A stretch of DNA of 64,000 bases, from the NCBI GenBank assembly GCA_017427065.1, contig JAFRTL010000005.1, positions 62,001-126,000 of the forward strand, in the 5' to 3' direction. Source of the DNA: Bacteroidaceae bacterium. Lineage in GTDB: Bacteria > Bacteroidota > Bacteroidia > Bacteroidales > Bacteroidaceae. How positions within the stretch are numbered: the stretch's first letter is position 1; each line of letters starts with the position of its first letter. A program made the translations under genes and the position numbers. The notes under the pieces are model-generated. The model did no database searches, was not told the origin of the DNA, and saw nothing but the letters and a program-made list of their open reading frames with translations. Shown in pieces: positions 1 to 64,000 of this stretch.

Positions 1-1
1 C

Positions 2-2575
2 TTCAATACAGGCGTCATTGTCTATATCATCGTGTTGGCAGCCGTATTGGTTTGGGGCATCTATGAGAGCTACAAGGAGCGTAACACCAGTATGATGAAC
101 ATTTCGTTCCTGCTCACCATAGCCCTTCTGGGCATTCCGTTCTATGGTCATGGCACCAGTGCCGTGATCATTGGCCTTGTCATCTTGGCCGTACTGTGGT
201 TCCTGCTTCGCCCTGCCTTCCAGCAGAAAATACCAGAGAAGTGGCGCGTCAATGCTCGTACATTAAACACCACCCTGTTGGCCATGATGATGATTGTCCT
301 AGGTTATAGCAGCTATGCGCTTATCGTGATACGCTCCACCGCAAACACACCAATGGATCAGAACTCCCCAGAGGATATCTTCACGCTGCGTGAATACTTG
401 GGACGTGAGCAATACGGCACCTACCCCTTGTTCTACGGCAAGACCTATAACTCCAAGGTGGCACTGGAGGCCAAAGACGGCTACTGCGAGCCAAAGGTAA
501 AGTCACAGGAGTATAAGTGGATTCGCAAGGAAAAGACCACTCCGAACGAGCCTGACCAATACATTCAGATTCCAGGACGTACCAATTACGAGTATGCCCA
601 GAACATCTTCTTCCCTCGTTTGTGGGACAGCGACATGGGACACCCTGCCATGTATGAAGCATGGTTGGACATCGAAGGTCATGAAGTGCCTTACGACCAG
701 TGCGGACAGATGATCATGGTGAAGATTCCTACCCAGTGGGAAAACATCAAGTTCTTCTTCTCTTACCAGCTTAACTGGATGTACTGGCGCTACTTCATGT
801 GGAACTTCGCTGGTCGCCAAAACGACCTTCAAGGTAATGGAGAGATAGAGAACGGCAACTGGATTACCGGCTTTAACTTCATCGATAACCTCTTGGTAGG
901 CAATCAGGAACTGCTGCCTACGGAACTGAAGGAAAACAAAGGCCACAACGTCTATTACTGCCTACCACTCCTATTGGGCATCCTCGGTTTGTTCTGGCAA
1001 GCCTACCGCGGACAGAAAGGCATACAGCAGTTCTGGGTAGTCTTCTTCCTGTTCTTCATGACGGGTATTGCTATCGTAGTCTATCTGAACCAGACACCTG
1101 GGCAGCCTCGTGAGCGCGACTATGCCTACGCCGGCTCCTTCTATGCCTACGCCATCTGGATAGGCATGGGTGTGGCAGCCATCGTAGAAACGCTCCTTAA
1201 ATACGCCAAGACCAAACCGTTAGTCACTGCTTCCGTCATCTCCGCCCTCTGCCTGTTGGTACCTATACAGATGGCTTCTCAGAACTGGGACGACCACGAT
1301 CGCAGCGGACGTTACATGACGCGCGACTTCGGACAGAACTACCTTATGACGTTGCCAGAGGAAGGCTATCCAATTATTTATACCAATGGCGACAACGATA
1401 CCTTCCCTCTGTGGTACAATCAAGACGTGGAAGGCTTCCGTCTCGATGCCCGTATCTGTAACCTCAGCTACCTGCAGACCGATTGGTACATCGACCAGAT
1501 GCGCCGTCCAGCCTATAAATCCCCGTCCCTCCCTATCTCATGGGAGCGCAGTGAATATGTGGAAGGCACCAACGACTATGTGGAAGTAGTGCCCGCCTAC
1601 AAGCAAAGCATAGACAACCTTTATGCCGATGCCCGCAAGCAGGCAGCCGAAGGCAATCCACAACTATTGGAGAATGTTATCAACGAGTACGGCGAAGACC
1701 CCTACGAGCTGGAAAACATCTTCAAGTACTGGGTACGTGGCAAGCATGAAGACCTGCACGTCATCCCTACCGACAGCATCGTGATGAAGATCGACAAGGA
1801 AGCCGTGCGTCGCAGTGGCATGCTCATCCCTACCGATAGCATCCCCGACCACATGACCATCTCCCTGAAGGGCAAGCGCATGCTCATCCGCTCAGAGCTC
1901 ATGATGCTCGAGATGTTGCTGCAAGCCAATTGGGAGCGCCCCATCTTCATCGCCATCAGTGTTGGCAGTGACAACATGCTGGGCATGGAAGACCACTTCA
2001 TTCAGGAAGGTCTGGCCTACCGCTTCACCCCATTTAGCAGCAAAGAGACAGGTGTGAAGATAGACAGTGAGCGCATGTACGATAACCTGATGCATAAGTT
2101 CAAGTTCGGTGGCTTGGAAACCCCGGGCCTCTACATCGACGAGAATGCCAGTCGTATGTGCATGTCACTGCGCCGTGTCTTCTCACTGCTCATCAACCAG
2201 CTTGTAAAAGAAGGCAAGGACGAAAAAGCCAAGGAAGCGTTGCGCTATGCCGATGAACACATCCCATCCTACAACGTGCCTTATGACTACCAGAACGGTG
2301 CCCTCGACATGGCAGATGCTTGGTACCAATTGGGCGAGCAGCAAGAAGGCGACCGCATTGCCGACGCGTTGGCAAACAAGGAGATCGAGTACATCACCTG
2401 GTACCTGAGCCTCACCGACTATCAGTTGGCTGTGACGCAAGACAACTGCGAGTACCACTTCGCCCTACTCGACCGTATCGTGAAGTCCTTGGAAACCTAT
2501 AACTCCAATCTGGCCGCCAACTATGACGCTAAGTTGGGAGAGCTTTATGAGATATACGCCAACCGTGTAGAATAA
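2..2575 (+). CDS. DUF2723 family membrane protein (5' end missing)
   Basis: The reading frame is open to the left edge of the window (codons from base 2), so the N-terminal part, probably a few hundred residues, lies outside. The visible part opens with hydrophobic membrane helices, then a large non-membrane loop, further helices around the stretch reading GTGIAIVVYL-like and PGQPRERDYAYAGSFYAYA, and a long C-terminal soluble region of roughly 450 residues whose end looks helical and TPR-like. This organisation and the RERDYAYAGSF stretch match the Bacteroidetes DUF2723 proteins, related to TMEM260 and suspected of being GT-C type (O-mannosyl) transferases; that activity is an inference. A polysaccharide deacetylase follows 7 bp downstream and is probably co-transcribed. 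Confidence 0.85.
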   Translation, partial: FNTGVIVYIIVLAAVLVWGIYESYKERNTSMMNISFLLTIALLGIPFYGHGTSAVIIGLVILAVLWFLLRPAFQQKIPEKWRVNARTLNTTLLAMMMIVLGYSSYALIVIRSTANTPMDQNSPEDIFTLREYLGREQYGTYPLFYGKTYNSKVALEAKDGYCEPKVKSQEYKWIRKEKTTPNEPDQYIQIPGRTNYEYAQNIFFPRLWDSDMGHPAMYEAWLDIEGHEVPYDQCGQMIMVKIPTQWENIKFFFSYQLNWMYWRYFMWNFAGRQNDLQGNGEIENGNWITGFNFIDNLLVGNQELLPTELKENKGHNVYYCLPLLLGILGLFWQAYRGQKGIQQFWVVFFLFFMTGIAIVVYLNQTPGQPRERDYAYAGSFYAYAIWIGMGVAAIVETLLKYAKTKPLVTASVISALCLLVPIQMASQNWDDHDRSGRYMTRDFGQNYLMTLPEEGYPIIYTNGDNDTFPLWYNQDVEGFRLDARICNLSYLQTDWYIDQMRRPAYKSPSLPISWERSEYVEGTNDYVEVVPAYKQSIDNLYADARKQAAEGNPQLLENVINEYGEDPYELENIFKYWVRGKHEDLHVIPTDSIVMKIDKEAVRRSGMLIPTDSIPDHMTISLKGKRMLIRSELMMLEMLLQANWERPIFIAISVGSDNMLGMEDHFIQEGLAYRFTPFSSKETGVKIDSERMYDNLMHKFKFGGLETPGLYIDENASRMCMSLRRVFSLLINQLVKEGKDEKAKEALRYADEHIPSYNVPYDYQNGALDMADAWYQLGEQQEGDRIADALANKEIEYITWYLSLTDYQLAVTQDNCEYHFALLDRIVKSLETYNSNLAANYDAKLGELYEIYANRVE

Positions 2576-2582
2576 CCTGCCC

Positions 2583-3203
2583 ATGTTCATCGAGCAAGTA
2601 CCCAACCTGTTCCGCAGCCTCTATCCGCAGGCATTGTGGCGCATCAATCCCCAGGAGAAGGCCGTCTATCTCACCTTCGATGACGGTCCCATCCCCTTGG
2701 TGACCCCTTGGGTACTCAGCCTCCTTAAGAGCGAAGGCATCAAGGCCACCTTCTTCATGGTGGGCGACAACGTGTGCAAGCACCCCGAGATCTACCAAAT
2801 GGTAGTCGATGATGGGCACCGCATAGGCAACCACACCTACCACCACATCAGTGGCGGTCGCCACACCAGCGCCCGCTACCTAAAGGATGCCGACCTTGCC
2901 AATGAAGTGCTTCACACCCGTCTGTTCCGTCCACCTCATGGCTGGATGCGCTGGGAGCAGTACATCGTGCTGCGCCACTACTACAAGATTGTGATGTGGG
3001 ATGTCATCACGCGCGACTACAGCAAGAAACTTAAGGGTCCCCAAGTTCTGGCCAATGTGATGAAATACACCCGCCGCGGCTCCATCATCACCTTCCATGA
3101 TTCTCTGAAGTCCTGGAACAACGGCAACCTTCAGTATGCCCTCCCTCCCGCTATCCGCTTCCTTAAAAGTGAAGGCTATGAGTTTAAGTTGATTGATCCA
3201 TAA
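2583..3203 (+). CDS. Polysaccharide deacetylase (NodB homology domain, CE4-like)
   Basis: A 206-residue protein made almost entirely of a NodB/CE4 domain. The classic motifs are present in order: TFDDGP near residue 31 (catalytic base and metal Asp), a metal-binding H-x(3)-H-like stretch in HRIGNHTYHH, RPPHG, WDVITRDY, and the closing TFHDS. The family removes N- or O-acetyl groups from cell-wall or surface polysaccharides. No signal peptide is evident, so it is either cytoplasmic or exported by an unrecognised route. ATG at 2583 lies 7 bp after the DUF2723 gene, suggesting an operon devoted to envelope glycans. The exact substrate cannot be read from the sequence. Confidence 0.9.
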   Translation: MFIEQVPNLFRSLYPQALWRINPQEKAVYLTFDDGPIPLVTPWVLSLLKSEGIKATFFMVGDNVCKHPEIYQMVVDDGHRIGNHTYHHISGGRHTSARYLKDADLANEVLHTRLFRPPHGWMRWEQYIVLRHYYKIVMWDVITRDYSKKLKGPQVLANVMKYTRRGSIITFHDSLKSWNNGNLQYALPPAIRFLKSEGYEFKLIDP

Positions 3204-3512
3204 AAGACAAAAAACACGTTATTTTGCATAAATATACAAAGCAAATGAAGATATATGTATAAATTTTTCTAGTTAGGAAAAATAATCTTTCTAACTAGGA
3301 AAATTTTACGCTCTCACGAGGAAGGTCAAATTTCAGACTATGAATATTAGCCTTGTCTTTGCATAAATATGCAATTTGAGAGATACAATAGAGTTTCTCC
3401 GTTTTTATTTCATTTCAGTTATTTTTGATTATTTACATTCACATACATCTTTCCAGACTATTAGGTGAACATATATATTTGAAATAAATTGAAATTGAAA
3501 TAAACAAGGCCT
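3204..3512. other. AT-rich convergent intergenic region with inverted repeat
   Basis: Noncoding gap of about 310 bp between two convergent genes. It holds an inverted repeat: arms 3262-3276 and 3291-3305 (14 of 15 positions pair), each containing CTAGTTAG or its complement CTAACTAG, with a 14-base centre. Two short stretches of the form TTTGCATAAATATnCAA occur at about 3223 and 3358. No ORF or RNA gene is apparent. Confidence 0.6.
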
Positions 3513-4796
3513 CTAACTCTTTGTTCTCCCCTTTAAATACTCATAACCAAACTTACAACGGAGACAGTCGCGACGGTCACAATATTGCTTCTTTAATTGT
3601 ATCAGTGCTTGACTATCGGAAGCACTAGTGACGGAAAGGCCACACTGCTCCCACATCCGGATAATGTGGTTATTCTCAGCTTTCAGACTTTCTAGAAAGT
3701 GAGTAGCACGTTCACAATGTTCTTCACTCCCACGATGCATCCCATAGGCATAAAGCATAGGAATCACCGTGTTGATGAGAATAAGATTCAGTGAACCTGC
3801 ACCTATTCGCTTTTCACAAGGGATAGAAAGGGCGTTGAAAACATAGTGTGTGCGCCAATAACCATTAGCTTTTGTTTGCAACAGATTTAAGGCAGTGACA
3901 ACGTCCTTAACCTCCATTAATTTAGAAAAGAGCGCCTCAGAATGATGATAAAGATAAGCCAACTGTGCAATGCGTACATGTGGAAAATTGTTTGGACGAA
4001 GTCGTAACATGCGCCATGCAGACGCGTCCATGGGCGCAAAAAGACTAAACTTCTGACGAAGGTAGTGATATTCTGTCTGTAGTTTCAGATAGTATTCATC
4101 GGCAGTTATTGGGGTATCTTCCAGCAAACCAGCCTGTCCGAAGAAGATAGCTTCTATTTGGAAAAGTTGGTCGCGGTGCTTTGCCAAAGCCTTGAAATTC
4201 AATCGCCCTGCCCAAAGTTCAAAGGCATCACCATTGAGGCTGAAACCGAAGTTGCGAGCAAGTGTCGTGAAGAGACAAGCTTCCCAATCACCTTCCAAAC
4301 GTTGGAGGCGCGCTTGGATATTCTCGGCTTTCTGCTGAAAGCGCTCCACTTGTAAGGCACTGAGCCATGAATGAACTATGAGGCGTGAAAGCGATGGGAT
4401 TACCTCATAACAGGGAGGATAGAATTCGGCTTTCTGTAATTCTTCATAGCGTTGGGTTATTTCCTTTGAAGGATGCAGGATCAGCGTTGGGAGTGGTTCT
4501 CCATTCGAGCGAAAGACCTCGGCATCAGCTTCTTCCACCACATGGAGGATGACATTGGCATAGAGTGGATCATGATCATGTCCATGAGCATACCATTCAC
4601 TGGCATGGGTATGAATCTCTACATTCCCTACCCAAAGCACATCATCTATTTTAAGTTTTGCATTAAAAAAATCAGGACCAGCATGACGATTAGGCAGTCC
4701 TGGATCAATGACTTCTATCCGTTGTTGTTTTGTCGTATGCAGAGGCTCCAGTGGATAGATCTTGTGCCTCCAGACGTAATGTAGCAGCGCTTCCAT
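3513..4796 (-). CDS. DUF2851 family protein
   Basis: A 427-residue soluble protein without signal peptide. The N-terminal region, with GPDFFNAKLKIDDVLWVGNVEIH followed by an HxxSxWYxHxHDxDPxYxNVILHVV pattern (about residues 40-85), is characteristic of DUF2851, a family essentially restricted to Bacteroidetes and with no established function. The His/Asp-rich N-terminal stretch looks like a nuclease or metal-binding site, but that is inference. The C-terminus carries a C-x(5)-C-x(2)-C cluster (CDRRDCLRCKFG). It stands alone on the minus strand, divergent from dapB. Confidence 0.8.
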   Translation of the reverse strand: MEALLHYVWRHKIYPLEPLHTTKQQRIEVIDPGLPNRHAGPDFFNAKLKIDDVLWVGNVEIHTHASEWYAHGHDHDPLYANVILHVVEEADAEVFRSNGEPLPTLILHPSKEITQRYEELQKAEFYPPCYEVIPSLSRLIVHSWLSALQVERFQQKAENIQARLQRLEGDWEACLFTTLARNFGFSLNGDAFELWAGRLNFKALAKHRDQLFQIEAIFFGQAGLLEDTPITADEYYLKLQTEYHYLRQKFSLFAPMDASAWRMLRLRPNNFPHVRIAQLAYLYHHSEALFSKLMEVKDVVTALNLLQTKANGYWRTHYVFNALSIPCEKRIGAGSLNLILINTVIPMLYAYGMHRGSEEHCERATHFLESLKAENNHIIRMWEQCGLSVTSASDSQALIQLKKQYCDRRDCLRCKFGYEYLKGRTKS

Positions 4797-4844
4797 TTCT
4801 TTTAATTATCTTTATTTCTGTGAAATTTCTTTTTCGCGTTTTAT

Positions 4845-4879
4845 TTTGGGTGCAAATGTAATAAAAACATTATCTTTGC
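4845..4879 (+). promoter_or_regulatory. Bacteroidetes-type promoter upstream of dapB
   Basis: TTTG at 4845-4848 and TATCTTTGC at 4871-4879, separated by 22 bp, match the Bacteroidetes -33/-7 consensus (TTTG ... TAnnTTTG). The dapB ATG lies 32 bp downstream. Confidence 0.6.
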
Positions 4880-4911
4880 ACAATAAATGAACTAAATATA
4901 ACTAAAACAGT

Positions 4912-5673
4912 ATGAGAATAGCTTTGATAGGTTATGGCAAAATGGGGAAGATGATTGAACAGATTGCCCTTAACCGCGGACATGAGATCGTTTGCACCAT
5001 AGATATAGATAATTTGCAGGACTTCGACTCTGAGGCGTTTCGCAGTGCGGACGTGGCCATAGAGTTTACTACGCCTAAGACGGCCTACGACAACTGTAAG
5101 AAGGCTTTCGCACAGGGTGTAAAAGTGGTAAGTGGCAGCACGGGCTGGATGGCTGAACACGGTGAGGAGATGAAACGTCTGTGTGATGAGGAGGGCAAGA
5201 CGCTGTTCTGGAGCAGCAACTTCAGCCTTGGTGTATCGATCTTCACGGCAGTGAACAGGTATCTGGCGCATATCATGAACCAGTTTGAGGATTATGACGT
5301 GTGTATGCAGGAGACGCATCATGTGCATAAACTGGATCATCCTAGTGGCACAGCCATCACCTTGGCGGAGGGTATTCTCGCGGAACTGGACCGTAAGGAC
5401 CGATGGGTGGATGCCGGACTGGTGGAGAATGACGAGTTCAAGCCGCTGACGGAGGGAATGAAGCCTACAGACTTGGCGATAATCTCTGAACGTAAGGGAG
5501 AGGTGCCTGGCATCCATGTGGTGCGCTATGAATCGGAGGCAGATAGTATCACCATCCTTCACGATGCGAAGAACCGCAGTGGGTTTGCCCTTGGGGCTGT
5601 TCTGGCTGCTGAATATACGGCTCAACATCAGGGACTGCTGAAGATGAGCGACTTATTTACTTTCTTGAAATAA
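4912..5673 (+). CDS. dapB: 4-hydroxy-tetrahydrodipicolinate reductase
   Basis: A 253-residue NAD(P)H-dependent reductase of the diaminopimelate/lysine pathway. The N-terminal dinucleotide-binding motif is GYGKMGKMI (residues 7-15), and the substrate-binding signature is E-T-H-H-x-H-K-L-D-x-P-S-G-T-A, with the conserved Lys and SGTA of the catalytic loop. Slightly shorter than the E. coli enzyme but typical of Bacteroidetes. It supplies meso-DAP for peptidoglycan as well as lysine. It is the first gene of a run with the two signal peptidase genes (8 bp to lepB), preceded by a clear promoter. Confidence 0.95.
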   Translation: MRIALIGYGKMGKMIEQIALNRGHEIVCTIDIDNLQDFDSEAFRSADVAIEFTTPKTAYDNCKKAFAQGVKVVSGSTGWMAEHGEEMKRLCDEEGKTLFWSSNFSLGVSIFTAVNRYLAHIMNQFEDYDVCMQETHHVHKLDHPSGTAITLAEGILAELDRKDRWVDAGLVENDEFKPLTEGMKPTDLAIISERKGEVPGIHVVRYESEADSITILHDAKNRSGFALGAVLAAEYTAQHQGLLKMSDLFTFLK

Positions 5674-5681
5674 AGAACGAC

Positions 5682-7181
5682 ATGGATAAAAAGATGTTTG
5701 CAGATGTACCTGCGAAACAATGGATAAAGTTGGCTGTATGGCTGGTACTCTACTTGCTGTTCCTGATATGGGTGAAGAGTTGGTGGGGCCTGCTGGTGGT
5801 GCCGTTTATCTTCGATGCGTATATCACTAAGAAAATTCCTTGGGGATTCTGGCGCGAATGGAAGGAGGGACCTGCCAAGACGGTGATGAGTTGGGTGGAT
5901 GCCATCGTGTTCGCACTGGTAGCGGTTTACTTCGTGAATGTGTATATCTTCCAGAATTATCAGATCCCTTCTTCGTCAATGGAGAAATCTTTGCTGGTGG
6001 GCGACTATCTGTATGTGAGCAAGCTGAGTTATGGGCCCAGAAAGCCGATGACACCGCTTTCCATGCCTTTGGCACAGCATACGTTGCCTCTCACGGGTGG
6101 AAAGAGCTACATAGAGTGGCCTCAATGGAAGTATGAGCGTGTGGCAGGCTTCGGAAAGGTGAAGCGTGGAGATATCGTGGTGTTCAACTTTCCTGCAGGA
6201 GATACTGTGGCGATGAACTATCAGGCAACGGATTTCTACAGTCTAGCTTATTCAGAGGGTAAGCGACTCTACCCGAACCCGATGGATCTGGACAATATGT
6301 CGCCTGCACAGCAACGAATGGTGTTCGATATTTACTATAACGCTGGCAGAAGGCATATTCTGGAGAATCCTCGCATCTTCGGGGAGGTGGTGACCAGACC
6401 CGTGGATCGACGTGAGAATTATGTGAAGCGCTGCATCGGCGTGGCTGGCGATACGCTCCAGATAGTGAACGGACAGGTGAGAATCAACGGGAAGGATGCC
6501 GAGAACCCTGAGAAGATGCAGTTCAACTACTTCGTGCAGACTACGGGACCAGATATCCCGCTGGAGATGCTGGATGAACTGGGAATCAGTGAGGATGATC
6601 GCCTGATGATGAGTGGCGATGCTGCGTGGGAGGATAATCTGGTGGCTATGGGGTTCAATACCCGTACGGCTAACGGTCGGTTGGCTCCAGTATATCATTT
6701 CCCTCTGACGAAGGAGATGTATGATAAGTTGGCAAGCAACACGAAACTTATCAGCAAGATAGTGATGGAGCCTGAGAGTTATGCTGGCGATCTCTATCCG
6801 CTGAATGGTAACAAACATTGGGACCGTAACAACTACGGCCCTATCTGGATTCCAGCAAAGGGCAGTACCTTGAAACTGACATTGGAGAACTTGCCCATCT
6901 ATGAACGTTGCATCGTGGCGTATGAGCATAACAAGCTGGAGGTAAAGGATGGAAAGATCTATATCAACGGCAAAGAAACGGATGAATATACCTTCCAGAT
7001 GGATTACTATTGGATGATGGGCGATAATCGCCACAATTCCGCAGATTCGCGTTACTGGGGCTTCGTACCCGAAGACCATGTGGTGGGTAAGCCTATCACG
7101 ATCTGGCTCTCACTTGACAAGGATCATGGGTGGCTAGATGGTAAGATTCGTTGGAGTCGCCTTTTCAAGAGTGCCAAGTAA
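5682..7181 (+). CDS. lepB: Signal peptidase I (large Bacteroidetes form)
   Basis: A 499-residue S26 peptidase that removes signal peptides from exported proteins at the outer face of the inner membrane. Two or three N-terminal hydrophobic segments (about 17-47 and 71-91) anchor it. The catalytic Ser99 sits in IPSSSMEKSL and the general-base Lys249 in NYVKRCIGVAGD; box E reads GDNRHNSADSRYWGF. It is much longer than the ~320-residue E. coli enzyme because of insertions between boxes B-D and D-E, usual in this phylum. It is followed within about 20 bp by a paralogue that lacks both catalytic residues, so the two may act together. Confidence 0.93.
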   Translation: MDKKMFADVPAKQWIKLAVWLVLYLLFLIWVKSWWGLLVVPFIFDAYITKKIPWGFWREWKEGPAKTVMSWVDAIVFALVAVYFVNVYIFQNYQIPSSSMEKSLLVGDYLYVSKLSYGPRKPMTPLSMPLAQHTLPLTGGKSYIEWPQWKYERVAGFGKVKRGDIVVFNFPAGDTVAMNYQATDFYSLAYSEGKRLYPNPMDLDNMSPAQQRMVFDIYYNAGRRHILENPRIFGEVVTRPVDRRENYVKRCIGVAGDTLQIVNGQVRINGKDAENPEKMQFNYFVQTTGPDIPLEMLDELGISEDDRLMMSGDAAWEDNLVAMGFNTRTANGRLAPVYHFPLTKEMYDKLASNTKLISKIVMEPESYAGDLYPLNGNKHWDRNNYGPIWIPAKGSTLKLTLENLPIYERCIVAYEHNKLEVKDGKIYINGKETDEYTFQMDYYWMMGDNRHNSADSRYWGFVPEDHVVGKPITIWLSLDKDHGWLDGKIRWSRLFKSAK

Positions 7182-7202
7182 AACCTCTTGTTCCCTGATA
7201 CC

Positions 7203-7838
7203 ATGAAACCGCGAGTGAAGATAATTATTGCCCTGTTGTGTGCCGTACTGATTGCTGTATTGCTTCGGGTGTTTGCCATAGGGTCTTACTCTGTACCCTT
7301 CGAGGGTATGGAGCCTTCACTGCACAAAGGTGAACGCATATTGGTGAACAAGTGGAACTACAAACGGGTGAAACGGGGGGACATCATCGTGTTTCACGAC
7401 CCTTCCACATCTGAGGGGGACAAGACACTGGTAGGTAGGGTGATGGCACTGCCAGGTGATGTAATCTACATGGATCACGCATTCAACTTCAGTATGGCGG
7501 TGAATCTACAGGATACGTTGCCTGCACAGCCTATCATGATTCCGCTGAAAGGGGTAGAAACACCTATCAGACCTTGGAATGCAACTCTGATGCGAAACAC
7601 GTTGACGTTGCATGAAGGTTTGCAGGCGGAGGTGAATGGCGGGGTGCTCTACATTGATGGTAAGGCTGTCCATACCTATACTTCCAAACAAAGCTATTAC
7701 TGGGTAATGACGGATACTGATAATACTTTAAGCGACTCCAGACTATTCGGTTTCGTACCCGAGGACCATCTGATAGGTAAGGCTACGCGTATCTGGTTTT
7801 CCAACCAACTAAGCAGACTATGGAAAAGAGTGGAATGA
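7203..7838 (+). CDS. Signal peptidase I paralogue lacking the Ser/Lys dyad (probable pseudoenzyme)
   Basis: A 211-residue S26-fold protein with one N-terminal membrane segment (about residues 6-25). Alignment to the upstream LepB is easy: VPFEGMEPSL replaces IPSSSMEKSL and VGRVMALPGD replaces VKRCIGVAGD, so the nucleophile position is Gly35 and the general-base position is Gly78. Box E-like DSRLFGFVPEDH is kept. The start is taken at the ATG at 7203; an in-frame TTG exists at 7188. The intact fold without the dyad implies a non-catalytic role, for instance binding substrates or LepB; this is inference. The gene overlaps the next gene by an ATGA junction. Confidence 0.88.
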   Translation: MKPRVKIIIALLCAVLIAVLLRVFAIGSYSVPFEGMEPSLHKGERILVNKWNYKRVKRGDIIVFHDPSTSEGDKTLVGRVMALPGDVIYMDHAFNFSMAVNLQDTLPAQPIMIPLKGVETPIRPWNATLMRNTLTLHEGLQAEVNGGVLYIDGKAVHTYTSKQSYYWVMTDTDNTLSDSRLFGFVPEDHLIGKATRIWFSNQLSRLWKRVE

Positions 7839-8467
7839 CTGCCTGCCTTTCGACGGCATACCTACCTCCCGTGCAATGGTTTGCCAAGTTGCTAAAGTAT
7901 GAGACGGTGTATGTGGAGCAGTACGAGAACTACCAGAAGCAAACCTATCGAAACCGCTGTGTGATAGCAGGACCTAACGGACCAATCTCGCTGACAGTAC
8001 CCATAGAGAAACCAGATACATTGAAATGCCTGACGAAAGATATCCGCATCTCCGATCATGGCAATTGGAGGCACCTACATTGGAATGCCTTGGAATCGGC
8101 CTATAATCAGACACCCTACTTTGAGTATCTGAAGGACGACCTTCGGCCTTTCTACGAGAAACCCGTCAGCTTCCTGATGGATTTCAATGAGCAGTTGGTG
8201 GCACTAATCTGCGAGTTGATAGACATGCAGCCAAAAATAGAGCGCACCACGGACTATGTAGCGATGCGAGAAGATGCCGACTTCAGGGACAACATCAGTC
8301 CTAAGCGGGATTGGCAAGCGGATAAGGAGTTTAAGGTGGTGCCCTATTATCAGGTGTTCCAACAGAAATTGGGTTTTCTGCCTAATCTCAGCATCGTAGA
8401 TCTGCTCTTCAATATGGGTCCAGAGAGTTTGTTGGTGCTAAGAGATAGTTTAGAGTGTAGGGTTTAG
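7835..8467 (+). CDS. WbqC-like family protein
   Basis: About 210 residues, recognised as WbqC-like (PF08889 type) by the N-terminal TAYLPPVQWFAKLL stretch, the YxKQTYRNRCxIxGPNG and LxxDIRxSxxxxWRxxHWNALxSAYxxxPYFEYL patterns. WbqC proteins occur in O-antigen and surface-sugar loci, but the chemistry is not firmly known. An ATG at 7835 overlaps the previous stop as ATGA; an in-frame ATG at 7820 is an alternative. The last codons lie inside a TTTAGAG-type simple repeat (see 8447-8515), so the C-terminus may vary between strains. It is part of the dapB-lepB run. Confidence 0.85.
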   Translation: MTACLSTAYLPPVQWFAKLLKYETVYVEQYENYQKQTYRNRCVIAGPNGPISLTVPIEKPDTLKCLTKDIRISDHGNWRHLHWNALESAYNQTPYFEYLKDDLRPFYEKPVSFLMDFNEQLVALICELIDMQPKIERTTDYVAMREDADFRDNISPKRDWQADKEFKVVPYYQVFQQKLGFLPNLSIVDLLFNMGPESLLVLRDSLECRV

Positions 8468-8515
8468 AGTTTAGTAATATGAATAATTCTCAATTCTCAA
8501 TTCTCAATTTTCAAT
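8447..8515. repeat. Two adjoining short tandem repeats at a gene junction
   Basis: From 8447 the sequence shows imperfect TTTAGAG-type units (tttagagtgtagggtttaga), running through the stop codon of the wbqC-like gene. From about 8484 it switches to imperfect AATTCTC units. The second tract encodes the first residues of the annotated queH start (NNSQFSILNFQ). Confidence 0.7.
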
Positions 8516-9090
8516 ATAAGAAAGTTCTGCTTCATTCCTGTTGTGCACCATGCTCATCAGCCATCATAGAGTGGATGTTGAAGAACGGCATACGCCCTAC
8601 GGTATTCTATTATAATCCGAACATCTACCCTCGTGAGGAGTATGAAATCAGAAAGGCGGAGGCCATACGCTTTGTCACTGCACAAGGACTGGATTTCGTA
8701 GATGCCGACTACGACTATGAACATTGGCGTGAAGCTGTGGCGGGATTGGAACAAGAACCTGAGCGTGGCAAGCGCTGCCTGCAATGCTTTACACTGCGCC
8801 TGATGGAGACCGCTAAATATGGCGTGGAGCATGGGTTTGAGGCATTCACCACGACACTGGCCTCCTCACGCTGGAAGAGTTTGGAACAAATCAACGAGGC
8901 TGGACGTAGGGCTGCTGCACAATATCCAGGCATTGTCTTCTGGGATCAGAACTGGCGCAAAGGAGGCCTTCAAGAACGGCGCAACCAACTTCTAAAGGAA
9001 TACGGGTTCTACAACCAACAATACTGTGGCTGCGAATTCAGCATGCAGCGCCTGCAAAAAAATAATGAGGATACCACTTGCGAAAGATAA
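8479..9090 (+). CDS. queH: Epoxyqueuosine reductase QueH
   Basis: A 203-residue protein of the QueH (formerly DUF208) family, which reduces epoxyqueuosine to queuosine in tRNA as a non-orthologous replacement for QueG. The metal-binding cysteines are visible: HSCCAPCS near residue 20, RCLQCF in the middle and QYCGC near the end, consistent with the iron-sulfur/mononuclear iron site described for this family. The annotated ATG at 8479 lies in an AATTCTC repeat tract, so the first dozen residues may be artefactual; no other ATG is available before the KKVLLHSCC core, though a non-ATG start is possible. Confidence 0.92.
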   Translation: MNNSQFSILNFQYKKVLLHSCCAPCSSAIIEWMLKNGIRPTVFYYNPNIYPREEYEIRKAEAIRFVTAQGLDFVDADYDYEHWREAVAGLEQEPERGKRCLQCFTLRLMETAKYGVEHGFEAFTTTLASSRWKSLEQINEAGRRAAAQYPGIVFWDQNWRKGGLQERRNQLLKEYGFYNQQYCGCEFSMQRLQKNNEDTTCER

Positions 9091-9149
9091 GAATATCATT
9101 TATCTTTACACAAGAAAATATTTTGTCAGACCTCAAACACAATACTACC

Positions 9150-10394
9150 ATGAAAAGGATACTCTATATCTTCTTTATAATGTGCCTCAGTCTCCAAGCG
9201 CTGATGGCACAACAGACGATTACAGTGAGCGGCATCGTGAAGCAACAGTACAACAATCGTACGCTGGAATATGTCAACGTCTATGTGCCAGGGACACACA
9301 TTGGCACCATTACCAATACAGATGGTGAATTTACCATCAAGATTCCTAACCGCAGTCTTCCTGTTACCATAGAGTTCTCTCATTTAGGGTATGCCACCAA
9401 AAAGTTTGAAGTCACCAGACAAACAATGGAAGACCAAGAGATCTTCTTGACTCCAGGTGTCATCGTGCTCAACGAGTTGGTGGTGGAACCTATCTACCCT
9501 AGTCGTATCGTGGAACGTGCCATGAACAACGTGAAGAAGAACTACAGCATGGAAGCGGGCATGTATCAGGCATTCTACAGGGAATTTGCACAGAAGCGCA
9601 GGAAGTACATCAACATCTCCGAAGCGGTGGTGGATGTATTCAAGACACCTTACTCGCAGGAGATGGACAGAGACAGGGTACGTGTGCAGAAAGGACGTAG
9701 GATGGTAAGTCCGAAGGTGAGCGATACGCTGAATGTGAAACTGGAAGGCGGACCAGTGATTGCCAACTCCATGGATGTGGTGAAGACACCTGGCACCCTG
9801 TTGGGATTCGACTATATGCATGTGTATCAGTACGACTTTAAGGATTTTGTCATCCTTAATGACAGGTTACACTTTGCCATCGACTTTAAACCTCGTGGCA
9901 TACTGGAAGATGGACTCCTATATCGTGGTACGCTCTACATAGACCGTGAGAACTATGCCATCAGTCGTATAGAATTCTCTACGGATATGTCCGATCGTGA
10001 AAAGGTAACCAATGTGATGCTGCGTAGAAAACCACCAGGCCTGCGTTTCCGTCCGCAGAGTCTGGACTACTTAGTGACCTATCGCAAAGACGGGGATAAG
10101 TATTACCTGAACTATGTGCGTGCAGAGTTGAAGTTCAGTTGTGACTGGAAGCGCAAGCTTTTTGCAACCAATTTCACAGTGGTGTCGGAATTGGTGATGA
10201 CAGATCGTGAGGATGCCCCACCACATGGAAACATTCCTTATCGCGAATCGTTTACCAAGAACCAAGTGCTTTCTGACAAGGTGCAGGACTTTTATGATGA
10301 GAAATTTTGGGAAGACTACAACATCATAGAACCAACGGAATCACTGGAATATGCCGTGCAACGACTGAAAAAGGCTAACGATAAATCAGAGTAG
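9150..10394 (+). CDS. Secreted protein with carboxypeptidase-regulatory-like domain
   Basis: The ATG at 9150 gives 414 residues with a clean signal peptide (MKRILYIFFIMCLSLQALMAQ). Residues about 25-105 form a CarboxypepD_reg-like domain (VSGIVKQQYNNRTLEYVNVYVPGT ... NTDGEFTIKIP ... FSHLGYATKK), the beta-sandwich usually found at the N-terminus of TonB-dependent receptors and DUF5686 proteins. The remainder is beta-rich but far too short for a full TonB receptor and shows no plug domain. It is likely periplasmic or outer-membrane associated. An upstream in-frame start at 9078 would place extra residues before the signal peptide and is rejected. Its 3' end overlaps the convergent M16 gene by 20 bp. 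Confidence 0.85.
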   Translation: MKRILYIFFIMCLSLQALMAQQTITVSGIVKQQYNNRTLEYVNVYVPGTHIGTITNTDGEFTIKIPNRSLPVTIEFSHLGYATKKFEVTRQTMEDQEIFLTPGVIVLNELVVEPIYPSRIVERAMNNVKKNYSMEAGMYQAFYREFAQKRRKYINISEAVVDVFKTPYSQEMDRDRVRVQKGRRMVSPKVSDTLNVKLEGGPVIANSMDVVKTPGTLLGFDYMHVYQYDFKDFVILNDRLHFAIDFKPRGILEDGLLYRGTLYIDRENYAISRIEFSTDMSDREKVTNVMLRRKPPGLRFRPQSLDYLVTYRKDGDKYYLNYVRAELKFSCDWKRKLFATNFTVVSELVMTDREDAPPHGNIPYRESFTKNQVLSDKVQDFYDEKFWEDYNIIEPTESLEYAVQRLKKANDKSE

Positions 10395-11607
10395 ATAGGT
10401 TCTGCTCCCCAAACACTTCATTGGCAACCTCTAAGAGATGGACAGGCGTAAGTCTGTCCATGCTTTTATACACCTCTTCCGTGGTGACAAAGCGATCGTA
10501 ATGCAGGAAGGTCTTTGCCATACCTAAGGCATTGTTCTCCCTATTGTCTTGCGCCACGCCAATCTGCCCCATGGTTTGCTTCTTCAGTGCCTGAAGTTGG
10601 GAAATCGTCAGCGCTTTCTCACAGAGTTTCTTCAGTTCGCGCCTGGTAAGCGCCACACACCTATCCACATCTTCCAGATCGCATCCGAAATAGATGGAGA
10701 ACGTACCAGTATCAGTATAAGAGGTGGAATTAGCCTCTACTTCATAGACCAATCCACGTTTCTCACGAAGAGCCACGTTCAGTCGGCTGTTCATGCCTGT
10801 TCCTCCCAGAAGATTCGTCAGCAGATAGAGCATCAACTTCTTCTTGCTGTTGCCTTCATAAGCTCTGTTACCCATCATCACATGGGCCTGATGCGTGTCA
10901 CGATGCTGCACTTGTTCACGAGCTACATAGGAAGAAGGTGAGAGGCGTACATAATCCAAAGGAGTTTGAGGAATCTCTTCCACTGCCTTCTCCACATAAC
11001 GGATTACCTGCTTCATCTCATACCTGCCCGTCACAAAGAACACCATATTCTCTGGTACATAGAACTGACGATAGAAGGCCAAGGCATCTGCTGTGGTATA
11101 GCGTTTCAAGGCGTCTGCGCTACCTAGGATGTCTCTTCCAAGTGCATGACCGCTGAAGATCAGGTCTTCAAAGCCATCGAAAATCAAGTCGCTTGGTGTG
11201 TCTTCATACGACTGAATCTCTCCGATGATGACATCCGTCTCCTTCTCAATCTCTGCCTGTGGGAAAGTGGAGTGAAACACCAAGTCGGCCATGAGATCGA
11301 CAGCCCTTTTCAGATGCTCCTGGAGGAAAACGGAATAGACCACCGTCTCTTCCTTATTGGTATAGGCATCCAGATCGGCTCCCACCTTTTCCATGCGATT
11401 CAGAATGTGCCAAGCCTTGCGCTTCTCCGTACCTTTGAAAAGCATGTGCTCCACGAAATGCGCCATGCCTGGTTGATCAGCACGTTCATCGCGGGTACCC
11501 GCATTGATGGCGAAACCAGCATAGGAAACCTGTCCTTCAGTGGGTTGGAGGATAATCCGCAACCCATTGGATAGCGTATATGTGTAGAACTTCTCTGGAG
11601 CGTTCAT
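10375..11607 (-). CDS. M16 family zinc metallopeptidase (pitrilysin/processing-peptidase type)
   Basis: A 410-residue cytoplasmic-looking peptidase. The inverted zinc motif HxxEH is present as H50-FV-E53-H54 (HFVEHMLF), with the distal Glu expected about 75 residues on in the EKETDVIIGEI stretch. The N-terminal peptidase half is followed by the M16C-like half (RGLVYEVEANSTSYTDTGTFSIYFG). Close relatives are single-chain, PqqL/YmxG-like peptidases of about 410-420 residues. No signal peptide. Transcribed alone on the minus strand and overlapping the convergent gene at its 3' end. Confidence 0.92.
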   Translation of the reverse strand: MNAPEKFYTYTLSNGLRIILQPTEGQVSYAGFAINAGTRDERADQPGMAHFVEHMLFKGTEKRKAWHILNRMEKVGADLDAYTNKEETVVYSVFLQEHLKRAVDLMADLVFHSTFPQAEIEKETDVIIGEIQSYEDTPSDLIFDGFEDLIFSGHALGRDILGSADALKRYTTADALAFYRQFYVPENMVFFVTGRYEMKQVIRYVEKAVEEIPQTPLDYVRLSPSSYVAREQVQHRDTHQAHVMMGNRAYEGNSKKKLMLYLLTNLLGGTGMNSRLNVALREKRGLVYEVEANSTSYTDTGTFSIYFGCDLEDVDRCVALTRRELKKLCEKALTISQLQALKKQTMGQIGVAQDNRENNALGMAKTFLHYDRFVTTEEVYKSMDRLTPVHLLEVANEVFGEQNLSTLIYR

Positions 11608-11651
11608 AAGTCATCACTTGTTTTCGGACTGCAAAAATACAACAAAACTTA

Positions 11652-11684
11652 TTGTGATAAAGGGAATTTTTGCATTATCTTTGC
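11652..11684 (+). promoter_or_regulatory. Promoter upstream of the KdsD-like gene
   Basis: TATCTTTGC at 11676-11684 is a close match to the Bacteroidetes -7 box. A weak -33 candidate (TTGTG, 11652-11656) lies about 20 bp upstream. ATG follows at 11710. Confidence 0.5.
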
Positions 11685-11709
11685 AAATAGAACCATAATT
11701 CTGAGAAAA

Positions 11710-12318
11710 ATGACAGACAGCATTAAAGATATTCTGAGAAAAGAGGCGGAAGCCATCCTAAACCTTCCTGTGACAGATGCTTTTGAAAAAGCAGTGGAAT
11801 TGATTGTGGAACACGTGCATGAGCGTAAGGGCAAGTTGGTCACTTCTGGCATGGGAAAAGCTGGACAGATAGCGATGAACATTGCCACCACGTTTTGCTC
11901 TACAGGTACGCCTGCTGTATTCCTGCATCCCAGTGAGGCACAGCATGGAGACTTGGGTATCTTGCAGGAAAATGACCTGCTTCTCTTTATCTCCAACTCT
12001 GGAAAGACGCGTGAGATCGTGGAACTTACCCAATTAGCGCATCGTCTGAATCCTGACTTGAAATACATCGTCATCACAGGCAATCCTGATAGTCCTTTGG
12101 CAAAAGAAGCCAATGTCTGCATCTCTACAGGCAATCCTCCAGAGGTTTGTCCACTTGGTATGACGCCTACCACCTCCACCACTATGATGACGGTCATAGG
12201 CGATATCTTGGTGGTGGAAACCATGAAGAAGATAAAATTTACCATCGAAGACTACTCTAAACGCCATCATGGTGGCTATTTAGGCGAAAAATCCAGAGAA
12301 CAACTATGCGCAAAGTAA
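11710..12318 (+). CDS. kdsD: SIS-domain sugar-phosphate isomerase (KpsF/GutQ/KdsD type, no CBS domains)
   Basis: A 202-residue protein consisting of one SIS domain: GKLVTSGMGKAGQIAMNIA (substrate-binding loop), FLHPSEAQHGDLG and LFISNSGKTREIV are hallmarks of arabinose-5-phosphate isomerases, which convert D-ribulose-5-phosphate to D-arabinose-5-phosphate for Kdo and LPS synthesis. The usual pair of C-terminal CBS domains (full length about 320) is absent, as in some Bacteroidetes homologues. It overlaps the start of the following PfkB kinase by 13 bp, pointing to translational coupling. The gene symbol is by family and not certain. Confidence 0.82.
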   Translation: MTDSIKDILRKEAEAILNLPVTDAFEKAVELIVEHVHERKGKLVTSGMGKAGQIAMNIATTFCSTGTPAVFLHPSEAQHGDLGILQENDLLLFISNSGKTREIVELTQLAHRLNPDLKYIVITGNPDSPLAKEANVCISTGNPPEVCPLGMTPTTSTTMMTVIGDILVVETMKKIKFTIEDYSKRHHGGYLGEKSREQLCAK

Positions 12319-13229
12319 TAGGCATCGGAGAAACCATTCTCGACATTATCTTTCGTAACGAACAGCCTTCTGCTGCTAATCCTGGTGGCTCTGTGTTCAA
12401 CTCTTGCATCTCTTTGGCGCGTCTGGGTATCCCTGTGACGTTCATCAGTGAGGTGGGCGATGATCATGTGGGACATAGCATGCTGCGTTTTATGCAGAAG
12501 AATGGCATCAATACGGATTACATTGAGGTCTATCAAGACTTTAAGTCGCCTATTTCTTTGGCTTTCTTGAACAGTCAGAGCGATGCTGAATATAGCTTCT
12601 ACAAGACATATCCTGAAAAGCGCCTGGACATCGACCTCCCAAAGGTAGAGAAAGACGATATCGTGATGCTGGGTTCTTACTATTCCGTCACGCCTGCTTT
12701 ACGCGAGAAGCATGTGGAACTTTTGGAGGCTGCCAGAAAAGTGGGGGCGATGGTCTTCTATGATCCCAACTTCCGTAAGCCACATAAGGCGGAGGCTTGG
12801 AAGCTGTCTTCTTTCATCCTTGAGAACATGGAGTATGCCACCATCGTGCGTGGTTCTAAAGAGGATTTCCAAGTGCTTTATGACATAGAAGGCGCTGATA
12901 AGGTTTACAAGGACAAGGTAAGTTTCTATTGTCCCAACTTTATCTACACGCGTGGTGGTGATGAAATCTCACTGCGTACACCCCTTGTGCAGAAGGAATA
13001 TCCTGTGGACCAGTTGAATCCTGTGAGCACAGTAGGCGCTGGCGACAACTTCAGTGCTGGCATCATCTATGGTTTCATCAAAGAGGGTATCAGCGCAGAG
13101 GATGTGCCTCATATCAATGAGCAGATTTGGGATCGCATCATCAGTTACGGATGCTCAATGGCTAAGGAAGTCTGCCTAAGTTACGACAATTACATCTCTC
13201 GCGAGTTTGCCAAGAATTATAGCCTTTGA
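12306..13229 (+). CDS. PfkB family carbohydrate kinase
   Basis: A 307-residue ribokinase-fold kinase. The N-terminal GETILDIIF and the glycine-rich NPGGSVFNSCISLARLG (sugar binding) and the C-terminal STVGAGDNFSAG, containing the GAGD anion hole and the catalytic Asp, are all intact. Fructokinase-like enzymes are the closest by eye, but the substrate is not determined by these motifs. Because it overlaps the KdsD-like gene by 13 bp it may phosphorylate a sugar in the same pathway. The next gene, a ZIP transporter, starts 5 bp after its stop. Confidence 0.9.
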   Translation: MRKVIGIGETILDIIFRNEQPSAANPGGSVFNSCISLARLGIPVTFISEVGDDHVGHSMLRFMQKNGINTDYIEVYQDFKSPISLAFLNSQSDAEYSFYKTYPEKRLDIDLPKVEKDDIVMLGSYYSVTPALREKHVELLEAARKVGAMVFYDPNFRKPHKAEAWKLSSFILENMEYATIVRGSKEDFQVLYDIEGADKVYKDKVSFYCPNFIYTRGGDEISLRTPLVQKEYPVDQLNPVSTVGAGDNFSAGIIYGFIKEGISAEDVPHINEQIWDRIISYGCSMAKEVCLSYDNYISREFAKNYSL

Positions 13230-13234
13230 GACTT

Positions 13235-14014
13235 ATGAATGGCTTGGTTATCGGACTCCTTATTCCTTTTTTAGGCACAGTGCTGGGCTCTGCCTTCGTG
13301 TTCTTCATGAAGAAGGACATGCCTGTGCTCTTGCAGAAGGCGCTGCTTGGCTTTGCCTCCGGTGTGATGGTGGCAGCCTCTGTATGGTCGTTGCTTATCC
13401 CCAGCATCGAGATGTCTTCTGATGCAGGTAAAGGTGCCGTGATTCCTGCAGTTATAGGCTTTCTGCTTGGTATGGCGTTCTTGTTGTTTATCGATTACAT
13501 TACACCCCACCTTCATATAGGTGATGACCATCCAGAAGGTCCGCGTTCCAAACTTTCACGCACAGCGATGCTTTCTTTGGCAGTGACCATCCACAACCTT
13601 CCTGAAGGTATGGCTGTTGGTGTGGTTCTTGCTGGTGCCCTTCAAAGCAATCTGGGTATTTCTACAGCAGGAGCTTTGGCGATGTCCATTGGTATTGCCA
13701 TTCAGAACATCCCAGAAGGTGCTATTATCTCGATGCCTATGCGCGCAGAAGGCAACAGCCGTATGCGCTCCTTTATCCTTGGGAGTCTCAGTGGTATTGT
13801 AGAACCACTTGGTGGTCTCCTTGTCATCCTTCTTGCCTCCTTCATGACGCCTATCCTCCCCTACATGTTGGCCTTCGCTGCAGGTGCCATGATGTATGTA
13901 GTCATCGAGGAACTGATCCCAGAAACCTCTGAAGGCGAGCACTCCAACCTTGGTACCATAGGCTTCGCCTTTGGTTTTGCACTGATGATGGTACTCGATG
14001 TGGTGTTGGGATGA
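13235..14014 (+). CDS. ZIP family divalent metal transporter
   Basis: About 260 residues with eight predicted membrane segments. The two ZIP signature helices carry HNLPEGMAVG and the second IPEGAIISMP motif, which form the binuclear metal site; a short His-containing loop (YITPHLHIGDDH) lies between helices 3 and 4. This matches the ZupT/GufA group taking up Zn2+ or Fe2+. The ATG at 13235 is preferred over an in-frame TTG at 13226 that overlaps the kinase stop. A strong terminator follows the stop. Confidence 0.92.
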   Translation: MNGLVIGLLIPFLGTVLGSAFVFFMKKDMPVLLQKALLGFASGVMVAASVWSLLIPSIEMSSDAGKGAVIPAVIGFLLGMAFLLFIDYITPHLHIGDDHPEGPRSKLSRTAMLSLAVTIHNLPEGMAVGVVLAGALQSNLGISTAGALAMSIGIAIQNIPEGAIISMPMRAEGNSRMRSFILGSLSGIVEPLGGLLVILLASFMTPILPYMLAFAAGAMMYVVIEELIPETSEGEHSNLGTIGFAFGFALMMVLDVVLG

Positions 14015-14047
14015 AAAAGTGCAGCACAATTTATGCTGCACCTTTTA
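14014..14047 (+). terminator. Rho-independent terminator after the ZIP gene
   Basis: Perfect 8-bp stem GTGCAGCA (14019-14026) / TGCTGCAC (14034-14041) with a 7-base loop, an A-run before and CTTTT after. It ends the kdsD-pfkB-ZIP operon and may also serve the convergent minus-strand gene. Confidence 0.85.
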
Positions 14048-14082
14048 CATATTAAATAATTGCTCCTATCCAGAGCGAGAGA

Positions 14083-14679
14083 TTATGATTCCTGTTCCTC
14101 TTCAAACTCGCGAAGCTCTGCAAGATGATGCTCTATCTCCTGCATCATTGCTTTATGCTTTTTCCATCCCAGCCATGCTCCAATAATGCCAGAAAGAATG
14201 CCAAGGCAAGTGAACATGACACCAATCGCAGTGTCAGGTCCCGCATAATAGAGTGCTAGCATGACACTAAAGACAAACAGTGGGATGCCAATAACAACCA
14301 TAAAGATAAACTCATAAAGATAGCATCGCTTGTAGTTGGCTAATTGGCGAAGCTGCTCCACAGTTGGTTCCAATACATTGAAATGCGAAAGCACCACTAA
14401 ACGGCAAGTCACCATCAACAAACCAAGTAGGCAGAGACCCTCTAATAAATAGAGAGTTGCATCGCGGAACATACCCTCTCCATAAGCCAGGGGTAATACG
14501 ATACCTGCAATGAACAAAGTGGCAAATAAGTTGAACATGGCTCCATAATGGAGTTGCTCATAGGTAGTTTTGGTCTTACTCTTGATCGTTTCAATAAGCA
14601 CCCTTCGATTATATACCTCGCTTTTCGACATTTCTTCATCGATGCGATTCCACTTCTGTTTTAATTCTTCCAAATCCAT
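14083..14679 (-). CDS. Four-helix membrane protein encoded with an ECF sigma factor
   Basis: A 198-residue protein: a charged N-terminal helix (MDLEELKQKWNRIDEEM), four hydrophobic segments (about 47-66, 75-95, 121-145, 150-168) and a charged helical C-terminus. No named domain is recognised. It starts 12 bp after the stop of the ECF sigma factor gene, so it is translated with it and is a candidate membrane anti-sigma regulator. It lacks the FecR or zinc-anti-sigma (HxxxCxxC) hallmarks; its N-terminal ELKQKWN helix resembles small proteins seen after other Bacteroidetes sigma genes. The regulatory role is inference. Confidence 0.75.
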   Translation of the reverse strand: MDLEELKQKWNRIDEEMSKSEVYNRRVLIETIKSKTKTTYEQLHYGAMFNLFATLFIAGIVLPLAYGEGMFRDATLYLLEGLCLLGLLMVTCRLVVLSHFNVLEPTVEQLRQLANYKRCYLYEFIFMVVIGIPLFVFSVMLALYYAGPDTAIGVMFTCLGILSGIIGAWLGWKKHKAMMQEIEHHLAELREFEEEQES

Positions 14680-14691
14680 AATGCAATTCTA

Positions 14692-15192
14692 TTATTGATT
14701 AGACATTTCCTTGAGCTTCGCTTTCACACGATGGATGCGCACTTTCACGCTCGAAAGCGATAGCCCTAATATTTCAGCGATTTCCTCATACGACTTCTCA
14801 TCGAGCCATAACATGATCAGCGCGCGTTCCAATCTGTCAAGGCGACCAATGAGAGCGTAGAGTTCTCGAAGATTTTCTTTTCCTTGTACATCAGGAAGCA
14901 CTTCTGCCATCGAAAGGGTAATGGCAACGGTTTGTGGATGTGCCTTCTGACTGCGTAGATAGGTGATGCAGGTGTTCATCGTCACTCGATACACCCATGT
15001 AGAAGGCTTGCTCTCGCCTCTGAATTTAGGGAAAGCACGCCATAGGTTCAATGCGACTTCTTGATAGAGGTCTGCCAATGTATCCTCGTCAGTAGCATAC
15101 ATATAGCAGACTTTGTAAATCATCCGTTTATGACGCTCCATGAGGTCGAGGAACTGTTTCTCTTGTTCTGATTGATTCATTTCTGTTTCCAT
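14692..15192 (-). CDS. ECF-type RNA polymerase sigma factor
   Basis: A 166-residue sigma-70 family protein with regions 2 and 4 only. Region 2 (about residues 12-80) includes DLYQEVALNLWRAFPKFRGESKPSTWVYRV, and region 4 (about 110-160) includes LWLDEKSYEEIAEILGLS followed by the recognition helix SSVKVRIHRVKAKL. The gene opens a two-gene unit with the four-helix membrane protein. An in-frame ATG four codons in is an alternative start. Its regulon cannot be inferred here. Confidence 0.92.
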   Translation of the reverse strand: METEMNQSEQEKQFLDLMERHKRMIYKVCYMYATDEDTLADLYQEVALNLWRAFPKFRGESKPSTWVYRVTMNTCITYLRSQKAHPQTVAITLSMAEVLPDVQGKENLRELYALIGRLDRLERALIMLWLDEKSYEEIAEILGLSLSSVKVRIHRVKAKLKEMSNQ

Positions 15193-15329
15193 TTTTACCC
15201 CATTAGTCGAAAGATGCGCAACAAAGTTACATCATGAAGAGGAAAATAGTTGAAATAAAAGAAAAAAGATAACGAGCAAAAACAATTCTTCTCGATAGAT
15301 ATAAGAGCATAGAGGGCAGGATAAAAGTG

Positions 15330-15410
15330 AATCAACACTGGTAACTATGTAATCAACAGTGTTAATCATGTAATCAACACTGATAACTACATAATCAACA
15401 CTGATGATTT
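15330..15410 (+). repeat. 81-bp array of 21-bp units (copy 1)
   Basis: Three full 21-bp units and a last one of 18 bp, each beginning AATCAACACTG or AATCAACAGTG. Each unit is close to an inverted repeat (AATCAACA/TGTTGATT). A second copy lies at 50558-50638 in the opposite orientation, 72 of 81 positions identical by hand alignment. Confidence 0.85.
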
Positions 15411-15440
15411 GCTTTTGTCTAGTTAGAATCGTATCTTTGC
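15408..15440 (+). promoter_or_regulatory. Promoter of the HU-like gene abutting the repeat array
   Basis: TTTG at 15408-15411 (formed by the last bases of the 21-bp array) and TATCTTTGC at 15432-15440, 20 bp apart. A CTAGTTAGAA element (15419-15428) sits in the spacer. Confidence 0.6.
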
Positions 15441-15497
15441 AACGAGAGAAAGTTATTTTTATCTCACTATATAAATGTTTTATATAATTAAACAACT

Positions 15498-16139
15498 ATG
15501 GCAAAGTACATTAAGCAAGAGATGACAGACCTTCATCATGAGGGCAAAACGAAGGCGTATTATCGCATGAAAGTGCAACGGAATATCTGCACACAAGAAC
15601 TGGTAAGGCTGATGGTGGCACATCGCGCTGGTGTCAGTGAGGGGGTGCTTCATGGCGTAATTATCCAACTCATTGAGGAAATGGCTTATCAGATGGCAGA
15701 TGGAAAGTCGATCACTATTGAAGGATTGGGAACGTTCAGCGCTACCATTGGCGTGAGAAAAGACAAGGAAATGGATGGGATAGAAAACTCTGAGCCTCAG
15801 CGCAATGCCTTGAGCCTTGAAGTGAATGGTGTGAACTTCCGCGTGGATAAGGAGTTTGTAAAGCATATTGACAGACAGTGCCATTTGGAGCGCGGAGGGG
15901 TACATCGACTGCATCATTCGCCTTATACTAAAGAGCAACGACTGGAAATGGCGCAAAAATACCTTGATGAGCATCCTTTAATGCACATCAGCGACTATGC
16001 CAAACTGACGGGGCTTTCACGCACCACTGCAACATTGGAACTGCAGGAATTCAGGCGTGATCCTGCATCAGGGATTTGTACCAGTGGAAGTAGGCAGAAC
16101 TCTGTATATGTGAAGAGAAAAGAAGGGGTGGCAAATTAA
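15498..16139 (+). CDS. HU-like (HU-HIG type) DNA-binding protein with C-terminal extension
   Basis: A 213-residue protein. Residues 1 to about 125 match the Bacteroidetes-specific HU-related family (TIGR01201/HU-HIG): MAKYIKQEM at the start, the helical dimerisation region VSEGVLHGVIIQLIEEMAYQMADGKSITIEGLGTFSATIG, and the arm region. The C-terminal ~75 residues (YTKEQRLEMAQKYLDEHPL ... ISDYAKLTGLSRTTATLELQEF) look like a winged-helix domain. Ordinary HU is about 90 residues, so this is a two-domain nucleoid or regulatory protein. It is monocistronic with its own promoter and terminator. Confidence 0.85.
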   Translation: MAKYIKQEMTDLHHEGKTKAYYRMKVQRNICTQELVRLMVAHRAGVSEGVLHGVIIQLIEEMAYQMADGKSITIEGLGTFSATIGVRKDKEMDGIENSEPQRNALSLEVNGVNFRVDKEFVKHIDRQCHLERGGVHRLHHSPYTKEQRLEMAQKYLDEHPLMHISDYAKLTGLSRTTATLELQEFRRDPASGICTSGSRQNSVYVKRKEGVAN

Positions 16140-16152
16140 TCTGTCACCCCTT
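16123..16152. terminator. Bidirectional terminator between HU-like gene and GH97 gene
   Basis: 11-bp stem AAGGGGTGGCA (16123-16133) / TGTCACCCCTT (16142-16152) with one mismatch and an 8-base loop; the stem overlaps the end of the HU-like coding sequence. It lies between convergent genes. Confidence 0.7.
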
Positions 16153-16171
16153 TCCATATAATTCAATCATC

Positions 16172-18145
16172 TCACTTCGTGAGCTTCAATGCGAAACCAC
16201 CACCAGGTGCCAGATGGATATTCATCTTACCCCCATTGAAGGTAGATTGCTCGCGCACATAGTCACTAGCCTTACGATCAGCATTCACACCATCTTTGAA
16301 GAGGTCTGCCTTATAGCTGCCACTGAGGAAGGAAAGGTCAACCTCAAGGTCGCGTGGAGTCCAATCTGTGATACCACCTATATACCAAGTGCTTCCACTA
16401 CGACGAGCCGTGATGATATACTCTCCAAGTTTGCCATCGAGAATACGCGTTTCATCCCAAACAGTAGGAACGTTCGCGATGAACTCTGTGCTCTCTGCCT
16501 CACGAATGTAGTTAGTAGGAGAATCGCAAAGCATATTGAATGGAGAGTCGAAAATCATGTAGAGCGCCAATTGATGGCTGCGAGTACCTTGACTCATAGG
16601 CTCTGAGTTTGAAGGATGGTAATTGCGACGCGTTGCATTGATCATAGCACCCTGCGTATAATCCATAGGACCAGCTACTTGGCGCAAGAATGGAATCTGA
16701 GTGTCATACTTCACCATATTGTGTGAGTTAGGACTCCACTTCAGCTGTTCCAAACCATTTACACCCTCGCAGTTCAGTACATTCGGATAGGTACGATTAA
16801 GTCCTGCAGGCTTAAACATGCCATGAAAATCAACAAACATGTGATACTTCGCGCAGAGATCAGCAGCCTTATAGACAAAGTTGGTCATAATCTGGTCATC
16901 ACGATTCATGAAGTCCACCTTGAAGCCCTTCACACCCATATCAGCAAAGTATTTCACCACATTCTCCATATCGCGTGCAAACGCATAATAACCAGCCCAC
17001 AGCACGATGCCCACATTACGAGCCTTGCCATAATTTACCAACTCTTGTAGATCGATTTCAGGAATCACCTGCATCAAATCAGCCTTGAGATTCACTGCCC
17101 AACCTTCATCCAGAATCACATATTCGACGCCATACTTTGAGGCAAAGTCGATGTAATACTTATAGGTATCGTTGTTGATGCCAGCGCGGAAAGATACGCC
17201 AGAGATATTCCAATCATTCCACCAGTCCCAAGCCACTTTTCCAGGCTTGATCCAAGAAGTATCAGCAATGCGTGAAGGCTCAGCAAGTTGGTAATTCAAG
17301 GTAGAAGAAGCGATGCCCTTATCGTCAGAAACGATGGCGATGCGCCAAGGGAAAGTGGCAGGACCATTCATCTTGGCGATGAAGTTCTCACCTTCCTTCA
17401 CCAACATCTCCAATTGGTTGTGACCACCTTGCTCCATGCGCTTAGGATAAGGCGCATTCATGCCCACCAGTTTCTTACCATCAGAGCGCAAGTAGAGACC
17501 AGGATAATTCTCTAAGTTGGCCTCAGAAATGCAGACTTTCGCTACACCAGCATCCACTATCAATGGTAGGAATGCCAGATGCTGCTGATTCAATTCGCTG
17601 ATCTTACCCTCTGTGTAGATATTCTCAAACGAGTTGGCAAACTGGGAAGCCCAATCGCCATCCTTGCCTGCATTCACATAAGGAACGGTAGCAGTAAAAT
17701 CCTGTGGAAAGGCATAGTTCACGCCCTCACTCTCGATGTTGTATGCCCCCTTTTTGGTAGAAGCAAAGCGATAGGCAATACCATCGTTATAGGCACGGAA
17801 CTCCACGCTCCAGTTGCCCTTGAAGTTCAGTGTCAACACATTGGCCTGTTCCTGCAAAGAAGCATCACGATAAAAAGGCGAAGGGATGCTGCGATTAATC
17901 ACAGCCTTCTTGTTGCTTGCCAAACGAGGCTTTACACCCCAAACTTCACCAGTAGTAAGTTTCATTGACAAAGCGGAAGGAGCCAACACTTGCTGACCAT
18001 TCAGTGTAATGTCATACGTCAATTCATTACCCACACTGATGGTAGTAGTTAGTTTTCCATCTGGAGAACTAAGCTTGAAAGTTTTTTGTGCCTGTGCTCC
18101 AATGATGAAGCATAAGGCTGTCAATAGTAGAAAAAATCTTTTCAT
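16172..18145 (-). CDS. Glycoside hydrolase family 97 enzyme (alpha-galactosidase/alpha-glucosidase type)
   Basis: A 657-residue secreted enzyme with a signal peptide (MKRFFLLLTALCFIIGAQAQ). The N-terminal beta-super-sandwich (about 21-290), the (beta/alpha)8 barrel starting at WDWWNDWNISG and the C-terminal beta domain follow the GH97 plan. The barrel has EYVILDEGWA and GFKVDFMNRDDQ; Asp411 in KVDF sits where retaining GH97 alpha-galactosidases place their nucleophile, so this probably belongs to the retaining branch and not to the inverting SusB type (from memory of the family). It is the last gene of an operon after a GH2 enzyme and a small lipoprotein. Confidence 0.92.
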   Translation of the reverse strand: MKRFFLLLTALCFIIGAQAQKTFKLSSPDGKLTTTISVGNELTYDITLNGQQVLAPSALSMKLTTGEVWGVKPRLASNKKAVINRSIPSPFYRDASLQEQANVLTLNFKGNWSVEFRAYNDGIAYRFASTKKGAYNIESEGVNYAFPQDFTATVPYVNAGKDGDWASQFANSFENIYTEGKISELNQQHLAFLPLIVDAGVAKVCISEANLENYPGLYLRSDGKKLVGMNAPYPKRMEQGGHNQLEMLVKEGENFIAKMNGPATFPWRIAIVSDDKGIASSTLNYQLAEPSRIADTSWIKPGKVAWDWWNDWNISGVSFRAGINNDTYKYYIDFASKYGVEYVILDEGWAVNLKADLMQVIPEIDLQELVNYGKARNVGIVLWAGYYAFARDMENVVKYFADMGVKGFKVDFMNRDDQIMTNFVYKAADLCAKYHMFVDFHGMFKPAGLNRTYPNVLNCEGVNGLEQLKWSPNSHNMVKYDTQIPFLRQVAGPMDYTQGAMINATRRNYHPSNSEPMSQGTRSHQLALYMIFDSPFNMLCDSPTNYIREAESTEFIANVPTVWDETRILDGKLGEYIITARRSGSTWYIGGITDWTPRDLEVDLSFLSGSYKADLFKDGVNADRKASDYVREQSTFNGGKMNIHLAPGGGFALKLTK

Positions 18146-18190
18146 TACTTATATTTTTTTACAATAAAAAGAGTAATTATTAGAAATAAC

Positions 18191-18556
18191 TCAGTATCTT
18201 ACCTGTTCACCAGTAGACACATCTTCGATAACAAGATTACTATAATCCCAATTACTTCTTTCTGTCCAATCACCTCCTTTATATTTCATAGTTATTTTAT
18301 AAACATATGAAACCTTTACGCCAAATCCATTTTTAGCAGTAAATTTTTGATACACAGTATAAGTATCCGTTGAAGTCTCACTTCCTCGTCTATCACCTTC
18401 AAAATCCACTTCTGCAGGATACCTCATTTTTTCTTTAACAATATCTTCAGACATGATAGCAGCTCTAGTAATTGAACCACCTTCATCATCTAAGCAACTA
18501 TATAAGGTAAAAGAACCTAAGAACAATAGAAAAATAAATAAAATTTTAGCTTTCAT
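18191..18556 (-). CDS. Small lipoprotein of unknown function
   Basis: With the ATG at 18556, a 121-residue protein with a lipoprotein signal peptide (MKAKILFIFLLFLGSFTLYSC) whose lipobox cysteine is at residue 21, followed by the acidic DDEGG typical of surface-exported Bacteroidetes lipoproteins. The mature part has a conserved-looking beta-rich stretch (YTVYQKFTAKNGFGVKVSYVYKITMKYKGGDWTE broken here as a description of residues about 70-105). No family is recognised. It lies between the GH2 and GH97 genes (23 bp and 45 bp gaps) and is probably co-transcribed with them. Confidence 0.8.
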   Translation of the reverse strand: MKAKILFIFLLFLGSFTLYSCLDDEGGSITRAAIMSEDIVKEKMRYPAEVDFEGDRRGSETSTDTYTVYQKFTAKNGFGVKVSYVYKITMKYKGGDWTERSNWDYSNLVIEDVSTGEQVRY

Positions 18557-18579
18557 ACACATTATAATTAAATAAAACA

Positions 18580-20397
18580 CTATTTGTCCAAGCTATGGCA
18601 GAGCTGCTGGTTCTTCGCCCTCACCTGTGCCTCATTCATTTTCACCACCTTTCGATCGTAAGTCAGCAAGCCATTAACCTCACCCTCACAATCAGTGGTT
18701 TGGGTATAGACAGCTGCAGAGAAACCACGCTTCACCAATTCCAAGAGTTGGTCAGCATACTTCAGGTATTCTGCTGTCACTTCCTCACTGCTCTTGAACT
18801 GCACATAGCCCCAATTACGATCAGCAAACCACAGATGTCCTTCGAGCGCCAAGCCAATGCCACCATACTCACCAAGCACATTCACGCGACTGCCATCATA
18901 GAGATACATATCAGGTGCAGGATAGTTGTGCAAATCGAGAATATCGCCTGTGTGATAGAAGTTGCCACCACTGGCAGGATTTACCAAACGTGATGGATCA
19001 TACTGCTGTGTCCACTCCGTGATTTCCTGTGTCTTGAACTGTCCCCAAGCCTCATTGAAAGGCACCCAGACTACGATGCAAGGATGTGAGTAAAGCGCAT
19101 CAATAATTTCTTTCCATTCTCTGTGATAGTTGGCTTCAGACTCAGCACTGCGTTGGAACTCCACAGCATTGAAATACTGTTTATTCTGCCACTTCGGACT
19201 ACTGTCGCCACTTGGCATATCCTGCCAAACGAGGATACCCAGACGATCACAATGGTAGTACCAACGATCCATCTCCACCTTCACATGTTTACGAATCATA
19301 TTAAAACCAAGGTCCTTGGTCTTCTGAAGATCGTAAGCCAATGCCTCGTCGCAAGGAGCTGTATAGAGGCCATCTGGCCACCATCCTTGATCAAGCGGAC
19401 CCATTTGGAACTGATCCTTATTGTTAAGCTGCATACGGAAGATGCCATTCCCATCTTTCTTTACAGAAATCTTACGCATGGCAGCATAGCTATTTACTGC
19501 ATCTACCTCTCGACCATTCTTCAAGAGGCGCACCTTTACAGTATAGAGGTTAGGAGTATCTGGTGTCCACAACTTCATGTCTGCTGGCATCTGCACCTTG
19601 ATGGGTTGCCCATTGATGGCACCACTCTTTGCTACCTGACGATTACCATCAAAGACTGTTGCCTCCACTTGCAATCCACGCGTAGAAGTCTCTTCCGTCT
19701 GTACTTCAATGCAAAGTTGATGGGCATCTATATCAGGAGTTGTCTTAAGACCAGCAATATGTACCTCATTTACAGGCTCCAACCATACAGTTTGCCAGAT
19801 ACCTGTTACAGCAGTGTACCAAATGCCATTAGGCTCCGCTACCTGCTTGCCATGAGGCTGATAGCCCTTATCCGTAGGATCCCAAACACGCAAAGTCAGT
19901 TCGTTGTTGCCAGCTTTTAAGGCATCCGTAATGTCGAAGCTGAAAGGTTGGTAACCACCCACATGTCCACCTACATTCATGCCATTCACCCATACATCCG
20001 TCTTCCAATCCACAGCTCCGAAGTGCAGCAACACACGCTTGCCTGCCCATCCCTTAGGAATATCAAACGTACGTTGGTACCAAAGTTCCTGATTCTGCGT
20101 CACCGTCTTTCCCACTCCAGAGAGAGAAGACTCCACAGCAAAAGGCACCAGAATCTGACCGTCGTATGAGGTGGGTGTCTGGGCACCTTTATCTACGATA
20201 GCATAATTCCAGAGACCATTCAGGTTCTTCCATTCTGAGCGCTCCATGATGGGGCGTGGATATTCTTGCCATACATTTTGTGGATTAATCTCCTCTGCCC
20301 ATTTCGTCTTGATTTTATCACCTGCAGGGCTCCATTGTGCCAGGGCTGAAGCACAAAAAGCCACGCTCATCGTCATTAAGATAAAACTTCTTTTCAT
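18580..20397 (-). CDS. Glycoside hydrolase family 2 enzyme (beta-galactosidase/beta-glycosidase type)
   Basis: A 605-residue secreted enzyme with signal peptide ending ALAQ at residue 21. It has the GH2 sugar-binding jelly roll (WVNGMNVGGHVGGYQPFSFDIT), an immunoglobulin-like domain, and the TIM barrel. The acid/base is Glu449 in VPFNEAWGQ and the nucleophile Glu510 in VLGEYGG. Length and layout suit the shorter GH2 beta-glycosidases of Bacteroidetes. It is the promoter-proximal gene of the GH2-lipoprotein-GH97 unit; combined with an alpha-galactosidase-like GH97 it suggests breakdown of galactose-containing oligosaccharides, which is inference. No SusC/SusD pair is adjacent. Confidence 0.92.
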   Translation of the reverse strand: MKRSFILMTMSVAFCASALAQWSPAGDKIKTKWAEEINPQNVWQEYPRPIMERSEWKNLNGLWNYAIVDKGAQTPTSYDGQILVPFAVESSLSGVGKTVTQNQELWYQRTFDIPKGWAGKRVLLHFGAVDWKTDVWVNGMNVGGHVGGYQPFSFDITDALKAGNNELTLRVWDPTDKGYQPHGKQVAEPNGIWYTAVTGIWQTVWLEPVNEVHIAGLKTTPDIDAHQLCIEVQTEETSTRGLQVEATVFDGNRQVAKSGAINGQPIKVQMPADMKLWTPDTPNLYTVKVRLLKNGREVDAVNSYAAMRKISVKKDGNGIFRMQLNNKDQFQMGPLDQGWWPDGLYTAPCDEALAYDLQKTKDLGFNMIRKHVKVEMDRWYYHCDRLGILVWQDMPSGDSSPKWQNKQYFNAVEFQRSAESEANYHREWKEIIDALYSHPCIVVWVPFNEAWGQFKTQEITEWTQQYDPSRLVNPASGGNFYHTGDILDLHNYPAPDMYLYDGSRVNVLGEYGGIGLALEGHLWFADRNWGYVQFKSSEEVTAEYLKYADQLLELVKRGFSAAVYTQTTDCEGEVNGLLTYDRKVVKMNEAQVRAKNQQLCHSLDK

Positions 20398-20554
20398 ACT
20401 ATTATTAAGGTTAATGTATTATTTCTTTGTACGAAAATACGACTTTTTTACAAAAAGAACTACTTTTTGCCTTTAAAAAGCGAAAGTAGTGCTGAAATTC
20501 GACAAATTATTTGTATCTTCGCGCCCTAATTTACTGATTTATACCATTTATTGA
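20398..20554. promoter_or_regulatory. Divergent promoter region between GH2 operon and DEAD-box helicase
   Basis: TATCTTCG at 20514-20521 is a -7-like box for the helicase. A perfect 7-bp inverted repeat CTACTTT (20460-20466) / AAAGTAG (20483-20489) lies centrally. On the minus strand TATTTTCG (complement of 20432-20439) may serve the GH2 gene. Confidence 0.45.
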
Positions 20555-22450
20555 ATGAAGACATTTGAAGAGTTGGGCGTTTCGTCAGATATTCGACGCG
20601 CCATTGAGGAACTGGGTTTCGTGGCCCCTATGCCTGTGCAAGAAGAAGTGATTCCGTATTTGTTAGGCGAAAATAATGATGTAATAGCCTTGGCACAAAC
20701 GGGTACAGGAAAGACGGCTGCCTTCGGATTGCCTATCATTCAGAAAACGGATGTCAGCATGCTTATCCCTCAATCCCTAATCATCTGCCCTACACGTGAG
20801 CTTTGCTTACAAATTGCAGGCGATTTGAGTGACTATGGCAAGTATATCAAAGGACTGCATGTGCTTCCTGTTTATGGTGGATCTTCCATCGAGAGCCAGA
20901 TTCGTTCCTTGAAGCGTGGCGTACAAATCATCGTGGCTACTCCTGGACGTTTGCTTGACTTGATGCGTCGTGGTGCTGTATCTCTCTCTACTGTACAAAA
21001 TGTGGTGATGGACGAAGCTGATGAGATGCTCGACATGGGTTTCTCAGAGGATCTGAACGCTATTCTTGCTGATGTGCCACAGGAGCGCAACACACTGATG
21101 TTCAGTGCCACTATGAGCAAGGAGATAGAGAAGATAGCCAAGACCTATCTGCATGATGCCAAGGAAATCACCATTGGTAAGCGCAACGAGAGTACACATA
21201 GTGTGAACCATGTAGCTTACTGTGTGCATGCCAAGGATAAGTATGAGGCACTGAAGCGCATTGTGGACTATTATCCTGATATCTACGCCATCATCTTCTG
21301 TCGCACCCGTATGGAAACGCAGGAGATTGCTGATAAGTTGATGCAAGACGGCTATAATGCCGATGCCCTTCATGGCGACCTTTCACAGGCTGCACGTGAC
21401 TTGGTGATGCAGAAGTTCCGCAATCGTCACCTCCAACTCTTGGTGGCTACGGATGTGGCAGCCCGCGGACTTGATGTAGATGACTTGACGCATGTCATCA
21501 ATTATGGTCTTCCTGATGATATTGAATACTACACCCATCGTAGTGGTCGTACTGGTCGTGCAGGAAAGACTGGTACCAGTATTGCCATCATGAACCTGCG
21601 TGAGAAGACCAAGCAGCGCAACATTGAACGCGTTATAGGCCATGAATTCAAGCAGGGAGTGATGCCGACTGGCAAGCAGATCTGTGAGAAGCAGCTTATG
21701 AAAGTGATTGACCAACTGGAGAAAGTGCATGTGAACGAAGAAGACATCGCAGATTTCATGCCTGATGTATATCGTAAACTCGACTGGTTGGACAAGGAGG
21801 AACTCATCAAGCGCATGGTATCTTTGGAGTTCAATCGTTTCTTGGATTATTATCACGATCGTGAGGAAATAGAGGTCGTAAATGTCGAGAAACCAAAGCG
21901 TAAGGAGAAGAGCAAAGAGCCTAAAAAAGGCGGACGTTCACGTATTGCAGAACCTGGATATGCCCGCTTGTTCATCAATATGGGTAAGACGGATGGTTTC
22001 AATCCGAAGGATCTTATGAACCTACTCAACAAAAATGTACATGGTCATGTAGTGATGGGTAAGATAGACCTCATGCAAAACTTCTCTTTCTTTGAGGTGG
22101 AAGAAGAACGTGCAGCGGATGTGGCACGCTACATGACAGGCACCAATTATCATGGTCGTAAGGTAACTGTGGAACTAACCAACGAAAGTGAGGAAGCTGC
22201 TTCCAAGAAAGGTAAGAGTCGCAAATCCAATGCTTCTTATCCGGAGCGTAAACGTCAAGAACAAGACGGAGGTCGCCGTGGTCGTCAACGCAATCCTGAA
22301 AAACCTACCAAAGAAAAGAAAGCCAAGCCAAGTCGTGAAGAACGTGGCTACACTAAAGCTCGTGGGCGCAAAGATGACTGGAAGCAATTCTTTATCCACG
22401 ACGATGCTAGTGCTGATGTTTGGGAGAAAGACAAGAAAGGCAAGAAATAA
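20555..22450 (+). CDS. DEAD-box ATP-dependent RNA helicase with DbpA-type RNA-binding domain
   Basis: A 631-residue helicase. The Q motif region is followed by AQTGTGKT (motif I, about residue 50), PTRELCLQ (Ia), TPGR (Ib), VMDEADEM (II), SAT (III), FCRT, TDVAARGLDVD (V) and HRSGRTGRAG (VI). After the helicase core comes a DbpA-like RNA-recognition domain (YARLFINMGKTDGFNPKDL ... VTVELTNE, about 465-545) and a Lys/Arg-rich tail of some 80 residues. This is the DeaD/CsdA type, involved in ribosome assembly and cold adaptation. Monocistronic, with a TATCTTCG -7-like box. Confidence 0.93.
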   Translation: MKTFEELGVSSDIRRAIEELGFVAPMPVQEEVIPYLLGENNDVIALAQTGTGKTAAFGLPIIQKTDVSMLIPQSLIICPTRELCLQIAGDLSDYGKYIKGLHVLPVYGGSSIESQIRSLKRGVQIIVATPGRLLDLMRRGAVSLSTVQNVVMDEADEMLDMGFSEDLNAILADVPQERNTLMFSATMSKEIEKIAKTYLHDAKEITIGKRNESTHSVNHVAYCVHAKDKYEALKRIVDYYPDIYAIIFCRTRMETQEIADKLMQDGYNADALHGDLSQAARDLVMQKFRNRHLQLLVATDVAARGLDVDDLTHVINYGLPDDIEYYTHRSGRTGRAGKTGTSIAIMNLREKTKQRNIERVIGHEFKQGVMPTGKQICEKQLMKVIDQLEKVHVNEEDIADFMPDVYRKLDWLDKEELIKRMVSLEFNRFLDYYHDREEIEVVNVEKPKRKEKSKEPKKGGRSRIAEPGYARLFINMGKTDGFNPKDLMNLLNKNVHGHVVMGKIDLMQNFSFFEVEEERAADVARYMTGTNYHGRKVTVELTNESEEAASKKGKSRKSNASYPERKRQEQDGGRRGRQRNPEKPTKEKKAKPSREERGYTKARGRKDDWKQFFIHDDASADVWEKDKKGKK

Positions 22451-22516
22451 TCATTTTTCACAAGTCAATAGTCAACTCGTGAACACGCATGAAGTGACGC
22501 CAAGCTAGGTGCAGCG

Positions 22517-24760
22517 CTACTTAAGGCGCTTGCGTAGTGTAAGTACATTCTTGCCACCCTTGAATCCTGAAGTGTCTCCAGCCTTACCCTTCACACGCTC
22601 GTAGTTGATAGAATCCATGTACTGGCGAATCATGAAGATGCCAAGGCCGCCAATAGGACGATCTTCTGCAGACAAAGTAGTGTCTGCCTTGGCGTAGGTG
22701 GTAGGATCGAAAGGTGCACCATAGTCTGTAATGGTAAACTTTAAGCGCTCTTCATTAGCCTCTGCGTCTATCTGCACTGTGCCCACTGTGCCCTTAGGAT
22801 AGGCATAGTTCATCACATTGACAACGGCTTCTTCTACAGCAAGATTCATCTCCATGGTCTGACCAGCATCAAACTCCAATGCCTCACAGACTTCATCGAT
22901 AAAAGTAGCCAACTGTGGAATGGTCTGCACATCATTTGGCAAGGTAATGCTGTGCTGCAAACGGGCAGAGAGTTTTTGATGGTTGTAAAGGATAGCAAGC
23001 ATAGTGAGGTCATCGCTCTGCTCTGCGCCTTTCACGAAAGCATTGACAGAATCTGTCATATGCTTAATGATGCCCTTAGGAGTATCTGAAACGATAGACT
23101 CCAGCATCCGCTGATCTCCATAGAGCGTACCATCTGCTTTCATGGCTTCAGTGAGTCCGTCGGTATAGAGGAAAAGGGTAGTGCCTGCCTCAAGGGTGGT
23201 TTCCTGGACTGTATAATCCCAGCTCTTCATAATGCCCAAGGGCAGATTACTGTCGCATTCCAACTCAGTGACCTTGGGTTCGGAACCATTACTGATAAGT
23301 ATCGGCACCTCATGACCAGCATTACAGTAGCGCAGGAGGCCTGTAGGCAAGTCAAGCACACCTACAAAGAAGGTCACGAAGAGGCTGTTGAGATCGTTCT
23401 CTGATCCCGTATTATTGATGGCACTGACAATACGATGCGGCTTTGTCTCTCGTGAAGATATATTACGGAAAAGCGTGCACGTTACAGCCATCACGAGAGA
23501 GGCTGGTACGCCCTTTCCTGCCACATCACCGATGCAAAAGAAGAGTTTCTCATCACGAATATAGAAATCGTAAAGGTCACCTCCAACTTCTTTTGCAGGC
23601 ACCAGCGTTGCATAAATATCCACATCGGTACGCTCAGGGAAAGGAGGAAACTCCTTGGGCAGCAGACCCATCTGGATGGCATTGGCAATCTGCAGCTCGC
23701 TCTCGATGGCGGTCTTCTGCTTCTCGGTAACGGCCAAGCGACGGGAATTCCGGATAGAGCGCCAGAGGATGAAGCCCATCAAGGTGAGACCTGCCAGCAC
23801 CATGCACATCAGCCTAAAACCCATGGCGCGCAATTCACCGTAGATTTCACTATCGAGGCAGACGATGGCCATAGACCACCCGGTGTCGCCCTCTACAGGG
23901 GCGTAGAACACGTATTTCTTCACGCCAAGGCTGTCGACAATGGTGCCTTGACCGCTCTTGCCTTCCATCATCTCACGGTTGATGCGCTCTCTGATGGTAT
24001 CGTTCATCGAAGCGGTGACTTCCTGGATGGTGCGGTTCATGACGTAGTTGTCGTCGGGGCAAGCCATGATCCTACCTGTGCGTGAGATCATCACGTTGAA
24101 ACTGGAGGGGTAGATATGGCGGGCATTGATGACCTGTGAAAGCCAATCGAGGGATACATCGGCGGTGAATACGCCTATGTTCCTGCCTGTGGCATCGTGG
24201 ATGGGCACAGAGTAGGTGGACATGATGATCTCACCTCCGCCCTCGTCGAAATAGGGCTCGCTCCAGCATCCACGCCCAGCCTTCATAGGGGCGGTGTACC
24301 ACTCCATGGTGTGGTAGCGGTAGGTGTCGGTGCCCAACTGCTTTTGTTCCAGACGACCATTGGTCCTGTAGGTGTAGGGGGAATATTGCTCGCCTTTCTC
24401 GGGGTAATAGTAGGGCTCGAAAGCCACGGCGCTACCCATGATGATTTCGTTGTCGAGCAGTGTCTTCTCCGTCACCATATACAGGGAATCAGGCTGTGAA
24501 AGGCGTTGCTCCACGTCCCACACCATATTGGCCACAGCCACCTCTACAGCCGTCATCACATTCTGGATCTCGAGATCCTTCATATCCAGCTCGGTCTGAG
24601 CACGGTGTTCCACCTCAGTACGGATGCCATTGGTGGCTGATCGGTATTGCATAGCGACGGTCAGTTCCAACAGAATAGCGGCAATGACAATCACAGCTAT
24701 TCCTGGTAAGGAGCGGTTTTCTGTACTAAGCTTGCGAATGATGTCTATCCATTTTTTCAT
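22517..24760 (-). CDS. Membrane SpoIIE-type serine phosphatase with Cache sensor and C-terminal kinase-like ATPase domain
   Basis: A 747-residue signalling protein. Transmembrane helix at about 19-38, a periplasmic Cache-like sensor (to about residue 310, including VAFEPYYYPEKGEQYSPY and VFTADVSLDWL), a second helix near 320-340, a short coiled segment, the PP2C/SpoIIE phosphatase domain (VPAKEVGGDLYDFY, FCIGDVAGKGVPASLVMA, LYTDGLTEA, SDDLTML), and a final RsbW-like HATPase domain (MNLAVEEAVVNVMNYAYP, DYGAPFDP, GGLGIFMIR). It combines phosphatase and anti-sigma-kinase-like modules of the partner-switching pathway in one protein. No STAS partner is encoded nearby. Fourth gene of the ruvB operon. 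Confidence 0.92.
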   Translation of the reverse strand: MKKWIDIIRKLSTENRSLPGIAVIVIAAILLELTVAMQYRSATNGIRTEVEHRAQTELDMKDLEIQNVMTAVEVAVANMVWDVEQRLSQPDSLYMVTEKTLLDNEIIMGSAVAFEPYYYPEKGEQYSPYTYRTNGRLEQKQLGTDTYRYHTMEWYTAPMKAGRGCWSEPYFDEGGGEIIMSTYSVPIHDATGRNIGVFTADVSLDWLSQVINARHIYPSSFNVMISRTGRIMACPDDNYVMNRTIQEVTASMNDTIRERINREMMEGKSGQGTIVDSLGVKKYVFYAPVEGDTGWSMAIVCLDSEIYGELRAMGFRLMCMVLAGLTLMGFILWRSIRNSRRLAVTEKQKTAIESELQIANAIQMGLLPKEFPPFPERTDVDIYATLVPAKEVGGDLYDFYIRDEKLFFCIGDVAGKGVPASLVMAVTCTLFRNISSRETKPHRIVSAINNTGSENDLNSLFVTFFVGVLDLPTGLLRYCNAGHEVPILISNGSEPKVTELECDSNLPLGIMKSWDYTVQETTLEAGTTLFLYTDGLTEAMKADGTLYGDQRMLESIVSDTPKGIIKHMTDSVNAFVKGAEQSDDLTMLAILYNHQKLSARLQHSITLPNDVQTIPQLATFIDEVCEALEFDAGQTMEMNLAVEEAVVNVMNYAYPKGTVGTVQIDAEANEERLKFTITDYGAPFDPTTYAKADTTLSAEDRPIGGLGIFMIRQYMDSINYERVKGKAGDTSGFKGGKNVLTLRKRLK

Positions 24761-24785
24761 TTGTCCCCTCTTTTACTGGTTAATG

Positions 24786-26162
24786 TCACTTCACCATCAC
24801 CTTCAGGTCAGCATCACCCGTGCGGGCCTTAAGCCACTCTGTGAGTTTCTCCAGGGTAGTGGCATCGAGGCGCTTGGAGGTGGTCACGATAGCGGTAGGG
24901 ATGGTATCTTTGCGCAGTGAGTCTATATCGTATTCAATGGCTTCTGAGAGGGAGAACGTGCGTATGGTGGGATAGAGCACCTTCAGTTCGGGGATGATGG
25001 AATTGCCCAGTTCGTCGTAGATCTTAAACTGGCGCAGCTTACGCTCCAGAGAGTCTATCTGCACGGCTTGCTGACGCAGGCGTTCCTCGCCGTTCTGGTA
25101 GAAGTCTTCCAGCACCTTGGAGCGCAATGCGGTGATGTCGAGGTCGGTACCTGTATTGCCACTCACGCCTTGCAGGATCACGAGGCGCGCATTCTCGAGG
25201 CTGTACTCTCCCATCCTACTGCGTGCCACAGCAATGGTGGAGTCTGGCACTTCCTGACCCACCATCACGACGCGGATCTCGCTGTCCTTGCCCTTGCGGG
25301 TGATGCGCTTATCGACTACCTGCGCATTGTCGAACGACAGTTGCTCACGGATGAAGCGGTTGGCGGCACTGTCGAAGTAGGTATCGCGCAAGATGCCCAC
25401 CGTGAGGTAGATGGCAGGTATCATGGTGATGATCACCAAGGCCAGAATGTATTTGCGCACTTGCTTCTCACGGGCGGCATCGACCTGCTTCTTCTTCTGG
25501 AAACCCAGAAAGCGCACGCAGAGCAGGGTGGCTGCGCAGATAAACACAGAATTGATGAAATAGAGGTAGAATGCGCCCAGGAAATAGACCAAGTTGCCCG
25601 TAGCCAAACCGAAACCAGCCGTGCAGAGCGGAGGCATCAGGGCGGTGGCGATGGCCACACCTGGAATCACATTGCCCTTGTTCTTACTGGTAGTAGCCAC
25701 GATGCCTGCCAATCCACCCATCAAGGCGATGAATACGTCATAGATGGTAGGCGATGTGCGCGCCAGGAGTTCCGACTGATTGCCCGTGACGGGGAAGATC
25801 AGGAAGAACAGGGTGGCGGTGATCACACTGAACAGCGTAGTGATGAGGTAGCTCTTTGCGGAGCGCTTCATCAGCTCTATGTCGTTGATGCCCACAGACA
25901 GACCTATGCCCATGATAGGTCCCATGAGCGGTGAGATAAGCATGGCACCGATGATCACAGCGGTGGAGTTGACCGTGAGTCCCAAGCAGGCGACGAAGAT
26001 GGCAAAAATCAACACCCAGAGGTTGGTTCCTCTGAACTCTACGCCTTTCTGGATAGAATCTATGGTGTCGGCCTCATGCTCCTTTTCACGCCGCAAATCA
26101 AGGTACTCCCTAAAGAATGCCCTGATAGCAAAGATATTTCTGTCTGAATTGGGGGTAGGCAT
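24786..26162 (-). CDS. DUF389 family membrane protein
   Basis: A 458-residue protein. After a short N-terminal helix the core holds about six to seven membrane segments with the DUF389 pattern: NSTAVIIGAMLISPLMGPIMGIGLSVG, then GGLAGIVATTSKNKGNVIPGVAIATALMPPLCTAGFGLATGNL and ALYLYFINSVFICAATLL. The C-terminal ~200 residues form a soluble, partly coiled region (QNGEERLRQQAVQIDSLERKLRQF). DUF389 proteins are of unknown function. It starts 12 bp after the flippase gene and ends 25 bp before the SpoIIE phosphatase gene, so all are likely co-transcribed. Confidence 0.9.
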   Translation of the reverse strand: MPTPNSDRNIFAIRAFFREYLDLRREKEHEADTIDSIQKGVEFRGTNLWVLIFAIFVACLGLTVNSTAVIIGAMLISPLMGPIMGIGLSVGINDIELMKRSAKSYLITTLFSVITATLFFLIFPVTGNQSELLARTSPTIYDVFIALMGGLAGIVATTSKNKGNVIPGVAIATALMPPLCTAGFGLATGNLVYFLGAFYLYFINSVFICAATLLCVRFLGFQKKKQVDAAREKQVRKYILALVIITMIPAIYLTVGILRDTYFDSAANRFIREQLSFDNAQVVDKRITRKGKDSEIRVVMVGQEVPDSTIAVARSRMGEYSLENARLVILQGVSGNTGTDLDITALRSKVLEDFYQNGEERLRQQAVQIDSLERKLRQFKIYDELGNSIIPELKVLYPTIRTFSLSEAIEYDIDSLRKDTIPTAIVTTSKRLDATTLEKLTEWLKARTGDADLKVMVK

Positions 26163-26174
26163 AGTGCATAAGTA

Positions 26175-27620
26175 TTATTTAATGAAACGATTGACAACAG
26201 GAATGCTCTTCAGAGGGAGGTCCTTGCGCACGATATAGGCCACAAAGACCAGCAGCAGCAGCGTGCGCCAAGTGAGACGCAACACCGTGTTCTCGATAGG
26301 GAGATAGATTCCTGCCACATAGAGCACAGCGGCAAGGAGCACGTAGCATGCTATCGACTTCAACGGATAGTGGATGGGATACTTCTTCTGCCCCACGAAG
26401 TAGGAGAGCAGCATGGCGGTGCCATAGCCTGCAAAGCCTGCCCATGCACAGGCATGGTAGCTGTAGCGAGGAATGAACACCACATTGACCAAGATGAGCA
26501 CGGCACAACCTATCAGTGAGAAGTAGGCACCCCACTTGGTCTCATCGATCAACTTGTACCAGAAGGAGAGATTGAAGTAGACACCCATGAAGATTTCTGC
26601 CATCATGACGATAGGCACCACACTGAGGCCTTCCCAATAGTCGCCACGACCTATGATGTAGCGCAGAATGTCGAGATAGAACATCACTGCCAGATAAGCC
26701 AGCAGCGTGAAGATGATGAAGAACTTCATGGCTTCAGCATAGATTTCCTTGCTGTCCTTATCCTGACTCTTTCCGAAGACGAAGGGCTCGTAAGCATAGC
26801 GGAAGGCCTGCGTAAGCATGGCCATAATCATGGCTATCTTGACAGAAGCGCCATAGATGCCAAGCTCCACAATGCCTTGAGCCTCATCAGGATATACTAG
26901 AGGGAAGATGATTTTATCGGCCACTTGATTGAGGATACCCGCAATGCCCAATACCAAGAGCGGTAGGCAATAGCGGAACATACGACGGAACAATTCCCTA
27001 TCAAATACATAACTGAATCCACGGAACTGCGGTATCATGCAGAGCATGATGAAGCCGGTACAAATCAGGTTAATGGCAAAGGCAGCTCCTGGATCGCTAC
27101 CCTTCATGCCCTTGTAGTAGATCAGGTTGAGCGTGATGCTGATGAAGATGAAGAGCAACTTCAGCGTGGCAAAGCGCCATGGCCGCTTCTGATAGCGCAA
27201 GCAGGCAAACGGAACTGCCTGTATGGCATCCATCGCCACCACAATCATCATCATGCCCACATACCACGGATGCTCTGCATAGCCCATCCATCCTGCGATG
27301 GGCGCCAAGAAGAGGAGTCCTAAGAACAGGAAGACGGAGGCACCCAAGCTCACGAAGAGCAAGGAAGTGCTATAGACGCGCATAGGCTCATCCTTGCCAT
27401 TGTTGGCAAAACGGAAGAAGCCTGTCTCCATGCCACAAGTGAGGATAACCAACACCAACGCCACCCAAGCATAGACATTAGTCACCACGCCATAGCCGCC
27501 ACTCTGTGCCGACATGGCCGATGTATGTATAGGCACCAGAAGGTAGTTAAGGAACCTACCTATGATGCTGCTCAGTCCGTATATGGCGGTATCTTTCGCC
27601 AGTGATTTTAGTGATGCCAT
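26175..27620 (-). CDS. Oligosaccharide flippase family protein (Wzx/MVF superfamily)
   Basis: About 481 residues with 12-14 hydrophobic helices and the N-terminal pattern LKSLAKDTAIYGLSSIIGRFLNYLLVPIHT seen in Wzx/polysaccharide-biosynthesis exporters of the MOP superfamily. The ATG at 27620 is preferred over a TTG two codons upstream. It lies 2 bp after the ruvB stop. In many Bacteroidetes this flippase follows ruvB outside any glycan locus, so the cargo is not obvious. Confidence 0.9.
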   Translation of the reverse strand: MASLKSLAKDTAIYGLSSIIGRFLNYLLVPIHTSAMSAQSGGYGVVTNVYAWVALVLVILTCGMETGFFRFANNGKDEPMRVYSTSLLFVSLGASVFLFLGLLFLAPIAGWMGYAEHPWYVGMMMIVVAMDAIQAVPFACLRYQKRPWRFATLKLLFIFISITLNLIYYKGMKGSDPGAAFAINLICTGFIMLCMIPQFRGFSYVFDRELFRRMFRYCLPLLVLGIAGILNQVADKIIFPLVYPDEAQGIVELGIYGASVKIAMIMAMLTQAFRYAYEPFVFGKSQDKDSKEIYAEAMKFFIIFTLLAYLAVMFYLDILRYIIGRGDYWEGLSVVPIVMMAEIFMGVYFNLSFWYKLIDETKWGAYFSLIGCAVLILVNVVFIPRYSYHACAWAGFAGYGTAMLLSYFVGQKKYPIHYPLKSIACYVLLAAVLYVAGIYLPIENTVLRLTWRTLLLLVFVAYIVRKDLPLKSIPVVNRFIK

Positions 27621-27622
27621 GT

Positions 27623-28645
27623 TCAATCAAATAAATCTCTCTCACCTCCCACCTTGAAGCGTCCTAAGTGCTTGTAGGCCAATTCAGTCACCTCACGACC
27701 ACGAGGGGTGCGCTTGATGAAGCCTTCCTTAATAAGGAAAGGTTCATACACATCTTCGATGGTGCCTGCATCCTCACCAAGTGCTGTGGCAATAGTAGTA
27801 ATACCCACAGGACCGCCTTTAAACTTATCAATGATGGTAAGCAGTATTTTATTATCAATTTGGTCGAGACCATATTTATCAATATTAAGTGCACTAAGGG
27901 CATAACGAGCTATCTTGAGATCTATCTCCCCAGTTCCCTCTACTTGTGCAAAGTCGCGCACACGACGCAGCAACGCATTGGCCACACGTGGGGTTCCACG
28001 ACTACGAGAAGCTATCTCTGCAGCAGCCTCTTCCTTTATAGGTACACCTAAAATGCCAGCTGAACGCTTTACGATTTTCTTCAACACCACATTGTCGTAG
28101 TATTCCAAATGAAGATTGATACCAAAGCGTGCACGTAACGGAGCTGTCAGCAAGCCGCTACGTGTAGTGGCTCCCACCAGCGTGAAAGGATTCAGGTCTA
28201 TCTGAATGCTGCGTGCAGAAGGGCCCTTATCTATCATGATATCGATGCGATAGTCTTCCATCGCAGAATAGAGATACTCCTCTACCACAGGTGAAAGACG
28301 GTGGATCTCATCGATGAACAGCACATCGTTAGGTTCCAGACTGGTAAGGATACCTGCCAAATCACCAGGTTTATCCAATACTGGACCAGAAGATATCTTG
28401 AAGCCTACACCCAATTCATTGGCAATGATGTTGCTCAGTGTGGTCTTTCCCAATCCTGGAGGGCCATGCAGCAATGTATGATCCAGTGCTTCGCCACGTA
28501 GTTTGGCAGCACGCACGAACACGCGCAGATTGTCCACCACCTGCTCCTGTCCGCTAAAGTCCTCAAAGCGCAAAGGTCGCAAGGCGTTTTCAAAGTCCTT
28601 ATCGCTCGCACTTTGCTGTTGTCTTATATCAAATTCGTCACTCAT
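27623..28645 (-). CDS. ruvB: Holliday junction branch migration helicase RuvB
   Basis: With the start at MSDEFDI (28645), 340 residues, the standard length. Features: [11 protein letters not shown], Walker [12 protein letters not shown], Walker [10 protein letters not shown], sensor 1 [10 protein letters not shown], arginine-finger region and the winged-helix domain with [29 protein letters not shown] and TPRGR. It is the hexameric motor that drives branch migration with RuvA during recombination. The in-frame extension to 28693 has no conserved residues and is rejected. First gene of the ruvB-flippase-DUF389-SpoIIE operon. Confidence 0.97.
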
Positions 28646-28964
28646 TCTTTTCTTATCTAATATGCATGCAAAGATAATACAAGCCAAATGCAAAACAAAA
28701 TAAGCTTGCTTCTTTTTTTTACGAGATGCTGTTAATCTTCTCGAGCAATAGTTGTAAAGATTATTAAGGCTCGTGAAATAACAAATAATTAGGACTCATT
28801 CCGAGCCATCCATTCTATTTCATAGGTATTTTAGGGTGCCAAATAGAATAAACACTCTACACGACTATCATTTCTTAGTGTTTTTTCCCTTATTTCTTAA
28901 AACTCTTGGAATACATTTCCCTTATTCCTAACTTTGCACCAAGAATAATAAACAACTGAAGATT
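28646..28964. other. Intergenic region between divergent ruvB and cysK
   Basis: About 320 bp. It contains a perfect 9-bp inverted repeat ATTCTATTT (28812-28820) / AAATAGAAT (28841-28849), a 6-bp pair GGCTCG/CGAGCC around 28768-28806, and the cysK promoter. No ORF is seen. Confidence 0.6.
28906..28937 (+). promoter_or_regulatory. cysK promoter
   Basis: TTGG at 28906-28909 and TAACTTTGC at 28929-28937, about 20 bp apart, fit the Bacteroidetes -33/-7 pattern. The cysK ATG is 28 bp downstream. Confidence 0.65.
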
Positions 28965-29912
28965 ATGACAAAGATTGCAAAACAACTGACAGAGCTCATT
29001 GGCAATACTCCCTTACTTGAGCTCAACAAATTTTCTGAGACAAAGGGCATCCAGACTCCTGTAATTGCTAAAATAGAGTTCTTTAATCCTGGAGGAAGTG
29101 TAAAAGACCGCATCGCTCTCGCTATGATAGAAGATGCAGAAAAGAAAGGACTGCTGAAGCCAGGTGCCACAATCATCGAGCCTACCAGTGGTAATACGGG
29201 TGTAGGATTGGCATTAGTATCTGCTGTGAAAGGATATAAGCTTATCCTCACCATGCCAGATACGATGAGTGTAGAACGCAGAAACTTGGTAAAGGCCTAT
29301 GGTGCTGAAGTGCGCCTCACTAGCGGAAAAGACGGTATGGCAGGTGCTATTCGTGCAGCTGAAGAATTGCGTGATTCCATTCCTGGTAGTATCATCTTAC
29401 AACAGTTCGAAAATCCTGCCAATCCTGCCAAGCATTACGCCACAACGGGTGTAGAGATTTGGGAACAGACAGAAGGTAAGATTGACATCTTCGTTGCAGG
29501 TGTGGGTACTGGTGGAACTGTATCAGGTGTAGGTAAACGGCTAAAAGAACAGAATCCTCAAATCAAAATTATAGCAGTGGAGCCTAAATCGTCTGCCGTT
29601 CTTAATGGAGGACCTAGCGGACCACATAAGATTCAAGGCATTGGTGCTGGTTTTATTCCAAAGACCTACGATGCAGACATCATCGACGAAGTGTTTGATG
29701 TAGAGAATGATGATGCCATTCGTACAGGACGAGAATTGGCCAAGACAGAAGGATTGCTTGTGGGAATCTCTGCTGGCGCAGCTGCCTTTGCTGCTTCAGA
29801 AATTGCCAAGCGTCCTGAGAATCAAGGTAAGCGCATCGTGGCACTACTGCCAGATACTGGAGAACGTTACCTCTCCACCGTCCTCTACGCGTTTGATGAA
29901 TATCCGCTGTAA
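28965..29912 (+). CDS. cysK: Cysteine synthase A (O-acetylserine sulfhydrylase)
   Basis: A 315-residue PLP enzyme that makes L-cysteine from O-acetylserine and sulfide. It has [11 protein letters not shown] near the N-terminus, the PLP-lysine motif [13 protein letters not shown] (Lys about 45), the substrate loop [10 protein letters not shown], the phosphate-binding [10 protein letters not shown] and the C-terminal [10 protein letters not shown]. Single gene with its own promoter; an upstream inverted repeat (28812-28849) may be an operator. The stop codon lies in a hairpin shared with the convergent SDR gene. Confidence 0.96.
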
Positions 29913-29928
29913 AGCAGATTACAGCTTT
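29906..29928. terminator. Hairpin between convergent cysK and SDR genes
   Basis: Perfect 7-bp stem GCTGTAA (29906-29912) / TTACAGC (29919-29925), 6-base loop, followed by TTTATCTT. It overlaps the cysK stop codon. Confidence 0.5.
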
Positions 29929-30644
29929 ATCTTACGCCACAGCCAACGTGGAATGAGTCGCCAGAAGAACGTGAGAATACGATAACGACAGTCGATCACG
30001 CGGACATGATACCCTTGATAGATCGAACGAACAATGTCCTTTGCCACTTTTTCTGGCTTCATCAACATCGGATAGTGGAAACTGCCATTGAGCAATGCCG
30101 TATCTACGAAACCTGGACGTATATCTGTAAAGCGAATGTTCAAATCCCTTTGATGGCCCTGCTGTTCCAATGCCTGTAAGTAATTGGACTGCAGGGCTTT
30201 TGTGGCAGAATATGCAGGTGCAGGGCCCAATCCTTTTGTTCCAGCAATGGAGGTGATGGCTGCAATATGGCCTTCCCCTCGCTCCGCAAAGTATCTGAAT
30301 GCCGTACCAATCATTCTGGTGAAACCAACGGCATTTGTTTCCATCGTCAGCAGTTCGATGTCTGGCTCTAAAGTACGGTTCTGTTTTCCTATACCTGATG
30401 CATGAAAGTACAGATCCATACCTCCAACTTTCTCAATAAGACTCAATAACAACTCGCTGGCATCTGGCTTTGTCACATCGATTGCCATCACCTCTATACA
30501 ATCTGGTGCCAAAGTTTTCAATTCCTGCAGTTGTTGTTCACGACGAGCAGCGATGCCTAAGTGCCAACCATCCGCCAATAACAACTTTGCCACTTCCAGT
30601 CCTATACCAGAACTGGCGCCCATAATGATTGCTTTCTTATCCAT
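29919..30644 (-). CDS. Short-chain dehydrogenase/reductase
   Basis: A 241-residue classical SDR: IIMGASSGIGLEVAK is the nucleotide-binding glycine motif, AITSIAG carries the catalytic Ser, and PAYSATKALQ the Tyr-x3-Lys pair. The C-terminus ends in a basic, aromatic stretch (FFWRLIPRWLWRKIKL) that may lie on the membrane. The substrate is not identifiable. Monocistronic on the minus strand, convergent with cysK. Confidence 0.9.
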   Translation of the reverse strand: MDKKAIIMGASSGIGLEVAKLLLADGWHLGIAARREQQLQELKTLAPDCIEVMAIDVTKPDASELLLSLIEKVGGMDLYFHASGIGKQNRTLEPDIELLTMETNAVGFTRMIGTAFRYFAERGEGHIAAITSIAGTKGLGPAPAYSATKALQSNYLQALEQQGHQRDLNIRFTDIRPGFVDTALLNGSFHYPMLMKPEKVAKDIVRSIYQGYHVRVIDCRYRILTFFWRLIPRWLWRKIKL

Positions 30645-30871
30645 AAACCAACTATATCTTTTTCGCTTGCTGCAAATGTAATATTTTCTTGCTAACTAGA
30701 AAAAATATTTTCCTAACTAGAAAATAAGAATACGTATACAAATAATTGTTTTACACACATGCGCAAAATGTCCATAGGCGTGGACATAAATGTTCATAAG
30801 CGTGGACATTATCTTTGGTAGAATGGCAGAATATCTTTATATTCGCATCCAAAACGAAACAATTATTAAGC
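30645..30871. repeat. Intergenic region with two CTAACTAGAAAA direct repeats
   Basis: CTAACTAGAAAA occurs at 30692-30703 and again at 30713-30724, each preceded by ATATTTTC, as tandem units of about 21-23 bp. The same core is found at 3262-3305 and 62810-62853. The tandem operator-like element at 30768-30809 lies downstream in the same gap. Confidence 0.65.
30768..30818 (+). promoter_or_regulatory. Tandem 20-bp inverted repeats abutting a -7 box
   Basis: ATGTCCATAGGCGTGGACAT (30768-30787) and a second copy (30790-30809, ATGTTCATAAGCGTGGACAT) are 22 bp apart, i.e. two helical turns. The second touches a -7-like box TATCTTTGG (30810-30818). Arms ATGTCCA/TGGACAT pair perfectly in copy 1. This looks like a dimeric regulator's operator; no TTTG -33 box is visible, so it could be activator-dependent. 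Confidence 0.6.
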
Positions 30872-31399
30872 ATGGAACTGAACGAATTGATAAAAGACTG
30901 CTCGAAGAGGCAGAAAAAGGGATTGCACTTTATCATGGCTTCTATAGTGATTTGGGGCTTGATACTAGTGGTTCACCTCACTGATATGGAGATAGAGCAG
31001 AAAAATCTATGGACTTTCTGTAGCGCTGCAGTGTTGTTCCCTTTGGCTTGGGGCATCTCCAAATGGCTGAAGATAGACTTTGAAGGGAAAGGCAATCCAC
31101 TTACGAAAGCTGGTATTCTCTTTTCAGTGAATCAGATACTCTATATCCTGATAGCGATGTGGGTATTTGCAGCAGTACCCAGCAAGATGCTCATGGTCTA
31201 TGCCATGATTTTCGGCGCACATCTCATGCCGTTCTCATGGCTTTATAAGTCGAAGAGCTACCTGGTGCTTTCCATTTTCATCCCTATCTTCGCACTGATC
31301 ATAGGGTTGATATATCCTCCGCAAATTTTGGCAGGATTGATGGCTATCATCGAGGTAGTATTTGCCATCTGCTTGTTCTATGAATGTAAAAAACTGTAA
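30872..31399 (+). CDS. Six-helix membrane protein (DUF7010-like)
   Basis: The ATG at 30872 gives 175 residues, placing the start well after the -7 box at 30810; an in-frame ATG at 30815 would lie on top of the likely transcription start. The N-terminus is amphipathic (MELNELIKDCSKRQKKGL), followed by about six hydrophobic segments including MASIVIWGLILVVHLTDM and VFAAVPSKMLMVYAMIFGAH. From memory it resembles a family listed as DUF7010; no function is known. The following TfoX-like gene overlaps its stop by one base. Confidence 0.75.
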   Translation: MELNELIKDCSKRQKKGLHFIMASIVIWGLILVVHLTDMEIEQKNLWTFCSAAVLFPLAWGISKWLKIDFEGKGNPLTKAGILFSVNQILYILIAMWVFAAVPSKMLMVYAMIFGAHLMPFSWLYKSKSYLVLSIFIPIFALIIGLIYPPQILAGLMAIIEVVFAICLFYECKKL

Positions 31400-31722
31400 T
31401 GATTATGGCAAGTAATGCTGACTTTGTGCAATACATCGCTGACCAATGTGCGGAAGCTGGCGAGATAGTGACGCGGAAGATGTTTGGCGACTATGGCATC
31501 TATTGCAACGGAAAGATCTTTGGCCTTATCTGCGATGATCGTTTCTATCTGAAACCCACAGAGGCAGGAAAGGCGCTATTAAGAAAAATAGAACTTCGTC
31601 CGCCTTATGAGGGTGCCAAAGACTATTTCTATATTGAGGAAGTGGACGATCATGAATACCTCTCTACCTTGGTGCGCGCCACTTGCAAGGCATTGCCAGA
31701 GCCAAAACCTAAGAAAAGATGA
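31399..31722 (+). CDS. TfoX/Sxy family N-terminal-domain protein
   Basis: A 107-residue protein that is a single TfoX_N domain: RKMFGDYGIYCNGKIFGLICDDRFYLK and the closing YFYIEEVDDHEYLSTLVRATCKAL are diagnostic. In gamma-proteobacteria full-length TfoX/Sxy regulates competence; stand-alone N-terminal domains are widespread and of unknown role. Start codon ATG at 31399 overlaps the previous stop, with a second ATG at 31405. After its stop an in-frame-shifted stretch of 24 coding-like codons runs to 31795 (see findings). Confidence 0.85.
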   Translation: MIMASNADFVQYIADQCAEAGEIVTRKMFGDYGIYCNGKIFGLICDDRFYLKPTEAGKALLRKIELRPPYEGAKDYFYIEEVDDHEYLSTLVRATCKALPEPKPKKR

Positions 31723-31798
31723 TCCCATCGCTCTTGATGTAGAGACAGAATCTCTTCTAGAGGATGCAGTAAATTGGATAATCATGAATTATTAAGGT

Positions 31799-32374
31799 AT
31801 GAAAAGGACAATTATTTTAGGAACATTATTGCTGCTGTTGGTCATTGGTGCTAAGGCACAAACCAACCTTGTTGGGCGTGTGTATGCCAATCCCAACATC
31901 ATGGCAGGCATGATAGAAGAGAAACTGAAAGAAGTTGATCTCGATAAAGAAATAGACAAAGCCATCGCTGATGCTGAAAAGGAGAGAGGCAGGAAATTGA
32001 CTGACAAAGAAATGATGGAGGTTCGTGAAAAGGCAGAAGAAGCTAAAAAGATGGCGGAAGCTATCGCCAAAGGTATGACCACTGCCATCTCTGTGGAATT
32101 CAAGAATGAGACGGATGCCATCTATCACCTAAAGATGAAGATAGACGATAACGCCATGAAAGCTGCAGGTATGAGTTGGCTGAAACGTCAGGCTCTGAAG
32201 GCATCCCTGGCATTGGCTCCCGAATCGGAAAAAGGCACTTATTCTGTGCAAGGTGATCTCGTCATCATGACATTGGATGGCGACCAAGACACTTTGCGTC
32301 TGAGTCCAGATCGCACGCAGATCTTTGGAAAAATGGATAAAGAAACCCCTTTCACACTGACATTAACGAAATAA
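31799..32374 (+). CDS. Secreted protein of unknown function
   Basis: A 191-residue protein with a signal peptide (MKRTIILGTLLLLLVIGAKAQ). The mature part has a strongly charged helical region (EEKLKEVDLDKEIDKAIADAE ... KEMMEVREKAEEAKKMAEAIAK, about residues 40-90, likely coiled coil) followed by a beta-rich lipocalin-like end (TYSVQGDLVIMTLDGDQDTLRLSPD). No family is recognised. It sits in a run of small genes 4 bp before a TIGR04076 gene. Confidence 0.7.
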   Translation: MKRTIILGTLLLLLVIGAKAQTNLVGRVYANPNIMAGMIEEKLKEVDLDKEIDKAIADAEKERGRKLTDKEMMEVREKAEEAKKMAEAIAKGMTTAISVEFKNETDAIYHLKMKIDDNAMKAAGMSWLKRQALKASLALAPESEKGTYSVQGDLVIMTLDGDQDTLRLSPDRTQIFGKMDKETPFTLTLTK

Positions 32375-32378
32375 GATA

Positions 32379-32684
32379 ATGTATAAAGTACGCATCACAG
32401 CTATTCGCCAAACGGTTTATCCCGATTTAATGGCGAAATATGAGAATCCCATTGAGCATACCTGCGATGTGCTCGAAGGGCAGCAGTGGATTTCTGAGAA
32501 CGGGCAACGTCCTGAAGGATTATGTCCTTCGGCTTGGGGATCCATGCGTGAGTTTGTGGAGGCTTTGGCACATGGTGAAAGCAACTTCTTCGATGGTTGG
32601 ATGCAAAATCCTAAGAGTGCGATGATCAGTTGCAACGATGGTTTCCGTCCGTTTAGTTTTTATTTGGAAGTCGTGGAGGATTAA
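32379..32684 (+). CDS. TIGR04076 family protein
   Basis: A 101-residue protein matching the TIGR04076 pattern: an N-terminal YKVRITAI strand, a C near residue 29 in EHTCDVLEGQQW, PEGLCPSAWGSM, and the closing CNDGFRPFSFYLE. The conserved cysteines suggest metal or redox chemistry, but the function is unknown. It is placed between a secreted unknown and two acetyltransferases, 2 bp before the first. Confidence 0.85.
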   Translation: MYKVRITAIRQTVYPDLMAKYENPIEHTCDVLEGQQWISENGQRPEGLCPSAWGSMREFVEALAHGESNFFDGWMQNPKSAMISCNDGFRPFSFYLEVVED

Positions 32685-32686
32685 TA

Positions 32687-33160
32687 ATGAACTTCGTTTT
32701 TGACAATGCCAATAAGAATGATATAGACGAACTTATTCGCCTAAGACTGGCTTTTATTACTGAAGATTCAGGTGCATTATCAAGTCGTCAAGAGCAATGC
32801 ATAGAAGAGCAACTTCGAGATTATTTTAATCGGAAACTGAAGAAAGAGCTCATCGCATTCGTAGCAAGAGATGAGGAACGCATCGTTGCTGTTGCCTACC
32901 TGCTTTTGATGGAAATGCCTGCAAATGCAAGGCTTCAGAATGGTTTATATGGGGAGGTTTTGAATGTATATACGCTGCCAGAATTTAGAGGAAAAGGCTT
33001 ATGTACCACGTTGATGCAGCATCTTATAGAGTATGGAAAGAAGTGTGGATTAGGATGCATTGACCTCAGTGCCACTGAGAATGGTTATCCCATCTATGCA
33101 AAACTGGGATTTAAGGAAAAGGTGCAGAATTATAAGGACATGCGGCTTGTTTTTCAATAA
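32687..33160 (+). CDS. GNAT family N-acetyltransferase
   Basis: A 157-residue single-domain GNAT. The acetyl-CoA loop is in LPEFRGKGLCTTLMQHLIEYGKKCG (R-G-K-G, about residues 104-110) preceded by the beta-4 strand YGEVLNVYT. The acceptor substrate is unknown. The next gene, another GNAT, starts 7 bp later, though the two share little similarity. Confidence 0.9.
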   Translation: MNFVFDNANKNDIDELIRLRLAFITEDSGALSSRQEQCIEEQLRDYFNRKLKKELIAFVARDEERIVAVAYLLLMEMPANARLQNGLYGEVLNVYTLPEFRGKGLCTTLMQHLIEYGKKCGLGCIDLSATENGYPIYAKLGFKEKVQNYKDMRLVFQ

Positions 33161-33167
33161 AACTACT

Positions 33168-33755
33168 ATGGAAATCAAAGCGTTCAACCCTGAAGATATC
33201 CCCACTCTTGCAAAAAGAGTATCGGAGATTTGGAAATTCAACGAATCTCCAGAGTTTACACGCGTGTTCTGCGAATATCTGGTGCGCTGTAATTACTACA
33301 CGCCTCAGCTTTCCTTGAAGATAGTGGATGAAGAAGGGTTGCAAGCCATTGCATTTGGCTGTATGCCAGAAGAAAAGAACGATGCTGAGGCATGGCTGCA
33401 AGAACAACTCAAAAGCGTTTCGCCAGAAGTGGGGAAATACATCGTGCGCAGTACCAACTATGCCAAACGCACGGAAGCTAAACTTCTGAAACTGATGGGA
33501 TCACAGCCTCATGCTGCCAAACTCTCGTTTTTCTTTAGTCGCAAACCTGGCTATGGCACACTGGTTTTGGAGCATCTTGTGAAAAAACTCAAACAAGAAG
33601 GTGTGAAATGGCTTTATCTCTGGACAGATAGTTGGTGCAATTGGCAGTATTATCCCCACCATGGTTATGAGCAGATAGGTAAAGGCATCCTACCAGAATT
33701 CAGTTCCGAAGATGAAAAGTATTATTATTATCTGTTTCGTAAGGAGATTGGATAA
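33168..33755 (+). CDS. GNAT family N-acetyltransferase (intact parent of the 46394 remnant)
   Basis: The ATG at 33168 gives 195 residues. Core recognition is by the C-terminal half: KPGYGTLVLEHLVKKL (acetyl-CoA loop), then the aromatic stretch LYLWTDSWCNWQYYPHHGYE. A longer in-frame ORF from 33060 overlaps the previous GNAT gene and is rejected. The last 170 bases (33588-33757) recur at 46394-46563 with 155 identical positions and no gaps, marking the left edge of an accessory block. Confidence 0.88.
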   Translation: MEIKAFNPEDIPTLAKRVSEIWKFNESPEFTRVFCEYLVRCNYYTPQLSLKIVDEEGLQAIAFGCMPEEKNDAEAWLQEQLKSVSPEVGKYIVRSTNYAKRTEAKLLKLMGSQPHAAKLSFFFSRKPGYGTLVLEHLVKKLKQEGVKWLYLWTDSWCNWQYYPHHGYEQIGKGILPEFSSEDEKYYYYLFRKEIG

Positions 33756-33788
33756 TACCATATAATAGTTAAAAAACGAACTAAATAC

Positions 33789-33819
33789 TTGTTATTAACC
33801 CAATTAATCGTAACTTTGC
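33789..33819 (+). promoter_or_regulatory. Promoter of the channel/CHASE2/caspase operon
   Basis: TTG at 33789-33791 and TAACTTTGC at 33811-33819, 19 bp apart, match the Bacteroidetes consensus; the first ATG of the operon is 45 bp downstream. Confidence 0.65.
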
Positions 33820-33863
33820 AGAATGCGGTCAACCATATGTTTATATAAAACTTTTATGAGTTT

Positions 33864-34652
33864 ATGAACATTAGGAAGAAAATATACAATCTGATAGGAC
33901 CTAATAGTTTCGATAACGATAACATTTGGTCCTCGATTTATCATTGGGTGATGTTCATCGCAATCCTGATAAGCATTATACCATTGATGTTTCGTAGTCA
34001 GCCGCATTATTTCTGGTATTTCGATGTCATTCCTGCCATTCTCTTCATAATTGACTATATTCTCAGATGGATGACTGCAGACTTAAGTCTGAAAATGGGA
34101 TGGAAATCATTCTTGGTGTATCCATTTACACCAATGGCCATTATCGACTTACTGTCTATCTTGCCTTCTGCCCATTTGCTGAATCCAGCATTCAAGACTA
34201 CCCGTATGGTACGACTGCTGCGCATCGTACGCGTTATCAAATTTGTACGCTACTTTGAGCCTTTGGATATCATCTCCACAGTGATTCGCAAGCAACGACG
34301 TATTCTTTGTACAGTAGCGTCACTTGCCGTATTCTATACTTTTATCACTGCACTGATCATGTTCAATGCCGAGGAGGAAATCAACCCCGAAACTGGCGAA
34401 TACTTGTTCAGTTCCTTTTTTGATGCACTCTATTGGGCAGCATGCACACTGACAACAGTGGGTTATGGAGACCTTTATCCTATATCAGATTTAGGACGTC
34501 TTATCAGTATGATATCAGCTTTTGTGGGTATTGCTATTATTGCCTTGCCTTCTGGTGTCATCACTGCAGGTTATCTTGAAGAGTTGAAGATAAAGCGCGG
34601 ACAGAAAGAGGCGAAAAAGAATAACAAACAACAGACTGACCAACAACTATGA
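33864..34652 (+). CDS. Voltage-gated-type potassium channel
   Basis: A 262-residue six-helix channel subunit. The S4 voltage-sensor-like segment carries arginines spaced by three (R114, R117, R120, R123 in TRMVRLLRIVRVIKF), and the pore loop holds the K+ selectivity filter TVGYGD at residues 198-203, followed by S6 with VGIAIIALPSGVITAGY. A short, charged cytoplasmic tail (KRGQKEAKKNNKQQ) follows; no RCK/TrkA domain is present. It presumably forms a tetramer in the inner membrane. It heads a six-gene operon and overlaps the CHASE2 gene by an ATGA junction, so the two products are probably made in concert. Confidence 0.92.
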   Translation: MNIRKKIYNLIGPNSFDNDNIWSSIYHWVMFIAILISIIPLMFRSQPHYFWYFDVIPAILFIIDYILRWMTADLSLKMGWKSFLVYPFTPMAIIDLLSILPSAHLLNPAFKTTRMVRLLRIVRVIKFVRYFEPLDIISTVIRKQRRILCTVASLAVFYTFITALIMFNAEEEINPETGEYLFSSFFDALYWAACTLTTVGYGDLYPISDLGRLISMISAFVGIAIIALPSGVITAGYLEELKIKRGQKEAKKNNKQQTDQQL

Positions 34653-35854
34653 AACTGCTAAACAAAATAAAGAAGTTTTTCCGTGAGAACTTGCATCTCA
34701 TGTTCCATCGAGACCATATCATCGTGGTGTTGTTGGCATGGGCGATTGCGGGTTTTTGGGCAGCCTTTTTTGTTAATTTCTCTATCTTTGACCCTGTAAA
34801 TCGTGCTTTAAGCGATTTCAAGATGACAGACATCTACTTTGCTATTCAACGCATGGGACGCCAAGTAAATTGGAGTAATGACATTGTTTTGATTGATATT
34901 ACCGAACAATACGATCGTGGTGAAATCGCGCAAACCATAGAACAAGTGGCAGCATGCGAACCTAAAACGGTGATGATGGATCTTATCTTTGAGAAAGAAG
35001 GAGAAGACTTTATAGCTAATGGGGAACTTATCAGTGCCATTGACCAAATTCCAGATGCCGTACTCTCCTGCAAACTTATTGCCTCATCTGAAAAGCGTGG
35101 CGTGTTTGTGGACTGTATAAAATCTTTCTTTGAAGATTTTGGTGACTATACTTGGGCCTATAGCAATGTAACGAAAAAAGAGGCGAATTCAAATTTACGT
35201 GATTACACGATGTATCAAAGCTTAGATACAACCACTTATTATTCATTGGCGTATTTATCAGCTTGTCATTATTTAGGCAAACAACCAAAAAAAGAGAGCA
35301 ACAACCAGCGTACTATCATATATTCGGACACAGACTTCCCTGTAGTGCATTTTGATTCTATCATGCAAAACAAAGCACTTATTAAAAATCGTCTTGCCAT
35401 CATAGGAACAATGAATGAGGAAGCAGACATGCATTTCACTCCTATTGGGAAGATGCCAGGAATGAAAACACAGGCCTATGCTGCACATACTTATATGTAC
35501 CATCATAATATTTCGATCATGTCGAATGCTTTATCGTGGATATTTACTGTCATAATCTGTCTTATTGCAGCTTATCTAGGAATGCTCGCTAAATTGAAAT
35601 CACCACGATTCTACATCTATTGGACAAAATTGATATATCTGATTATATGTACTATCATGGCATGGATAGGTTTCATTTGTTTCGTGAAATATGACTATGA
35701 TATCTCATTATTGCTGCCATTATTAGGAGTAGCATTCATGGAACGTGGACGTATCCACTATATGTGGTTTATTGACTATTGTACCATCCATCCTCAATGG
35801 AAGCGGTTGTACAACTTTGCCTCTAAATCTGTTTATTTTAAACCCCCAAAATAA
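34649..35854 (+). CDS. CHASE2-domain membrane sensor without output domain
   Basis: A 401-residue protein: N-terminal helix at about 24-44, an extracytoplasmic CHASE2 domain (about 45-290; NDIVLIDITEQYDRGE, AACEPKTVMMDLIFE and NRLAIIGTMNEEADMHFTPIGKMPGM are typical blocks) and three closing helices (about 291-365), then only a 35-residue cytoplasmic tail. CHASE2 modules normally sense extracellular signals and feed kinase, cyclase or caspase-like domains; here no such domain is fused. The translational coupling with the channel gene and the downstream caspase suggest the output is delivered through partners (inference). Confidence 0.88.
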   Translation: MKLLNKIKKFFRENLHLMFHRDHIIVVLLAWAIAGFWAAFFVNFSIFDPVNRALSDFKMTDIYFAIQRMGRQVNWSNDIVLIDITEQYDRGEIAQTIEQVAACEPKTVMMDLIFEKEGEDFIANGELISAIDQIPDAVLSCKLIASSEKRGVFVDCIKSFFEDFGDYTWAYSNVTKKEANSNLRDYTMYQSLDTTTYYSLAYLSACHYLGKQPKKESNNQRTIIYSDTDFPVVHFDSIMQNKALIKNRLAIIGTMNEEADMHFTPIGKMPGMKTQAYAAHTYMYHHNISIMSNALSWIFTVIICLIAAYLGMLAKLKSPRFYIYWTKLIYLIICTIMAWIGFICFVKYDYDISLLLPLLGVAFMERGRIHYMWFIDYCTIHPQWKRLYNFASKSVYFKPPK

Positions 35855-35868
35855 ATCCTATAAGAAGT

Positions 35869-37599
35869 ATGAAAAAGATATGCTACATTCTTTTACTGTT
35901 GATGATAGGAATACACTCAACTTACGCTCAACAGACAGCAGACGAGTTGCTAAAGCAAGGCGATTCGTTTTATGAGCAAAAGAAATACAAAGAGGCTGTC
36001 GACTGCTATAAGCAAGCTGCTCAACAGGGAAATGTTGAAGCTCAATTCAATTTGGGATATGCTTTGTACAATGGTGAAGGAGTGGATAAAGACTATGCTT
36101 CTGCAGCTATGTGGTTTAAACGTGCTGCCAGGCAGAACTTTGCCAAAGCCCAATACAATCTTGCATACTGCTATATGAATGGTCGTGGAGTTCCAACCGA
36201 TTATGACAAGGCACTGAGGTACCTAACAGATGCTGCAAATAACGGAAACCAAAATGCTCAGCTTACCATGGCAGAATGCTATGAGAAAGGTGTACTGACC
36301 ATACAAGACCAACGATTAAGCCAACTTTGGAAAGATAAGGCTGCAGGCAAGTATAGTGGGGTTATAGAATCTCCTGAATTGGAAGAGATTGCCCAAGCAA
36401 ATCCTACACCAATCACCACTGAATCCAGGGAAGAAGACTTGGATCCAAATTCTGAAATTGTGATTGATCTTGGAGAACCAGAAGTTGCACAGAATACTCC
36501 TGCTAAACCTACAACTCCTGCACAACCAACTCAACAGGCATCACAAGCATCATCTACAAGAGTAGTGCGCGCCACACCTCCAGAGGTAAAGATTCTTTAT
36601 CCTGAAGATCAGAGTTTCTTCCATACTGAAACTATCAAACTGAAATATCAGTTATTGGCACAAGGATTGGAAAACGAAACGAAGATAACCGTGATGGTTG
36701 ATGGACAAAAACAACCTACTGACCGTGCTGTTCGTGCTGCTAATACGATTGACGTTGATCTTCCTAATCGCGACTGTACAGTAACTATTTATGCACAGAA
36801 TGAGAATGGAAACAGCGAACCTACCTCTATCCGTCTCATTAGAGAAAGTCTGCCTACACAACTACCTAGGTTATTTGCCATTTGTTTAGGTGTAGGTGAC
36901 TATAACGACCCTCAATTACCAAAACTTAAATACACAACCAAGGATGCTCAAGATTTTGCAAATGCTCTTATGACCAAGAAAGGTTTGCCATATCAAGAGG
37001 TACAAGTTAAAGTACTTACAGATCAAGAGTGTACCCGTGATGACTTCTTTGAAGCCATGGAATGGTTGAAACAAGAAGCCTCGCCTAATGATATTTGTGT
37101 ATTTTTCTATGCTGGACATGGTTTCCGGGACGAAAAAGACCGTTTCTATTTTATGAACTACGGTAGTAGCACAAGTAAACTATATAATTGTTTCAGCAGT
37201 AATGATTTTAGAACTGCCTGCGAAGACATCAACAGCAAGTTCATTGTACTTGTAGATGCCTGCTATTCTGGTGCTTTGATGGGCGGAGATCGCTCTGCTG
37301 CAACTTCACACTTCGTTGAACAATTACGTCGTACAAAGAATGGCATGGTGATGTATGCATCAAGTGCCAGCGATACCAAATCAAAAGAGAATGAAGAGTG
37401 GAAAAACGGAGCTTTCACCAAGGCGCTTTGTGAGGCATTTAACGGTGCCGCACGTACGCCTGAAGATGAAGGTCTCTCTACGCAGCAACTTGACCAATAT
37501 CTCTACAAAGAAGTACGAAAACTGACTGATTATAAACAAACTCCAATATTTATGAACCCAAATGGGATGGAACCATTTTACATCTTTACATATGAATAA
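35869..37599 (+). CDS. Secreted caspase-like (C14) protease with Sel1 repeats
   Basis: A 576-residue exported protein: signal peptide (MKKICYILLLLMIGIHSTYAQ), a TPR/Sel1 array (about 25-165; AQFNLGYALYNGEGVDKDY, AQYNLAYCYMNGRGV), a Pro/Thr/Gln linker (about 205-232), an Ig-like strand-rich segment (about 235-325), and a caspase p20-like domain from about 332. The catalytic dyad is visible: His417 in FYAGHG and Cys465 in VDACYSG. It is therefore likely an active periplasmic or surface clan CD peptidase. Signals it responds to and its substrates are unknown. Confidence 0.92.
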   Translation: MKKICYILLLLMIGIHSTYAQQTADELLKQGDSFYEQKKYKEAVDCYKQAAQQGNVEAQFNLGYALYNGEGVDKDYASAAMWFKRAARQNFAKAQYNLAYCYMNGRGVPTDYDKALRYLTDAANNGNQNAQLTMAECYEKGVLTIQDQRLSQLWKDKAAGKYSGVIESPELEEIAQANPTPITTESREEDLDPNSEIVIDLGEPEVAQNTPAKPTTPAQPTQQASQASSTRVVRATPPEVKILYPEDQSFFHTETIKLKYQLLAQGLENETKITVMVDGQKQPTDRAVRAANTIDVDLPNRDCTVTIYAQNENGNSEPTSIRLIRESLPTQLPRLFAICLGVGDYNDPQLPKLKYTTKDAQDFANALMTKKGLPYQEVQVKVLTDQECTRDDFFEAMEWLKQEASPNDICVFFYAGHGFRDEKDRFYFMNYGSSTSKLYNCFSSNDFRTACEDINSKFIVLVDACYSGALMGGDRSAATSHFVEQLRRTKNGMVMYASSASDTKSKENEEWKNGAFTKALCEAFNGAARTPEDEGLSTQQLDQYLYKEVRKLTDYKQTPIFMNPNGMEPFYIFTYE

Positions 37600-38500
37600 T
37601 AATATCAATTTGAAAAGATGGCTTATGGCCTTGATGTTAGCTTTACCTATAAGTGTATTTGCTGACGATTATTTAGTATACTCAGTTGTTGGAAGTGCAA
37701 AACTCTCACAAGGAGGTAAGGAGGTTGGTTTGCAACCAAGTCAGAGCCTCACTTCCAGTTCAAGACTGATTATTGGTGACGAAAGTGCTGTAACGGTACT
37801 AGATGAAACAAACAGTAAGATGTACTCTTTCACAAAAGTAGGGAGCTCTACTGTTAGCGAACTTGTTGCTACTGCTAATGAGCCAAAGAGTCTTTCGAAG
37901 CAGTACCTCAGTTACATGGTTAAACAGATCTTCTCTAAAGAAAGCAAGAATCTGTCACACCCAAATACTTATATGCAGTCAACAGCCACTTCATATCGTG
38001 CTACATCTACTGATTCATTATTACTAAACAAGATCAGCAACATGTTCCCAAGTGGTGTTCCTGTAGAAAGCAGTGTTATTCAACCACAACAACTTGTCAG
38101 TTCAGATCTTGACGTGCGATTTGAATTGATTAACGCGACAACAGGACTCCCTATTAATCGCGAGGTTGACGTTAATACCAGTTGCTACATCCGTGTTACA
38201 AATGACACGCAAGAGCCTCTGTATGTTAATGTCTTAGACATTGATACTGCTGGTAATAAATATCTCGTGCTACCTGTGGATGAAGCAGCCATATGTGCGC
38301 ACCTATTAGTGCCAGCACAGAGTACTGTGTCTTTTAAATCAGAGCCTTTTGAGTTTACTGAGCCGAAATCAAAGGAAACTTTCTTGCTTATTGCTACTGA
38401 AGAGCCTGTAGATTTCAGCATTCTGATGAGTCCAATTCAGGGAAATGGTGGAAAAGAGTTGAAATCGGGCATTTATCGTTTATTCTACGAAACGAAATAA
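37592..38500 (+). CDS. DUF4384-domain secreted protein
   Basis: The ATG at 37592 overlaps the end of the caspase gene (ATGAATAA) and gives 302 residues with a signal peptide ending ISVFADD. The N-terminal part (about 25-95) resembles a FecR-like/SH3-like beta domain (YSVVGSAKLSQGGKEVGLQPSQSL ... VTVLDETNSKMY), and the C-terminal part contains the DUF4384 pattern (CYIRVTNDTQEPLYVNVLDID ... KYLVLPVDE), a module often found with caspases. It is probably a periplasmic partner of the protease. Confidence 0.8.
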   Translation: MNNNINLKRWLMALMLALPISVFADDYLVYSVVGSAKLSQGGKEVGLQPSQSLTSSSRLIIGDESAVTVLDETNSKMYSFTKVGSSTVSELVATANEPKSLSKQYLSYMVKQIFSKESKNLSHPNTYMQSTATSYRATSTDSLLLNKISNMFPSGVPVESSVIQPQQLVSSDLDVRFELINATTGLPINREVDVNTSCYIRVTNDTQEPLYVNVLDIDTAGNKYLVLPVDEAAICAHLLVPAQSTVSFKSEPFEFTEPKSKETFLLIATEEPVDFSILMSPIQGNGGKELKSGIYRLFYETK

Positions 38501-38513
38501 ATAAAGAACCGTC

Positions 38514-39197
38514 ATGAATAAAAAGGTCTTCATACACTTTTGTGCAGTACTCATTCTGAGCACTGGTACCATCTTTGCACAAGAACGTGACAAGAAGGTT
38601 GCTGACGACCTACTTTATGAACAGCTTTGTGCCAATAATACGACGGAAAATTATCATGCTCCTTTTACAGTATCGGCGCCGAGGTTGAAAAATACAAAAG
38701 AAAAAGGCATTTTCTTACTGCAAGGAGACACTTTCCAAATCCGTTCGCTCTCTACTGATTGCTATGTACGCAAACATAATAGCGAGTATGTTCCGATTTT
38801 TGATTCTAAATACCCTATGGAATCATTTATCTCGTTATTGCTGAATCATGTCAATAAAAATAATCTGATCATTAGCATTAATCAGCATCTTTATGGGGGG
38901 GCTAAAAAAGTGCCTCCAATGCCTATGCAGAACATATATGATATGCTATCACGTAACATGAATGCGTATTGCAGTGTAACTGAAGTGAATAAAGATTCTA
39001 TGAAAGCATTACTTGTCTTTCATCACCCAAAAATAGACTTCATCCACATGTTTATTGTCACCGTACCTACCAATCAATTATTCAAAAATGGTGGTACGAT
39101 TACTGCAGAACTGTATGGCAATATTCCACAAAAGAATGTAAAGTCACTCTTCTCTAATTATAAACAAGCAGATGCACAATATCCTGTTGAATACTAA
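38514..39197 (+). CDS. Secreted protein of unknown function
   Basis: A 227-residue protein with a signal peptide (residues 1-22, cleavage after FA-Q). The mature part is mixed alpha/beta with a central stretch around YPMESFISLLLNHVNKN and a final beta-rich region; no family is recognised. It starts 13 bp after the DUF4384 gene and 18 bp before the next and so belongs to the caspase operon. Confidence 0.72.
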   Translation: MNKKVFIHFCAVLILSTGTIFAQERDKKVADDLLYEQLCANNTTENYHAPFTVSAPRLKNTKEKGIFLLQGDTFQIRSLSTDCYVRKHNSEYVPIFDSKYPMESFISLLLNHVNKNNLIISINQHLYGGAKKVPPMPMQNIYDMLSRNMNAYCSVTEVNKDSMKALLVFHHPKIDFIHMFIVTVPTNQLFKNGGTITAELYGNIPQKNVKSLFSNYKQADAQYPVEY

Positions 39198-39215
39198 TTA
39201 AAATGTAAAGATAAA

Positions 39216-40211
39216 ATGAAAACTTTTAGACTTAAACAATTGATAATAGCATGGCTTTTGGCAATCGTTAGCATGCCTGTCTTTGCCGATGGTCCTACCT
39301 TCAAAATAGCAGATGGGGCCGTTGATGCTGTCGTCAAGGAACATATGGAGACTAATGTCAATGCAATGATAGCATTATTCAAGCAAGCTGCAGACGATCA
39401 ACAAGAAAAGATAAAATTGCCAAAAGAGAATTTTACCCAACAGGCTATTGATGACATCCAAGACATGTGGAAAGCCAGCGCTATGAGCTGCCCTCCAATG
39501 GATATTAGAAGTCGATGCTTGAGGACCTCTTCTGGCTATCAGGTTCGTGGAATTCCTATTGATTTAGTGGAAGCAGATCCAGAAGAATCTCGCCAGGAGT
39601 TAACCATCGACTTCACTTCTGATGGTAAAATCAACGGTGTATCAATCTCAATAGATTTACATCGATATGAGGAAATCATGGCTGAGAAGTCTAGTGATCT
39701 GGATTATGAACGTCGCCAGATTATTGTTGACTTTGTTGAGAATTTCCGCACTGCATACAACCGTAAAGATTTACCACTGCTTACAAGTGTTTATTCTGAT
39801 AAGGCTTTGATTATTACTGGTCGTGTCATTAAAGAGAAACCAAACAGCGAACTTGATCGCCTGACACTTAATAACAATAAGGTGGTATATACCAAACAAA
39901 CTAAGCAGGAGTATCTCACTAATCTCGCACGTGTATTTAAGAATACTAAATATATCAACGTGAAGTTTGATGAGATTGAAGTAGTTCAACATCCTAAATA
40001 CGATGATATATATGGCGTGACACTGAAACAGGATTGGCATACGGATCGCTATAGCGATGAAGGCTATCTTTTCTTAATGATTGACTTCAGAGATGAAAAT
40101 AATCCTTTAATTCAGGTTCGCACATGGCAACCATACAAGAGTTCTGATGGTCAAGTTGTTACTAAACGTGAAGATGTTTACCACTTAGGTTCTTTCAGAA
40201 TTGTAAGATAA
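39216..40211 (+). CDS. Secreted protein with NTF2/SnoaL-like C-terminal domain
   Basis: A 331-residue protein with signal peptide (cleavage near VFADG). Residues about 25-165 are of unknown fold; from about 170 (RRQIIVDFVENFRTAYNRKDLPLLTSVYSDKALII ... LTNLARVFKNTKYINVKFDEIEVVQHPKYDDIYGVTLKQDW) the pattern is that of an NTF2-like/nuclear transport factor 2 domain. Last gene of the channel-CHASE2-caspase operon, followed by a strong hairpin terminator. Confidence 0.78.
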   Translation: MKTFRLKQLIIAWLLAIVSMPVFADGPTFKIADGAVDAVVKEHMETNVNAMIALFKQAADDQQEKIKLPKENFTQQAIDDIQDMWKASAMSCPPMDIRSRCLRTSSGYQVRGIPIDLVEADPEESRQELTIDFTSDGKINGVSISIDLHRYEEIMAEKSSDLDYERRQIIVDFVENFRTAYNRKDLPLLTSVYSDKALIITGRVIKEKPNSELDRLTLNNNKVVYTKQTKQEYLTNLARVFKNTKYINVKFDEIEVVQHPKYDDIYGVTLKQDWHTDRYSDEGYLFLMIDFRDENNPLIQVRTWQPYKSSDGQVVTKREDVYHLGSFRIVR

Positions 40212-40233
40212 AGATAGTATTAAAATAGAAAAA

Positions 40234-40265
40234 TGGGGATGGCTAACCATCCCCACTTCTTTTTT
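40234..40265. terminator. Strong bidirectional terminator
   Basis: Perfect 9-bp stem TGGGGATGG (40234-40242) / CCATCCCCA (40247-40255) with CTAA loop, a T-tract to the right and an A-tract to the left. It serves both the caspase operon and the convergent TPR-barrel gene. Confidence 0.9.
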
Positions 40266-40281
40266 ATAAATTAGACGAATG

Positions 40282-41652
40282 TTAGAAAGCAAAACCTATA
40301 CCAAAGCTAACTACACTCTTACCCATGAAATCCTGCAATGCATTATTCAAAGCAAAGCGATAATGGTAGCTGGCTCTCACTGCGAAATAACTGTATTTAA
40401 AGGCCAAACCTACTTCTGGAGTGATGGCAATAGCAGCATTGAGCTTCTGGCCATCATCCTTCTGTATATCAAGAATGTCAGCCTCTGGAGTAGGATAACC
40501 ATGCTTGTCAGGATGTGAGTTCTTGTCTATCTTTGCATAGTCACCATAATAACCCTTAACTGTTACACCAGGACCAAATGTCGCCCAAATTGGGAGTTTG
40601 CCAATACGTTTTGTCCATCCTATGCCAAAGTTGGCTTCTGGATGATCTGGTATAGCATTAGAGTTGTTGCTCTGCATAGCACTCAAAAGCTTTGAGTTGA
40701 TATTCAAATGAATGAAAATACCACCCTTTGTGTTATTATAACGACCATAATGAATACCAATAGGAGCATCATCCATCCACTCATACATAATCACGCTGGC
40801 ATGCTCTTCCTTAGCAGTAAGATAATTACCTATACTATTCAGTCGTTCTGTAGCTGTCTTTGCTTGTTCACAACCATTATCTACCACACGCTGATACAGT
40901 GTACGAGCCTTCTCATAAAGCTTATTGTCAAAATAAGCCTCTGCCTGTTTGAATGCCACAGCGCATTCAGAAGTAAATTGTTCCTGGCATTCGCGCAGTT
41001 TTGAGGTCGCATAAGCATCATAGGAGTTTATACGCACTATATTAGAGAAGACCTCTGCTGCTGCGGAGTAGTCGAGCATACGATACAAAATGTCAGCATC
41101 TTCGCGAAGTTTAATAAGCGAGTCCACTCTAATAATGTTCATGTTATTCTCCAGCGTATCACAATCCGAACACTGTTTAGCCACATTGAACTGGTTAAGT
41201 GCCTCTTGATAGTTGGCATTCTGTATTTCCCTCACACCCATATTTCTATGCGTACGATAACAACCCTGATCCACCAAGGAGTTTGGATCAGAAATCTTGA
41301 ATGTACGCAATTGTTTAGGCTCCAAATCCAAAGGCAATTCTACAGGATTATAACCAGGTGCAGAAATAGTAATGACACGACCACGATAGCGAGGACCAGC
41401 AGGAAACTCAATGAAGTAAATGGAGTCTGTACCTTGAATCTCAGTACTGAACAAGTCTACACTCTTATCCATAGTGGAAGAGAAACTCAGTGGGATGGTA
41501 TGGTTACAACGAATCTCCACAGCTGCCTGGTCGCCCGAACTGGAATATACGGCATTGGCTTGCGAGAGGTCTTCCACCTCAAGCACCCCTTGTGCTCTTG
41601 CCATAAATGCAATGGCACCAAGAATCAGTGTTAGTAATATTTTCTTATACAT
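40282..41652 (-). CDS. TPR-containing outer-membrane-barrel-like protein
   Basis: A 456-residue protein with a signal peptide (MYKKILLTLILGAIAFMARAQ). A beta-rich first part (about 25-135), a TPR-like helical region (about 140-270; YQEALNQFNVAKQCSDC, YSAAAEVFSNIVRI, YEKARTLYQRVVDNGC) and a C-terminal alternating beta pattern ending VSFGIGFAF, whose terminal Phe is typical of BAM-inserted outer-membrane barrels. The barrel part (about 280-456) is short, about eight strands. No family name is certain. It faces the caspase operon and may be functionally linked to it through a shared terminator only; this is inference. Confidence 0.78.
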   Translation of the reverse strand: MYKKILLTLILGAIAFMARAQGVLEVEDLSQANAVYSSSGDQAAVEIRCNHTIPLSFSSTMDKSVDLFSTEIQGTDSIYFIEFPAGPRYRGRVITISAPGYNPVELPLDLEPKQLRTFKISDPNSLVDQGCYRTHRNMGVREIQNANYQEALNQFNVAKQCSDCDTLENNMNIIRVDSLIKLREDADILYRMLDYSAAAEVFSNIVRINSYDAYATSKLRECQEQFTSECAVAFKQAEAYFDNKLYEKARTLYQRVVDNGCEQAKTATERLNSIGNYLTAKEEHASVIMYEWMDDAPIGIHYGRYNNTKGGIFIHLNINSKLLSAMQSNNSNAIPDHPEANFGIGWTKRIGKLPIWATFGPGVTVKGYYGDYAKIDKNSHPDKHGYPTPEADILDIQKDDGQKLNAAIAITPEVGLAFKYSYFAVRASYHYRFALNNALQDFMGKSVVSFGIGFAF

Positions 41653-41724
41653 ATTTTTTATTATTTAATTCAAAGCTCTATTATATTTCATGTATATAGC
41701 ATCTATGATAATCCCAAATTCATC
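41653..41724. other. AT-rich upstream region of the TPR-barrel gene
   Basis: About 70 bp upstream of 41652 with no clear -33/-7 pair; TATAATAG on the minus strand is the only candidate. Together with 41725-41974 it forms the 322-bp gap that holds the degraded end of the fimbrillin operon. Confidence 0.4.
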
Positions 41725-41900
41725 TCATTCTGTGAAAGTAGTGTTCAGATCATCCAAAGAAGCTCTAATCATGGCTTCCTCTTGATCTACCCTGATAGAC
41801 GGATGATACCAGCCTATACTTATACTTCTAGGTCTTGAGTACAAGCACAAAAGGGAAACAACGCCAAAATGACTACTGCTATGATAGTATTTTCTTTCAT
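41725..41900 (-). pseudogene. Frameshifted small lipoprotein remnant
   Basis: Reading minus-strand from an ATG at 41900 gives a lipoprotein signal peptide (MKENTIIAVVILALFPFCAC) and a stop after 26 codons. Skipping two bases within the tandem TATACT duplication (41815-41826) opens a second frame that continues SIGWYHPSIRVDQEEAMI... for about 31 further residues to a TGA at 41725-41727. The restored protein would be about 57 residues. It lies 11 bp after the read-through end of the preceding fimbrillin gene, as the last member of that operon. Confidence 0.6.
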
Positions 41901-41974
41901 CAGTTCTAATATTAATTGTTAGGACTCCATGGCTTCACAGAATTATTAGCGTCACCATCAACAGTACCTAAATG

Positions 41975-42841
41975 TTACTCATTATTAACCGTAATCCTAT
42001 ATGTATAGGTACTACCTGATTGCAAATCTGCCTCTCCATCTGAAGGTACAAAATAGAACAACCCTAAATTAGTATGTGTATCTATGCAAATGAATCGAGT
42101 TCCACTATAATCTTTAGGTATCAACAAAGCAGAGAAAGTAGCACTTAATCCGTCTTCTGCAGTCGCATCATGAAACATTGTAACACCACCATTGGGATAA
42201 TTACTAAAATTTTCCCATGTACCATAATTATCATTACCAGTAGGAGCACTAAATTCTCCAGTTAAAGGAACAATGTCAATAAGGTTCCCCTCTGCATCGT
42301 GATCATATCCTAAATATACAGAAACAACATTATTAGGTTCGACTGCTGTTTTGAATTCTAATTGCACAATGACCCTTGCCATCTGGTGATAGAAAGTGAG
42401 ACGAGTGTTCGATGGTGTCAATGTTCCCTTGGCATAAAGCAGATCATGCCTAGTATACCCAACATTCTCTGGACTTTGATCTTTAGGAATAGTAATTCCC
42501 GTCAAAGGCACTGCATTGGTGAAACCACCTAACGACCATGCTGTTACTTCAACACTATCAAAATTAGGAGACCATCTGAAAGGATCACTACTACCAAAAG
42601 TCGTTAATTCCCCTGTTTCTGCATCTTTAATGTAATATATCTTTATCTCATCTCCTATTTTCACAGCAACCTCATCACCAACATTCCATTGGTTATCAAC
42701 AGTAGAACGTGTCATAGGCATATCAGCATAGAGGACAAGCGGTTGTCCTCCTAAAGCTGACATGTCTTCCTCACTACTGCAAGCCAACAAAGTAACTGCT
42801 GCAAGTAGTAAAGAAATATGTATGAAAAATCTACTGTTCAT
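41975..42841 (-). CDS. Fimbrillin family lipoprotein, probably truncated by a nonsense codon
   Basis: A 288-residue lipoprotein (lipobox LLACS, Cys21) with the Mfa-like/fimbrillin two-domain beta-sandwich pattern: MTRSTVDNQWNVGDEVAVKI, the RLTFYHQMARVIVQLEF strand block and STYTYRITVNNE. After the TAA, 20 more in-frame codons (41974-41915) encode HLGTVDGDANNSVKPWSPNN before the next TAA at 41914-41912. Sister proteins upstream end with the comparable SIDDW and QIEDW segments, so the last strand has likely been cut off. Confidence 0.85.
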   Translation of the reverse strand: MNSRFFIHISLLLAAVTLLACSSEEDMSALGGQPLVLYADMPMTRSTVDNQWNVGDEVAVKIGDEIKIYYIKDAETGELTTFGSSDPFRWSPNFDSVEVTAWSLGGFTNAVPLTGITIPKDQSPENVGYTRHDLLYAKGTLTPSNTRLTFYHQMARVIVQLEFKTAVEPNNVVSVYLGYDHDAEGNLIDIVPLTGEFSAPTGNDNYGTWENFSNYPNGGVTMFHDATAEDGLSATFSALLIPKDYSGTRFICIDTHTNLGLFYFVPSDGEADLQSGSTYTYRITVNNE

Positions 42842-42849
42842 ATTGACTA

Positions 42850-43803
42850 TTAATTAGTTGCATCTCCAGTAATTGTAGCACCTGTTACCCAGTCGTCAAT
42901 AGAGGTGGTTGCCGTTATTTCATATCTATTAACTGTAAGGTTATATGTATATACCTTCCCTGATTCAAATTCCATTACTTCCGTTTCAGGAAGTGAATAA
43001 GTCAACTCTGTATAACTAGGATCATTCCAATGTAAAACAACCTGAATAAACTCAGTACCGCCTTCAATAGGTTGTGGAATGATGATGGCACTATGACTCA
43101 AAGCATCTCCAGAAATGGCAGCGCTATTATCCGGCAAATTGCCTGCAATAATGTTTATTACATCTGATTGAGCTCCACCCTCTGGGTCACCAATAGCAGC
43201 ACCTTGTACATTGAAAGTTGTAGAAGGCATAGTATTTAAAACAAGAACTGTTGCATTGACAAGTGAATCTGCATTGAGGCCTGCACCAATTGTTAAATTG
43301 ATATTAATTTTAGAAAGCATGTGTTTAAATGTCACAGCAACTGCACCTGCTTGACGACTCACAGGATTAGCGGCAGCACCTAACATCAAATCACTGGCCT
43401 TATAATTGTCATCATCACTTTGGTCATATTGGACCTCAAAAGAATAAGGATCAGAAATGTTAAAGGCCTTGTTATTAGGATAAACACCAAAAATATTCAC
43501 ATCATTTCCAGAAGTGGGATATCGTGGTGTATCCATATATGTATTCAATCCTCCATTACCATCTGCAGTATATTCAATCGGTTGTGGATAATAATAACCT
43601 GAAGACGAAACATTTTCATTAATGAAAATATCCACTTCCTCACCTGCATCAAATTGAGTGGATTGCAATTCTTGAGTAGCACGAGTTTGCAACTGAGTCG
43701 TAGTACACAAACGAATCTCTCCGTTCCAATTATCTATCTCACCATCATTGCTGCATGCGACAAATAGTAGCGCAGAAACAGCTAAAATCATATATTTCTT
43801 CAT
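42850..43803 (-). CDS. Fimbrillin family lipoprotein
   Basis: A 317-residue lipoprotein, lipobox LLFVAC (Cys17). Early mature region has TTTQLQTRATQEL and EEVDIFINENV; the core strand block is AVTFKHMLSKININLTIG; the C-terminus is VYTYNLTVNRYEITATTSIDDWVTG, the usual last strand with the DW motif. This is the Mfa-like_1 type, thought to polymerise into type V pili by donor-strand exchange after protease cleavage. It is the middle of three consecutive fimbrillin-like genes, and its presence as a lipoprotein precursor fits RgpA-dependent or similar processing (family knowledge). Confidence 0.88.
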   Translation of the reverse strand: MKKYMILAVSALLFVACSNDGEIDNWNGEIRLCTTTQLQTRATQELQSTQFDAGEEVDIFINENVSSSGYYYPQPIEYTADGNGGLNTYMDTPRYPTSGNDVNIFGVYPNNKAFNISDPYSFEVQYDQSDDDNYKASDLMLGAAANPVSRQAGAVAVTFKHMLSKININLTIGAGLNADSLVNATVLVLNTMPSTTFNVQGAAIGDPEGGAQSDVINIIAGNLPDNSAAISGDALSHSAIIIPQPIEGGTEFIQVVLHWNDPSYTELTYSLPETEVMEFESGKVYTYNLTVNRYEITATTSIDDWVTGATITGDATN

Positions 43804-43824
43804 GATAGTATGTATTATAAATTA

Positions 43825-44724
43825 TTACTCAGCATTAACATCCTCTCCACTGCCATTGCCAGCAGCCCAATCTTCAATCTGTGAAGTTACAATTATACTA
43901 GTCTTGCCAACGTTTACATTATAGATATACCTATTACCCATCTCGAAACTCTGTGAATTGGCAGAATTGCTTATTGCCCAAGAATAAGTGCCAACCTCAG
44001 GTAATTCAAACTGAAGAAGCATTCCTTCTGTTGTAGAGGCAGGCAGAACGATCGCTTCACTAGTAGTACCATCTGCAGAAGTCATAAAAGAGAGTGTTGA
44101 TACTTCTGTGCCTGTTACGTCTACATCTGCATCAGTTAAAACGTCACAAGTGGCAGTAGTATATTGGTTGGAAAGAGTAACATTCATATTAGCTAGTTGT
44201 TCTGCCGTAATGCCATCACCAGAACGGATATTCAGTTGAATCTTAACTAATTTATGTGAGAAAACAAATGCTACATTTGGCTGAGTCTTATTGACATTAT
44301 TAACAGCTGGAGACACCATAAAATCAATTGCCTCTTGATCTGTCTGATCGCTCACATCTATGCTATACGTTCCATCACAACCAGTAACGTACGGATAATA
44401 AGCGAGTACACTACGAGAACTGCCATCACTTGGCAACCAAACGACATCATCTTCTGTAGCAGCCGTGAAATTACCATCACCATCACTCGTGATATATTGC
44501 ATGTTGGCATATTCTGCAGCTGTTCCATTCATAGAGAAAACACCTATAGCATCGTTTGCTGTCCATGCACTATTGACCGCACGTGTCTGAATACCTGCAG
44601 ATACATTAATCTTAACAGGAGGCCCATAATCGATGACAGCATCCTGTACTTCATCGTTCTCGCAAGCAGTCAAAAAAGTAGCTGCAGAGAACACAGTTGC
44701 TATGAATGCAAAAAACTTATTCAT
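43825..44724 (-). CDS. Fimbrillin family lipoprotein
   Basis: A 299-residue lipoprotein with signal peptide MNKFFAFIATVFSAATFLTAC (Cys21). The pattern is again Mfa-like: IQTRAVNSAWTANDAIGVFSM, PNVAFVFSHKLVKIQLNIRSG, RYIYNVNVGKTSIIVTSQIEDWAAG. The processing-region arginine (QTRAV) close to the N-terminus matches the position where many fimbrillins are cut. First fimbrillin in the operon after the DUF5119 gene, hence a likely main subunit or tip protein; which of the three is the shaft subunit cannot be told from sequence. Confidence 0.88.
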   Translation of the reverse strand: MNKFFAFIATVFSAATFLTACENDEVQDAVIDYGPPVKINVSAGIQTRAVNSAWTANDAIGVFSMNGTAAEYANMQYITSDGDGNFTAATEDDVVWLPSDGSSRSVLAYYPYVTGCDGTYSIDVSDQTDQEAIDFMVSPAVNNVNKTQPNVAFVFSHKLVKIQLNIRSGDGITAEQLANMNVTLSNQYTTATCDVLTDADVDVTGTEVSTLSFMTSADGTTSEAIVLPASTTEGMLLQFELPEVGTYSWAISNSANSQSFEMGNRYIYNVNVGKTSIIVTSQIEDWAAGNGSGEDVNAE

Positions 44725-44761
44725 ATTGCTTTGTTTTTATTATTATCAAATAACGTGGTTT

Positions 44762-45655
44762 CTATCTAATTATAATATAACCATTATCAACATCATGCCA
44801 ATCGATAATAGAAGCTCCCATACCACCTATTCCCTTCACAAAGAAATCAAACTCAGCAAGAGTAGTATCTGGTTTTAGGATAGACCTAAAAGTCTGAATA
44901 GAACCATCCGCATAAGTCACATTAATAGCCAATTGTCCATCTTCAACATCTAGAAGATCAACAAAACGTACAACAGCCTGATATACGGGTGTCATCTTAC
45001 CAATGAGTTCCTCATCCTGTCCATCATACTCCTTATAAATAAGTGTCATAGGCATCAAAATCTCACCCACTTCAGTTCCTTTTTCAAGTGTCAGCAGATT
45101 CACAGAATCTATGACACCATTCAATGTACCAGTAATGTTTGAAACAAGGTTTTCATCACCTGGCCACATATAGATATTTATTACCAACTCATGAATAAGC
45201 TGGCGCATTTTGAGATCCACTTGTGACGTACTATTTCTAAGAATCTTTACATTCTCAACCTGAGAAGAATAAAGGAAATCAGGCATTCTCAAATATGTTC
45301 CATCACTTTCCTTATCTACTGTAGCATTAAAATTCTCATCAATAGTCACCCCCTTAGGCCTATTATAGGCGAATACGCTATAGTCGCCTGCTAAGATTCT
45401 TCGCAAGTTATAAGTAGCATTATTCGTCTCATACTTCTTTCCATTCAAGTCGATCAGATACCCATTTTCTGGCGGAGTAATAATATCTGTTTCACTCCAA
45501 ATGGTATTTACTATCAATGCGGCTTGTTTCCAAGCATTGGGATCGTAAAAGTCTTCGTCTTCTTCTGGTAATAAGTACAATTTATCCTTGACACACGATG
45601 TTGCCATCGTGAGAACTAATAAGGCTAATATAATATGATAAGTATACCGCTTCAT
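44762..45655 (-). CDS. DUF5119 family lipoprotein (FimB/Mfa2-type anchor)
   Basis: A 297-residue lipoprotein with lipobox ATSC (Cys21) in MKRYTYHIILALLVLTMATSC. The arrangement YLLPEEDEDFYDPNAWKQAALIVNTIWSE near the start, LRRILAGDYSVFAYNRP, the S-S-Q-V-E-N-V segment and the closing GIGGMGASIIDWHDVDNGYIIIR are typical of DUF5119 proteins that accompany fimbrillins, related to the FimB/Mfa2 anchor family. Placed second in the operon after the DUF3575 gene, it likely anchors or nucleates the fibre at the outer membrane. Confidence 0.82.
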   Translation of the reverse strand: MKRYTYHIILALLVLTMATSCVKDKLYLLPEEDEDFYDPNAWKQAALIVNTIWSETDIITPPENGYLIDLNGKKYETNNATYNLRRILAGDYSVFAYNRPKGVTIDENFNATVDKESDGTYLRMPDFLYSSQVENVKILRNSTSQVDLKMRQLIHELVINIYMWPGDENLVSNITGTLNGVIDSVNLLTLEKGTEVGEILMPMTLIYKEYDGQDEELIGKMTPVYQAVVRFVDLLDVEDGQLAINVTYADGSIQTFRSILKPDTTLAEFDFFVKGIGGMGASIIDWHDVDNGYIIIR

Positions 45656-45667
45656 GTTCTATCAAGG

Positions 45668-46255
45668 TTATAAAATATTCATGACCAGCGCTATAGAAAG
45701 GTGATTAATGCCCCAATAGTTCTTATCTCCTCTACCTGTAAGATATCGAGTTCCATTAAGAACTTTATAATTCTCATATGAAGCATGGGTACAACCCAAT
45801 CCACCTGTGAAATCTACATAATACCTTTTATTACGTAGATGCAAACGATATCCAGCAGTGATACCACCACCAATAATATCACCTTGCTTAGCATGTGCAG
45901 AAGTAAAACCATAATTAAACTGACCTCCATACACACGAAGGCCCACATACCAAGGAAGTTCAGTAGACATATAGCCCATGTAGTGCCTAACTTCCCCAGC
46001 AAATTCTTTCAAAGCATATCGACGGGTATTATTTTTGAAACTCCATCTAGTCCATGTAGCAGATGCAAGTACGCTCCAATCTTTTTTCACCTGCCACTCA
46101 ACTCCTATATCAGGCGTTATGGTTGCCCATCTCAAAAGATTGGCACGTAAAAAGACATGTTCATCCTCTTGAGCATGAAGACTGCACAAAGAAGGCACAA
46201 TCATAGCGAGAATTAAAAGCACCCTAATTATTGTATGTTTGCAAACGTACTTCAT
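45668..46255 (-). CDS. DUF3575 family protein (outer-membrane barrel-like)
   Basis: The ATG at 46255 gives 195 residues with a signal peptide (MKYVCKHTIIRVLLILAMIVPSLCSLHAQ); an upstream in-frame ATG (46306) would precede the signal peptide and is rejected. The mature part shows FLRANLLRWATITPDIGVEWQVKKDWSV, GEVRHYMG and YGGQFNYGF blocks and ends in alternating strands (INHLSIALVMNIL), the DUF3575 pattern. It heads the fimbrillin operon, a position DUF3575 commonly occupies. A -7-like TATCTTTAA is found on the minus strand at 46278-46270. Confidence 0.85.
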   Translation of the reverse strand: MKYVCKHTIIRVLLILAMIVPSLCSLHAQEDEHVFLRANLLRWATITPDIGVEWQVKKDWSVLASATWTRWSFKNNTRRYALKEFAGEVRHYMGYMSTELPWYVGLRVYGGQFNYGFTSAHAKQGDIIGGGITAGYRLHLRNKRYYVDFTGGLGCTHASYENYKVLNGTRYLTGRGDKNYWGINHLSIALVMNIL

Positions 46256-46393
46256 ACCATAGTTGATGATTAAAGATAGACAAATGTAACGATTTTTTAG
46301 CATCATTAAACAAATGCCTATGGCATTTAATATTTTTTAACAAGGGAATACCCTTTACTATCCCTACGCTCTCAAAAATACATATATAATGTT
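46256..46393. other. Region between fimbrillin operon and GNAT remnant
   Basis: Contains a perfect 7-bp hairpin AAATGCC (46312-46318) / GGCATTT (46322-46328) with a 3-base loop and a following T-rich stretch (AATATTTTTT), which looks like a terminator although no plus-strand gene precedes it. Likely promoter region of the fimbrillin operon on the minus strand. Confidence 0.5.
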
Positions 46394-46561
46394 CTCAAAC
46401 AAGAAGGTGTGAAGTGGCTTTATCTCTGGACAGACAGTTGGTGCAATTGGCAGTATTACCCCCACCATGATTTCGAGCAGATAGGCAAAGGCATCCTACC
46501 AGAATTCAGCGATGATAACGAGAAGTATTATTATTATCTGTTTCGTAAGGAGATTGGATAA
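46394..46561 (+). pseudogene. Truncated GNAT gene remnant (C-terminal 55 codons)
   Basis: An ungapped match to 33588-33757 (155 of 170 positions). The frame is intact from LKQEGVKWLYLWTDSWCNW to the same FRKEIG stop, with two conservative changes (HHDFEQ for HHGYEQ) and a short divergent patch (SDDNEK for SSEDEK). It lacks the N-terminal two thirds, has no start codon in frame and is therefore dead. The homology stops abruptly at 46394, next to non-homologous AT-rich DNA. Confidence 0.9.
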
Positions 46562-46568
46562 TATTTCC

Positions 46569-46577
46569 TATTTTTGC
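46569..46577 (+). promoter_or_regulatory. -7-like box TATTTTTGC
   Basis: TATTTTTGC lies 17 bp upstream of the ATG at 46594. A twin, also TATTTTTGC (47495-47503), precedes the SpmA/SpmB-type gene. Confidence 0.45.
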
Positions 46578-46593
46578 GCAAAATTATTTAAAC

Positions 46594-47484
46594 ATGAAAA
46601 AATACCTTCTGATATTATGGCTACTGACCATCCATATAGTTCTGCAAGCTCAGCAACGAGAAATAAAAGAAACAGTAACTTGTGATCTTGTTCCTAAAAG
46701 CTCTAAAACCGTAGTGCCTGCAGCTATGGGAAGTACTCGCTTTGGGGTTCAATCCATGAAGAATGCCATCTATCGGGATTCCATTATCAGGCTTTTTGAC
46801 AAGATAGAACCTTATCAACAGGACAAAGATACTGCCGTTTTTCAATATTATAGAGCGATATTCGGCAATGATACACTTTGCTATAAAGAACGCAAAACTG
46901 TCATCACCACCTCGTATAAGGATAAAACCACATTAGAAGTGGAAAGTCTGAAAGCACCTCATCAGCGGTTTTCGGTGGTCATCGACGGTCTGACAGAAAC
47001 TGAGATTACTGCATTAAAAGACTCTATGCAGCAGATGAAAACCTCAGACATGCTCTTGAACAACGAGCAGACTTGCATTTTCTATGCTTTGAACTGCTTA
47101 CTAGATTCTCATGGCATTAATCCCGCTCCTATCATCACACGCAACACCACCTTTACTGATGGCTATCAGCTCAATGAGTTCTTTGACCATATCCTCACAC
47201 TAAAAGGCAGATATCCGTGCAAAACTAAGGAATTGAGAAAAATGGATTTATCCGATGATTGTATTTTAGTATTCCAAAATGCTCATAAGGAGTTTATCCA
47301 TGCGGTTTTTTATCGGAAAGACACTAAAGAATATTACACCAAAAATGGTTTTTGGTCGCCTGTCATCCTTACAGACATACGCCCTGTGACAGAACGCTAT
47401 GGGCGATATGACACTAAAATGGAATTAAGCAAGGAAGGACTCGACATGCAGGCTGATACAGTGCTGGTTTATTGCCTAAATTAA
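46594..47484 (+). CDS. Secreted protein with putative papain-like C-terminal domain
   Basis: A 296-residue protein with signal peptide (MKKYLLILWLLTIHIVLQAQ). The N-terminal half (about 21-150) is unrecognised. In the C-terminal half, NNEQTCIFYALNCLLDSHG puts Cys161 at the start of a helix, and KEFIHAVFYRKDTKEYYTKNG supplies His236 on a strand and Asn251 after it, the Cys-His-Asn order and spacing of papain-like folds (C39/NlpC/transglutaminase-like). No exact family can be named, and activity is inference. It lies directly right of the GNAT remnant and has its own -7-like box. Confidence 0.65.
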   Translation: MKKYLLILWLLTIHIVLQAQQREIKETVTCDLVPKSSKTVVPAAMGSTRFGVQSMKNAIYRDSIIRLFDKIEPYQQDKDTAVFQYYRAIFGNDTLCYKERKTVITTSYKDKTTLEVESLKAPHQRFSVVIDGLTETEITALKDSMQQMKTSDMLLNNEQTCIFYALNCLLDSHGINPAPIITRNTTFTDGYQLNEFFDHILTLKGRYPCKTKELRKMDLSDDCILVFQNAHKEFIHAVFYRKDTKEYYTKNGFWSPVILTDIRPVTERYGRYDTKMELSKEGLDMQADTVLVYCLN

Positions 47485-47494
47485 ATCTTTTCTT

Positions 47495-47503
47495 TATTTT
47501 TGC
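47495..47503 (+). promoter_or_regulatory. -7-like box TATTTTTGC
   Basis: TATTTTTGC 20 bp before the ATG at 47523 of the SpmA/SpmB-type gene. Confidence 0.45.
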
Positions 47504-47522
47504 AGCATAAAACTAAAATAGC

Positions 47523-48755
47523 ATGGTACTAAACTACATTTGGATAGCATTTTTTGCCATTGCCTTTATCGTGGCACTTTGCAAAACGATATTCCTTGGC
47601 GATACGGAGATATTCACCACATTGGTGAACTCTACGTTTGACACGTCAAAGTCGGCCTTTGAGATTTCCTTGGGATTGACGGGACTTCTGGCGTTCTGGT
47701 TAGGCATTATGAAAATAGGCGAGAAGAGTGGCATGATCGATGCACTCTCAAGGTTCCTGAGTCCTGTGCTTTGCAAATTGTTCCCAGACATCCCTAAAGG
47801 ACATCCTGCCCTAGGTTCTATCTTCATGAACCTCAGTGCCAATATGCTTGGATTGGATAATGCTGCTACGCCATTGGGACTCAAGGCAATGGATCAGTTA
47901 CAAGAACTGAACCCAAAGAAAGATACGGCTACCAATCCGATGATCATGTTCCTAGTTATCAACACCAGTGGATTGATACTGATTCCTATCAGTATTATGA
48001 TGTATCGCTCGCAGATGGGCGCTGCACAACCCACTGATATCTTCATCCCTACGCTGATCACTACGACTATCTCTACGATGGTGGGTATCACGGTAGTAAG
48101 TATCAGTCAGAAAATCAACCTATTCAACAAGGCGATTCTCTCCTTAGTGGCAGGCATCTGTGTGTTTTTCAGCCTTCTTATGTGGCTTTTCGTCACAGTG
48201 AGTCGTGAAACCATGGGTACCTACTCTATCTTAGTGGCAAACATCATTCTCTTTGGCATCATCATCCTCTTCATTATCTGGGGTTTGTGGAAGAAAGCCA
48301 ATGTGTATGACGCATTTATCGAGGGAGCGAAAGATGGTTTCAATACAGCAGTGCGTATCATTCCTTATTTGGTGGCATTCCTCGTAGGCATTGGCGTTTT
48401 CCGTGCCTCTGGGGCGATGGATTATTTAGTAAATGGCATTGGATGGTTGGTTGGATTGACGGGTGTTGACACTACTTTCGTGGGGGCTTTACCAACTGCC
48501 TTGATGAAATCACTTAGCGGAAGTGGCGCCAATGGCTTGATGATAGACACCATGCAACAATATGGAGCAGATTCATTGGTAGGTAGGATGAGTTGCGTGG
48601 TGCGTGGCGCTTCTGATACCACCTTCTATATATTGGCTGTATATTTTGGCAGTGTAGGTATCACCAAGACGCGCAATGCTGTGACATGCGGATTACTGGC
48701 AGATTTCTCTGGCATCATCGCAGGTATTATCATCAGTTACTTATTCTTTGCATAA
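47523..48755 (+). CDS. SpmA/SpmB-fusion type membrane protein (nucleoside-recognition Gate domains)
   Basis: A 410-residue membrane protein with about ten helices and two Gate-type halves: SAFEISLGLTGLLAFWLGIMKIGEKSG with SANMLGLDNAATPLGLKAM in the first, and GFNTAVRIIPYLVAFLVGIGVFRASGAMDYL with TALMKSLSGSGANGLMIDTM and SCVVRGASDTTFYILAVYFG in the second. These correspond to the spore maturation proteins SpmA and SpmB fused in one chain, as is common in Bacteroidetes, which do not sporulate; the transported substrate is unknown. ybeY starts 3 bp after its stop. Confidence 0.9.
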   Translation: MVLNYIWIAFFAIAFIVALCKTIFLGDTEIFTTLVNSTFDTSKSAFEISLGLTGLLAFWLGIMKIGEKSGMIDALSRFLSPVLCKLFPDIPKGHPALGSIFMNLSANMLGLDNAATPLGLKAMDQLQELNPKKDTATNPMIMFLVINTSGLILIPISIMMYRSQMGAAQPTDIFIPTLITTTISTMVGITVVSISQKINLFNKAILSLVAGICVFFSLLMWLFVTVSRETMGTYSILVANIILFGIIILFIIWGLWKKANVYDAFIEGAKDGFNTAVRIIPYLVAFLVGIGVFRASGAMDYLVNGIGWLVGLTGVDTTFVGALPTALMKSLSGSGANGLMIDTMQQYGADSLVGRMSCVVRGASDTTFYILAVYFGSVGITKTRNAVTCGLLADFSGIIAGIIISYLFFA

Positions 48756-48758
48756 ACT

Positions 48759-49184
48759 ATGATTACCTTTCAGACAGAAGATATCGAAATGCCTGCTATT
48801 CAGCAAGAACAGGTAAAGGAATGGATCAAGGCAGTGGCTGCTACTTATGGCAAGCGCGTAGGACCTATCTCCTATTTCTTTTGCTCTGATAAGCGCATCT
48901 TGGAGGTTAACTTGGAATATCTGCAGCACGATTATTATACAGACATCATCACTTTTGACTATTGCGAGGGCCATAAGTTGAGTGGCGATATCTTCATCAG
49001 CCTCGATACTGTGCGTTCAAACGCGGAGATGCTTCATCAGCCTTATGAACAAGAACTGCATCGCGTCATCATTCATGGCATCCTGCACCTCTGTGGCATC
49101 AACGACAAAGGTCCTGGTGAACGTGAAATCATGGAGGCTGCAGAAAACAAAGCACTGGAATTACTTAAAACTATCAATATATGA
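48759..49184 (+). CDS. ybeY: Endoribonuclease YbeY
   Basis: A 141-residue YbeY/UPF0054 protein that processes the 3' end of 16S rRNA and takes part in rRNA quality control. The zinc-binding motif is HRVIIHGILHLCGINDKG, matching the family's H-G-x-L-H-L-x-G-x-D/H pattern, although the third ligand position reads N-D where G-Y-D-H is usual. The core RILEVNLEYLQHDYYTDIITFDY is typical. It follows the SpmA/B gene by 3 bp and overlaps the downstream lipoprotein gene by an ATGA junction. Confidence 0.93.
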   Translation: MITFQTEDIEMPAIQQEQVKEWIKAVAATYGKRVGPISYFFCSDKRILEVNLEYLQHDYYTDIITFDYCEGHKLSGDIFISLDTVRSNAEMLHQPYEQELHRVIIHGILHLCGINDKGPGEREIMEAAENKALELLKTINI

Positions 49185-49702
49185 AGAAGATCTTATTTTG
49201 CATTCTTGCAGGATTATTAGCAGCCTGCTCCTCAAATAAAGCTGACAAACATTCTGAAGCATATCTTTCAGAGCGTGTCACAGCCATCTATGACGACGTA
49301 TTCGGAGTGTATAACGAAAACAATACGGCCAATGGTTTAGCCGTTATTGGTCAACGCAACTTCGAGAAAGACTACTGCTCTAAGGACTTCAATGATGTTC
49401 TGAAACAAGTGGAGGAGTATGATAAAGAGCATGCTGAGGAAGACGATCTGGGTTATTATGAATCCGATTACTGGATTCAGGGACAAGATTGGGGCGATCT
49501 CTCCATGAAAATTGAATCTATCTCTGATCTTAAGGAGAACAGTGCCAAAGTACGCGTCATTATCACCAACTTTGGGGAGGATATACTCGTGGAACTCCCG
49601 ATGGTCTTCGAGCGTGGAGATTGGTACATCGACAATTTCGTTACTTTCGGAGAGTATGGCTATGATGAGAAATTAGGAATGAAAGAATATATAAGCTATT
49701 GA
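49181..49702 (+). CDS. DUF3828-like lipoprotein
   Basis: A 173-residue lipoprotein (lipobox LAAC, Cys16). The mature part, with DYWIQGQDWGDLSMKIESISDL and KVRVIITNFGEDILVELPMVFERGDWYIDNFV, has the layout of DUF3828-type proteins (YD.Y/NTF2-like folds that often accompany other periplasmic proteins). Function unknown. It starts inside the ybeY stop (ATGA) and ends 4 bp before the EEP-family gene, so it is co-translated. Confidence 0.7.
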   Translation: MKKILFCILAGLLAACSSNKADKHSEAYLSERVTAIYDDVFGVYNENNTANGLAVIGQRNFEKDYCSKDFNDVLKQVEEYDKEHAEEDDLGYYESDYWIQGQDWGDLSMKIESISDLKENSAKVRVIITNFGEDILVELPMVFERGDWYIDNFVTFGEYGYDEKLGMKEYISY

Positions 49703-49706
49703 TTCT

Positions 49707-50522
49707 ATGAAAAAGTCTATTACCATTTTAGCGCTTTTGGCCTTTATTTGCTTGGGCCTCCAAGCACAAAACAGGCATTTCACCAAGATTACCGTTGCCA
49801 GTTGGAACATCGGACACTTTGCTCTTGGTAAATCTGGCGATACCAAACTCACACACGCAGTGCTTGATTTCTATAAGCAAACCTATCGCGCCTATTTCAA
49901 CGATCTCAATGCTGACATCCTCGCCCTTGTGGAGTATAATCCGCTGATGGTCAATGCCACAGAATCACAAGCTGCTGTGGACGCCCATGAAGCCATCCTC
50001 TCCAATTATCGCGACGCTCAGATTGGTCCGAAGTATGATTACAATTGCAATGCCATCTTCAGCAATGGAATCGAGGTGCTGCGCACAGATACCGTATTGT
50101 TCTCCAAGATGGTACAGAAGCGCTACTATCTGGTGACCACCATGCGTCTGGATGGTGATATCGTAAAAGTGGTTTCCACGCACTTAGATTGGAATCAAGG
50201 TGAGAATGGTGCGCCTTATCGTGCTCTCCAGATTCAAGAACTCATTGAGGCTTTCAAGAATGATAAGTACGTCATCATGTGTGCAGACTGGAACACAAGT
50301 AAAAGCGAGGAATTTGACGCCTTTATCGAGGCTGGTTATGATATGGCCAATCATGGCTATTTAGGAGATATCCTTACCTACCCTGCAGGAAGTGCTCCAC
50401 GTAGCTGTTACGATAATATCATCACGAAAGGCTTTGCACACTCCAACGTGAAAGTTATAAACAATGTGATGCTAAGCGACCATTGTTTGATTAAATCCGA
50501 CTTGACAAAACTTGTGGAATAA
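49707..50522 (+). CDS. Secreted endonuclease/exonuclease/phosphatase family protein
   Basis: A 271-residue protein with signal peptide (MKKSITILALLAFICLGLQAQ). The EEP (DNase I-like) core is seen as VASWNIGHFALG, LALVEYNP, VVSTHLDWNQGENG, YVIMCADWNTSKSEEF and the final SDHCLIKSDL, which contain the metal-binding Glu, the catalytic His and the closing Asp-His. It could be a nuclease, sphingomyelinase-like or inositol-phosphatase-like enzyme. Last gene of the SpmA/B-ybeY run. Confidence 0.88.
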   Translation: MKKSITILALLAFICLGLQAQNRHFTKITVASWNIGHFALGKSGDTKLTHAVLDFYKQTYRAYFNDLNADILALVEYNPLMVNATESQAAVDAHEAILSNYRDAQIGPKYDYNCNAIFSNGIEVLRTDTVLFSKMVQKRYYLVTTMRLDGDIVKVVSTHLDWNQGENGAPYRALQIQELIEAFKNDKYVIMCADWNTSKSEEFDAFIEAGYDMANHGYLGDILTYPAGSAPRSCYDNIITKGFAHSNVKVINNVMLSDHCLIKSDLTKLVE

Positions 50523-50557
50523 GCAGACAAAGTTTACTAAATAACCACACATTCTTA

Positions 50558-50638
50558 AATCAGCAGTGGTGATTGTGTAATCATCAGTGGTGATTATGTG
50601 ATTAACACTGTTGATTACATAGTTACCAGTGCTGATTG
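50558..50638 (-). repeat. 81-bp array of 21-bp units (copy 2, inverted)
   Basis: Read on the minus strand it aligns without gaps to 15330-15410 (72 of 81 identical). The units begin AATCAGCACTG, AATCAACAGTG, AATCACCACTG and AATCACCACTG. Six flanking bases (AAAAGT) before the first unit are also shared. Confidence 0.85.
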
Positions 50639-50729
50639 ACTTTTGTTTCACTTAAAACATGTTTTTAGTAGTACTCTAACAGAGTTTTGCTTCCAGATCT
50701 CTGAAGTTTATAAAAAACAGCTTCGATTT

Positions 50730-50880
50730 TGACCTTCACCTTTCACAAAGAAGTAAAAAGTGTATAATGCAAATAAGAAAACTCTCGTGAAAGGTACGCT
50801 TCAATCTTTCACCAACTTTCACGAACTATCATCACAAGTGTGAAGGGTGGTGAAAGGTGGGCGCTGTACCTTCACGGCAA
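50730..50880. repeat. GTGAAAGGT-type inverted repeat cluster
   Basis: Several copies of GTGAAAGG/CCTTTCAC and GTGAAGGT variants in both orientations, with one perfect 9-bp pair. It can fold into alternative hairpins. Confidence 0.55.
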
Positions 50881-50968
50881 TTTATAGATGAAAGACATGC
50901 ATTTTTTATGTTTTGTGAAAGATGAAAGGAAAAATGAAGATGAAGCCTTATCAGAATAATGCTCTTTA

Positions 50969-51409
50969 CTATTCTACAGAAATAGTTTCACCCTTGGAGA
51001 GGATAAATACAGAATACTGCCCGTTTTGCTTGGCAAATCTGAGTGCTGGTATCAATGAATCTTCAGGAAATAAGTGATCACTGTCGAAATAGTACAGGCT
51101 ATCATCACTATTGAACCATCCACCTACAATGCCATCATGCTTCAAGGCGTGGCGAACTACCTTTTTAAGTTGCTTGCGCGAATGGCAGTTCTGTGTTTCT
51201 GCATACCCCACGGATATGCCAGATGTGGGCTCTGTCATGGTGCTGATGTCAAGTGTGAAACCATCAGGATGACCTTGACTGAATTCCCATATCTGGTAAG
51301 CAAGTGCAGATATGCTTTGCCCTGCAGGATAACGAATGCTTGAACATGAAGACCATATCGCTACGCTGCAGATAGTCAGAATGACGATAAATAACTTTGT
51401 TTGCTTCAT
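50969..51409 (-). CDS. Small lipoprotein of unknown function
   Basis: With the ATG at 51409, 146 residues and a lipoprotein signal peptide (MKQTKLFIVILTICSVAIWSSC; Cys22). The in-frame extension to 51463 precedes the signal peptide and is rejected. The mature part contains GISVGYAETQNCHSRKQLKKVVRHALKHDGIVGGWFNSDDSLYYFDS, a pattern I do not recognise as a named family. Alone on the minus strand. Confidence 0.7.
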   Translation of the reverse strand: MKQTKLFIVILTICSVAIWSSCSSIRYPAGQSISALAYQIWEFSQGHPDGFTLDISTMTEPTSGISVGYAETQNCHSRKQLKKVVRHALKHDGIVGGWFNSDDSLYYFDSDHLFPEDSLIPALRFAKQNGQYSVFILSKGETISVE

Positions 51410-51529
51410 ATTGATTCGTCTTTTATTTGCCATCTGATGCCTTGGTACTTTTAAATGACACAACCATTACTCACTGCATTGAGCCTTTAGATCATCAGTA
51501 ACAAGATAGTTTAGAATGAATATGCAAAG

Positions 51530-51556
51530 GGGCACGGCTAAACCATTGCCGTACCC
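51530..51556 (-). terminator. Putative terminator after the PAP2 gene
   Basis: GGGCACGGC (51530-51538) pairs with GCCGTACCC (51548-51556) with one mismatch; on the minus strand the hairpin is followed by CTTTGC. It lies about 70 bp after the PAP2 stop. Confidence 0.45.
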
Positions 51557-51624
51557 TCAATGCATTATTACCTATTCTATTATCCGACCCTCAACACTAA
51601 AGTTGGCCAAATAACAATTAAGGA

Positions 51625-52389
51625 TTACTCCACAGTTACCTTTTGTATCTTTCCTGCTTTCTTCAGTTTTTCAAACTCTTTCTTTGCCTTCTTCAACTGG
51701 GCATTAAATTCATCGTTAGCATGAAGACGAGCCACTACTGCTGCAGAAACCAATCGACCTGCATCCACATCGCTCTGGAAATGGAAACCACTAATCACAC
51801 GACTTTGTCCCATTTCATACCCACGAATCAGAATGGCATCTTGATTCTCAACATTGATTTCTGCAAGTACCAGCGCTGTTGCCCATCCAATAGCTGTGTG
51901 CCCTGAAGGATAAGAGCCATTTGTGCTGAGTCCCCTTTGCGCACCAGGCACAGAGGTATCTTCACTGTAGAACATGTAAGGACGTGGACGCATGTAGTAA
52001 TTCTTTGCCTCACGCGTAGAGAGATCACCTGCGTCCTCCCTCATTGTCGAGATAAGCTTGTAAATTTCGGGAGTATTTTCCTGACTTATTTCGCAACCAA
52101 ATGCAGAAGAAAAACTATCAGCACCAGGTGAAGCATCTCTGACTGCCTGCTCACCTCTAGCTGTGGAACGCATCATCTTACCCTTCTTATATTGGGCATC
52201 ATCCCAAAGGAACTGAATACTGGTAACCTCGGGAGGTGGTGGCAACAACTTCAAACTGCTTGCTACATCTTCATAATTCAGATAATACCTATCAGGATTG
52301 GTTCTATGGTCGCGCTCCGTTGAAACCTGCGCATATATACCACATGAAAAACCAGCTAAAAGAAGTAATGACAATACTAATTTCTTCAT
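51625..52389 (-). CDS. Secreted PAP2 family acid phosphatase
   Basis: The ATG at 52389 gives 254 residues with a signal peptide (MKKLVLSLLLLAGFSCGIYAQ). The three phosphatase motifs of the class A acid phosphatases are present in order: K-N-Y-Y-M-R-P-R-P, NGSYPSGHTA and SRVISGFHFQSDVDAG (catalytic His in FHFQSD). The C-terminus is Lys-rich and helical. It likely dephosphorylates phosphomonoesters in the periplasm. Alone on the minus strand. Confidence 0.92.
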   Translation of the reverse strand: MKKLVLSLLLLAGFSCGIYAQVSTERDHRTNPDRYYLNYEDVASSLKLLPPPPEVTSIQFLWDDAQYKKGKMMRSTARGEQAVRDASPGADSFSSAFGCEISQENTPEIYKLISTMREDAGDLSTREAKNYYMRPRPYMFYSEDTSVPGAQRGLSTNGSYPSGHTAIGWATALVLAEINVENQDAILIRGYEMGQSRVISGFHFQSDVDAGRLVSAAVVARLHANDEFNAQLKKAKKEFEKLKKAGKIQKVTVE

Positions 52390-52538
52390 ATTATAATTAT
52401 ATATAGTTAAATCCATTTGATTATTTCCAATTAGTACGGACTTTCATCGTATTCATTTCATCGAAATAAAATGCCATACAAAGATATGTTTTTTTAATAA
52501 CAGCTCTTGCATAAATGGTATTTATTTTCAGCGAACAC

Positions 52539-52579
52539 TCCGATTTCTTCAACGAATCGGAAAAATGTTGTATCTTTAC
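52539..52579 (+). promoter_or_regulatory. mnmG promoter with upstream inverted repeat
   Basis: A -7-like box TATCTTTAC lies at 52571-52579, 18 bp before the mnmG ATG at 52598. A perfect 7-bp inverted repeat TCCGATT (52539-52545) / AATCGGA (52555-52561) ends 9 bp upstream of it and overlaps where the -33 element would be. Confidence 0.55.
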
Positions 52580-52597
52580 GGCGTAAAGCTGATATAA

Positions 52598-54472
52598 ATG
52601 GAATTTACTTTTGATGTCATAGTGATAGGTGGTGGCCATGCAGGATGCGAAGCTGCCCATGCTGCTGCGCGACTTGGTTCCAAGACGTGCCTTATCACTA
52701 TGGATATGAACAAGATAGCTCAGATGAGTTGTAATCCTGCCGTTGGCGGTATTGCTAAAGGACAGATTGTGCGTGAGATTGATGCAATGGGAGGAGCAAT
52801 GGGTATCGTTACCGATAAGACCGCCATACAATTCCGCATCCTCAATCGTTCCAAAGGTCCTGCTATGTGGAGCCCTCGTGCTCAATGCGATCGCAATAAG
52901 TTTATCTGGACATGGCGTGAAGTATTGGAGAATACGCCCAATCTGAGCATCTGGCAAGATACAGTGGAAGAGATCATCGTAAAAAACGGTGAAATTCAAG
53001 GCGTAAAGACCATTTGGGGAGTAACCATGTGGGCCAAATGTGTGATACTTACAGCAGGAACTTTCCTCAATGGTTTAATGCACATTGGACGTAAGATGGT
53101 TGCAGGAGGACGCATTGCAGAACCAGCATCCTACAAGCTCACGGAGTCTATCGCTTCACATGGTATTGGATTTGCACGCATGAAAACTGGTACTCCTGTA
53201 CGTATCGACGGGCGAAGTGTACACTATGAAGACCTAGAGATTCAGGATGGAGAAGACGATTTTCACAAGTTCTCTTTCTTAGACACCCCACCAAAGCATC
53301 TGAAGCAACTCCCTTGTTGGACATGCTACACCAATGACGCTGTACATGAAGTGCTCCGTAAAGGACTACCAGATTCTCCTCTTTATAATGGACAGATTCA
53401 TAGCATCGGACCACGTTATTGTCCAAGCATTGAAACCAAGATAGTCACTTTTCCAGATCGTGATCATCACCAATTATTTTTAGAACCCGAAGGAGAAACT
53501 ACACGGGAGCTCTACTTGAACGGTTTCTCTTCTTCGCTTCCTATGGAGATTCAAATAGAAGCACTGAAGCAGATCCCTGCTTTTCGAGATTTGGTGGTCT
53601 ATCGTCCTGGATATGCTATTGAATATGATTTCTTTGACCCTACTCAATTGTTGCACTCTTTAGAGTCTAAAGTCATCAAACATCTGTTTTTTGCAGGACA
53701 AGTGAATGGAACAACTGGCTATGAAGAAGCAGCTGGACAAGGATTGGTGGCTGGCATTAATGCTCATCGTTGCTGCAACGGAAGTGAGCCATTAGTACTG
53801 GCAAGAGATGAGGCATACATCGGTGTTTTGATCGACGACTTGGTAACAAAAGGAGTGGATGAGCCTTACCGTATGTTCACTTCCAGAGCAGAATATCGCA
53901 TTCTCCTGCGAATGGATGATGCAGACATGCGCCTTACAGAGAGATCCTGGGAACTTGGTTTGGTCGATGCCCATCGACACGAACTGTTAGTGAAGAAGAA
54001 AGAGGCGATAACTCGTATCCTTGATTTCGCATCCAATTACTCCATTCATCCAAACGATATCAATGGATTGCTGGAAACTTGGGGAACCACCCCACTCCGT
54101 CATGGATGCAAACTCAAAGACCTTATCATCCGTCCGCAAATCACCCTTAAGCAAACAGCAGAAGTTATTCCTGAATTCCAGCAACTTCTTGATTCTATTA
54201 CGGAACGTAAAGAAGAAATAATCGAAGCTGCTGAAATACAGATAAAGTATGAAGGGTATATAGGAAGAGAGAGACTGATGGCCAACAAACTTACGCGATT
54301 AGACTCCATAAAAATCAAAGGAAAATTTGATTACAACAGCATACAGTCTTTATCTACTGAAGCCCGTCAGAAACTTACGAAAATTGATCCTGAGAACATC
54401 GGACAAGCAAGTAGAATTCCAGGGGTTTCACCAAGCGATATCAATGTATTGTTGGTATTGTCAGGCAGATAG
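52598..54472 (+). CDS. mnmG: tRNA uridine-5-carboxymethylaminomethyl modification enzyme MnmG
   Basis: A 624-residue FAD enzyme that, with MnmE, modifies U34 in certain tRNAs. The FAD-binding motif VIVIGGGHAGCEAAHAAARLG is at residues 8-28, followed by CNPAVGGIAKGQ, the catalytic-cysteine regions YCPSIETKI and the C-terminal helical domain with RAEYRILLR and IPGVSPSDINVLL. Full length for the family. First gene of a run through deoC; a parS-like 16-mer follows its stop codon by 8 bp. Confidence 0.97.
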   Translation: MEFTFDVIVIGGGHAGCEAAHAAARLGSKTCLITMDMNKIAQMSCNPAVGGIAKGQIVREIDAMGGAMGIVTDKTAIQFRILNRSKGPAMWSPRAQCDRNKFIWTWREVLENTPNLSIWQDTVEEIIVKNGEIQGVKTIWGVTMWAKCVILTAGTFLNGLMHIGRKMVAGGRIAEPASYKLTESIASHGIGFARMKTGTPVRIDGRSVHYEDLEIQDGEDDFHKFSFLDTPPKHLKQLPCWTCYTNDAVHEVLRKGLPDSPLYNGQIHSIGPRYCPSIETKIVTFPDRDHHQLFLEPEGETTRELYLNGFSSSLPMEIQIEALKQIPAFRDLVVYRPGYAIEYDFFDPTQLLHSLESKVIKHLFFAGQVNGTTGYEEAAGQGLVAGINAHRCCNGSEPLVLARDEAYIGVLIDDLVTKGVDEPYRMFTSRAEYRILLRMDDADMRLTERSWELGLVDAHRHELLVKKKEAITRILDFASNYSIHPNDINGLLETWGTTPLRHGCKLKDLIIRPQITLKQTAEVIPEFQQLLDSITERKEEIIEAAEIQIKYEGYIGRERLMANKLTRLDSIKIKGKFDYNSIQSLSTEARQKLTKIDPENIGQASRIPGVSPSDINVLLVLSGR

Positions 54473-54480
54473 CAACATTT

Positions 54481-54496
54481 TGTTTCACGTGGAACA
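54481..54496 (+). other. parS-like 16-mer
   Basis: TGTTTCACGTGGAACA, in the 39-bp gap between mnmG and apt. It matches the widely conserved ParB-binding sequence TGTTTCACGTGAAACA at 15 of 16 positions and is near-palindromic. ParB clusters are usually near the origin, as is the mnmG (gidA) gene in many bacteria. Confidence 0.65.
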
Positions 54497-54511
54497 TTAA
54501 TAATAACAACT

Positions 54512-55036
54512 ATGACTAAAGAAGATTTAATCAAGAATTTAAGAACGGTTCCAGACTTCCCAATTAAGGGAATCTTATTCTATGATGTAACAACCTTATT
54601 CAAACAACCAGATGTGCTCAAGGGATTGGCCGACAATATGTATGAACTTTATAAAGACAAAGGAATCACAAAGGTGGTAGGCATAGAGTCACGTGGTTTC
54701 ATCATGGCTCCTATCCTTGCAACCAGATTGAATGCCGGATTTGTACCAATCCGCAAACCTGGCAAGTTGCCTGCAGAAACTATTGAAGCCAGCTATGAAA
54801 AGGAATATGGAAAAGACACCATACAGATGCACAAGGATGCCATTTCTGAAGAAGATGTCGTGCTAATCCACGATGATCTTCTTGCAACAGGAGGTACAAT
54901 GAAAGCTGCCTGTGAATTAGTGAAACAATTGCATCCAAGAAAAGTGTATGTAAACTTCATCATCGAGTTGAAAGACTTAAAGGGTCGCGAGATCTTCGAT
55001 AAGGACATTGAAATTGATACCATTCTTTCTCTTTAA
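54512..55036 (+). CDS. apt: Adenine phosphoribosyltransferase
   Basis: A 174-residue purine-salvage enzyme converting adenine and PRPP to AMP. The signature PRPP-binding loop is VLIHDDLLATGGTMKAAC (about residues 119-136), with the adenine-side motif GIESRGFIMAPILA and the flexible-loop RKPGKLPAETIEASYEKEYG. Length is normal. It starts 39 bp after mnmG, past the parS-like site, and is 5 bp from uvrC. Confidence 0.96.
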   Translation: MTKEDLIKNLRTVPDFPIKGILFYDVTTLFKQPDVLKGLADNMYELYKDKGITKVVGIESRGFIMAPILATRLNAGFVPIRKPGKLPAETIEASYEKEYGKDTIQMHKDAISEEDVVLIHDDLLATGGTMKAACELVKQLHPRKVYVNFIIELKDLKGREIFDKDIEIDTILSL

Positions 55037-55041
55037 GCACT

Positions 55042-56889
55042 ATGGAAAAACGAGCTGGCGAAGAACGATTAAACTATCTCAAGACCATTGTTGACCGCCT
55101 TCCAGAGGAGCCTGGAAGCTATCAATATTGGGATGAGACAGGAACTATCATCTACGTTGGTAAGGCAAAGAACTTGAAGAAAAGAGTAGCATCTTATTTC
55201 AATAAGAACCAAGAATCGATCAAGACAAGGATGCTTGTCAGCAAGATTCAAGACATTAGTTACACCACTGTACATACAGAAGAAGATGCACTAAATCTGG
55301 AAAATAAGCTTATCAAGAAATACAAACCACGCTACAATGTGATGCTGAAGGATGACAAAACCTATCCTTCCATTGCCATTCCAGAGACACCATTTCCGAG
55401 AATCTATAAAACTCGCCAAACAGACAAAAAGCATGTGACATATTACGGACCATATACCTTTGTTGGCGCACTGAACAATGTGATGGGACTGATTAAACAC
55501 CTCTACCCTCTTCGCACATGCAATTTGAATCTGACGAAAGAAAACATTGAAGCAGGCAAGTTTAAGGTTTGTTTGGAATATCACATGGGTAATTGTAAAG
55601 GACCATGCATAGGAAAGCAGAGTGAAGAGGAGTACATGAAGAACGTTGAGGAAGTGCGAGAAATATTAAAAGGAAACACGCGCAAACTAGAAAATTATTT
55701 TTTGCTAACTATGAAAAAATTGGCAGAGGAACTTCGTTTCGAAGAAGCGGAGGTTCTAAAGCAACGACTCCTCACGCTTCAGAACTTCAATGCCAAATCG
55801 GAAGTGGTGAATTATCACATGGATAATATCGATGTATTCTCCATCGAAGAAGACGAAGAGCACAAATCTGCCTTCATCAATTTCATGCATGTTAAAAATG
55901 GATGCATTAACCAATCGTTTACATTCGAGTATAAAAGACGATTGGACGAGACCCCTGAAGAATTACTGACACTAGGTATTTCAGAAATGCGCGAACGCTT
56001 TGGAAGTAAGGCTAAAGAAATCATCGTACCATTCCACGTGGAAATGGAAATGAATAACGCCACTTTCACAGTACCTGTGAGAGGAGACAAAAAGAAATTG
56101 TTGGATCTTTCTATTCTCAACGTCAAAGAATACAAGAAAGACAGGATACAACAAGAGGAAAAATTAAATCCTGAACAACGTGCAGTCAGATTGCTTAAAG
56201 AACTGCAGGATTTACTGCATCTAGAGAAACTACCTATCCGCATAGAATGTTTTGACAACTCCAATATACAAGGAGCAAATCCTGTAGCAGGATGTGTGGT
56301 TTTCATAAAAGGAAAACCCTCTAAAAACGACTACCGGAAATACAATATCAAAACGGTAATTGGTCCCGATGACTATGCTTCTATGCGTGAAGTGGTTTAT
56401 AGGAAATATGCCAGAGCCATTGAAGAAGAAACTCCCCTACCCGATCTAATCATTACAGATGGCGGAAAGGGACAAATGGGTATTGTGAAGGAGGTATTGG
56501 ATGAGTTAAAGTTGGACATACCCATTGCAGGATTAGCAAAGGACGATAAACATCGTACCAACGAATTACTATTTGGCTTCCCTCCTCAAACCATAGGAAT
56601 GAAGCAAGATTCTGCCCTTTTCCATCTGCTCACACGCATTCAAGACGAAGTGCATCGTTTTGCCATCACTTTCCATCGAGAAAAGCGAAGTAAGCATCAA
56701 ATTAGTTCAGAATTGGATAATATCAAAGGTATCGGAACGAAAACGAAAGAAACCCTGCTTAAGCACTTCAAAAGCGTAAAGCGCATCAAAGAAGCAGATA
56801 AGGAAAGTATTGCAGAAGTCATTGGAAACGCAAAAGCAGGTATTATTAAAGCATATTTTGATAACAATATAGTAAGCAAACTATCATGA
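55042..56889 (+). CDS. uvrC: UvrABC excinuclease subunit C
   Basis: A 615-residue nuclease that makes both incisions in nucleotide excision repair. N-terminal GIY-YIG domain (PGSYQYWDETGTIIYVGKAKNLKKR), UvrB-binding UVR motif around ENYFLLTMKKLAEELRFEEAEVLKQRLLTL, the C-terminal RNase H-like endonuclease (RIECFDNSNIQGANPVAG, LIITDGGKGQM, with catalytic Asp residues) and terminal helix-hairpin-helix motifs (IKGIGTKTKETLL, VIGNAKAGIIKAYF). The ATG at 55042 is 5 bp after apt. It overlaps dtd by an ATGA junction. Confidence 0.96.
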   Translation: MEKRAGEERLNYLKTIVDRLPEEPGSYQYWDETGTIIYVGKAKNLKKRVASYFNKNQESIKTRMLVSKIQDISYTTVHTEEDALNLENKLIKKYKPRYNVMLKDDKTYPSIAIPETPFPRIYKTRQTDKKHVTYYGPYTFVGALNNVMGLIKHLYPLRTCNLNLTKENIEAGKFKVCLEYHMGNCKGPCIGKQSEEEYMKNVEEVREILKGNTRKLENYFLLTMKKLAEELRFEEAEVLKQRLLTLQNFNAKSEVVNYHMDNIDVFSIEEDEEHKSAFINFMHVKNGCINQSFTFEYKRRLDETPEELLTLGISEMRERFGSKAKEIIVPFHVEMEMNNATFTVPVRGDKKKLLDLSILNVKEYKKDRIQQEEKLNPEQRAVRLLKELQDLLHLEKLPIRIECFDNSNIQGANPVAGCVVFIKGKPSKNDYRKYNIKTVIGPDDYASMREVVYRKYARAIEEETPLPDLIITDGGKGQMGIVKEVLDELKLDIPIAGLAKDDKHRTNELLFGFPPQTIGMKQDSALFHLLTRIQDEVHRFAITFHREKRSKHQISSELDNIKGIGTKTKETLLKHFKSVKRIKEADKESIAEVIGNAKAGIIKAYFDNNIVSKLS

Positions 56890-57338
56890 GAGCAGTCATA
56901 CAAAGAACCCAAAGGGCATCTGTCACCATAGATGGAGTATGTAAATCAAAAATTGGGAAAGGATTATTGGTACTCATTGGCGTAGAGGAACAAGATAACG
57001 AAGAAGATATCGCTTGGCTTACCAAAAAGATCGTAAATTTGCGTATCTTTGACGATGAGAATGGAGTGATGAATAAATCTGTGAAAGACGTAGAAGGTGA
57101 GATTCTCGCCATCAGTCAGTTCACACTCTTCGCATCGACAAAGAAAGGTAATCGCCCTTCTTATCTGCGTGCAGGGAAGCATGAAATCACCGTTCCGCTT
57201 TACAACAAATTCTGCCAAACCTTGGAGCAAGAACTTGGGAACCCCATTGGAACTGGTGAATTTGGCGCTTATATGGAAGTTGAACTTATCAATGACGGAC
57301 CAGTTACCATCTGCATTGATACTAAAAATAAAGAATAA
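56886..57338 (+). CDS. dtd: D-aminoacyl-tRNA deacylase
   Basis: A 150-residue DTD protein hydrolysing D-aminoacyl-tRNAs. Conserved blocks: MRAVIQRTQRASVTIDG, ISQFTLFASTKKGNRPSY (the SQFTL motif), and the C-terminal INDGPVTICID carrying the Gly-cisPro motif. Canonical length. Start overlaps uvrC stop. Confidence 0.95.
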   Translation: MRAVIQRTQRASVTIDGVCKSKIGKGLLVLIGVEEQDNEEDIAWLTKKIVNLRIFDDENGVMNKSVKDVEGEILAISQFTLFASTKKGNRPSYLRAGKHEITVPLYNKFCQTLEQELGNPIGTGEFGAYMEVELINDGPVTICIDTKNKE

Positions 57339-57339
57339 T

Positions 57340-57663
57340 ATGACCATAGAAGAGGCTCAGAAAACTGTTGACGAATGGATAAAGACCTATGGCGTACGCT
57401 ATTTCAGCGAACTGACCAATATGGCTGTTCTCACAGAAGAAGTTGGCGAATTAGCACGTGTAATGGCACGGAAGTATGGCGACCAGTCTTTTAAAGTCGG
57501 CGAGAAAGACAACATGGAAGAAGAAATGGCCGATGTACTTTGGGTGCTTATTTGTTTAGCTAACCAAACAGGAGTAAATCTTACAGAAGCATTCCAGAAA
57601 ACCATCGAGAAAAAGACCAAAAGAGATAAGGAAAGACATATAAATAACTCAAAACTGCAATAA
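57340..57663 (+). CDS. MazG-like nucleotide pyrophosphohydrolase
   Basis: With the ATG at 57340, a 107-residue all-alpha protein. The metal-binding pattern of MazG-like enzymes is clear: EEVGELARVMARKYGD (E-E-x-G-E) followed by EEEMADVLWVLICLANQTG (E-x3-D). The larger in-frame ORF upstream overlaps dtd in another frame and is rejected. These enzymes cleave NTPs or dNTPs and house-clean the pool. Spacing of 1 bp to dtd and deoC indicates one operon. Confidence 0.9.
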   Translation: MTIEEAQKTVDEWIKTYGVRYFSELTNMAVLTEEVGELARVMARKYGDQSFKVGEKDNMEEEMADVLWVLICLANQTGVNLTEAFQKTIEKKTKRDKERHINNSKLQ

Positions 57664-57664
57664 T

Positions 57665-58576
57665 ATGGAAGCATTGAATATCCAAAGAGAACAAAGCAAA
57701 TATGAGCAGGCATTAGCCAAATATCCTACGAAACTGGACGATGAAGAAATAAAGAAAGAAGTGGCTAACCTTCTTTCTGAAAAGGTGGAGGAAAACAACA
57801 CACTGGAAGTAAAGAAACTCCTCTTCAATTGCATTGATCTCACAACGCTTAAAGAGACGGACAATGATGAGAGTGTCATGAAATTCACGCAGAAAGTGAA
57901 TAGTTTTGATGAAGAGCATCCAGATATGAAGAATGTGGCTTCCATCTGTATATATCCCTGTTTTGCTGAAATCGTGAAAGACACCTTGGAAGTAGAAGAT
58001 GTACATATCACTTGCGTATCTGCAGGTTTTCCATCTTCACAAACATTTCCAGAAGTTAAGATGGTGGAAACAAGCCTTGCGCTTAAAGACGGAGCAGATG
58101 AGATAGATATCGTGTTGTCTGTTGGCAAATTCTTAGCAGGCGACTATGAAACTATGTGTGATGAGATTGAAGAAATCCGCGATGTATGTGGCGATAACCA
58201 CACGTTGAAGGTAATCTTGGAAACTGGAGCACTGAAAACAGCTGAAAACATCAAAAAAGCTTCTATTCTAGCTATGTATTCAGGAGCAGATTTCATCAAG
58301 ACATCTACAGGAAAGATTGGCATTTCAGCTACTCCAGAAGCGGCATATGTGATGTGCAAGGCTATCAAGGAATACCATGAACTTACAGGCAGAAAAGTTG
58401 GTTTTAAACCCGCAGGTGGCATTAGTAATGTAAACGATGCATTGGTTTATTATACCATCGTGAAGGAAGTATTAGGAGAAGAATGGCTGAATAACTCCTA
58501 TTTCCGTTTAGGAACCAGTCGTTTAGCCAATTATCTTTTGAGCGATATCTTTGGAGAAGAAGTAAAGATTTGGTAA
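57665..58576 (+). CDS. deoC: Deoxyribose-phosphate aldolase
   Basis: A 303-residue class I aldolase producing glyceraldehyde-3-phosphate and acetaldehyde from 2-deoxyribose-5-phosphate. The Schiff-base lysine lies in SGADFIKTSTGKIG, the second lysine in VGFKPAGGI, and the phosphate-binding region is LGTSRL. It is about 50 residues longer than E. coli DeoC because of an N-terminal helical extension, as is common in Bacteroidetes. Last gene of the mnmG run. Confidence 0.94.
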   Translation: MEALNIQREQSKYEQALAKYPTKLDDEEIKKEVANLLSEKVEENNTLEVKKLLFNCIDLTTLKETDNDESVMKFTQKVNSFDEEHPDMKNVASICIYPCFAEIVKDTLEVEDVHITCVSAGFPSSQTFPEVKMVETSLALKDGADEIDIVLSVGKFLAGDYETMCDEIEEIRDVCGDNHTLKVILETGALKTAENIKKASILAMYSGADFIKTSTGKIGISATPEAAYVMCKAIKEYHELTGRKVGFKPAGGISNVNDALVYYTIVKEVLGEEWLNNSYFRLGTSRLANYLLSDIFGEEVKIW

Positions 58577-58591
58577 GAGGTTTTTACTTCT
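58558..58591. terminator. Possible bidirectional terminator after deoC
   Basis: Perfect 9-bp inverted repeat AGAAGTAAA (58558-58566) / TTTACTTCT (58583-58591), loop 16 bases, overlapping the stops of deoC and the convergent polyprenyl synthetase gene. Confidence 0.35.
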
Positions 58592-59561
58592 CTCTTCCAA
58601 TAACATAATCAAGAAACGCAAGCAAGGAAGTCTTAACATCTGAAGTTGGGACTTCCTTTATTAATTCCTGAGCGTTAAGACGATAATTGTCCATCACTTG
58701 CTCAGCATATTGGATACCCCCCTCTTCGATTGCAAATTGAATCAATCCATTGATTTCATCAGAAGTAGCAGTTCCTTCTTTAACCTTAGCAGCAATTGAG
58801 TGTGCTTTTAAATCTTTGGATTTATTCAATGCATAAAGGACAGGAAGTGTAAGTTTTCCTTCACACATATCATTTCCTGTAGGCTTTCCAAGTTGTTTAC
58901 TATCAGCGGTATAGTCGAATATGTCATCTTTAATTTGGAAACAAAGGCCGATGTATTCACCATATTGACGCATCATTTCCACTTCTGCAGGAGATGCTCC
59001 TGCAGAAATAGCGCCAACAGAGGAACAAGCCTCAAAAAGAACAGCCGTTTTCTTGCGAATCACATCGAAATATACCTCATATGAATGCTCTTCAGTGGCA
59101 TTATTATGAAGTTGAAGAATCTCTCCATCTGCTAAATCGCGTCCAATACTGAAGACAATCTCCATGATTTTCAGGTTTTTGGTCTTGTGAACTTCCAACA
59201 AACCTGTTGCCAACATAAAATCTCCAGAAAGGACTGCCACTTTATTGGAAAAAGCAGCATTGACAGATGGTTTTCCGCGACGCTCATCACTCTCATCCAC
59301 CACATCATCATGCACCAAACTGGCATTATGAAGCAGTTCCAAAGCAACAGCAGCATGCATGGCTTCTACAGTCACCTTACCAAACAATTTCGCTGTAAGC
59401 AATACCAGCATTGGCCTCATCTTCTTTCCAGAAGTCTGCAATACATGCTCCAATACCTGATTCAACAAGGGATTGGAACTTTGGAGAGAAGTATTGAAAA
59501 CCTTTAGAAACTGTTCTCTTTCTTCACTAATAGGAGCTAATATGACTGACTTAAAATCCAT
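58584..59561 (-). CDS. Polyprenyl diphosphate synthase
   Basis: A 325-residue trans-prenyltransferase. The first aspartate-rich motif reads LVHDDVVDESDERRG (DDxxD) and the second is IKDDIFDYTAD; the region GKKMRPMLVLL begins the substrate site. The length and FARM residues fit octaprenyl/solanesyl-type long-chain synthases used for menaquinone side chains; chain length cannot be set by eye. Minus strand, convergent with deoC and divergent from polA. Confidence 0.93.
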   Translation of the reverse strand: MDFKSVILAPISEEREQFLKVFNTSLQSSNPLLNQVLEHVLQTSGKKMRPMLVLLTAKLFGKVTVEAMHAAVALELLHNASLVHDDVVDESDERRGKPSVNAAFSNKVAVLSGDFMLATGLLEVHKTKNLKIMEIVFSIGRDLADGEILQLHNNATEEHSYEVYFDVIRKKTAVLFEACSSVGAISAGASPAEVEMMRQYGEYIGLCFQIKDDIFDYTADSKQLGKPTGNDMCEGKLTLPVLYALNKSKDLKAHSIAAKVKEGTATSDEINGLIQFAIEEGGIQYAEQVMDNYRLNAQELIKEVPTSDVKTSLLAFLDYVIGREK

Positions 59562-59650
59562 TATCTACTTTTTAGCGATACAAAAGTAATAATAAAACTC
59601 GTAATTGCCCATTTTTTTGTAACTTTACCAAGAATTATTATGCTACAACG

Positions 59651-62506
59651 ATGAAAACAGCTGATAAACTCTTCCTTTTAGATGCTTATGCGCTTATATA
59701 TAGGGCATATTATGCACTAATCAAAAGTCCCAGAATTAACTCCAAAGGTATGAATACCTCTGCTATAATGGGGTTTGTAAACACATTGGAGGAAGTGCTG
59801 AATAAGGAGAAACCCACACACATAGGCATCGCTTTCGATCCTTCTGGACCTACTTTCCGTCATGAACTTTTTGAGCAATATAAGGCACAACGAGAAGAAA
59901 CACCAGAGGTTATCCGTCAATCTGTTCCCATCATCAAGGAGATTATCAAAGCCTATAATATCCCCATTTTAGAGGTAAAAGGCTATGAAGCGGATGATGT
60001 TATCGGCACTTTGGCAACGAAAGCTGGGAAAGAAGGCATCACCACTTATATGCTGACACCTGATAAGGATTATGGCCAATTAGTGAGTGATAATGTTTTC
60101 ATGTATCGACCAAAACACAGTGGTGGATACGAAGTTATGGGCATTAATGAAGTGAAGGAAAAGTTCGGCATCGAGGATACCAAACAAGTGATCGATTTTC
60201 TGGGATTGATGGGAGATGCTTCTGATAATATTCCTGGATGTCCTGGTGTCGGAGAGAAAACTGCGCAGAAACTGATTGCTGAATTTGGAAGTGTGGACAA
60301 TCTGCTTCAGCATACCGATCAACTAAAGGGAGCACTAAAGACTAAGGTCGAGGAGAATGTAGATATAATAAAGTTGTCGTATTTCCTTGCTACCATCAAA
60401 CGAGATGTACCTATTGAGCTTGATATGGATGCTCTCAAAACAGTAGCACCAAATCTGGAGGAGATAAAACGACTGTTTGGCGAATTGGAATTTCGTACAT
60501 TATATAATAAGGTGGCGGAAAGAAATGCGGGCACTCCCCTACCCTCACCTTCCGCAGCACCATCGATGGGTGATCTTTTCGGAGGACCACTCTTCGAACA
60601 ACCAAGTGTCGAAAACCAAAAATCAGCTCCTGTTCAAGGCGATTTGTTTGCGATATTTCCGTCCGAGGGTCAAGGAAACGCAGAAAATTCGATTCTCGCG
60701 AGCTTAAATTCTTCAGATTTTGACTATCAACTCGTTGATTCTGAGGAAGGAAGAGCCGAAATTCTGCAAAAACTTTTGTCAGCAAAAATCGTCGCAATAG
60801 ATACAGAAACCACCAATACAGAGCCAATGAAGGCAGAATTGGTGGGCATGAGCTTCAGCGATGCAGAAAATCGCGCTTACTATGTTCCTGTGCCTTCGAA
60901 TGAGGAGGAAGCTCGAAAAATAGTCGAGACCTTCAAGCCACTTTTCGAGAATGAGGAAATTTTGAAGATTGGTCAGAACATCAAGTACGACATCATCGTG
61001 CTTGGTCAATATGGTGCGGAAGTGAAAGGTCCCCTATTCGACACCATGCTCGCGCACTATGTTCTGCAACCAGAACTTCGCCACAATATGGATTACCTTG
61101 CGGAAGTCTATCTCCACTACAAGACCATCCATATCGACGAGTTGATTGGTCCTAAGGGAAAGAACCAAAAGAGCATGCGCGACCTTCCTCCTTCCGAAGT
61201 GTATAAGTACGCTTGCGAGGATGCGGATGTCACCCTTAAGCTTTACCATATTCTGAAAGACGAACTGAAGAAGTACAATGTGGAGGATTTGTTCTATCAG
61301 ATCGAGATGCCATTGGTGCCTGTCTTGGCAAATATGGAAAGTAACGGAGTGTTGATAGATACAGAATCACTGAAACAGACATCTGTGCAATTCACCAAAC
61401 GGATGGAAGAAATAGAGCGCGAGATTTATGAATTGGCAGGACAGTCGTTCAACATCAGTTCTCCAAAACAAGTAGGCGACATTCTCTTCGAGAAACTGCA
61501 CTTGTTGGAGAAACCTAAAAAGACAAAGACAGGGCAATATGTCACCAATGAAGAAATCTTGCAAAGTCTGCGCAACAAACACGAGATCGTTGGAAAAATC
61601 CTTGATTACAGAGGACTGAAGAAACTCCTTGGTACCTATGTAGACACCCTACCCCTTCTGATTAATCCGAAGACTGGACGCATACATACCTCATTCAATC
61701 AGGCAGTTACGGCCACAGGACGATTAAGTTCCAGCGATCCGAATTTGCAGAATATCCCTATTCGTGACGAGGATGGAAAGGAGATTCGCAAAGCCTTTAT
61801 CCCCGATCCTGGATGTGAGTTCTTCTCTGCAGATTACTCACAGATAGAGCTGCGCATCATGGCACATCTCAGTGGCGATGCCAATATGATCGATGCTTTC
61901 CAGCATGGCTATGATGTGCATGCAGCGACAAGTGCGAAGATTTATAAAGTGCCTATCGAAGAAGTGACAAAGGATATGCGACGAAAAGCCAAGACAGCCA
62001 ATTTTGGCATTATCTATGGTATTTCCGTCTTTGGATTGGCAGAACGTATGAACGTGGAACGCAAAGAAGCTAAAGAACTCATCGATGGCTACTTCGAGAC
62101 CTATCCGCAAATCCAAGATTACATTGAGCAAAGCAAGCAATTTGCGAAAACTCATGGCTATGTGGAAACCATCTTCCATCGCAAACGCTACTTGCCAGAT
62201 ATCAATTCACACAATGCTACTGTGCGCGGATATGCAGAGCGAAATGCCGTAAATGCACCTATTCAAGGAAGTGCTGCTGATATCATCAAAGTGGCGATGG
62301 CACGTATCTATCAGCGCTTAAAAAGTAACAATCTGAAAGCGAAGTTGCTTCTTCAAGTGCATGATGAATTGAATTTCAGCGTACCTACTGAGGAAAAGGC
62401 AATTGTGGAAAAGATAGTAAGCGAGGAAATGGAGCAGGCATACTTGATGAAAGTGCCATTAAAAGTAGAGTTTGGATGGGGAGAAAATTGGTTGGAAGCA
62501 CATTAA
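59651..62506 (+). CDS. polA: DNA polymerase I
   Basis: A 951-residue three-domain polymerase. The 5'-3' exonuclease (about 1-300) starts LFLLDAYALIYRAYYAL and contains YEADDVIGTLA and GDASDNIPGCPGVGEKTA. A Pro-rich linker follows (about 298-345), then the 3'-5' exonuclease domain with AIDTETTN and the DEDD residues (IKYDIIVLG, YACEDADVTLK), and the family A polymerase domain with FSADYSQIELRIMAHLSGD, RRKAKTANFGIIYG and QVHDELNF. It acts in Okazaki-fragment processing and repair. Monocistronic. Confidence 0.97.
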   Translation: MKTADKLFLLDAYALIYRAYYALIKSPRINSKGMNTSAIMGFVNTLEEVLNKEKPTHIGIAFDPSGPTFRHELFEQYKAQREETPEVIRQSVPIIKEIIKAYNIPILEVKGYEADDVIGTLATKAGKEGITTYMLTPDKDYGQLVSDNVFMYRPKHSGGYEVMGINEVKEKFGIEDTKQVIDFLGLMGDASDNIPGCPGVGEKTAQKLIAEFGSVDNLLQHTDQLKGALKTKVEENVDIIKLSYFLATIKRDVPIELDMDALKTVAPNLEEIKRLFGELEFRTLYNKVAERNAGTPLPSPSAAPSMGDLFGGPLFEQPSVENQKSAPVQGDLFAIFPSEGQGNAENSILASLNSSDFDYQLVDSEEGRAEILQKLLSAKIVAIDTETTNTEPMKAELVGMSFSDAENRAYYVPVPSNEEEARKIVETFKPLFENEEILKIGQNIKYDIIVLGQYGAEVKGPLFDTMLAHYVLQPELRHNMDYLAEVYLHYKTIHIDELIGPKGKNQKSMRDLPPSEVYKYACEDADVTLKLYHILKDELKKYNVEDLFYQIEMPLVPVLANMESNGVLIDTESLKQTSVQFTKRMEEIEREIYELAGQSFNISSPKQVGDILFEKLHLLEKPKKTKTGQYVTNEEILQSLRNKHEIVGKILDYRGLKKLLGTYVDTLPLLINPKTGRIHTSFNQAVTATGRLSSSDPNLQNIPIRDEDGKEIRKAFIPDPGCEFFSADYSQIELRIMAHLSGDANMIDAFQHGYDVHAATSAKIYKVPIEEVTKDMRRKAKTANFGIIYGISVFGLAERMNVERKEAKELIDGYFETYPQIQDYIEQSKQFAKTHGYVETIFHRKRYLPDINSHNATVRGYAERNAVNAPIQGSAADIIKVAMARIYQRLKSNNLKAKLLLQVHDELNFSVPTEEKAIVEKIVSEEMEQAYLMKVPLKVEFGWGENWLEAH

Positions 62507-62583
62507 AGTTACAGATAGTAAGCCTCGTTTTCGAGAAAAAAGACAAAATTTGACATTTTAATAGAAATTTTTTCAAGAAAAAG

Positions 62584-62614
62584 TTGTTTGTATCAAAATT
62601 GGTTGTAACTTTGC
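62584..62614 (+). promoter_or_regulatory. Promoter of the candidate small RNA
   Basis: TTGTTTG (62584-62590) and TAACTTTGC (62606-62614) fit the -33/-7 pattern with 19 bp from TTG. No ATG-initiated ORF of any length follows. Confidence 0.6.
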
Positions 62615-62619
62615 ATCGC

Positions 62620-62734
62620 ATTTGAGCGAAACAAGCTTACATAATGTAAGCAATAAACTGATTCCAACTTATATCATAATCTATACTCTTTAAAACATCA
62701 GAAAAGGTCAGAACGTTCGTTTCTGGCCTTTTTT
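62620..62734 (+). ncRNA. Candidate intergenic small RNA of about 115 nt
   Basis: A stretch bounded by a good promoter and a terminator hairpin. It contains a first stem-loop GCTTAC (62634-62639) / GTAAGC (62645-62650) and a terminal stem AAAAGGTCAGAA (62702-62713) / TTCTGGCCTTTT (62721-62732) followed by T residues. No ORF. No Rfam family could be recognised by eye. Confidence 0.45.
62702..62734 (+). terminator. Terminator hairpin
   Basis: 12-bp stem with one T-G wobble, 7-base loop, then a T-run. It ends the candidate small RNA and is too far from polA (190 bp) to be its primary terminator. Confidence 0.75.
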
Positions 62735-62987
62735 ATTTCTATTGTTCCACGCAACCAATCTAAAGATTAGAACAATGACAAAAAGGCCTTAATATGGAGG
62801 ATTATTTCTCTAGTTAGAAAAAATTTTTTTCCTCGTTAGAAAAATAATTTTTCTGTGTGTAGGAACAAATTTTCCATAACGAAGGAATTTTGACAGCAGA
62901 ATTAGAACAATTATAATATCGTGGAACATTTTATAGAAAGTGTGGATTTTTTGATTATATTTGTAACGAAAAACAAAATCGCAAAAA

Positions 62988-63491
62988 ATGATAGAAGAAG
63001 AAAAACACATCGTCTTGAAAAGAACCTGGTATGACCGGATACTCGAGATCCTTTCATGGGGGAGTTTGCTTTATGGATTGCTGCCATTATGGTTATACAG
63101 CAAAATACCAGAAACAGCAAAGATTCCAATAAGTTGGATGATGAATGGAGAAGTAAGGAAATGGGGAGATAAGAAAACCATACTGATAATCGTTTTCTTG
63201 ACTATTGGTATTTTCCTGTTACTCCTTTTCTTGGAGCGAAACTATAAATCCTTGAATTATCCAGTGAAAATCACTGAGCAAAATCGCATTCCTCTATTTC
63301 GTGAAGGAGTGAGATTGGCTCGTGAACTTCGTTTTCTGGGAACATTTTTTGGAGCATTCCTAGCAAACATGATATGCTATACCGCTCTTGAAAACCCTAT
63401 TCCTAATAGTCATTACATCCTGATCTTAATTGTAATTGCCCTTTTTGTTTCTACCGTTTACCACATTTTTAAGATGTACAAAGAAAGATAA
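62988..63491 (+). CDS. DUF1648-like membrane protein
   Basis: A 167-residue protein with four likely membrane segments. The first half has LLYGLLPLWLYSKIPETAKIPISWMMNGEVRKWGDKKTI, the DUF1648 pattern (a loop with P-x2-IP-x-H/SW-x3-G-x3-WG-K) located between helices 1 and 2. Function unknown; related proteins in Gram-positives are SdpI-like immunity proteins. Alone between the candidate small RNA and ychF. Confidence 0.8.
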   Translation: MIEEEKHIVLKRTWYDRILEILSWGSLLYGLLPLWLYSKIPETAKIPISWMMNGEVRKWGDKKTILIIVFLTIGIFLLLLFLERNYKSLNYPVKITEQNRIPLFREGVRLARELRFLGTFFGAFLANMICYTALENPIPNSHYILILIVIALFVSTVYHIFKMYKER

Positions 63492-63504
63492 GATTTTTTT
63501 CACT

Positions 63505-63513
63505 ATCTTCGCA
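63505..63513 (+). promoter_or_regulatory. -7-like box before ychF
   Basis: TATCTTCGC, 26 bp upstream of the ychF ATG at 63540; the same variant precedes the DEAD-box helicase gene. Confidence 0.45.
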
Positions 63514-63539
63514 CATTATTTATAAATAGAAACTGAATA

Positions 63540-64000
63540 TGGCATTACAATGTGGTATAGTTGGTTTGCCGAATGTGGGTAAATCAACACTTTTCAATTG
63601 TCTTTCTAGCGCAAAGGCACAAGCAGCAAATTTCCCTTTCTGCACCATAGAACCTAATGTGGGAGTCATCACGGTTCCTGATGAACGACTTGGCAAATTG
63701 GCAGAATTGGTGCATCCTGGACGCATAGTACCTGCCACGGTGGAAATCGTGGATATCGCTGGTCTTGTGAAAGGTGCCAGTAAGGGTGAGGGATTGGGCA
63801 ATAAGTTCCTTGCCAATATTCGTGAAACGGATGCCATTATCCATGTGCTTCGTTGCTTCGACGATGGCAATGTGACGCATGTGGATGGTACCATAAACCC
63901 TGTGCGCGATAAGGAAATCATTGATACAGAACTGCAACTGAAGGACTTGGAGACAGTGGAAAGTCGCATCCAGAAAGTGCAGAAGATGGCCACTACTGGT
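63540..64000 (+). CDS. ychF: Redox-regulated ATPase YchF (3' end outside window)
   Basis: Open from ATG at 63540 to the right edge without stop (153 codons seen of about 365). [20 protein letters not shown] contains the P-loop with the YchF-specific NVGKST, followed by [59 protein letters not shown] and the start of the coiled-coil region. YchF/OLA1 binds ATP in preference to GTP and associates with ribosomes. Identity is secure despite truncation by the window. Confidence 0.96.

What the first reader, a model, noticed from the sequence alone, without database searches (positions are those of the whole stretch)
33864..40211. Operon joining a K+ channel, an output-less CHASE2 sensor, a secreted caspase and partners
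Six genes with ATGA couplings or gaps of 14-18 bp run from one promoter to one strong terminator: voltage-gated-type channel, CHASE2 protein with no cytoplasmic output domain, signal-peptide-bearing caspase with intact His417/Cys465, DUF4384 protein, and two secreted unknowns. CHASE2 and caspase domains are fused or neighbouring in other phyla, but a coupled ion channel and periplasmic placement of the protease is unusual. It may be a stress- or contact-triggered system acting across the envelope.
Basis: partly seen in the sequence, partly recalled or inferred. Interest (0 to 1): 0.72.

Follow-up and report, generated by a model that had tools for sequence, protein, structure and literature searches.

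The report
Envelope receptor with a periplasmic caspase
A rumen bacterium carries a gene set that seems to place a caspase-like protein cutter between its two cell membranes, next to a membrane sensor, a potassium channel and an outer-membrane protein, and relatives across the phylum keep the sensor while exchanging the cutter.

Summary
The six genes are real and in the stated order: voltage-gated-type K+ channel, CHASE2 protein without cytoplasmic output, signal-peptide caspase with intact His417/Cys465, DUF4384-like protein, two secreted unknowns. Eight close relatives keep all six in order; a ninth lacks only the channel. A seventh gene, a probable outer-membrane barrel (40282-41652, minus), lies beside them in 10 of 10 loci. 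The operon joins parts with separate histories: (A) a phylum-wide CHASE2 + secreted-partner core, usually with a cysteine protease; (B) an envelope module (genes 5-6-7) that also occurs without the caspase; (C) a channel that is usually free-standing. In 62 CHASE2 loci the partner is found in 57, a caspase in 31, CHAT in 6, a transglutaminase-like protein in 11, and none of the three in 17. All 40 caspase sequences keep His and Cys; 37 have a hydrophobic N-terminal segment. Several pairs of parts occur as fusions. Best reading: a receptor whose output is regulated proteolysis inside the periplasm. Signal, substrate and channel role are unknown. Exported caspases are the common pattern in these loci; the channel is the odd part. 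Structure prediction could not be run.

The parts
33789..33818 (+). Bacteroidales-type promoter (TTG ... TAACTTTG)
   Evidence: Read; TANNTTTG box 46-65 bases upstream of the channel in 9 of 10 operon loci with a channel. Consensus recalled.
33864..34652 (+). Gene 1: voltage-gated-type K+ channel (six-TM by family), 262 aa, S4 RMVRLLRIVRVIKFVR, filter TTVGYGD, short cytoplasmic ends
   Evidence: Pfam Ion_trans 1.5e-27; motifs; best PDB matches are KCNQ and Kv channels
34649..35854 (+). Gene 2: CHASE2 inner-membrane protein, 401 aa, no cytoplasmic output domain
   Evidence: Pfam CHASE2 2e-18 and nothing else; hydrophobic segments 24-42, 295-313, 328-346, a weaker fourth by eye
35869..37599 (+). 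Gene 3: secreted Sel1-repeat + caspase (Peptidase_C14), 576 aa, His417/Cys465
   Evidence: Pfam; dyad and N-terminal hydrophobic segment in homologues
37592..38500 (+). Gene 4: secreted CHASE2 partner: N-terminal partner domain + DUF4384-like C-terminus, 302 aa
   Evidence: Pfam DUF4384 just under cut-off; partner domain with CHASE2 in 57 of 62 loci
38514..39197 (+). Gene 5: secreted protein of unknown fold, 227 aa (module B)
   Evidence: Signal peptide by eye; homologues of 374-376 aa precede gene 6 in 4 loci without caspase
39216..40211 (+). Gene 6: secreted protein with NTF2-like (Cds6_C-like) C-terminus, 331 aa (module B)
   Evidence: Pfam 26.6 bits, cut-off 27; gene 5-6-7 order in 4 of 4 loci without caspase
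40234..40255 (.). Terminator shared by the operon and convergent gene 7
   Evidence: found on both strands
40282..41652 (-). Gene 7: TPR + probable outer-membrane beta-barrel protein, 456 aa, ends in Phe (barrel inferred, no Pfam barrel hit)
   Evidence: Adjacent to gene 6 in 10 of 10 loci that reach past gene 6, convergent in 7, co-directional in 3; next to genes 5-6 in 4 loci without caspase

Best explanation
It is an envelope-spanning receptor-protease unit whose output is proteolysis inside the periplasm. The CHASE2 protein (inner membrane, sensor domain in the periplasm) and its secreted partner (gene 4) form the conserved receptor core. They dock and restrain the exported Sel1-caspase (gene 3). 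Genes 5, 6 and the outer-membrane barrel (gene 7) bring the outer-membrane end of the signal. When the cue comes, the caspase is released or activated and cuts an envelope protein after a basic residue. CHASE2 needs no cytoplasmic domain because protease and sensor are on the same side of the membrane. In the rumen Prevotella branch a K+ channel, recruited into the first position, gives the core a route into the cell (change of K+ conductance or membrane voltage). Shown by computation: gene content, order, co-occurrence, fusions, export signals, catalytic residues, selection. Inferred: physical complex, restraint, activation, cleavage preference, substrate, channel role.
For: Partner domain found in 57 of 62 CHASE2 loci; on the same strand within 5 kb, C14 in 31, CHAT in 6, transglutaminase-like in 11, any of the three in 45 of 62. 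In 393 genomes of the order the 16 with a strong partner match are all among the 17 with CHASE2. C14 within about 5 kb of CHASE2 in 17 of 34 genomes, 0.21 expected (C14 counts). Fusions: CHASE2-C14 (L108), CHASE2-partner (L086), partner-C14-outer-membrane barrel in one secreted protein (L093), partner-transglutaminase-like (L022, L023), C14-DUF4384 (L109, L110, L111, L120). In L086 a further hydrophobic segment (408-426) stands at the joint; in L108 only a short stretch, seen by eye; with the usual 1+3 CHASE2 topology this would keep the added domain outside. His and Cys kept in 40 of 40 C14 sequences; hydrophobic N-terminal segment in 37 of 40. Signal peptides by eye in 12 of 12 transglutaminase-like rows and in 4 of 6 CHAT loci. 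The protease label changes at least 11 times on the CHASE2 tree. Genes 5-6-7 form their own operon elsewhere, headed by a secreted Sel1 protein without caspase. Precedent: in S. meliloti CHASE2 cyclases respond to a ligand sensed through the outer-membrane barrel NsrA (PMC13001267, passages).
Against: 17 of 62 loci have none of the three protease types nearby (two of them are contig ends), so the CHASE2-partner core does not always use one; several of these genomes have no C14 match at all. No physical interaction, cleavage or export was measured. No structure could be predicted. A protease near a receptor may be an independent secreted enzyme. The cyanobacterial C14-CHASE2 fusion is predicted to hold its caspase in the cytoplasm (PMC3501461, passages), so the topology is not universal. 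The channel role rests on gene adjacency in one clade plus L024, and close channels stand alone elsewhere. Genes 5-6-7 also work without a caspase or CHASE2 beside them.
Confidence: 0.5

Rival explanations
1. Surface-protein maturation: the exported caspase is the Arg/Lys-specific processing protease for the Mfa-like fimbrillins encoded next door, as gingipains (another caspase-fold family; relation recalled) are for P. gingivalis fimbriae; CHASE2 and the partner time this processing.
For: An Mfa-like fimbrillin cluster (window 41975-46306, minus) lies next to the operon in 8 of 10 loci. The draft genome's only three Mfa_like_1 genes lie beside its only C14 gene. 27 of 27 adjacent fimbrillins have a [TS]R[ASTV] site near the N-terminus. 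FimA of P. gingivalis needs Arg- and Lys-specific gingipains for maturation (PMC3647041, passages); orthocaspases cut after positively charged residues (PMC6426788, start of abstract in the listing).
Against: The same site is in 23 of 30 fimbrillin loci drawn from 13 genomes (28 of the 30 from genomes other than the window's; at least two rows were plainly the wrong ORF), so it is generic. L011 and L018 have the operon without the fimbrillin cluster. None of the other CHASE2 loci annotated gave a fimbrillin hit.
Confidence: 0.17
2. Regulated cell death or phage defence: the caspase and channel kill or depolarise the cell when the envelope is attacked.
For: Caspases and ion channels are used in known death systems (general knowledge); swapping of effectors across the CHASE2 tree resembles conflict systems.
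Against: PADLOC gives only its generic caspase model (37.4 bits for gene 3) and no system for the six proteins or for six proteins of related loci; no relative of the CHASE2 protein on IMG/VR viral contigs; an exported protease is unlike the cytoplasmic defence caspases I know of (recalled). Flanking genes were not scanned for defence systems.
Confidence: 0.1
3. Envelope housekeeping: the unit is a constitutive maintenance complex of outer-membrane biogenesis and the caspase trims misassembled proteins; CHASE2 is only an anchor.
For: Module B occurs without caspase, in two of four loci with a 1017-1022-aa protein with an N-terminal membrane segment (by eye) and a transglutaminase-like protein; partner proteins of the long form carry TPR and weak Ig-like matches.
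Against: Patchy distribution: the caspase (E<=1e-40) in 2 of 399 family genomes and CHASE2 in 4 of 100 relatives, own genome included, unlike a housekeeping machine; CHASE2 is a known sensory domain.
Confidence: 0.15
4. Chance neighbourhood: co-transcribed but functionally unrelated genes.
For: The channel and module B each occur separately elsewhere.
Against: Order held while CHASE2 has diverged to 70-72% and gene 5 to 53-56% identity; the core is phylum-wide with fusions; C14 near CHASE2 in 17 genomes against 0.21 expected.
Confidence: 0.03

Closest known systems
C14-CHASE2 fusion protein of Trichodesmium erythraeum (PMC3501461, passages)
   Same: Caspase domain tied to a CHASE2 sensor
   Different: There the caspase is predicted to face the cytoplasm and CHASE2 the outside, in one protein; here the caspase is a separate exported protein on the sensor's side, with a partner protein
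CHASE2 adenylate/guanylate cyclases CyaD1/CyaD2/CyaK with outer-membrane NsrA, Sinorhizobium meliloti (PMC13001267, passages)
   Same: Outer-membrane barrel plus CHASE2 inner-membrane protein
   Different: Output is cytoplasmic cAMP; no protease named in the passages; here CHASE2 has no cytoplasmic enzyme
mtxA - CHASE2 cyclase gene pair of magnetotactic bacteria (PMC4439547, passages; PDB 4Z29)
   Same: Secreted 313-aa protein with an N-terminal part, Ig-like fold and TPR, encoded next to CHASE2: same layout as the long Bacteroidota partner
   Different: Sequence similarity not significant (E 1.6); cyclase output
BiofilmReg operon, Burkholderia (PMC5192318, passages)
   Same: Secreted LysM-FecR protein encoded next to a CHASE2 protein
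   Different: CHASE2 histidine kinase with response regulator; FecR relation of our partner tested and not met
Gingipain-dependent fimbrillin maturation, P. gingivalis (PMC3647041, passages)
   Same: Exported Arg/Lys-specific protease needed for fimbrillin maturation
   Different: Peptidase C25 without CHASE2 (recalled)

Membership tests
Orthocaspase / Peptidase_C14 | Pfam PF00656 over cut-off | tested here: met
   77.9 bits against 21.4
Orthocaspase / Peptidase_C14 | His/Cys dyad | tested here: met
   His417/Cys465; 40 of 40 sequences keep both, duplicate loci L006 and L008 included
Orthocaspase / Peptidase_C14 | Proteolysis after Arg/Lys | not testable with these tools
   needs purified protein
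CHASE2 receptor | CHASE2 domain flanked by TM segments | tested here: met
   67.3 bits against 26.3; three strong hydrophobic segments, fourth weak
CHASE2 receptor | Cytoplasmic enzymatic output (kinase, cyclase) | tested here: not met
   Short tail only, no other Pfam family at E 0.1; so a CHASE2-domain protein, not a CHASE2 receptor enzyme
Voltage-gated K+ channel | Ion_trans domain, S4 charges and TVGYGD filter | tested here: met
Voltage-gated K+ channel | K+ conductance gated by voltage | not testable with these tools
   needs electrophysiology
FecR (gene 4 N-terminus) | Pfam FecR or profile similarity | tested here: not met
   No FecR among the families listed for 19 members (22 of 22 families shown) and for 43 members (25 of 27 shown); hhalign 3.9% against true FecR domains, though the best of 12 profiles
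DUF4384 (gene 4 C-terminus) | PF14326 over cut-off | tested here: inconclusive
   26.1 against 27 bits; 2 of 19 partner proteins matched it, best E 9.5e-06
MtxA-type CHASE2 partner | Significant sequence similarity to MtxA | tested here: inconclusive
   4z29 at E 1.6 with the N-domain profile, not among the best 60 of 82 shown with the long profile; layout agrees
EACC1-associated caspase | NF047832 over cut-off | tested here: not met
   102.9 against 140 bits
Known anti-phage defence system | PADLOC system genes among the six | tested here: not met
   only the generic caspase model at 37.4 bits and a PtuA match at 12.8 bits, both on gene 3

The most novel reading that the evidence does not exclude
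Bacteroidota have a phylum-wide class of receptors in which CHASE2 plus a dedicated secreted partner controls an exchangeable cysteine protease (caspase, CHAT or transglutaminase-like) inside the periplasm: signalling by regulated extracytoplasmic proteolysis, with the signal entering through an outer-membrane barrel and, in rumen Prevotella, a voltage-gated K+ channel serving as the link to the cytoplasm.
Probability: 0.35. Interest if true: 0.85.

Novelty: new variant of a known kind. Interest (0 to 1): 0.63.

Why it matters
CHASE2 is known as the outside half of kinases and cyclases. CHASE2 proteins with no inside half have no obvious way to act. The co-occurrence found here gives one that can be tested: the output is a protease on the same side of the membrane. 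It would also give bacterial caspases, mostly discussed as cytoplasmic death or defence proteases (general knowledge), a widespread exported role, and names carriers with strain names that are presumably in culture (Bacteroides faecis MAJ27 with a caspase, Xylanibacter muris and Prevotellamassilia timonensis with CHAT). In the literature searches no paper describing such an operon was seen in the listings; some listings were partial (20 of 22 papers, 15 of 9,987, 40 of 47), and subscription papers and preprints were not covered.

Tried and rejected
FecR label for the partner: it read like FecR by eye, but Pfam showed no FecR hit and profile comparison gave 3.9%; dropped. A first profile run used some domains on the wrong strand and was redone with 28 of 30 domains. 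Gene 7 against PEGA-barrel proteins or the L093 barrel, and gene 5 against LPP20-like proteins: no support. Phage-borne origin: 41 pattern matches in IMG/VR, none a relative. Mobile origin by composition: operon G+C 39.3% against 43.7% for the window, but within its range. RNA element: no Rfam match over 33000-42000. Specificity of the TR-A site for the operon: not specific. PDB search with the partner profiles: no hit below E 0.01 apart from TPR proteins. Structure prediction of genes 4 and 5 was never accepted, so no fold search was made.

Rows dropped before counts: duplicates L006, L007, L008, L103, and L121 (no CHASE2 ORF); L032 left out of the tree (CHASE2 broken into two ORFs; left as it is; its longer piece counts as a locus); G075 and G284 left out of the chance calculation (partial match, contig end). 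For that calculation the C14 counts, genome sizes and the list of 17 genomes were typed by hand, with one C14 added for G434 (the L108 fusion, missed). In the tree, loci with two protease types (L022, L025, L110) were labelled C14.
Full report
OBSERVATION. The window lies in an incomplete 2.5 Mb draft genome (27 contigs, 83% complete); the nearest named contigs come, by their titles, from rumen and omasum Prevotella/Bacteroidaceae assemblies. The six ORFs are present in the stated order and strand. Gene 1 (33864-34652) is a voltage-gated-type K+ channel with S4 charges and a TTVGYGD filter. Gene 2 (34649-35854) has a CHASE2 domain and only a short tail after its last hydrophobic segment. Gene 4 (37592-38500) ends in a DUF4384-like domain just under the Pfam cut-off. 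Genes 5 and 6 have signal peptides by eye. Spacing is 4- and 8-base overlaps and gaps of 13-18 bases. There is a TAACTTTG box 53 bases before gene 1 and a terminator found on both strands at 40234-40255.

CONSERVATION OF THE OPERON. A scan of GTDB contigs with a three-sequence CHASE2 alignment gave 24 loci, L009-L032. The window and eight of them (L009-L015, L017) carry the complete gene 1 to gene 6 order; L018 has genes 2-6 but no channel; L016 ends with its contig after genes 1 and 2; the other 14 (L019-L032) have other arrangements, described below. Of the eight, L009 is 97% identical in CHASE2; the other seven are 70-72% identical in CHASE2, 65-69% in gene 4 and 53-56% in gene 5. dN/dS between the window and L009 is 0.014-0.081 for all seven genes. 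The operon is rare: a caspase at E<=1e-40 in 2 of 399 genomes of the family and CHASE2 in 4 of 100 relatives, the window's genome included in both. The genome has a single C14 match.

A SEVENTH GENE. The 456-aa gene at 40282-41652 (minus) lies next to gene 6 in 10 of 10 loci whose contig reaches past gene 6 (the window, L009-L015, L017, L018), convergent in seven and co-directional in three, two of them with a 23-base gap. It has TPR matches and a C-terminal Phe; an outer-membrane barrel is inferred, not shown. Of 100 relatives 8 match it: the window's genome and its near-twin, four at 31-35% identity, and two weak matches that look like TPR noise. The loci of these four were fetched. In 4 of 4, genes 5, 6 and 7 stand together on one strand, directly behind a secreted Sel1/TPR protein without caspase domain, and no C14, CHASE2 or partner was found in the 14-15 kb; two of the four have a transglutaminase-like gene downstream (Pfam run on three of the four Sel1 proteins). 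The window operon therefore looks like a union of this envelope module with the CHASE2 module.

THE CHASE2 CORE. CHASE2 neighbourhoods were collected, from 393 genomes of the order (17 with a match) and from 395 of the phylum (81 with a match). The first set is biased towards close relatives; the others are even draws, but 39 regions were fetched, for short CHASE2 proteins and mainly the better matches; about 730-aa CHASE2 proteins, which may have kinases, were left out. After dropping duplicates and one locus without a CHASE2 ORF, 62 loci were counted. The CHASE2 proteins are 374-494 aa long, apart from two fusions and one broken gene. A domain homologous to the N-terminal half of gene 4 was found in 57: it is the next gene downstream in 37, behind a C14 or transglutaminase-like gene in 17, and otherwise placed in 3. 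Of the five without, two are contig ends and one (L025) is masked by an overlapping ORF; L100 and L102 lack it. On the same strand within 5 kb, C14 was present in 31, CHAT in 6, a transglutaminase-like family in 11 and any of the three in 45; 17 had none.

CONTROLS ON THE CORE. In the 393 genomes of the order the 16 with a strong partner match (E<=1e-13) are all among the 17 with CHASE2, and the three genomes with two CHASE2 genes have two partners; the seventeenth has only a partial 36-bit CHASE2 match; in G284 the two lie on different contigs; 11 more genomes had weak partner matches only. The partner model was built partly from these loci, so its absence from the other genomes is the informative part. 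A C14 gene lay within about 5 kb of CHASE2 in 17 of 34 genomes, against 0.21 expected from C14 numbers and genome sizes; the most seen in 200,000 simulations was 4. On the CHASE2 tree of 61 rows the label C14, CHAT, transglutaminase-like or none changes at least 11 times (shuffled mean 25.3); well-supported branches alone force 5 changes for C14 and 3 each for the other two.

EXPORT AND CATALYSIS. All 40 C14 sequences found in these loci (duplicate copies in L006 and L008 and some that are not next to CHASE2 included) keep His and Cys. 37 have a strongly hydrophobic segment in the first 60 residues, which in L108 is the CHASE2 membrane segment; two of the other three are cut by the end of the fetched region and the third (L106) was called from a start inside CHASE2. 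The CHAT proteins keep ATHG and SAC motifs, with a signal peptide at the called start in 4 of 6 loci (L110 is cut, L020 is called from a far upstream start). The 12 transglutaminase-like rows keep a CEDR motif and all start with a signal peptide by eye; their name is by motif, Pfam gave none for those tested.

FUSIONS. One chain joins CHASE2 and C14 (L108), CHASE2 and partner (L086), partner and C14 with an outer-membrane barrel (L093, Pfam OMP_b-brl_2 28.2 bits against 27), partner and transglutaminase-like (L022, L023), or C14 and DUF4384 (L109, L110, L111, L120; by the session's model, in Pfam under cut-off for L109). In L086 a clear hydrophobic segment stands at the joint; in L108 only a short stretch, seen by eye. 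With one membrane segment before and three after CHASE2, as described for other CHASE2 proteins, this would put the added domain back outside; the third segment after CHASE2 is weak in several of these proteins. The fusions are indirect evidence that the parts work together.

THE CHANNEL. Close channels (51-68% identity) occur in five relatives, with no CHASE2-module gene beside them in the fetched regions. The channels of the operon form one clade (97/99 support); L024, a CHASE2-transglutaminase locus, has its own channel 6 bases behind the last gene. The channel was added to CHASE2 operons at least once and possibly twice; its role is open.

MECHANISM. I propose that CHASE2 and its partner restrain the exported caspase and release it on an envelope cue delivered through genes 5-7. 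Precedents are the outer-membrane barrel NsrA acting on CHASE2 cyclases (PMC13001267, passages) and the secreted MtxA encoded beside a CHASE2 cyclase, with an N-terminal part, Ig-like and TPR layout like the long partners (PMC4439547, passages). Sequence similarity to MtxA is not significant. The main rival is fimbrillin maturation: the fimbrillin cluster is adjacent in 8 of 10 loci and every adjacent fimbrillin has a TR site (27 of 27), but the site is generic (23 of 30).

KNOWN OR NEW. Caspase-CHASE2 fusion is known from Trichodesmium with a caspase predicted to be cytoplasmic, and OmpA genes in metacaspase operons were noted in the same paper (PMC3501461, passages). A CHASE2 gene beside a secreted protein gene is known in Burkholderia (PMC5192318, passages). 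In the listings no description of a CHASE2-partner-periplasmic protease system in Bacteroidota was seen. I rate it a new variant of a known kind. The largest gaps are the missing structure prediction (not completed) and any experiment.

Noticed in passing
window 41975-46306 (minus): Mfa-like fimbrillin cluster (three Mfa_like_1, DUF5119, DUF3575) convergent with the operon; these are the only three Mfa_like_1 genes found in this draft genome, beside its only C14 gene.
   Followed up: partly
L017:8704-8788: A tRNA-Leu gene whose last base is the first base of the channel start codon; the promoter boxes lie upstream of the tRNA, so tRNA and operon may be co-transcribed.
   Followed up: no
L190-L193: Operon without caspase: Sel1/TPR protein - gene 5 - gene 6 - gene 7, in L191 and L192 followed by a 1017-1022-aa protein with an N-terminal membrane segment and, further on, a transglutaminase-like protein.
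   Followed up: partly
L088, L089, L095, L096, L098, L101: In one family (f143) CHASE2-partner pairs have none of the three protease types nearby; a Band_7/SPFH protein (Pfam on one, the rest by BLAST cluster) and in four of six a 145-aa protein stand near instead.
   Followed up: partly
L083:2491-3870 (and relatives in L084, L085, L094): Papain-family (C1) protein with a weak DUF4384 match near CHASE2-partner (Pfam on L083 only): a fourth type of cysteine protease in these loci.
   Followed up: partly
L127:6462-9471 (G040): Shortened channel gene (166 aa) beside what looks like an IS21-type transposase pair (read by eye).
   Followed up: no
L032:10139-11121: CHASE2 gene broken into two ORFs in one Prevotella assembly.
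   Followed up: no
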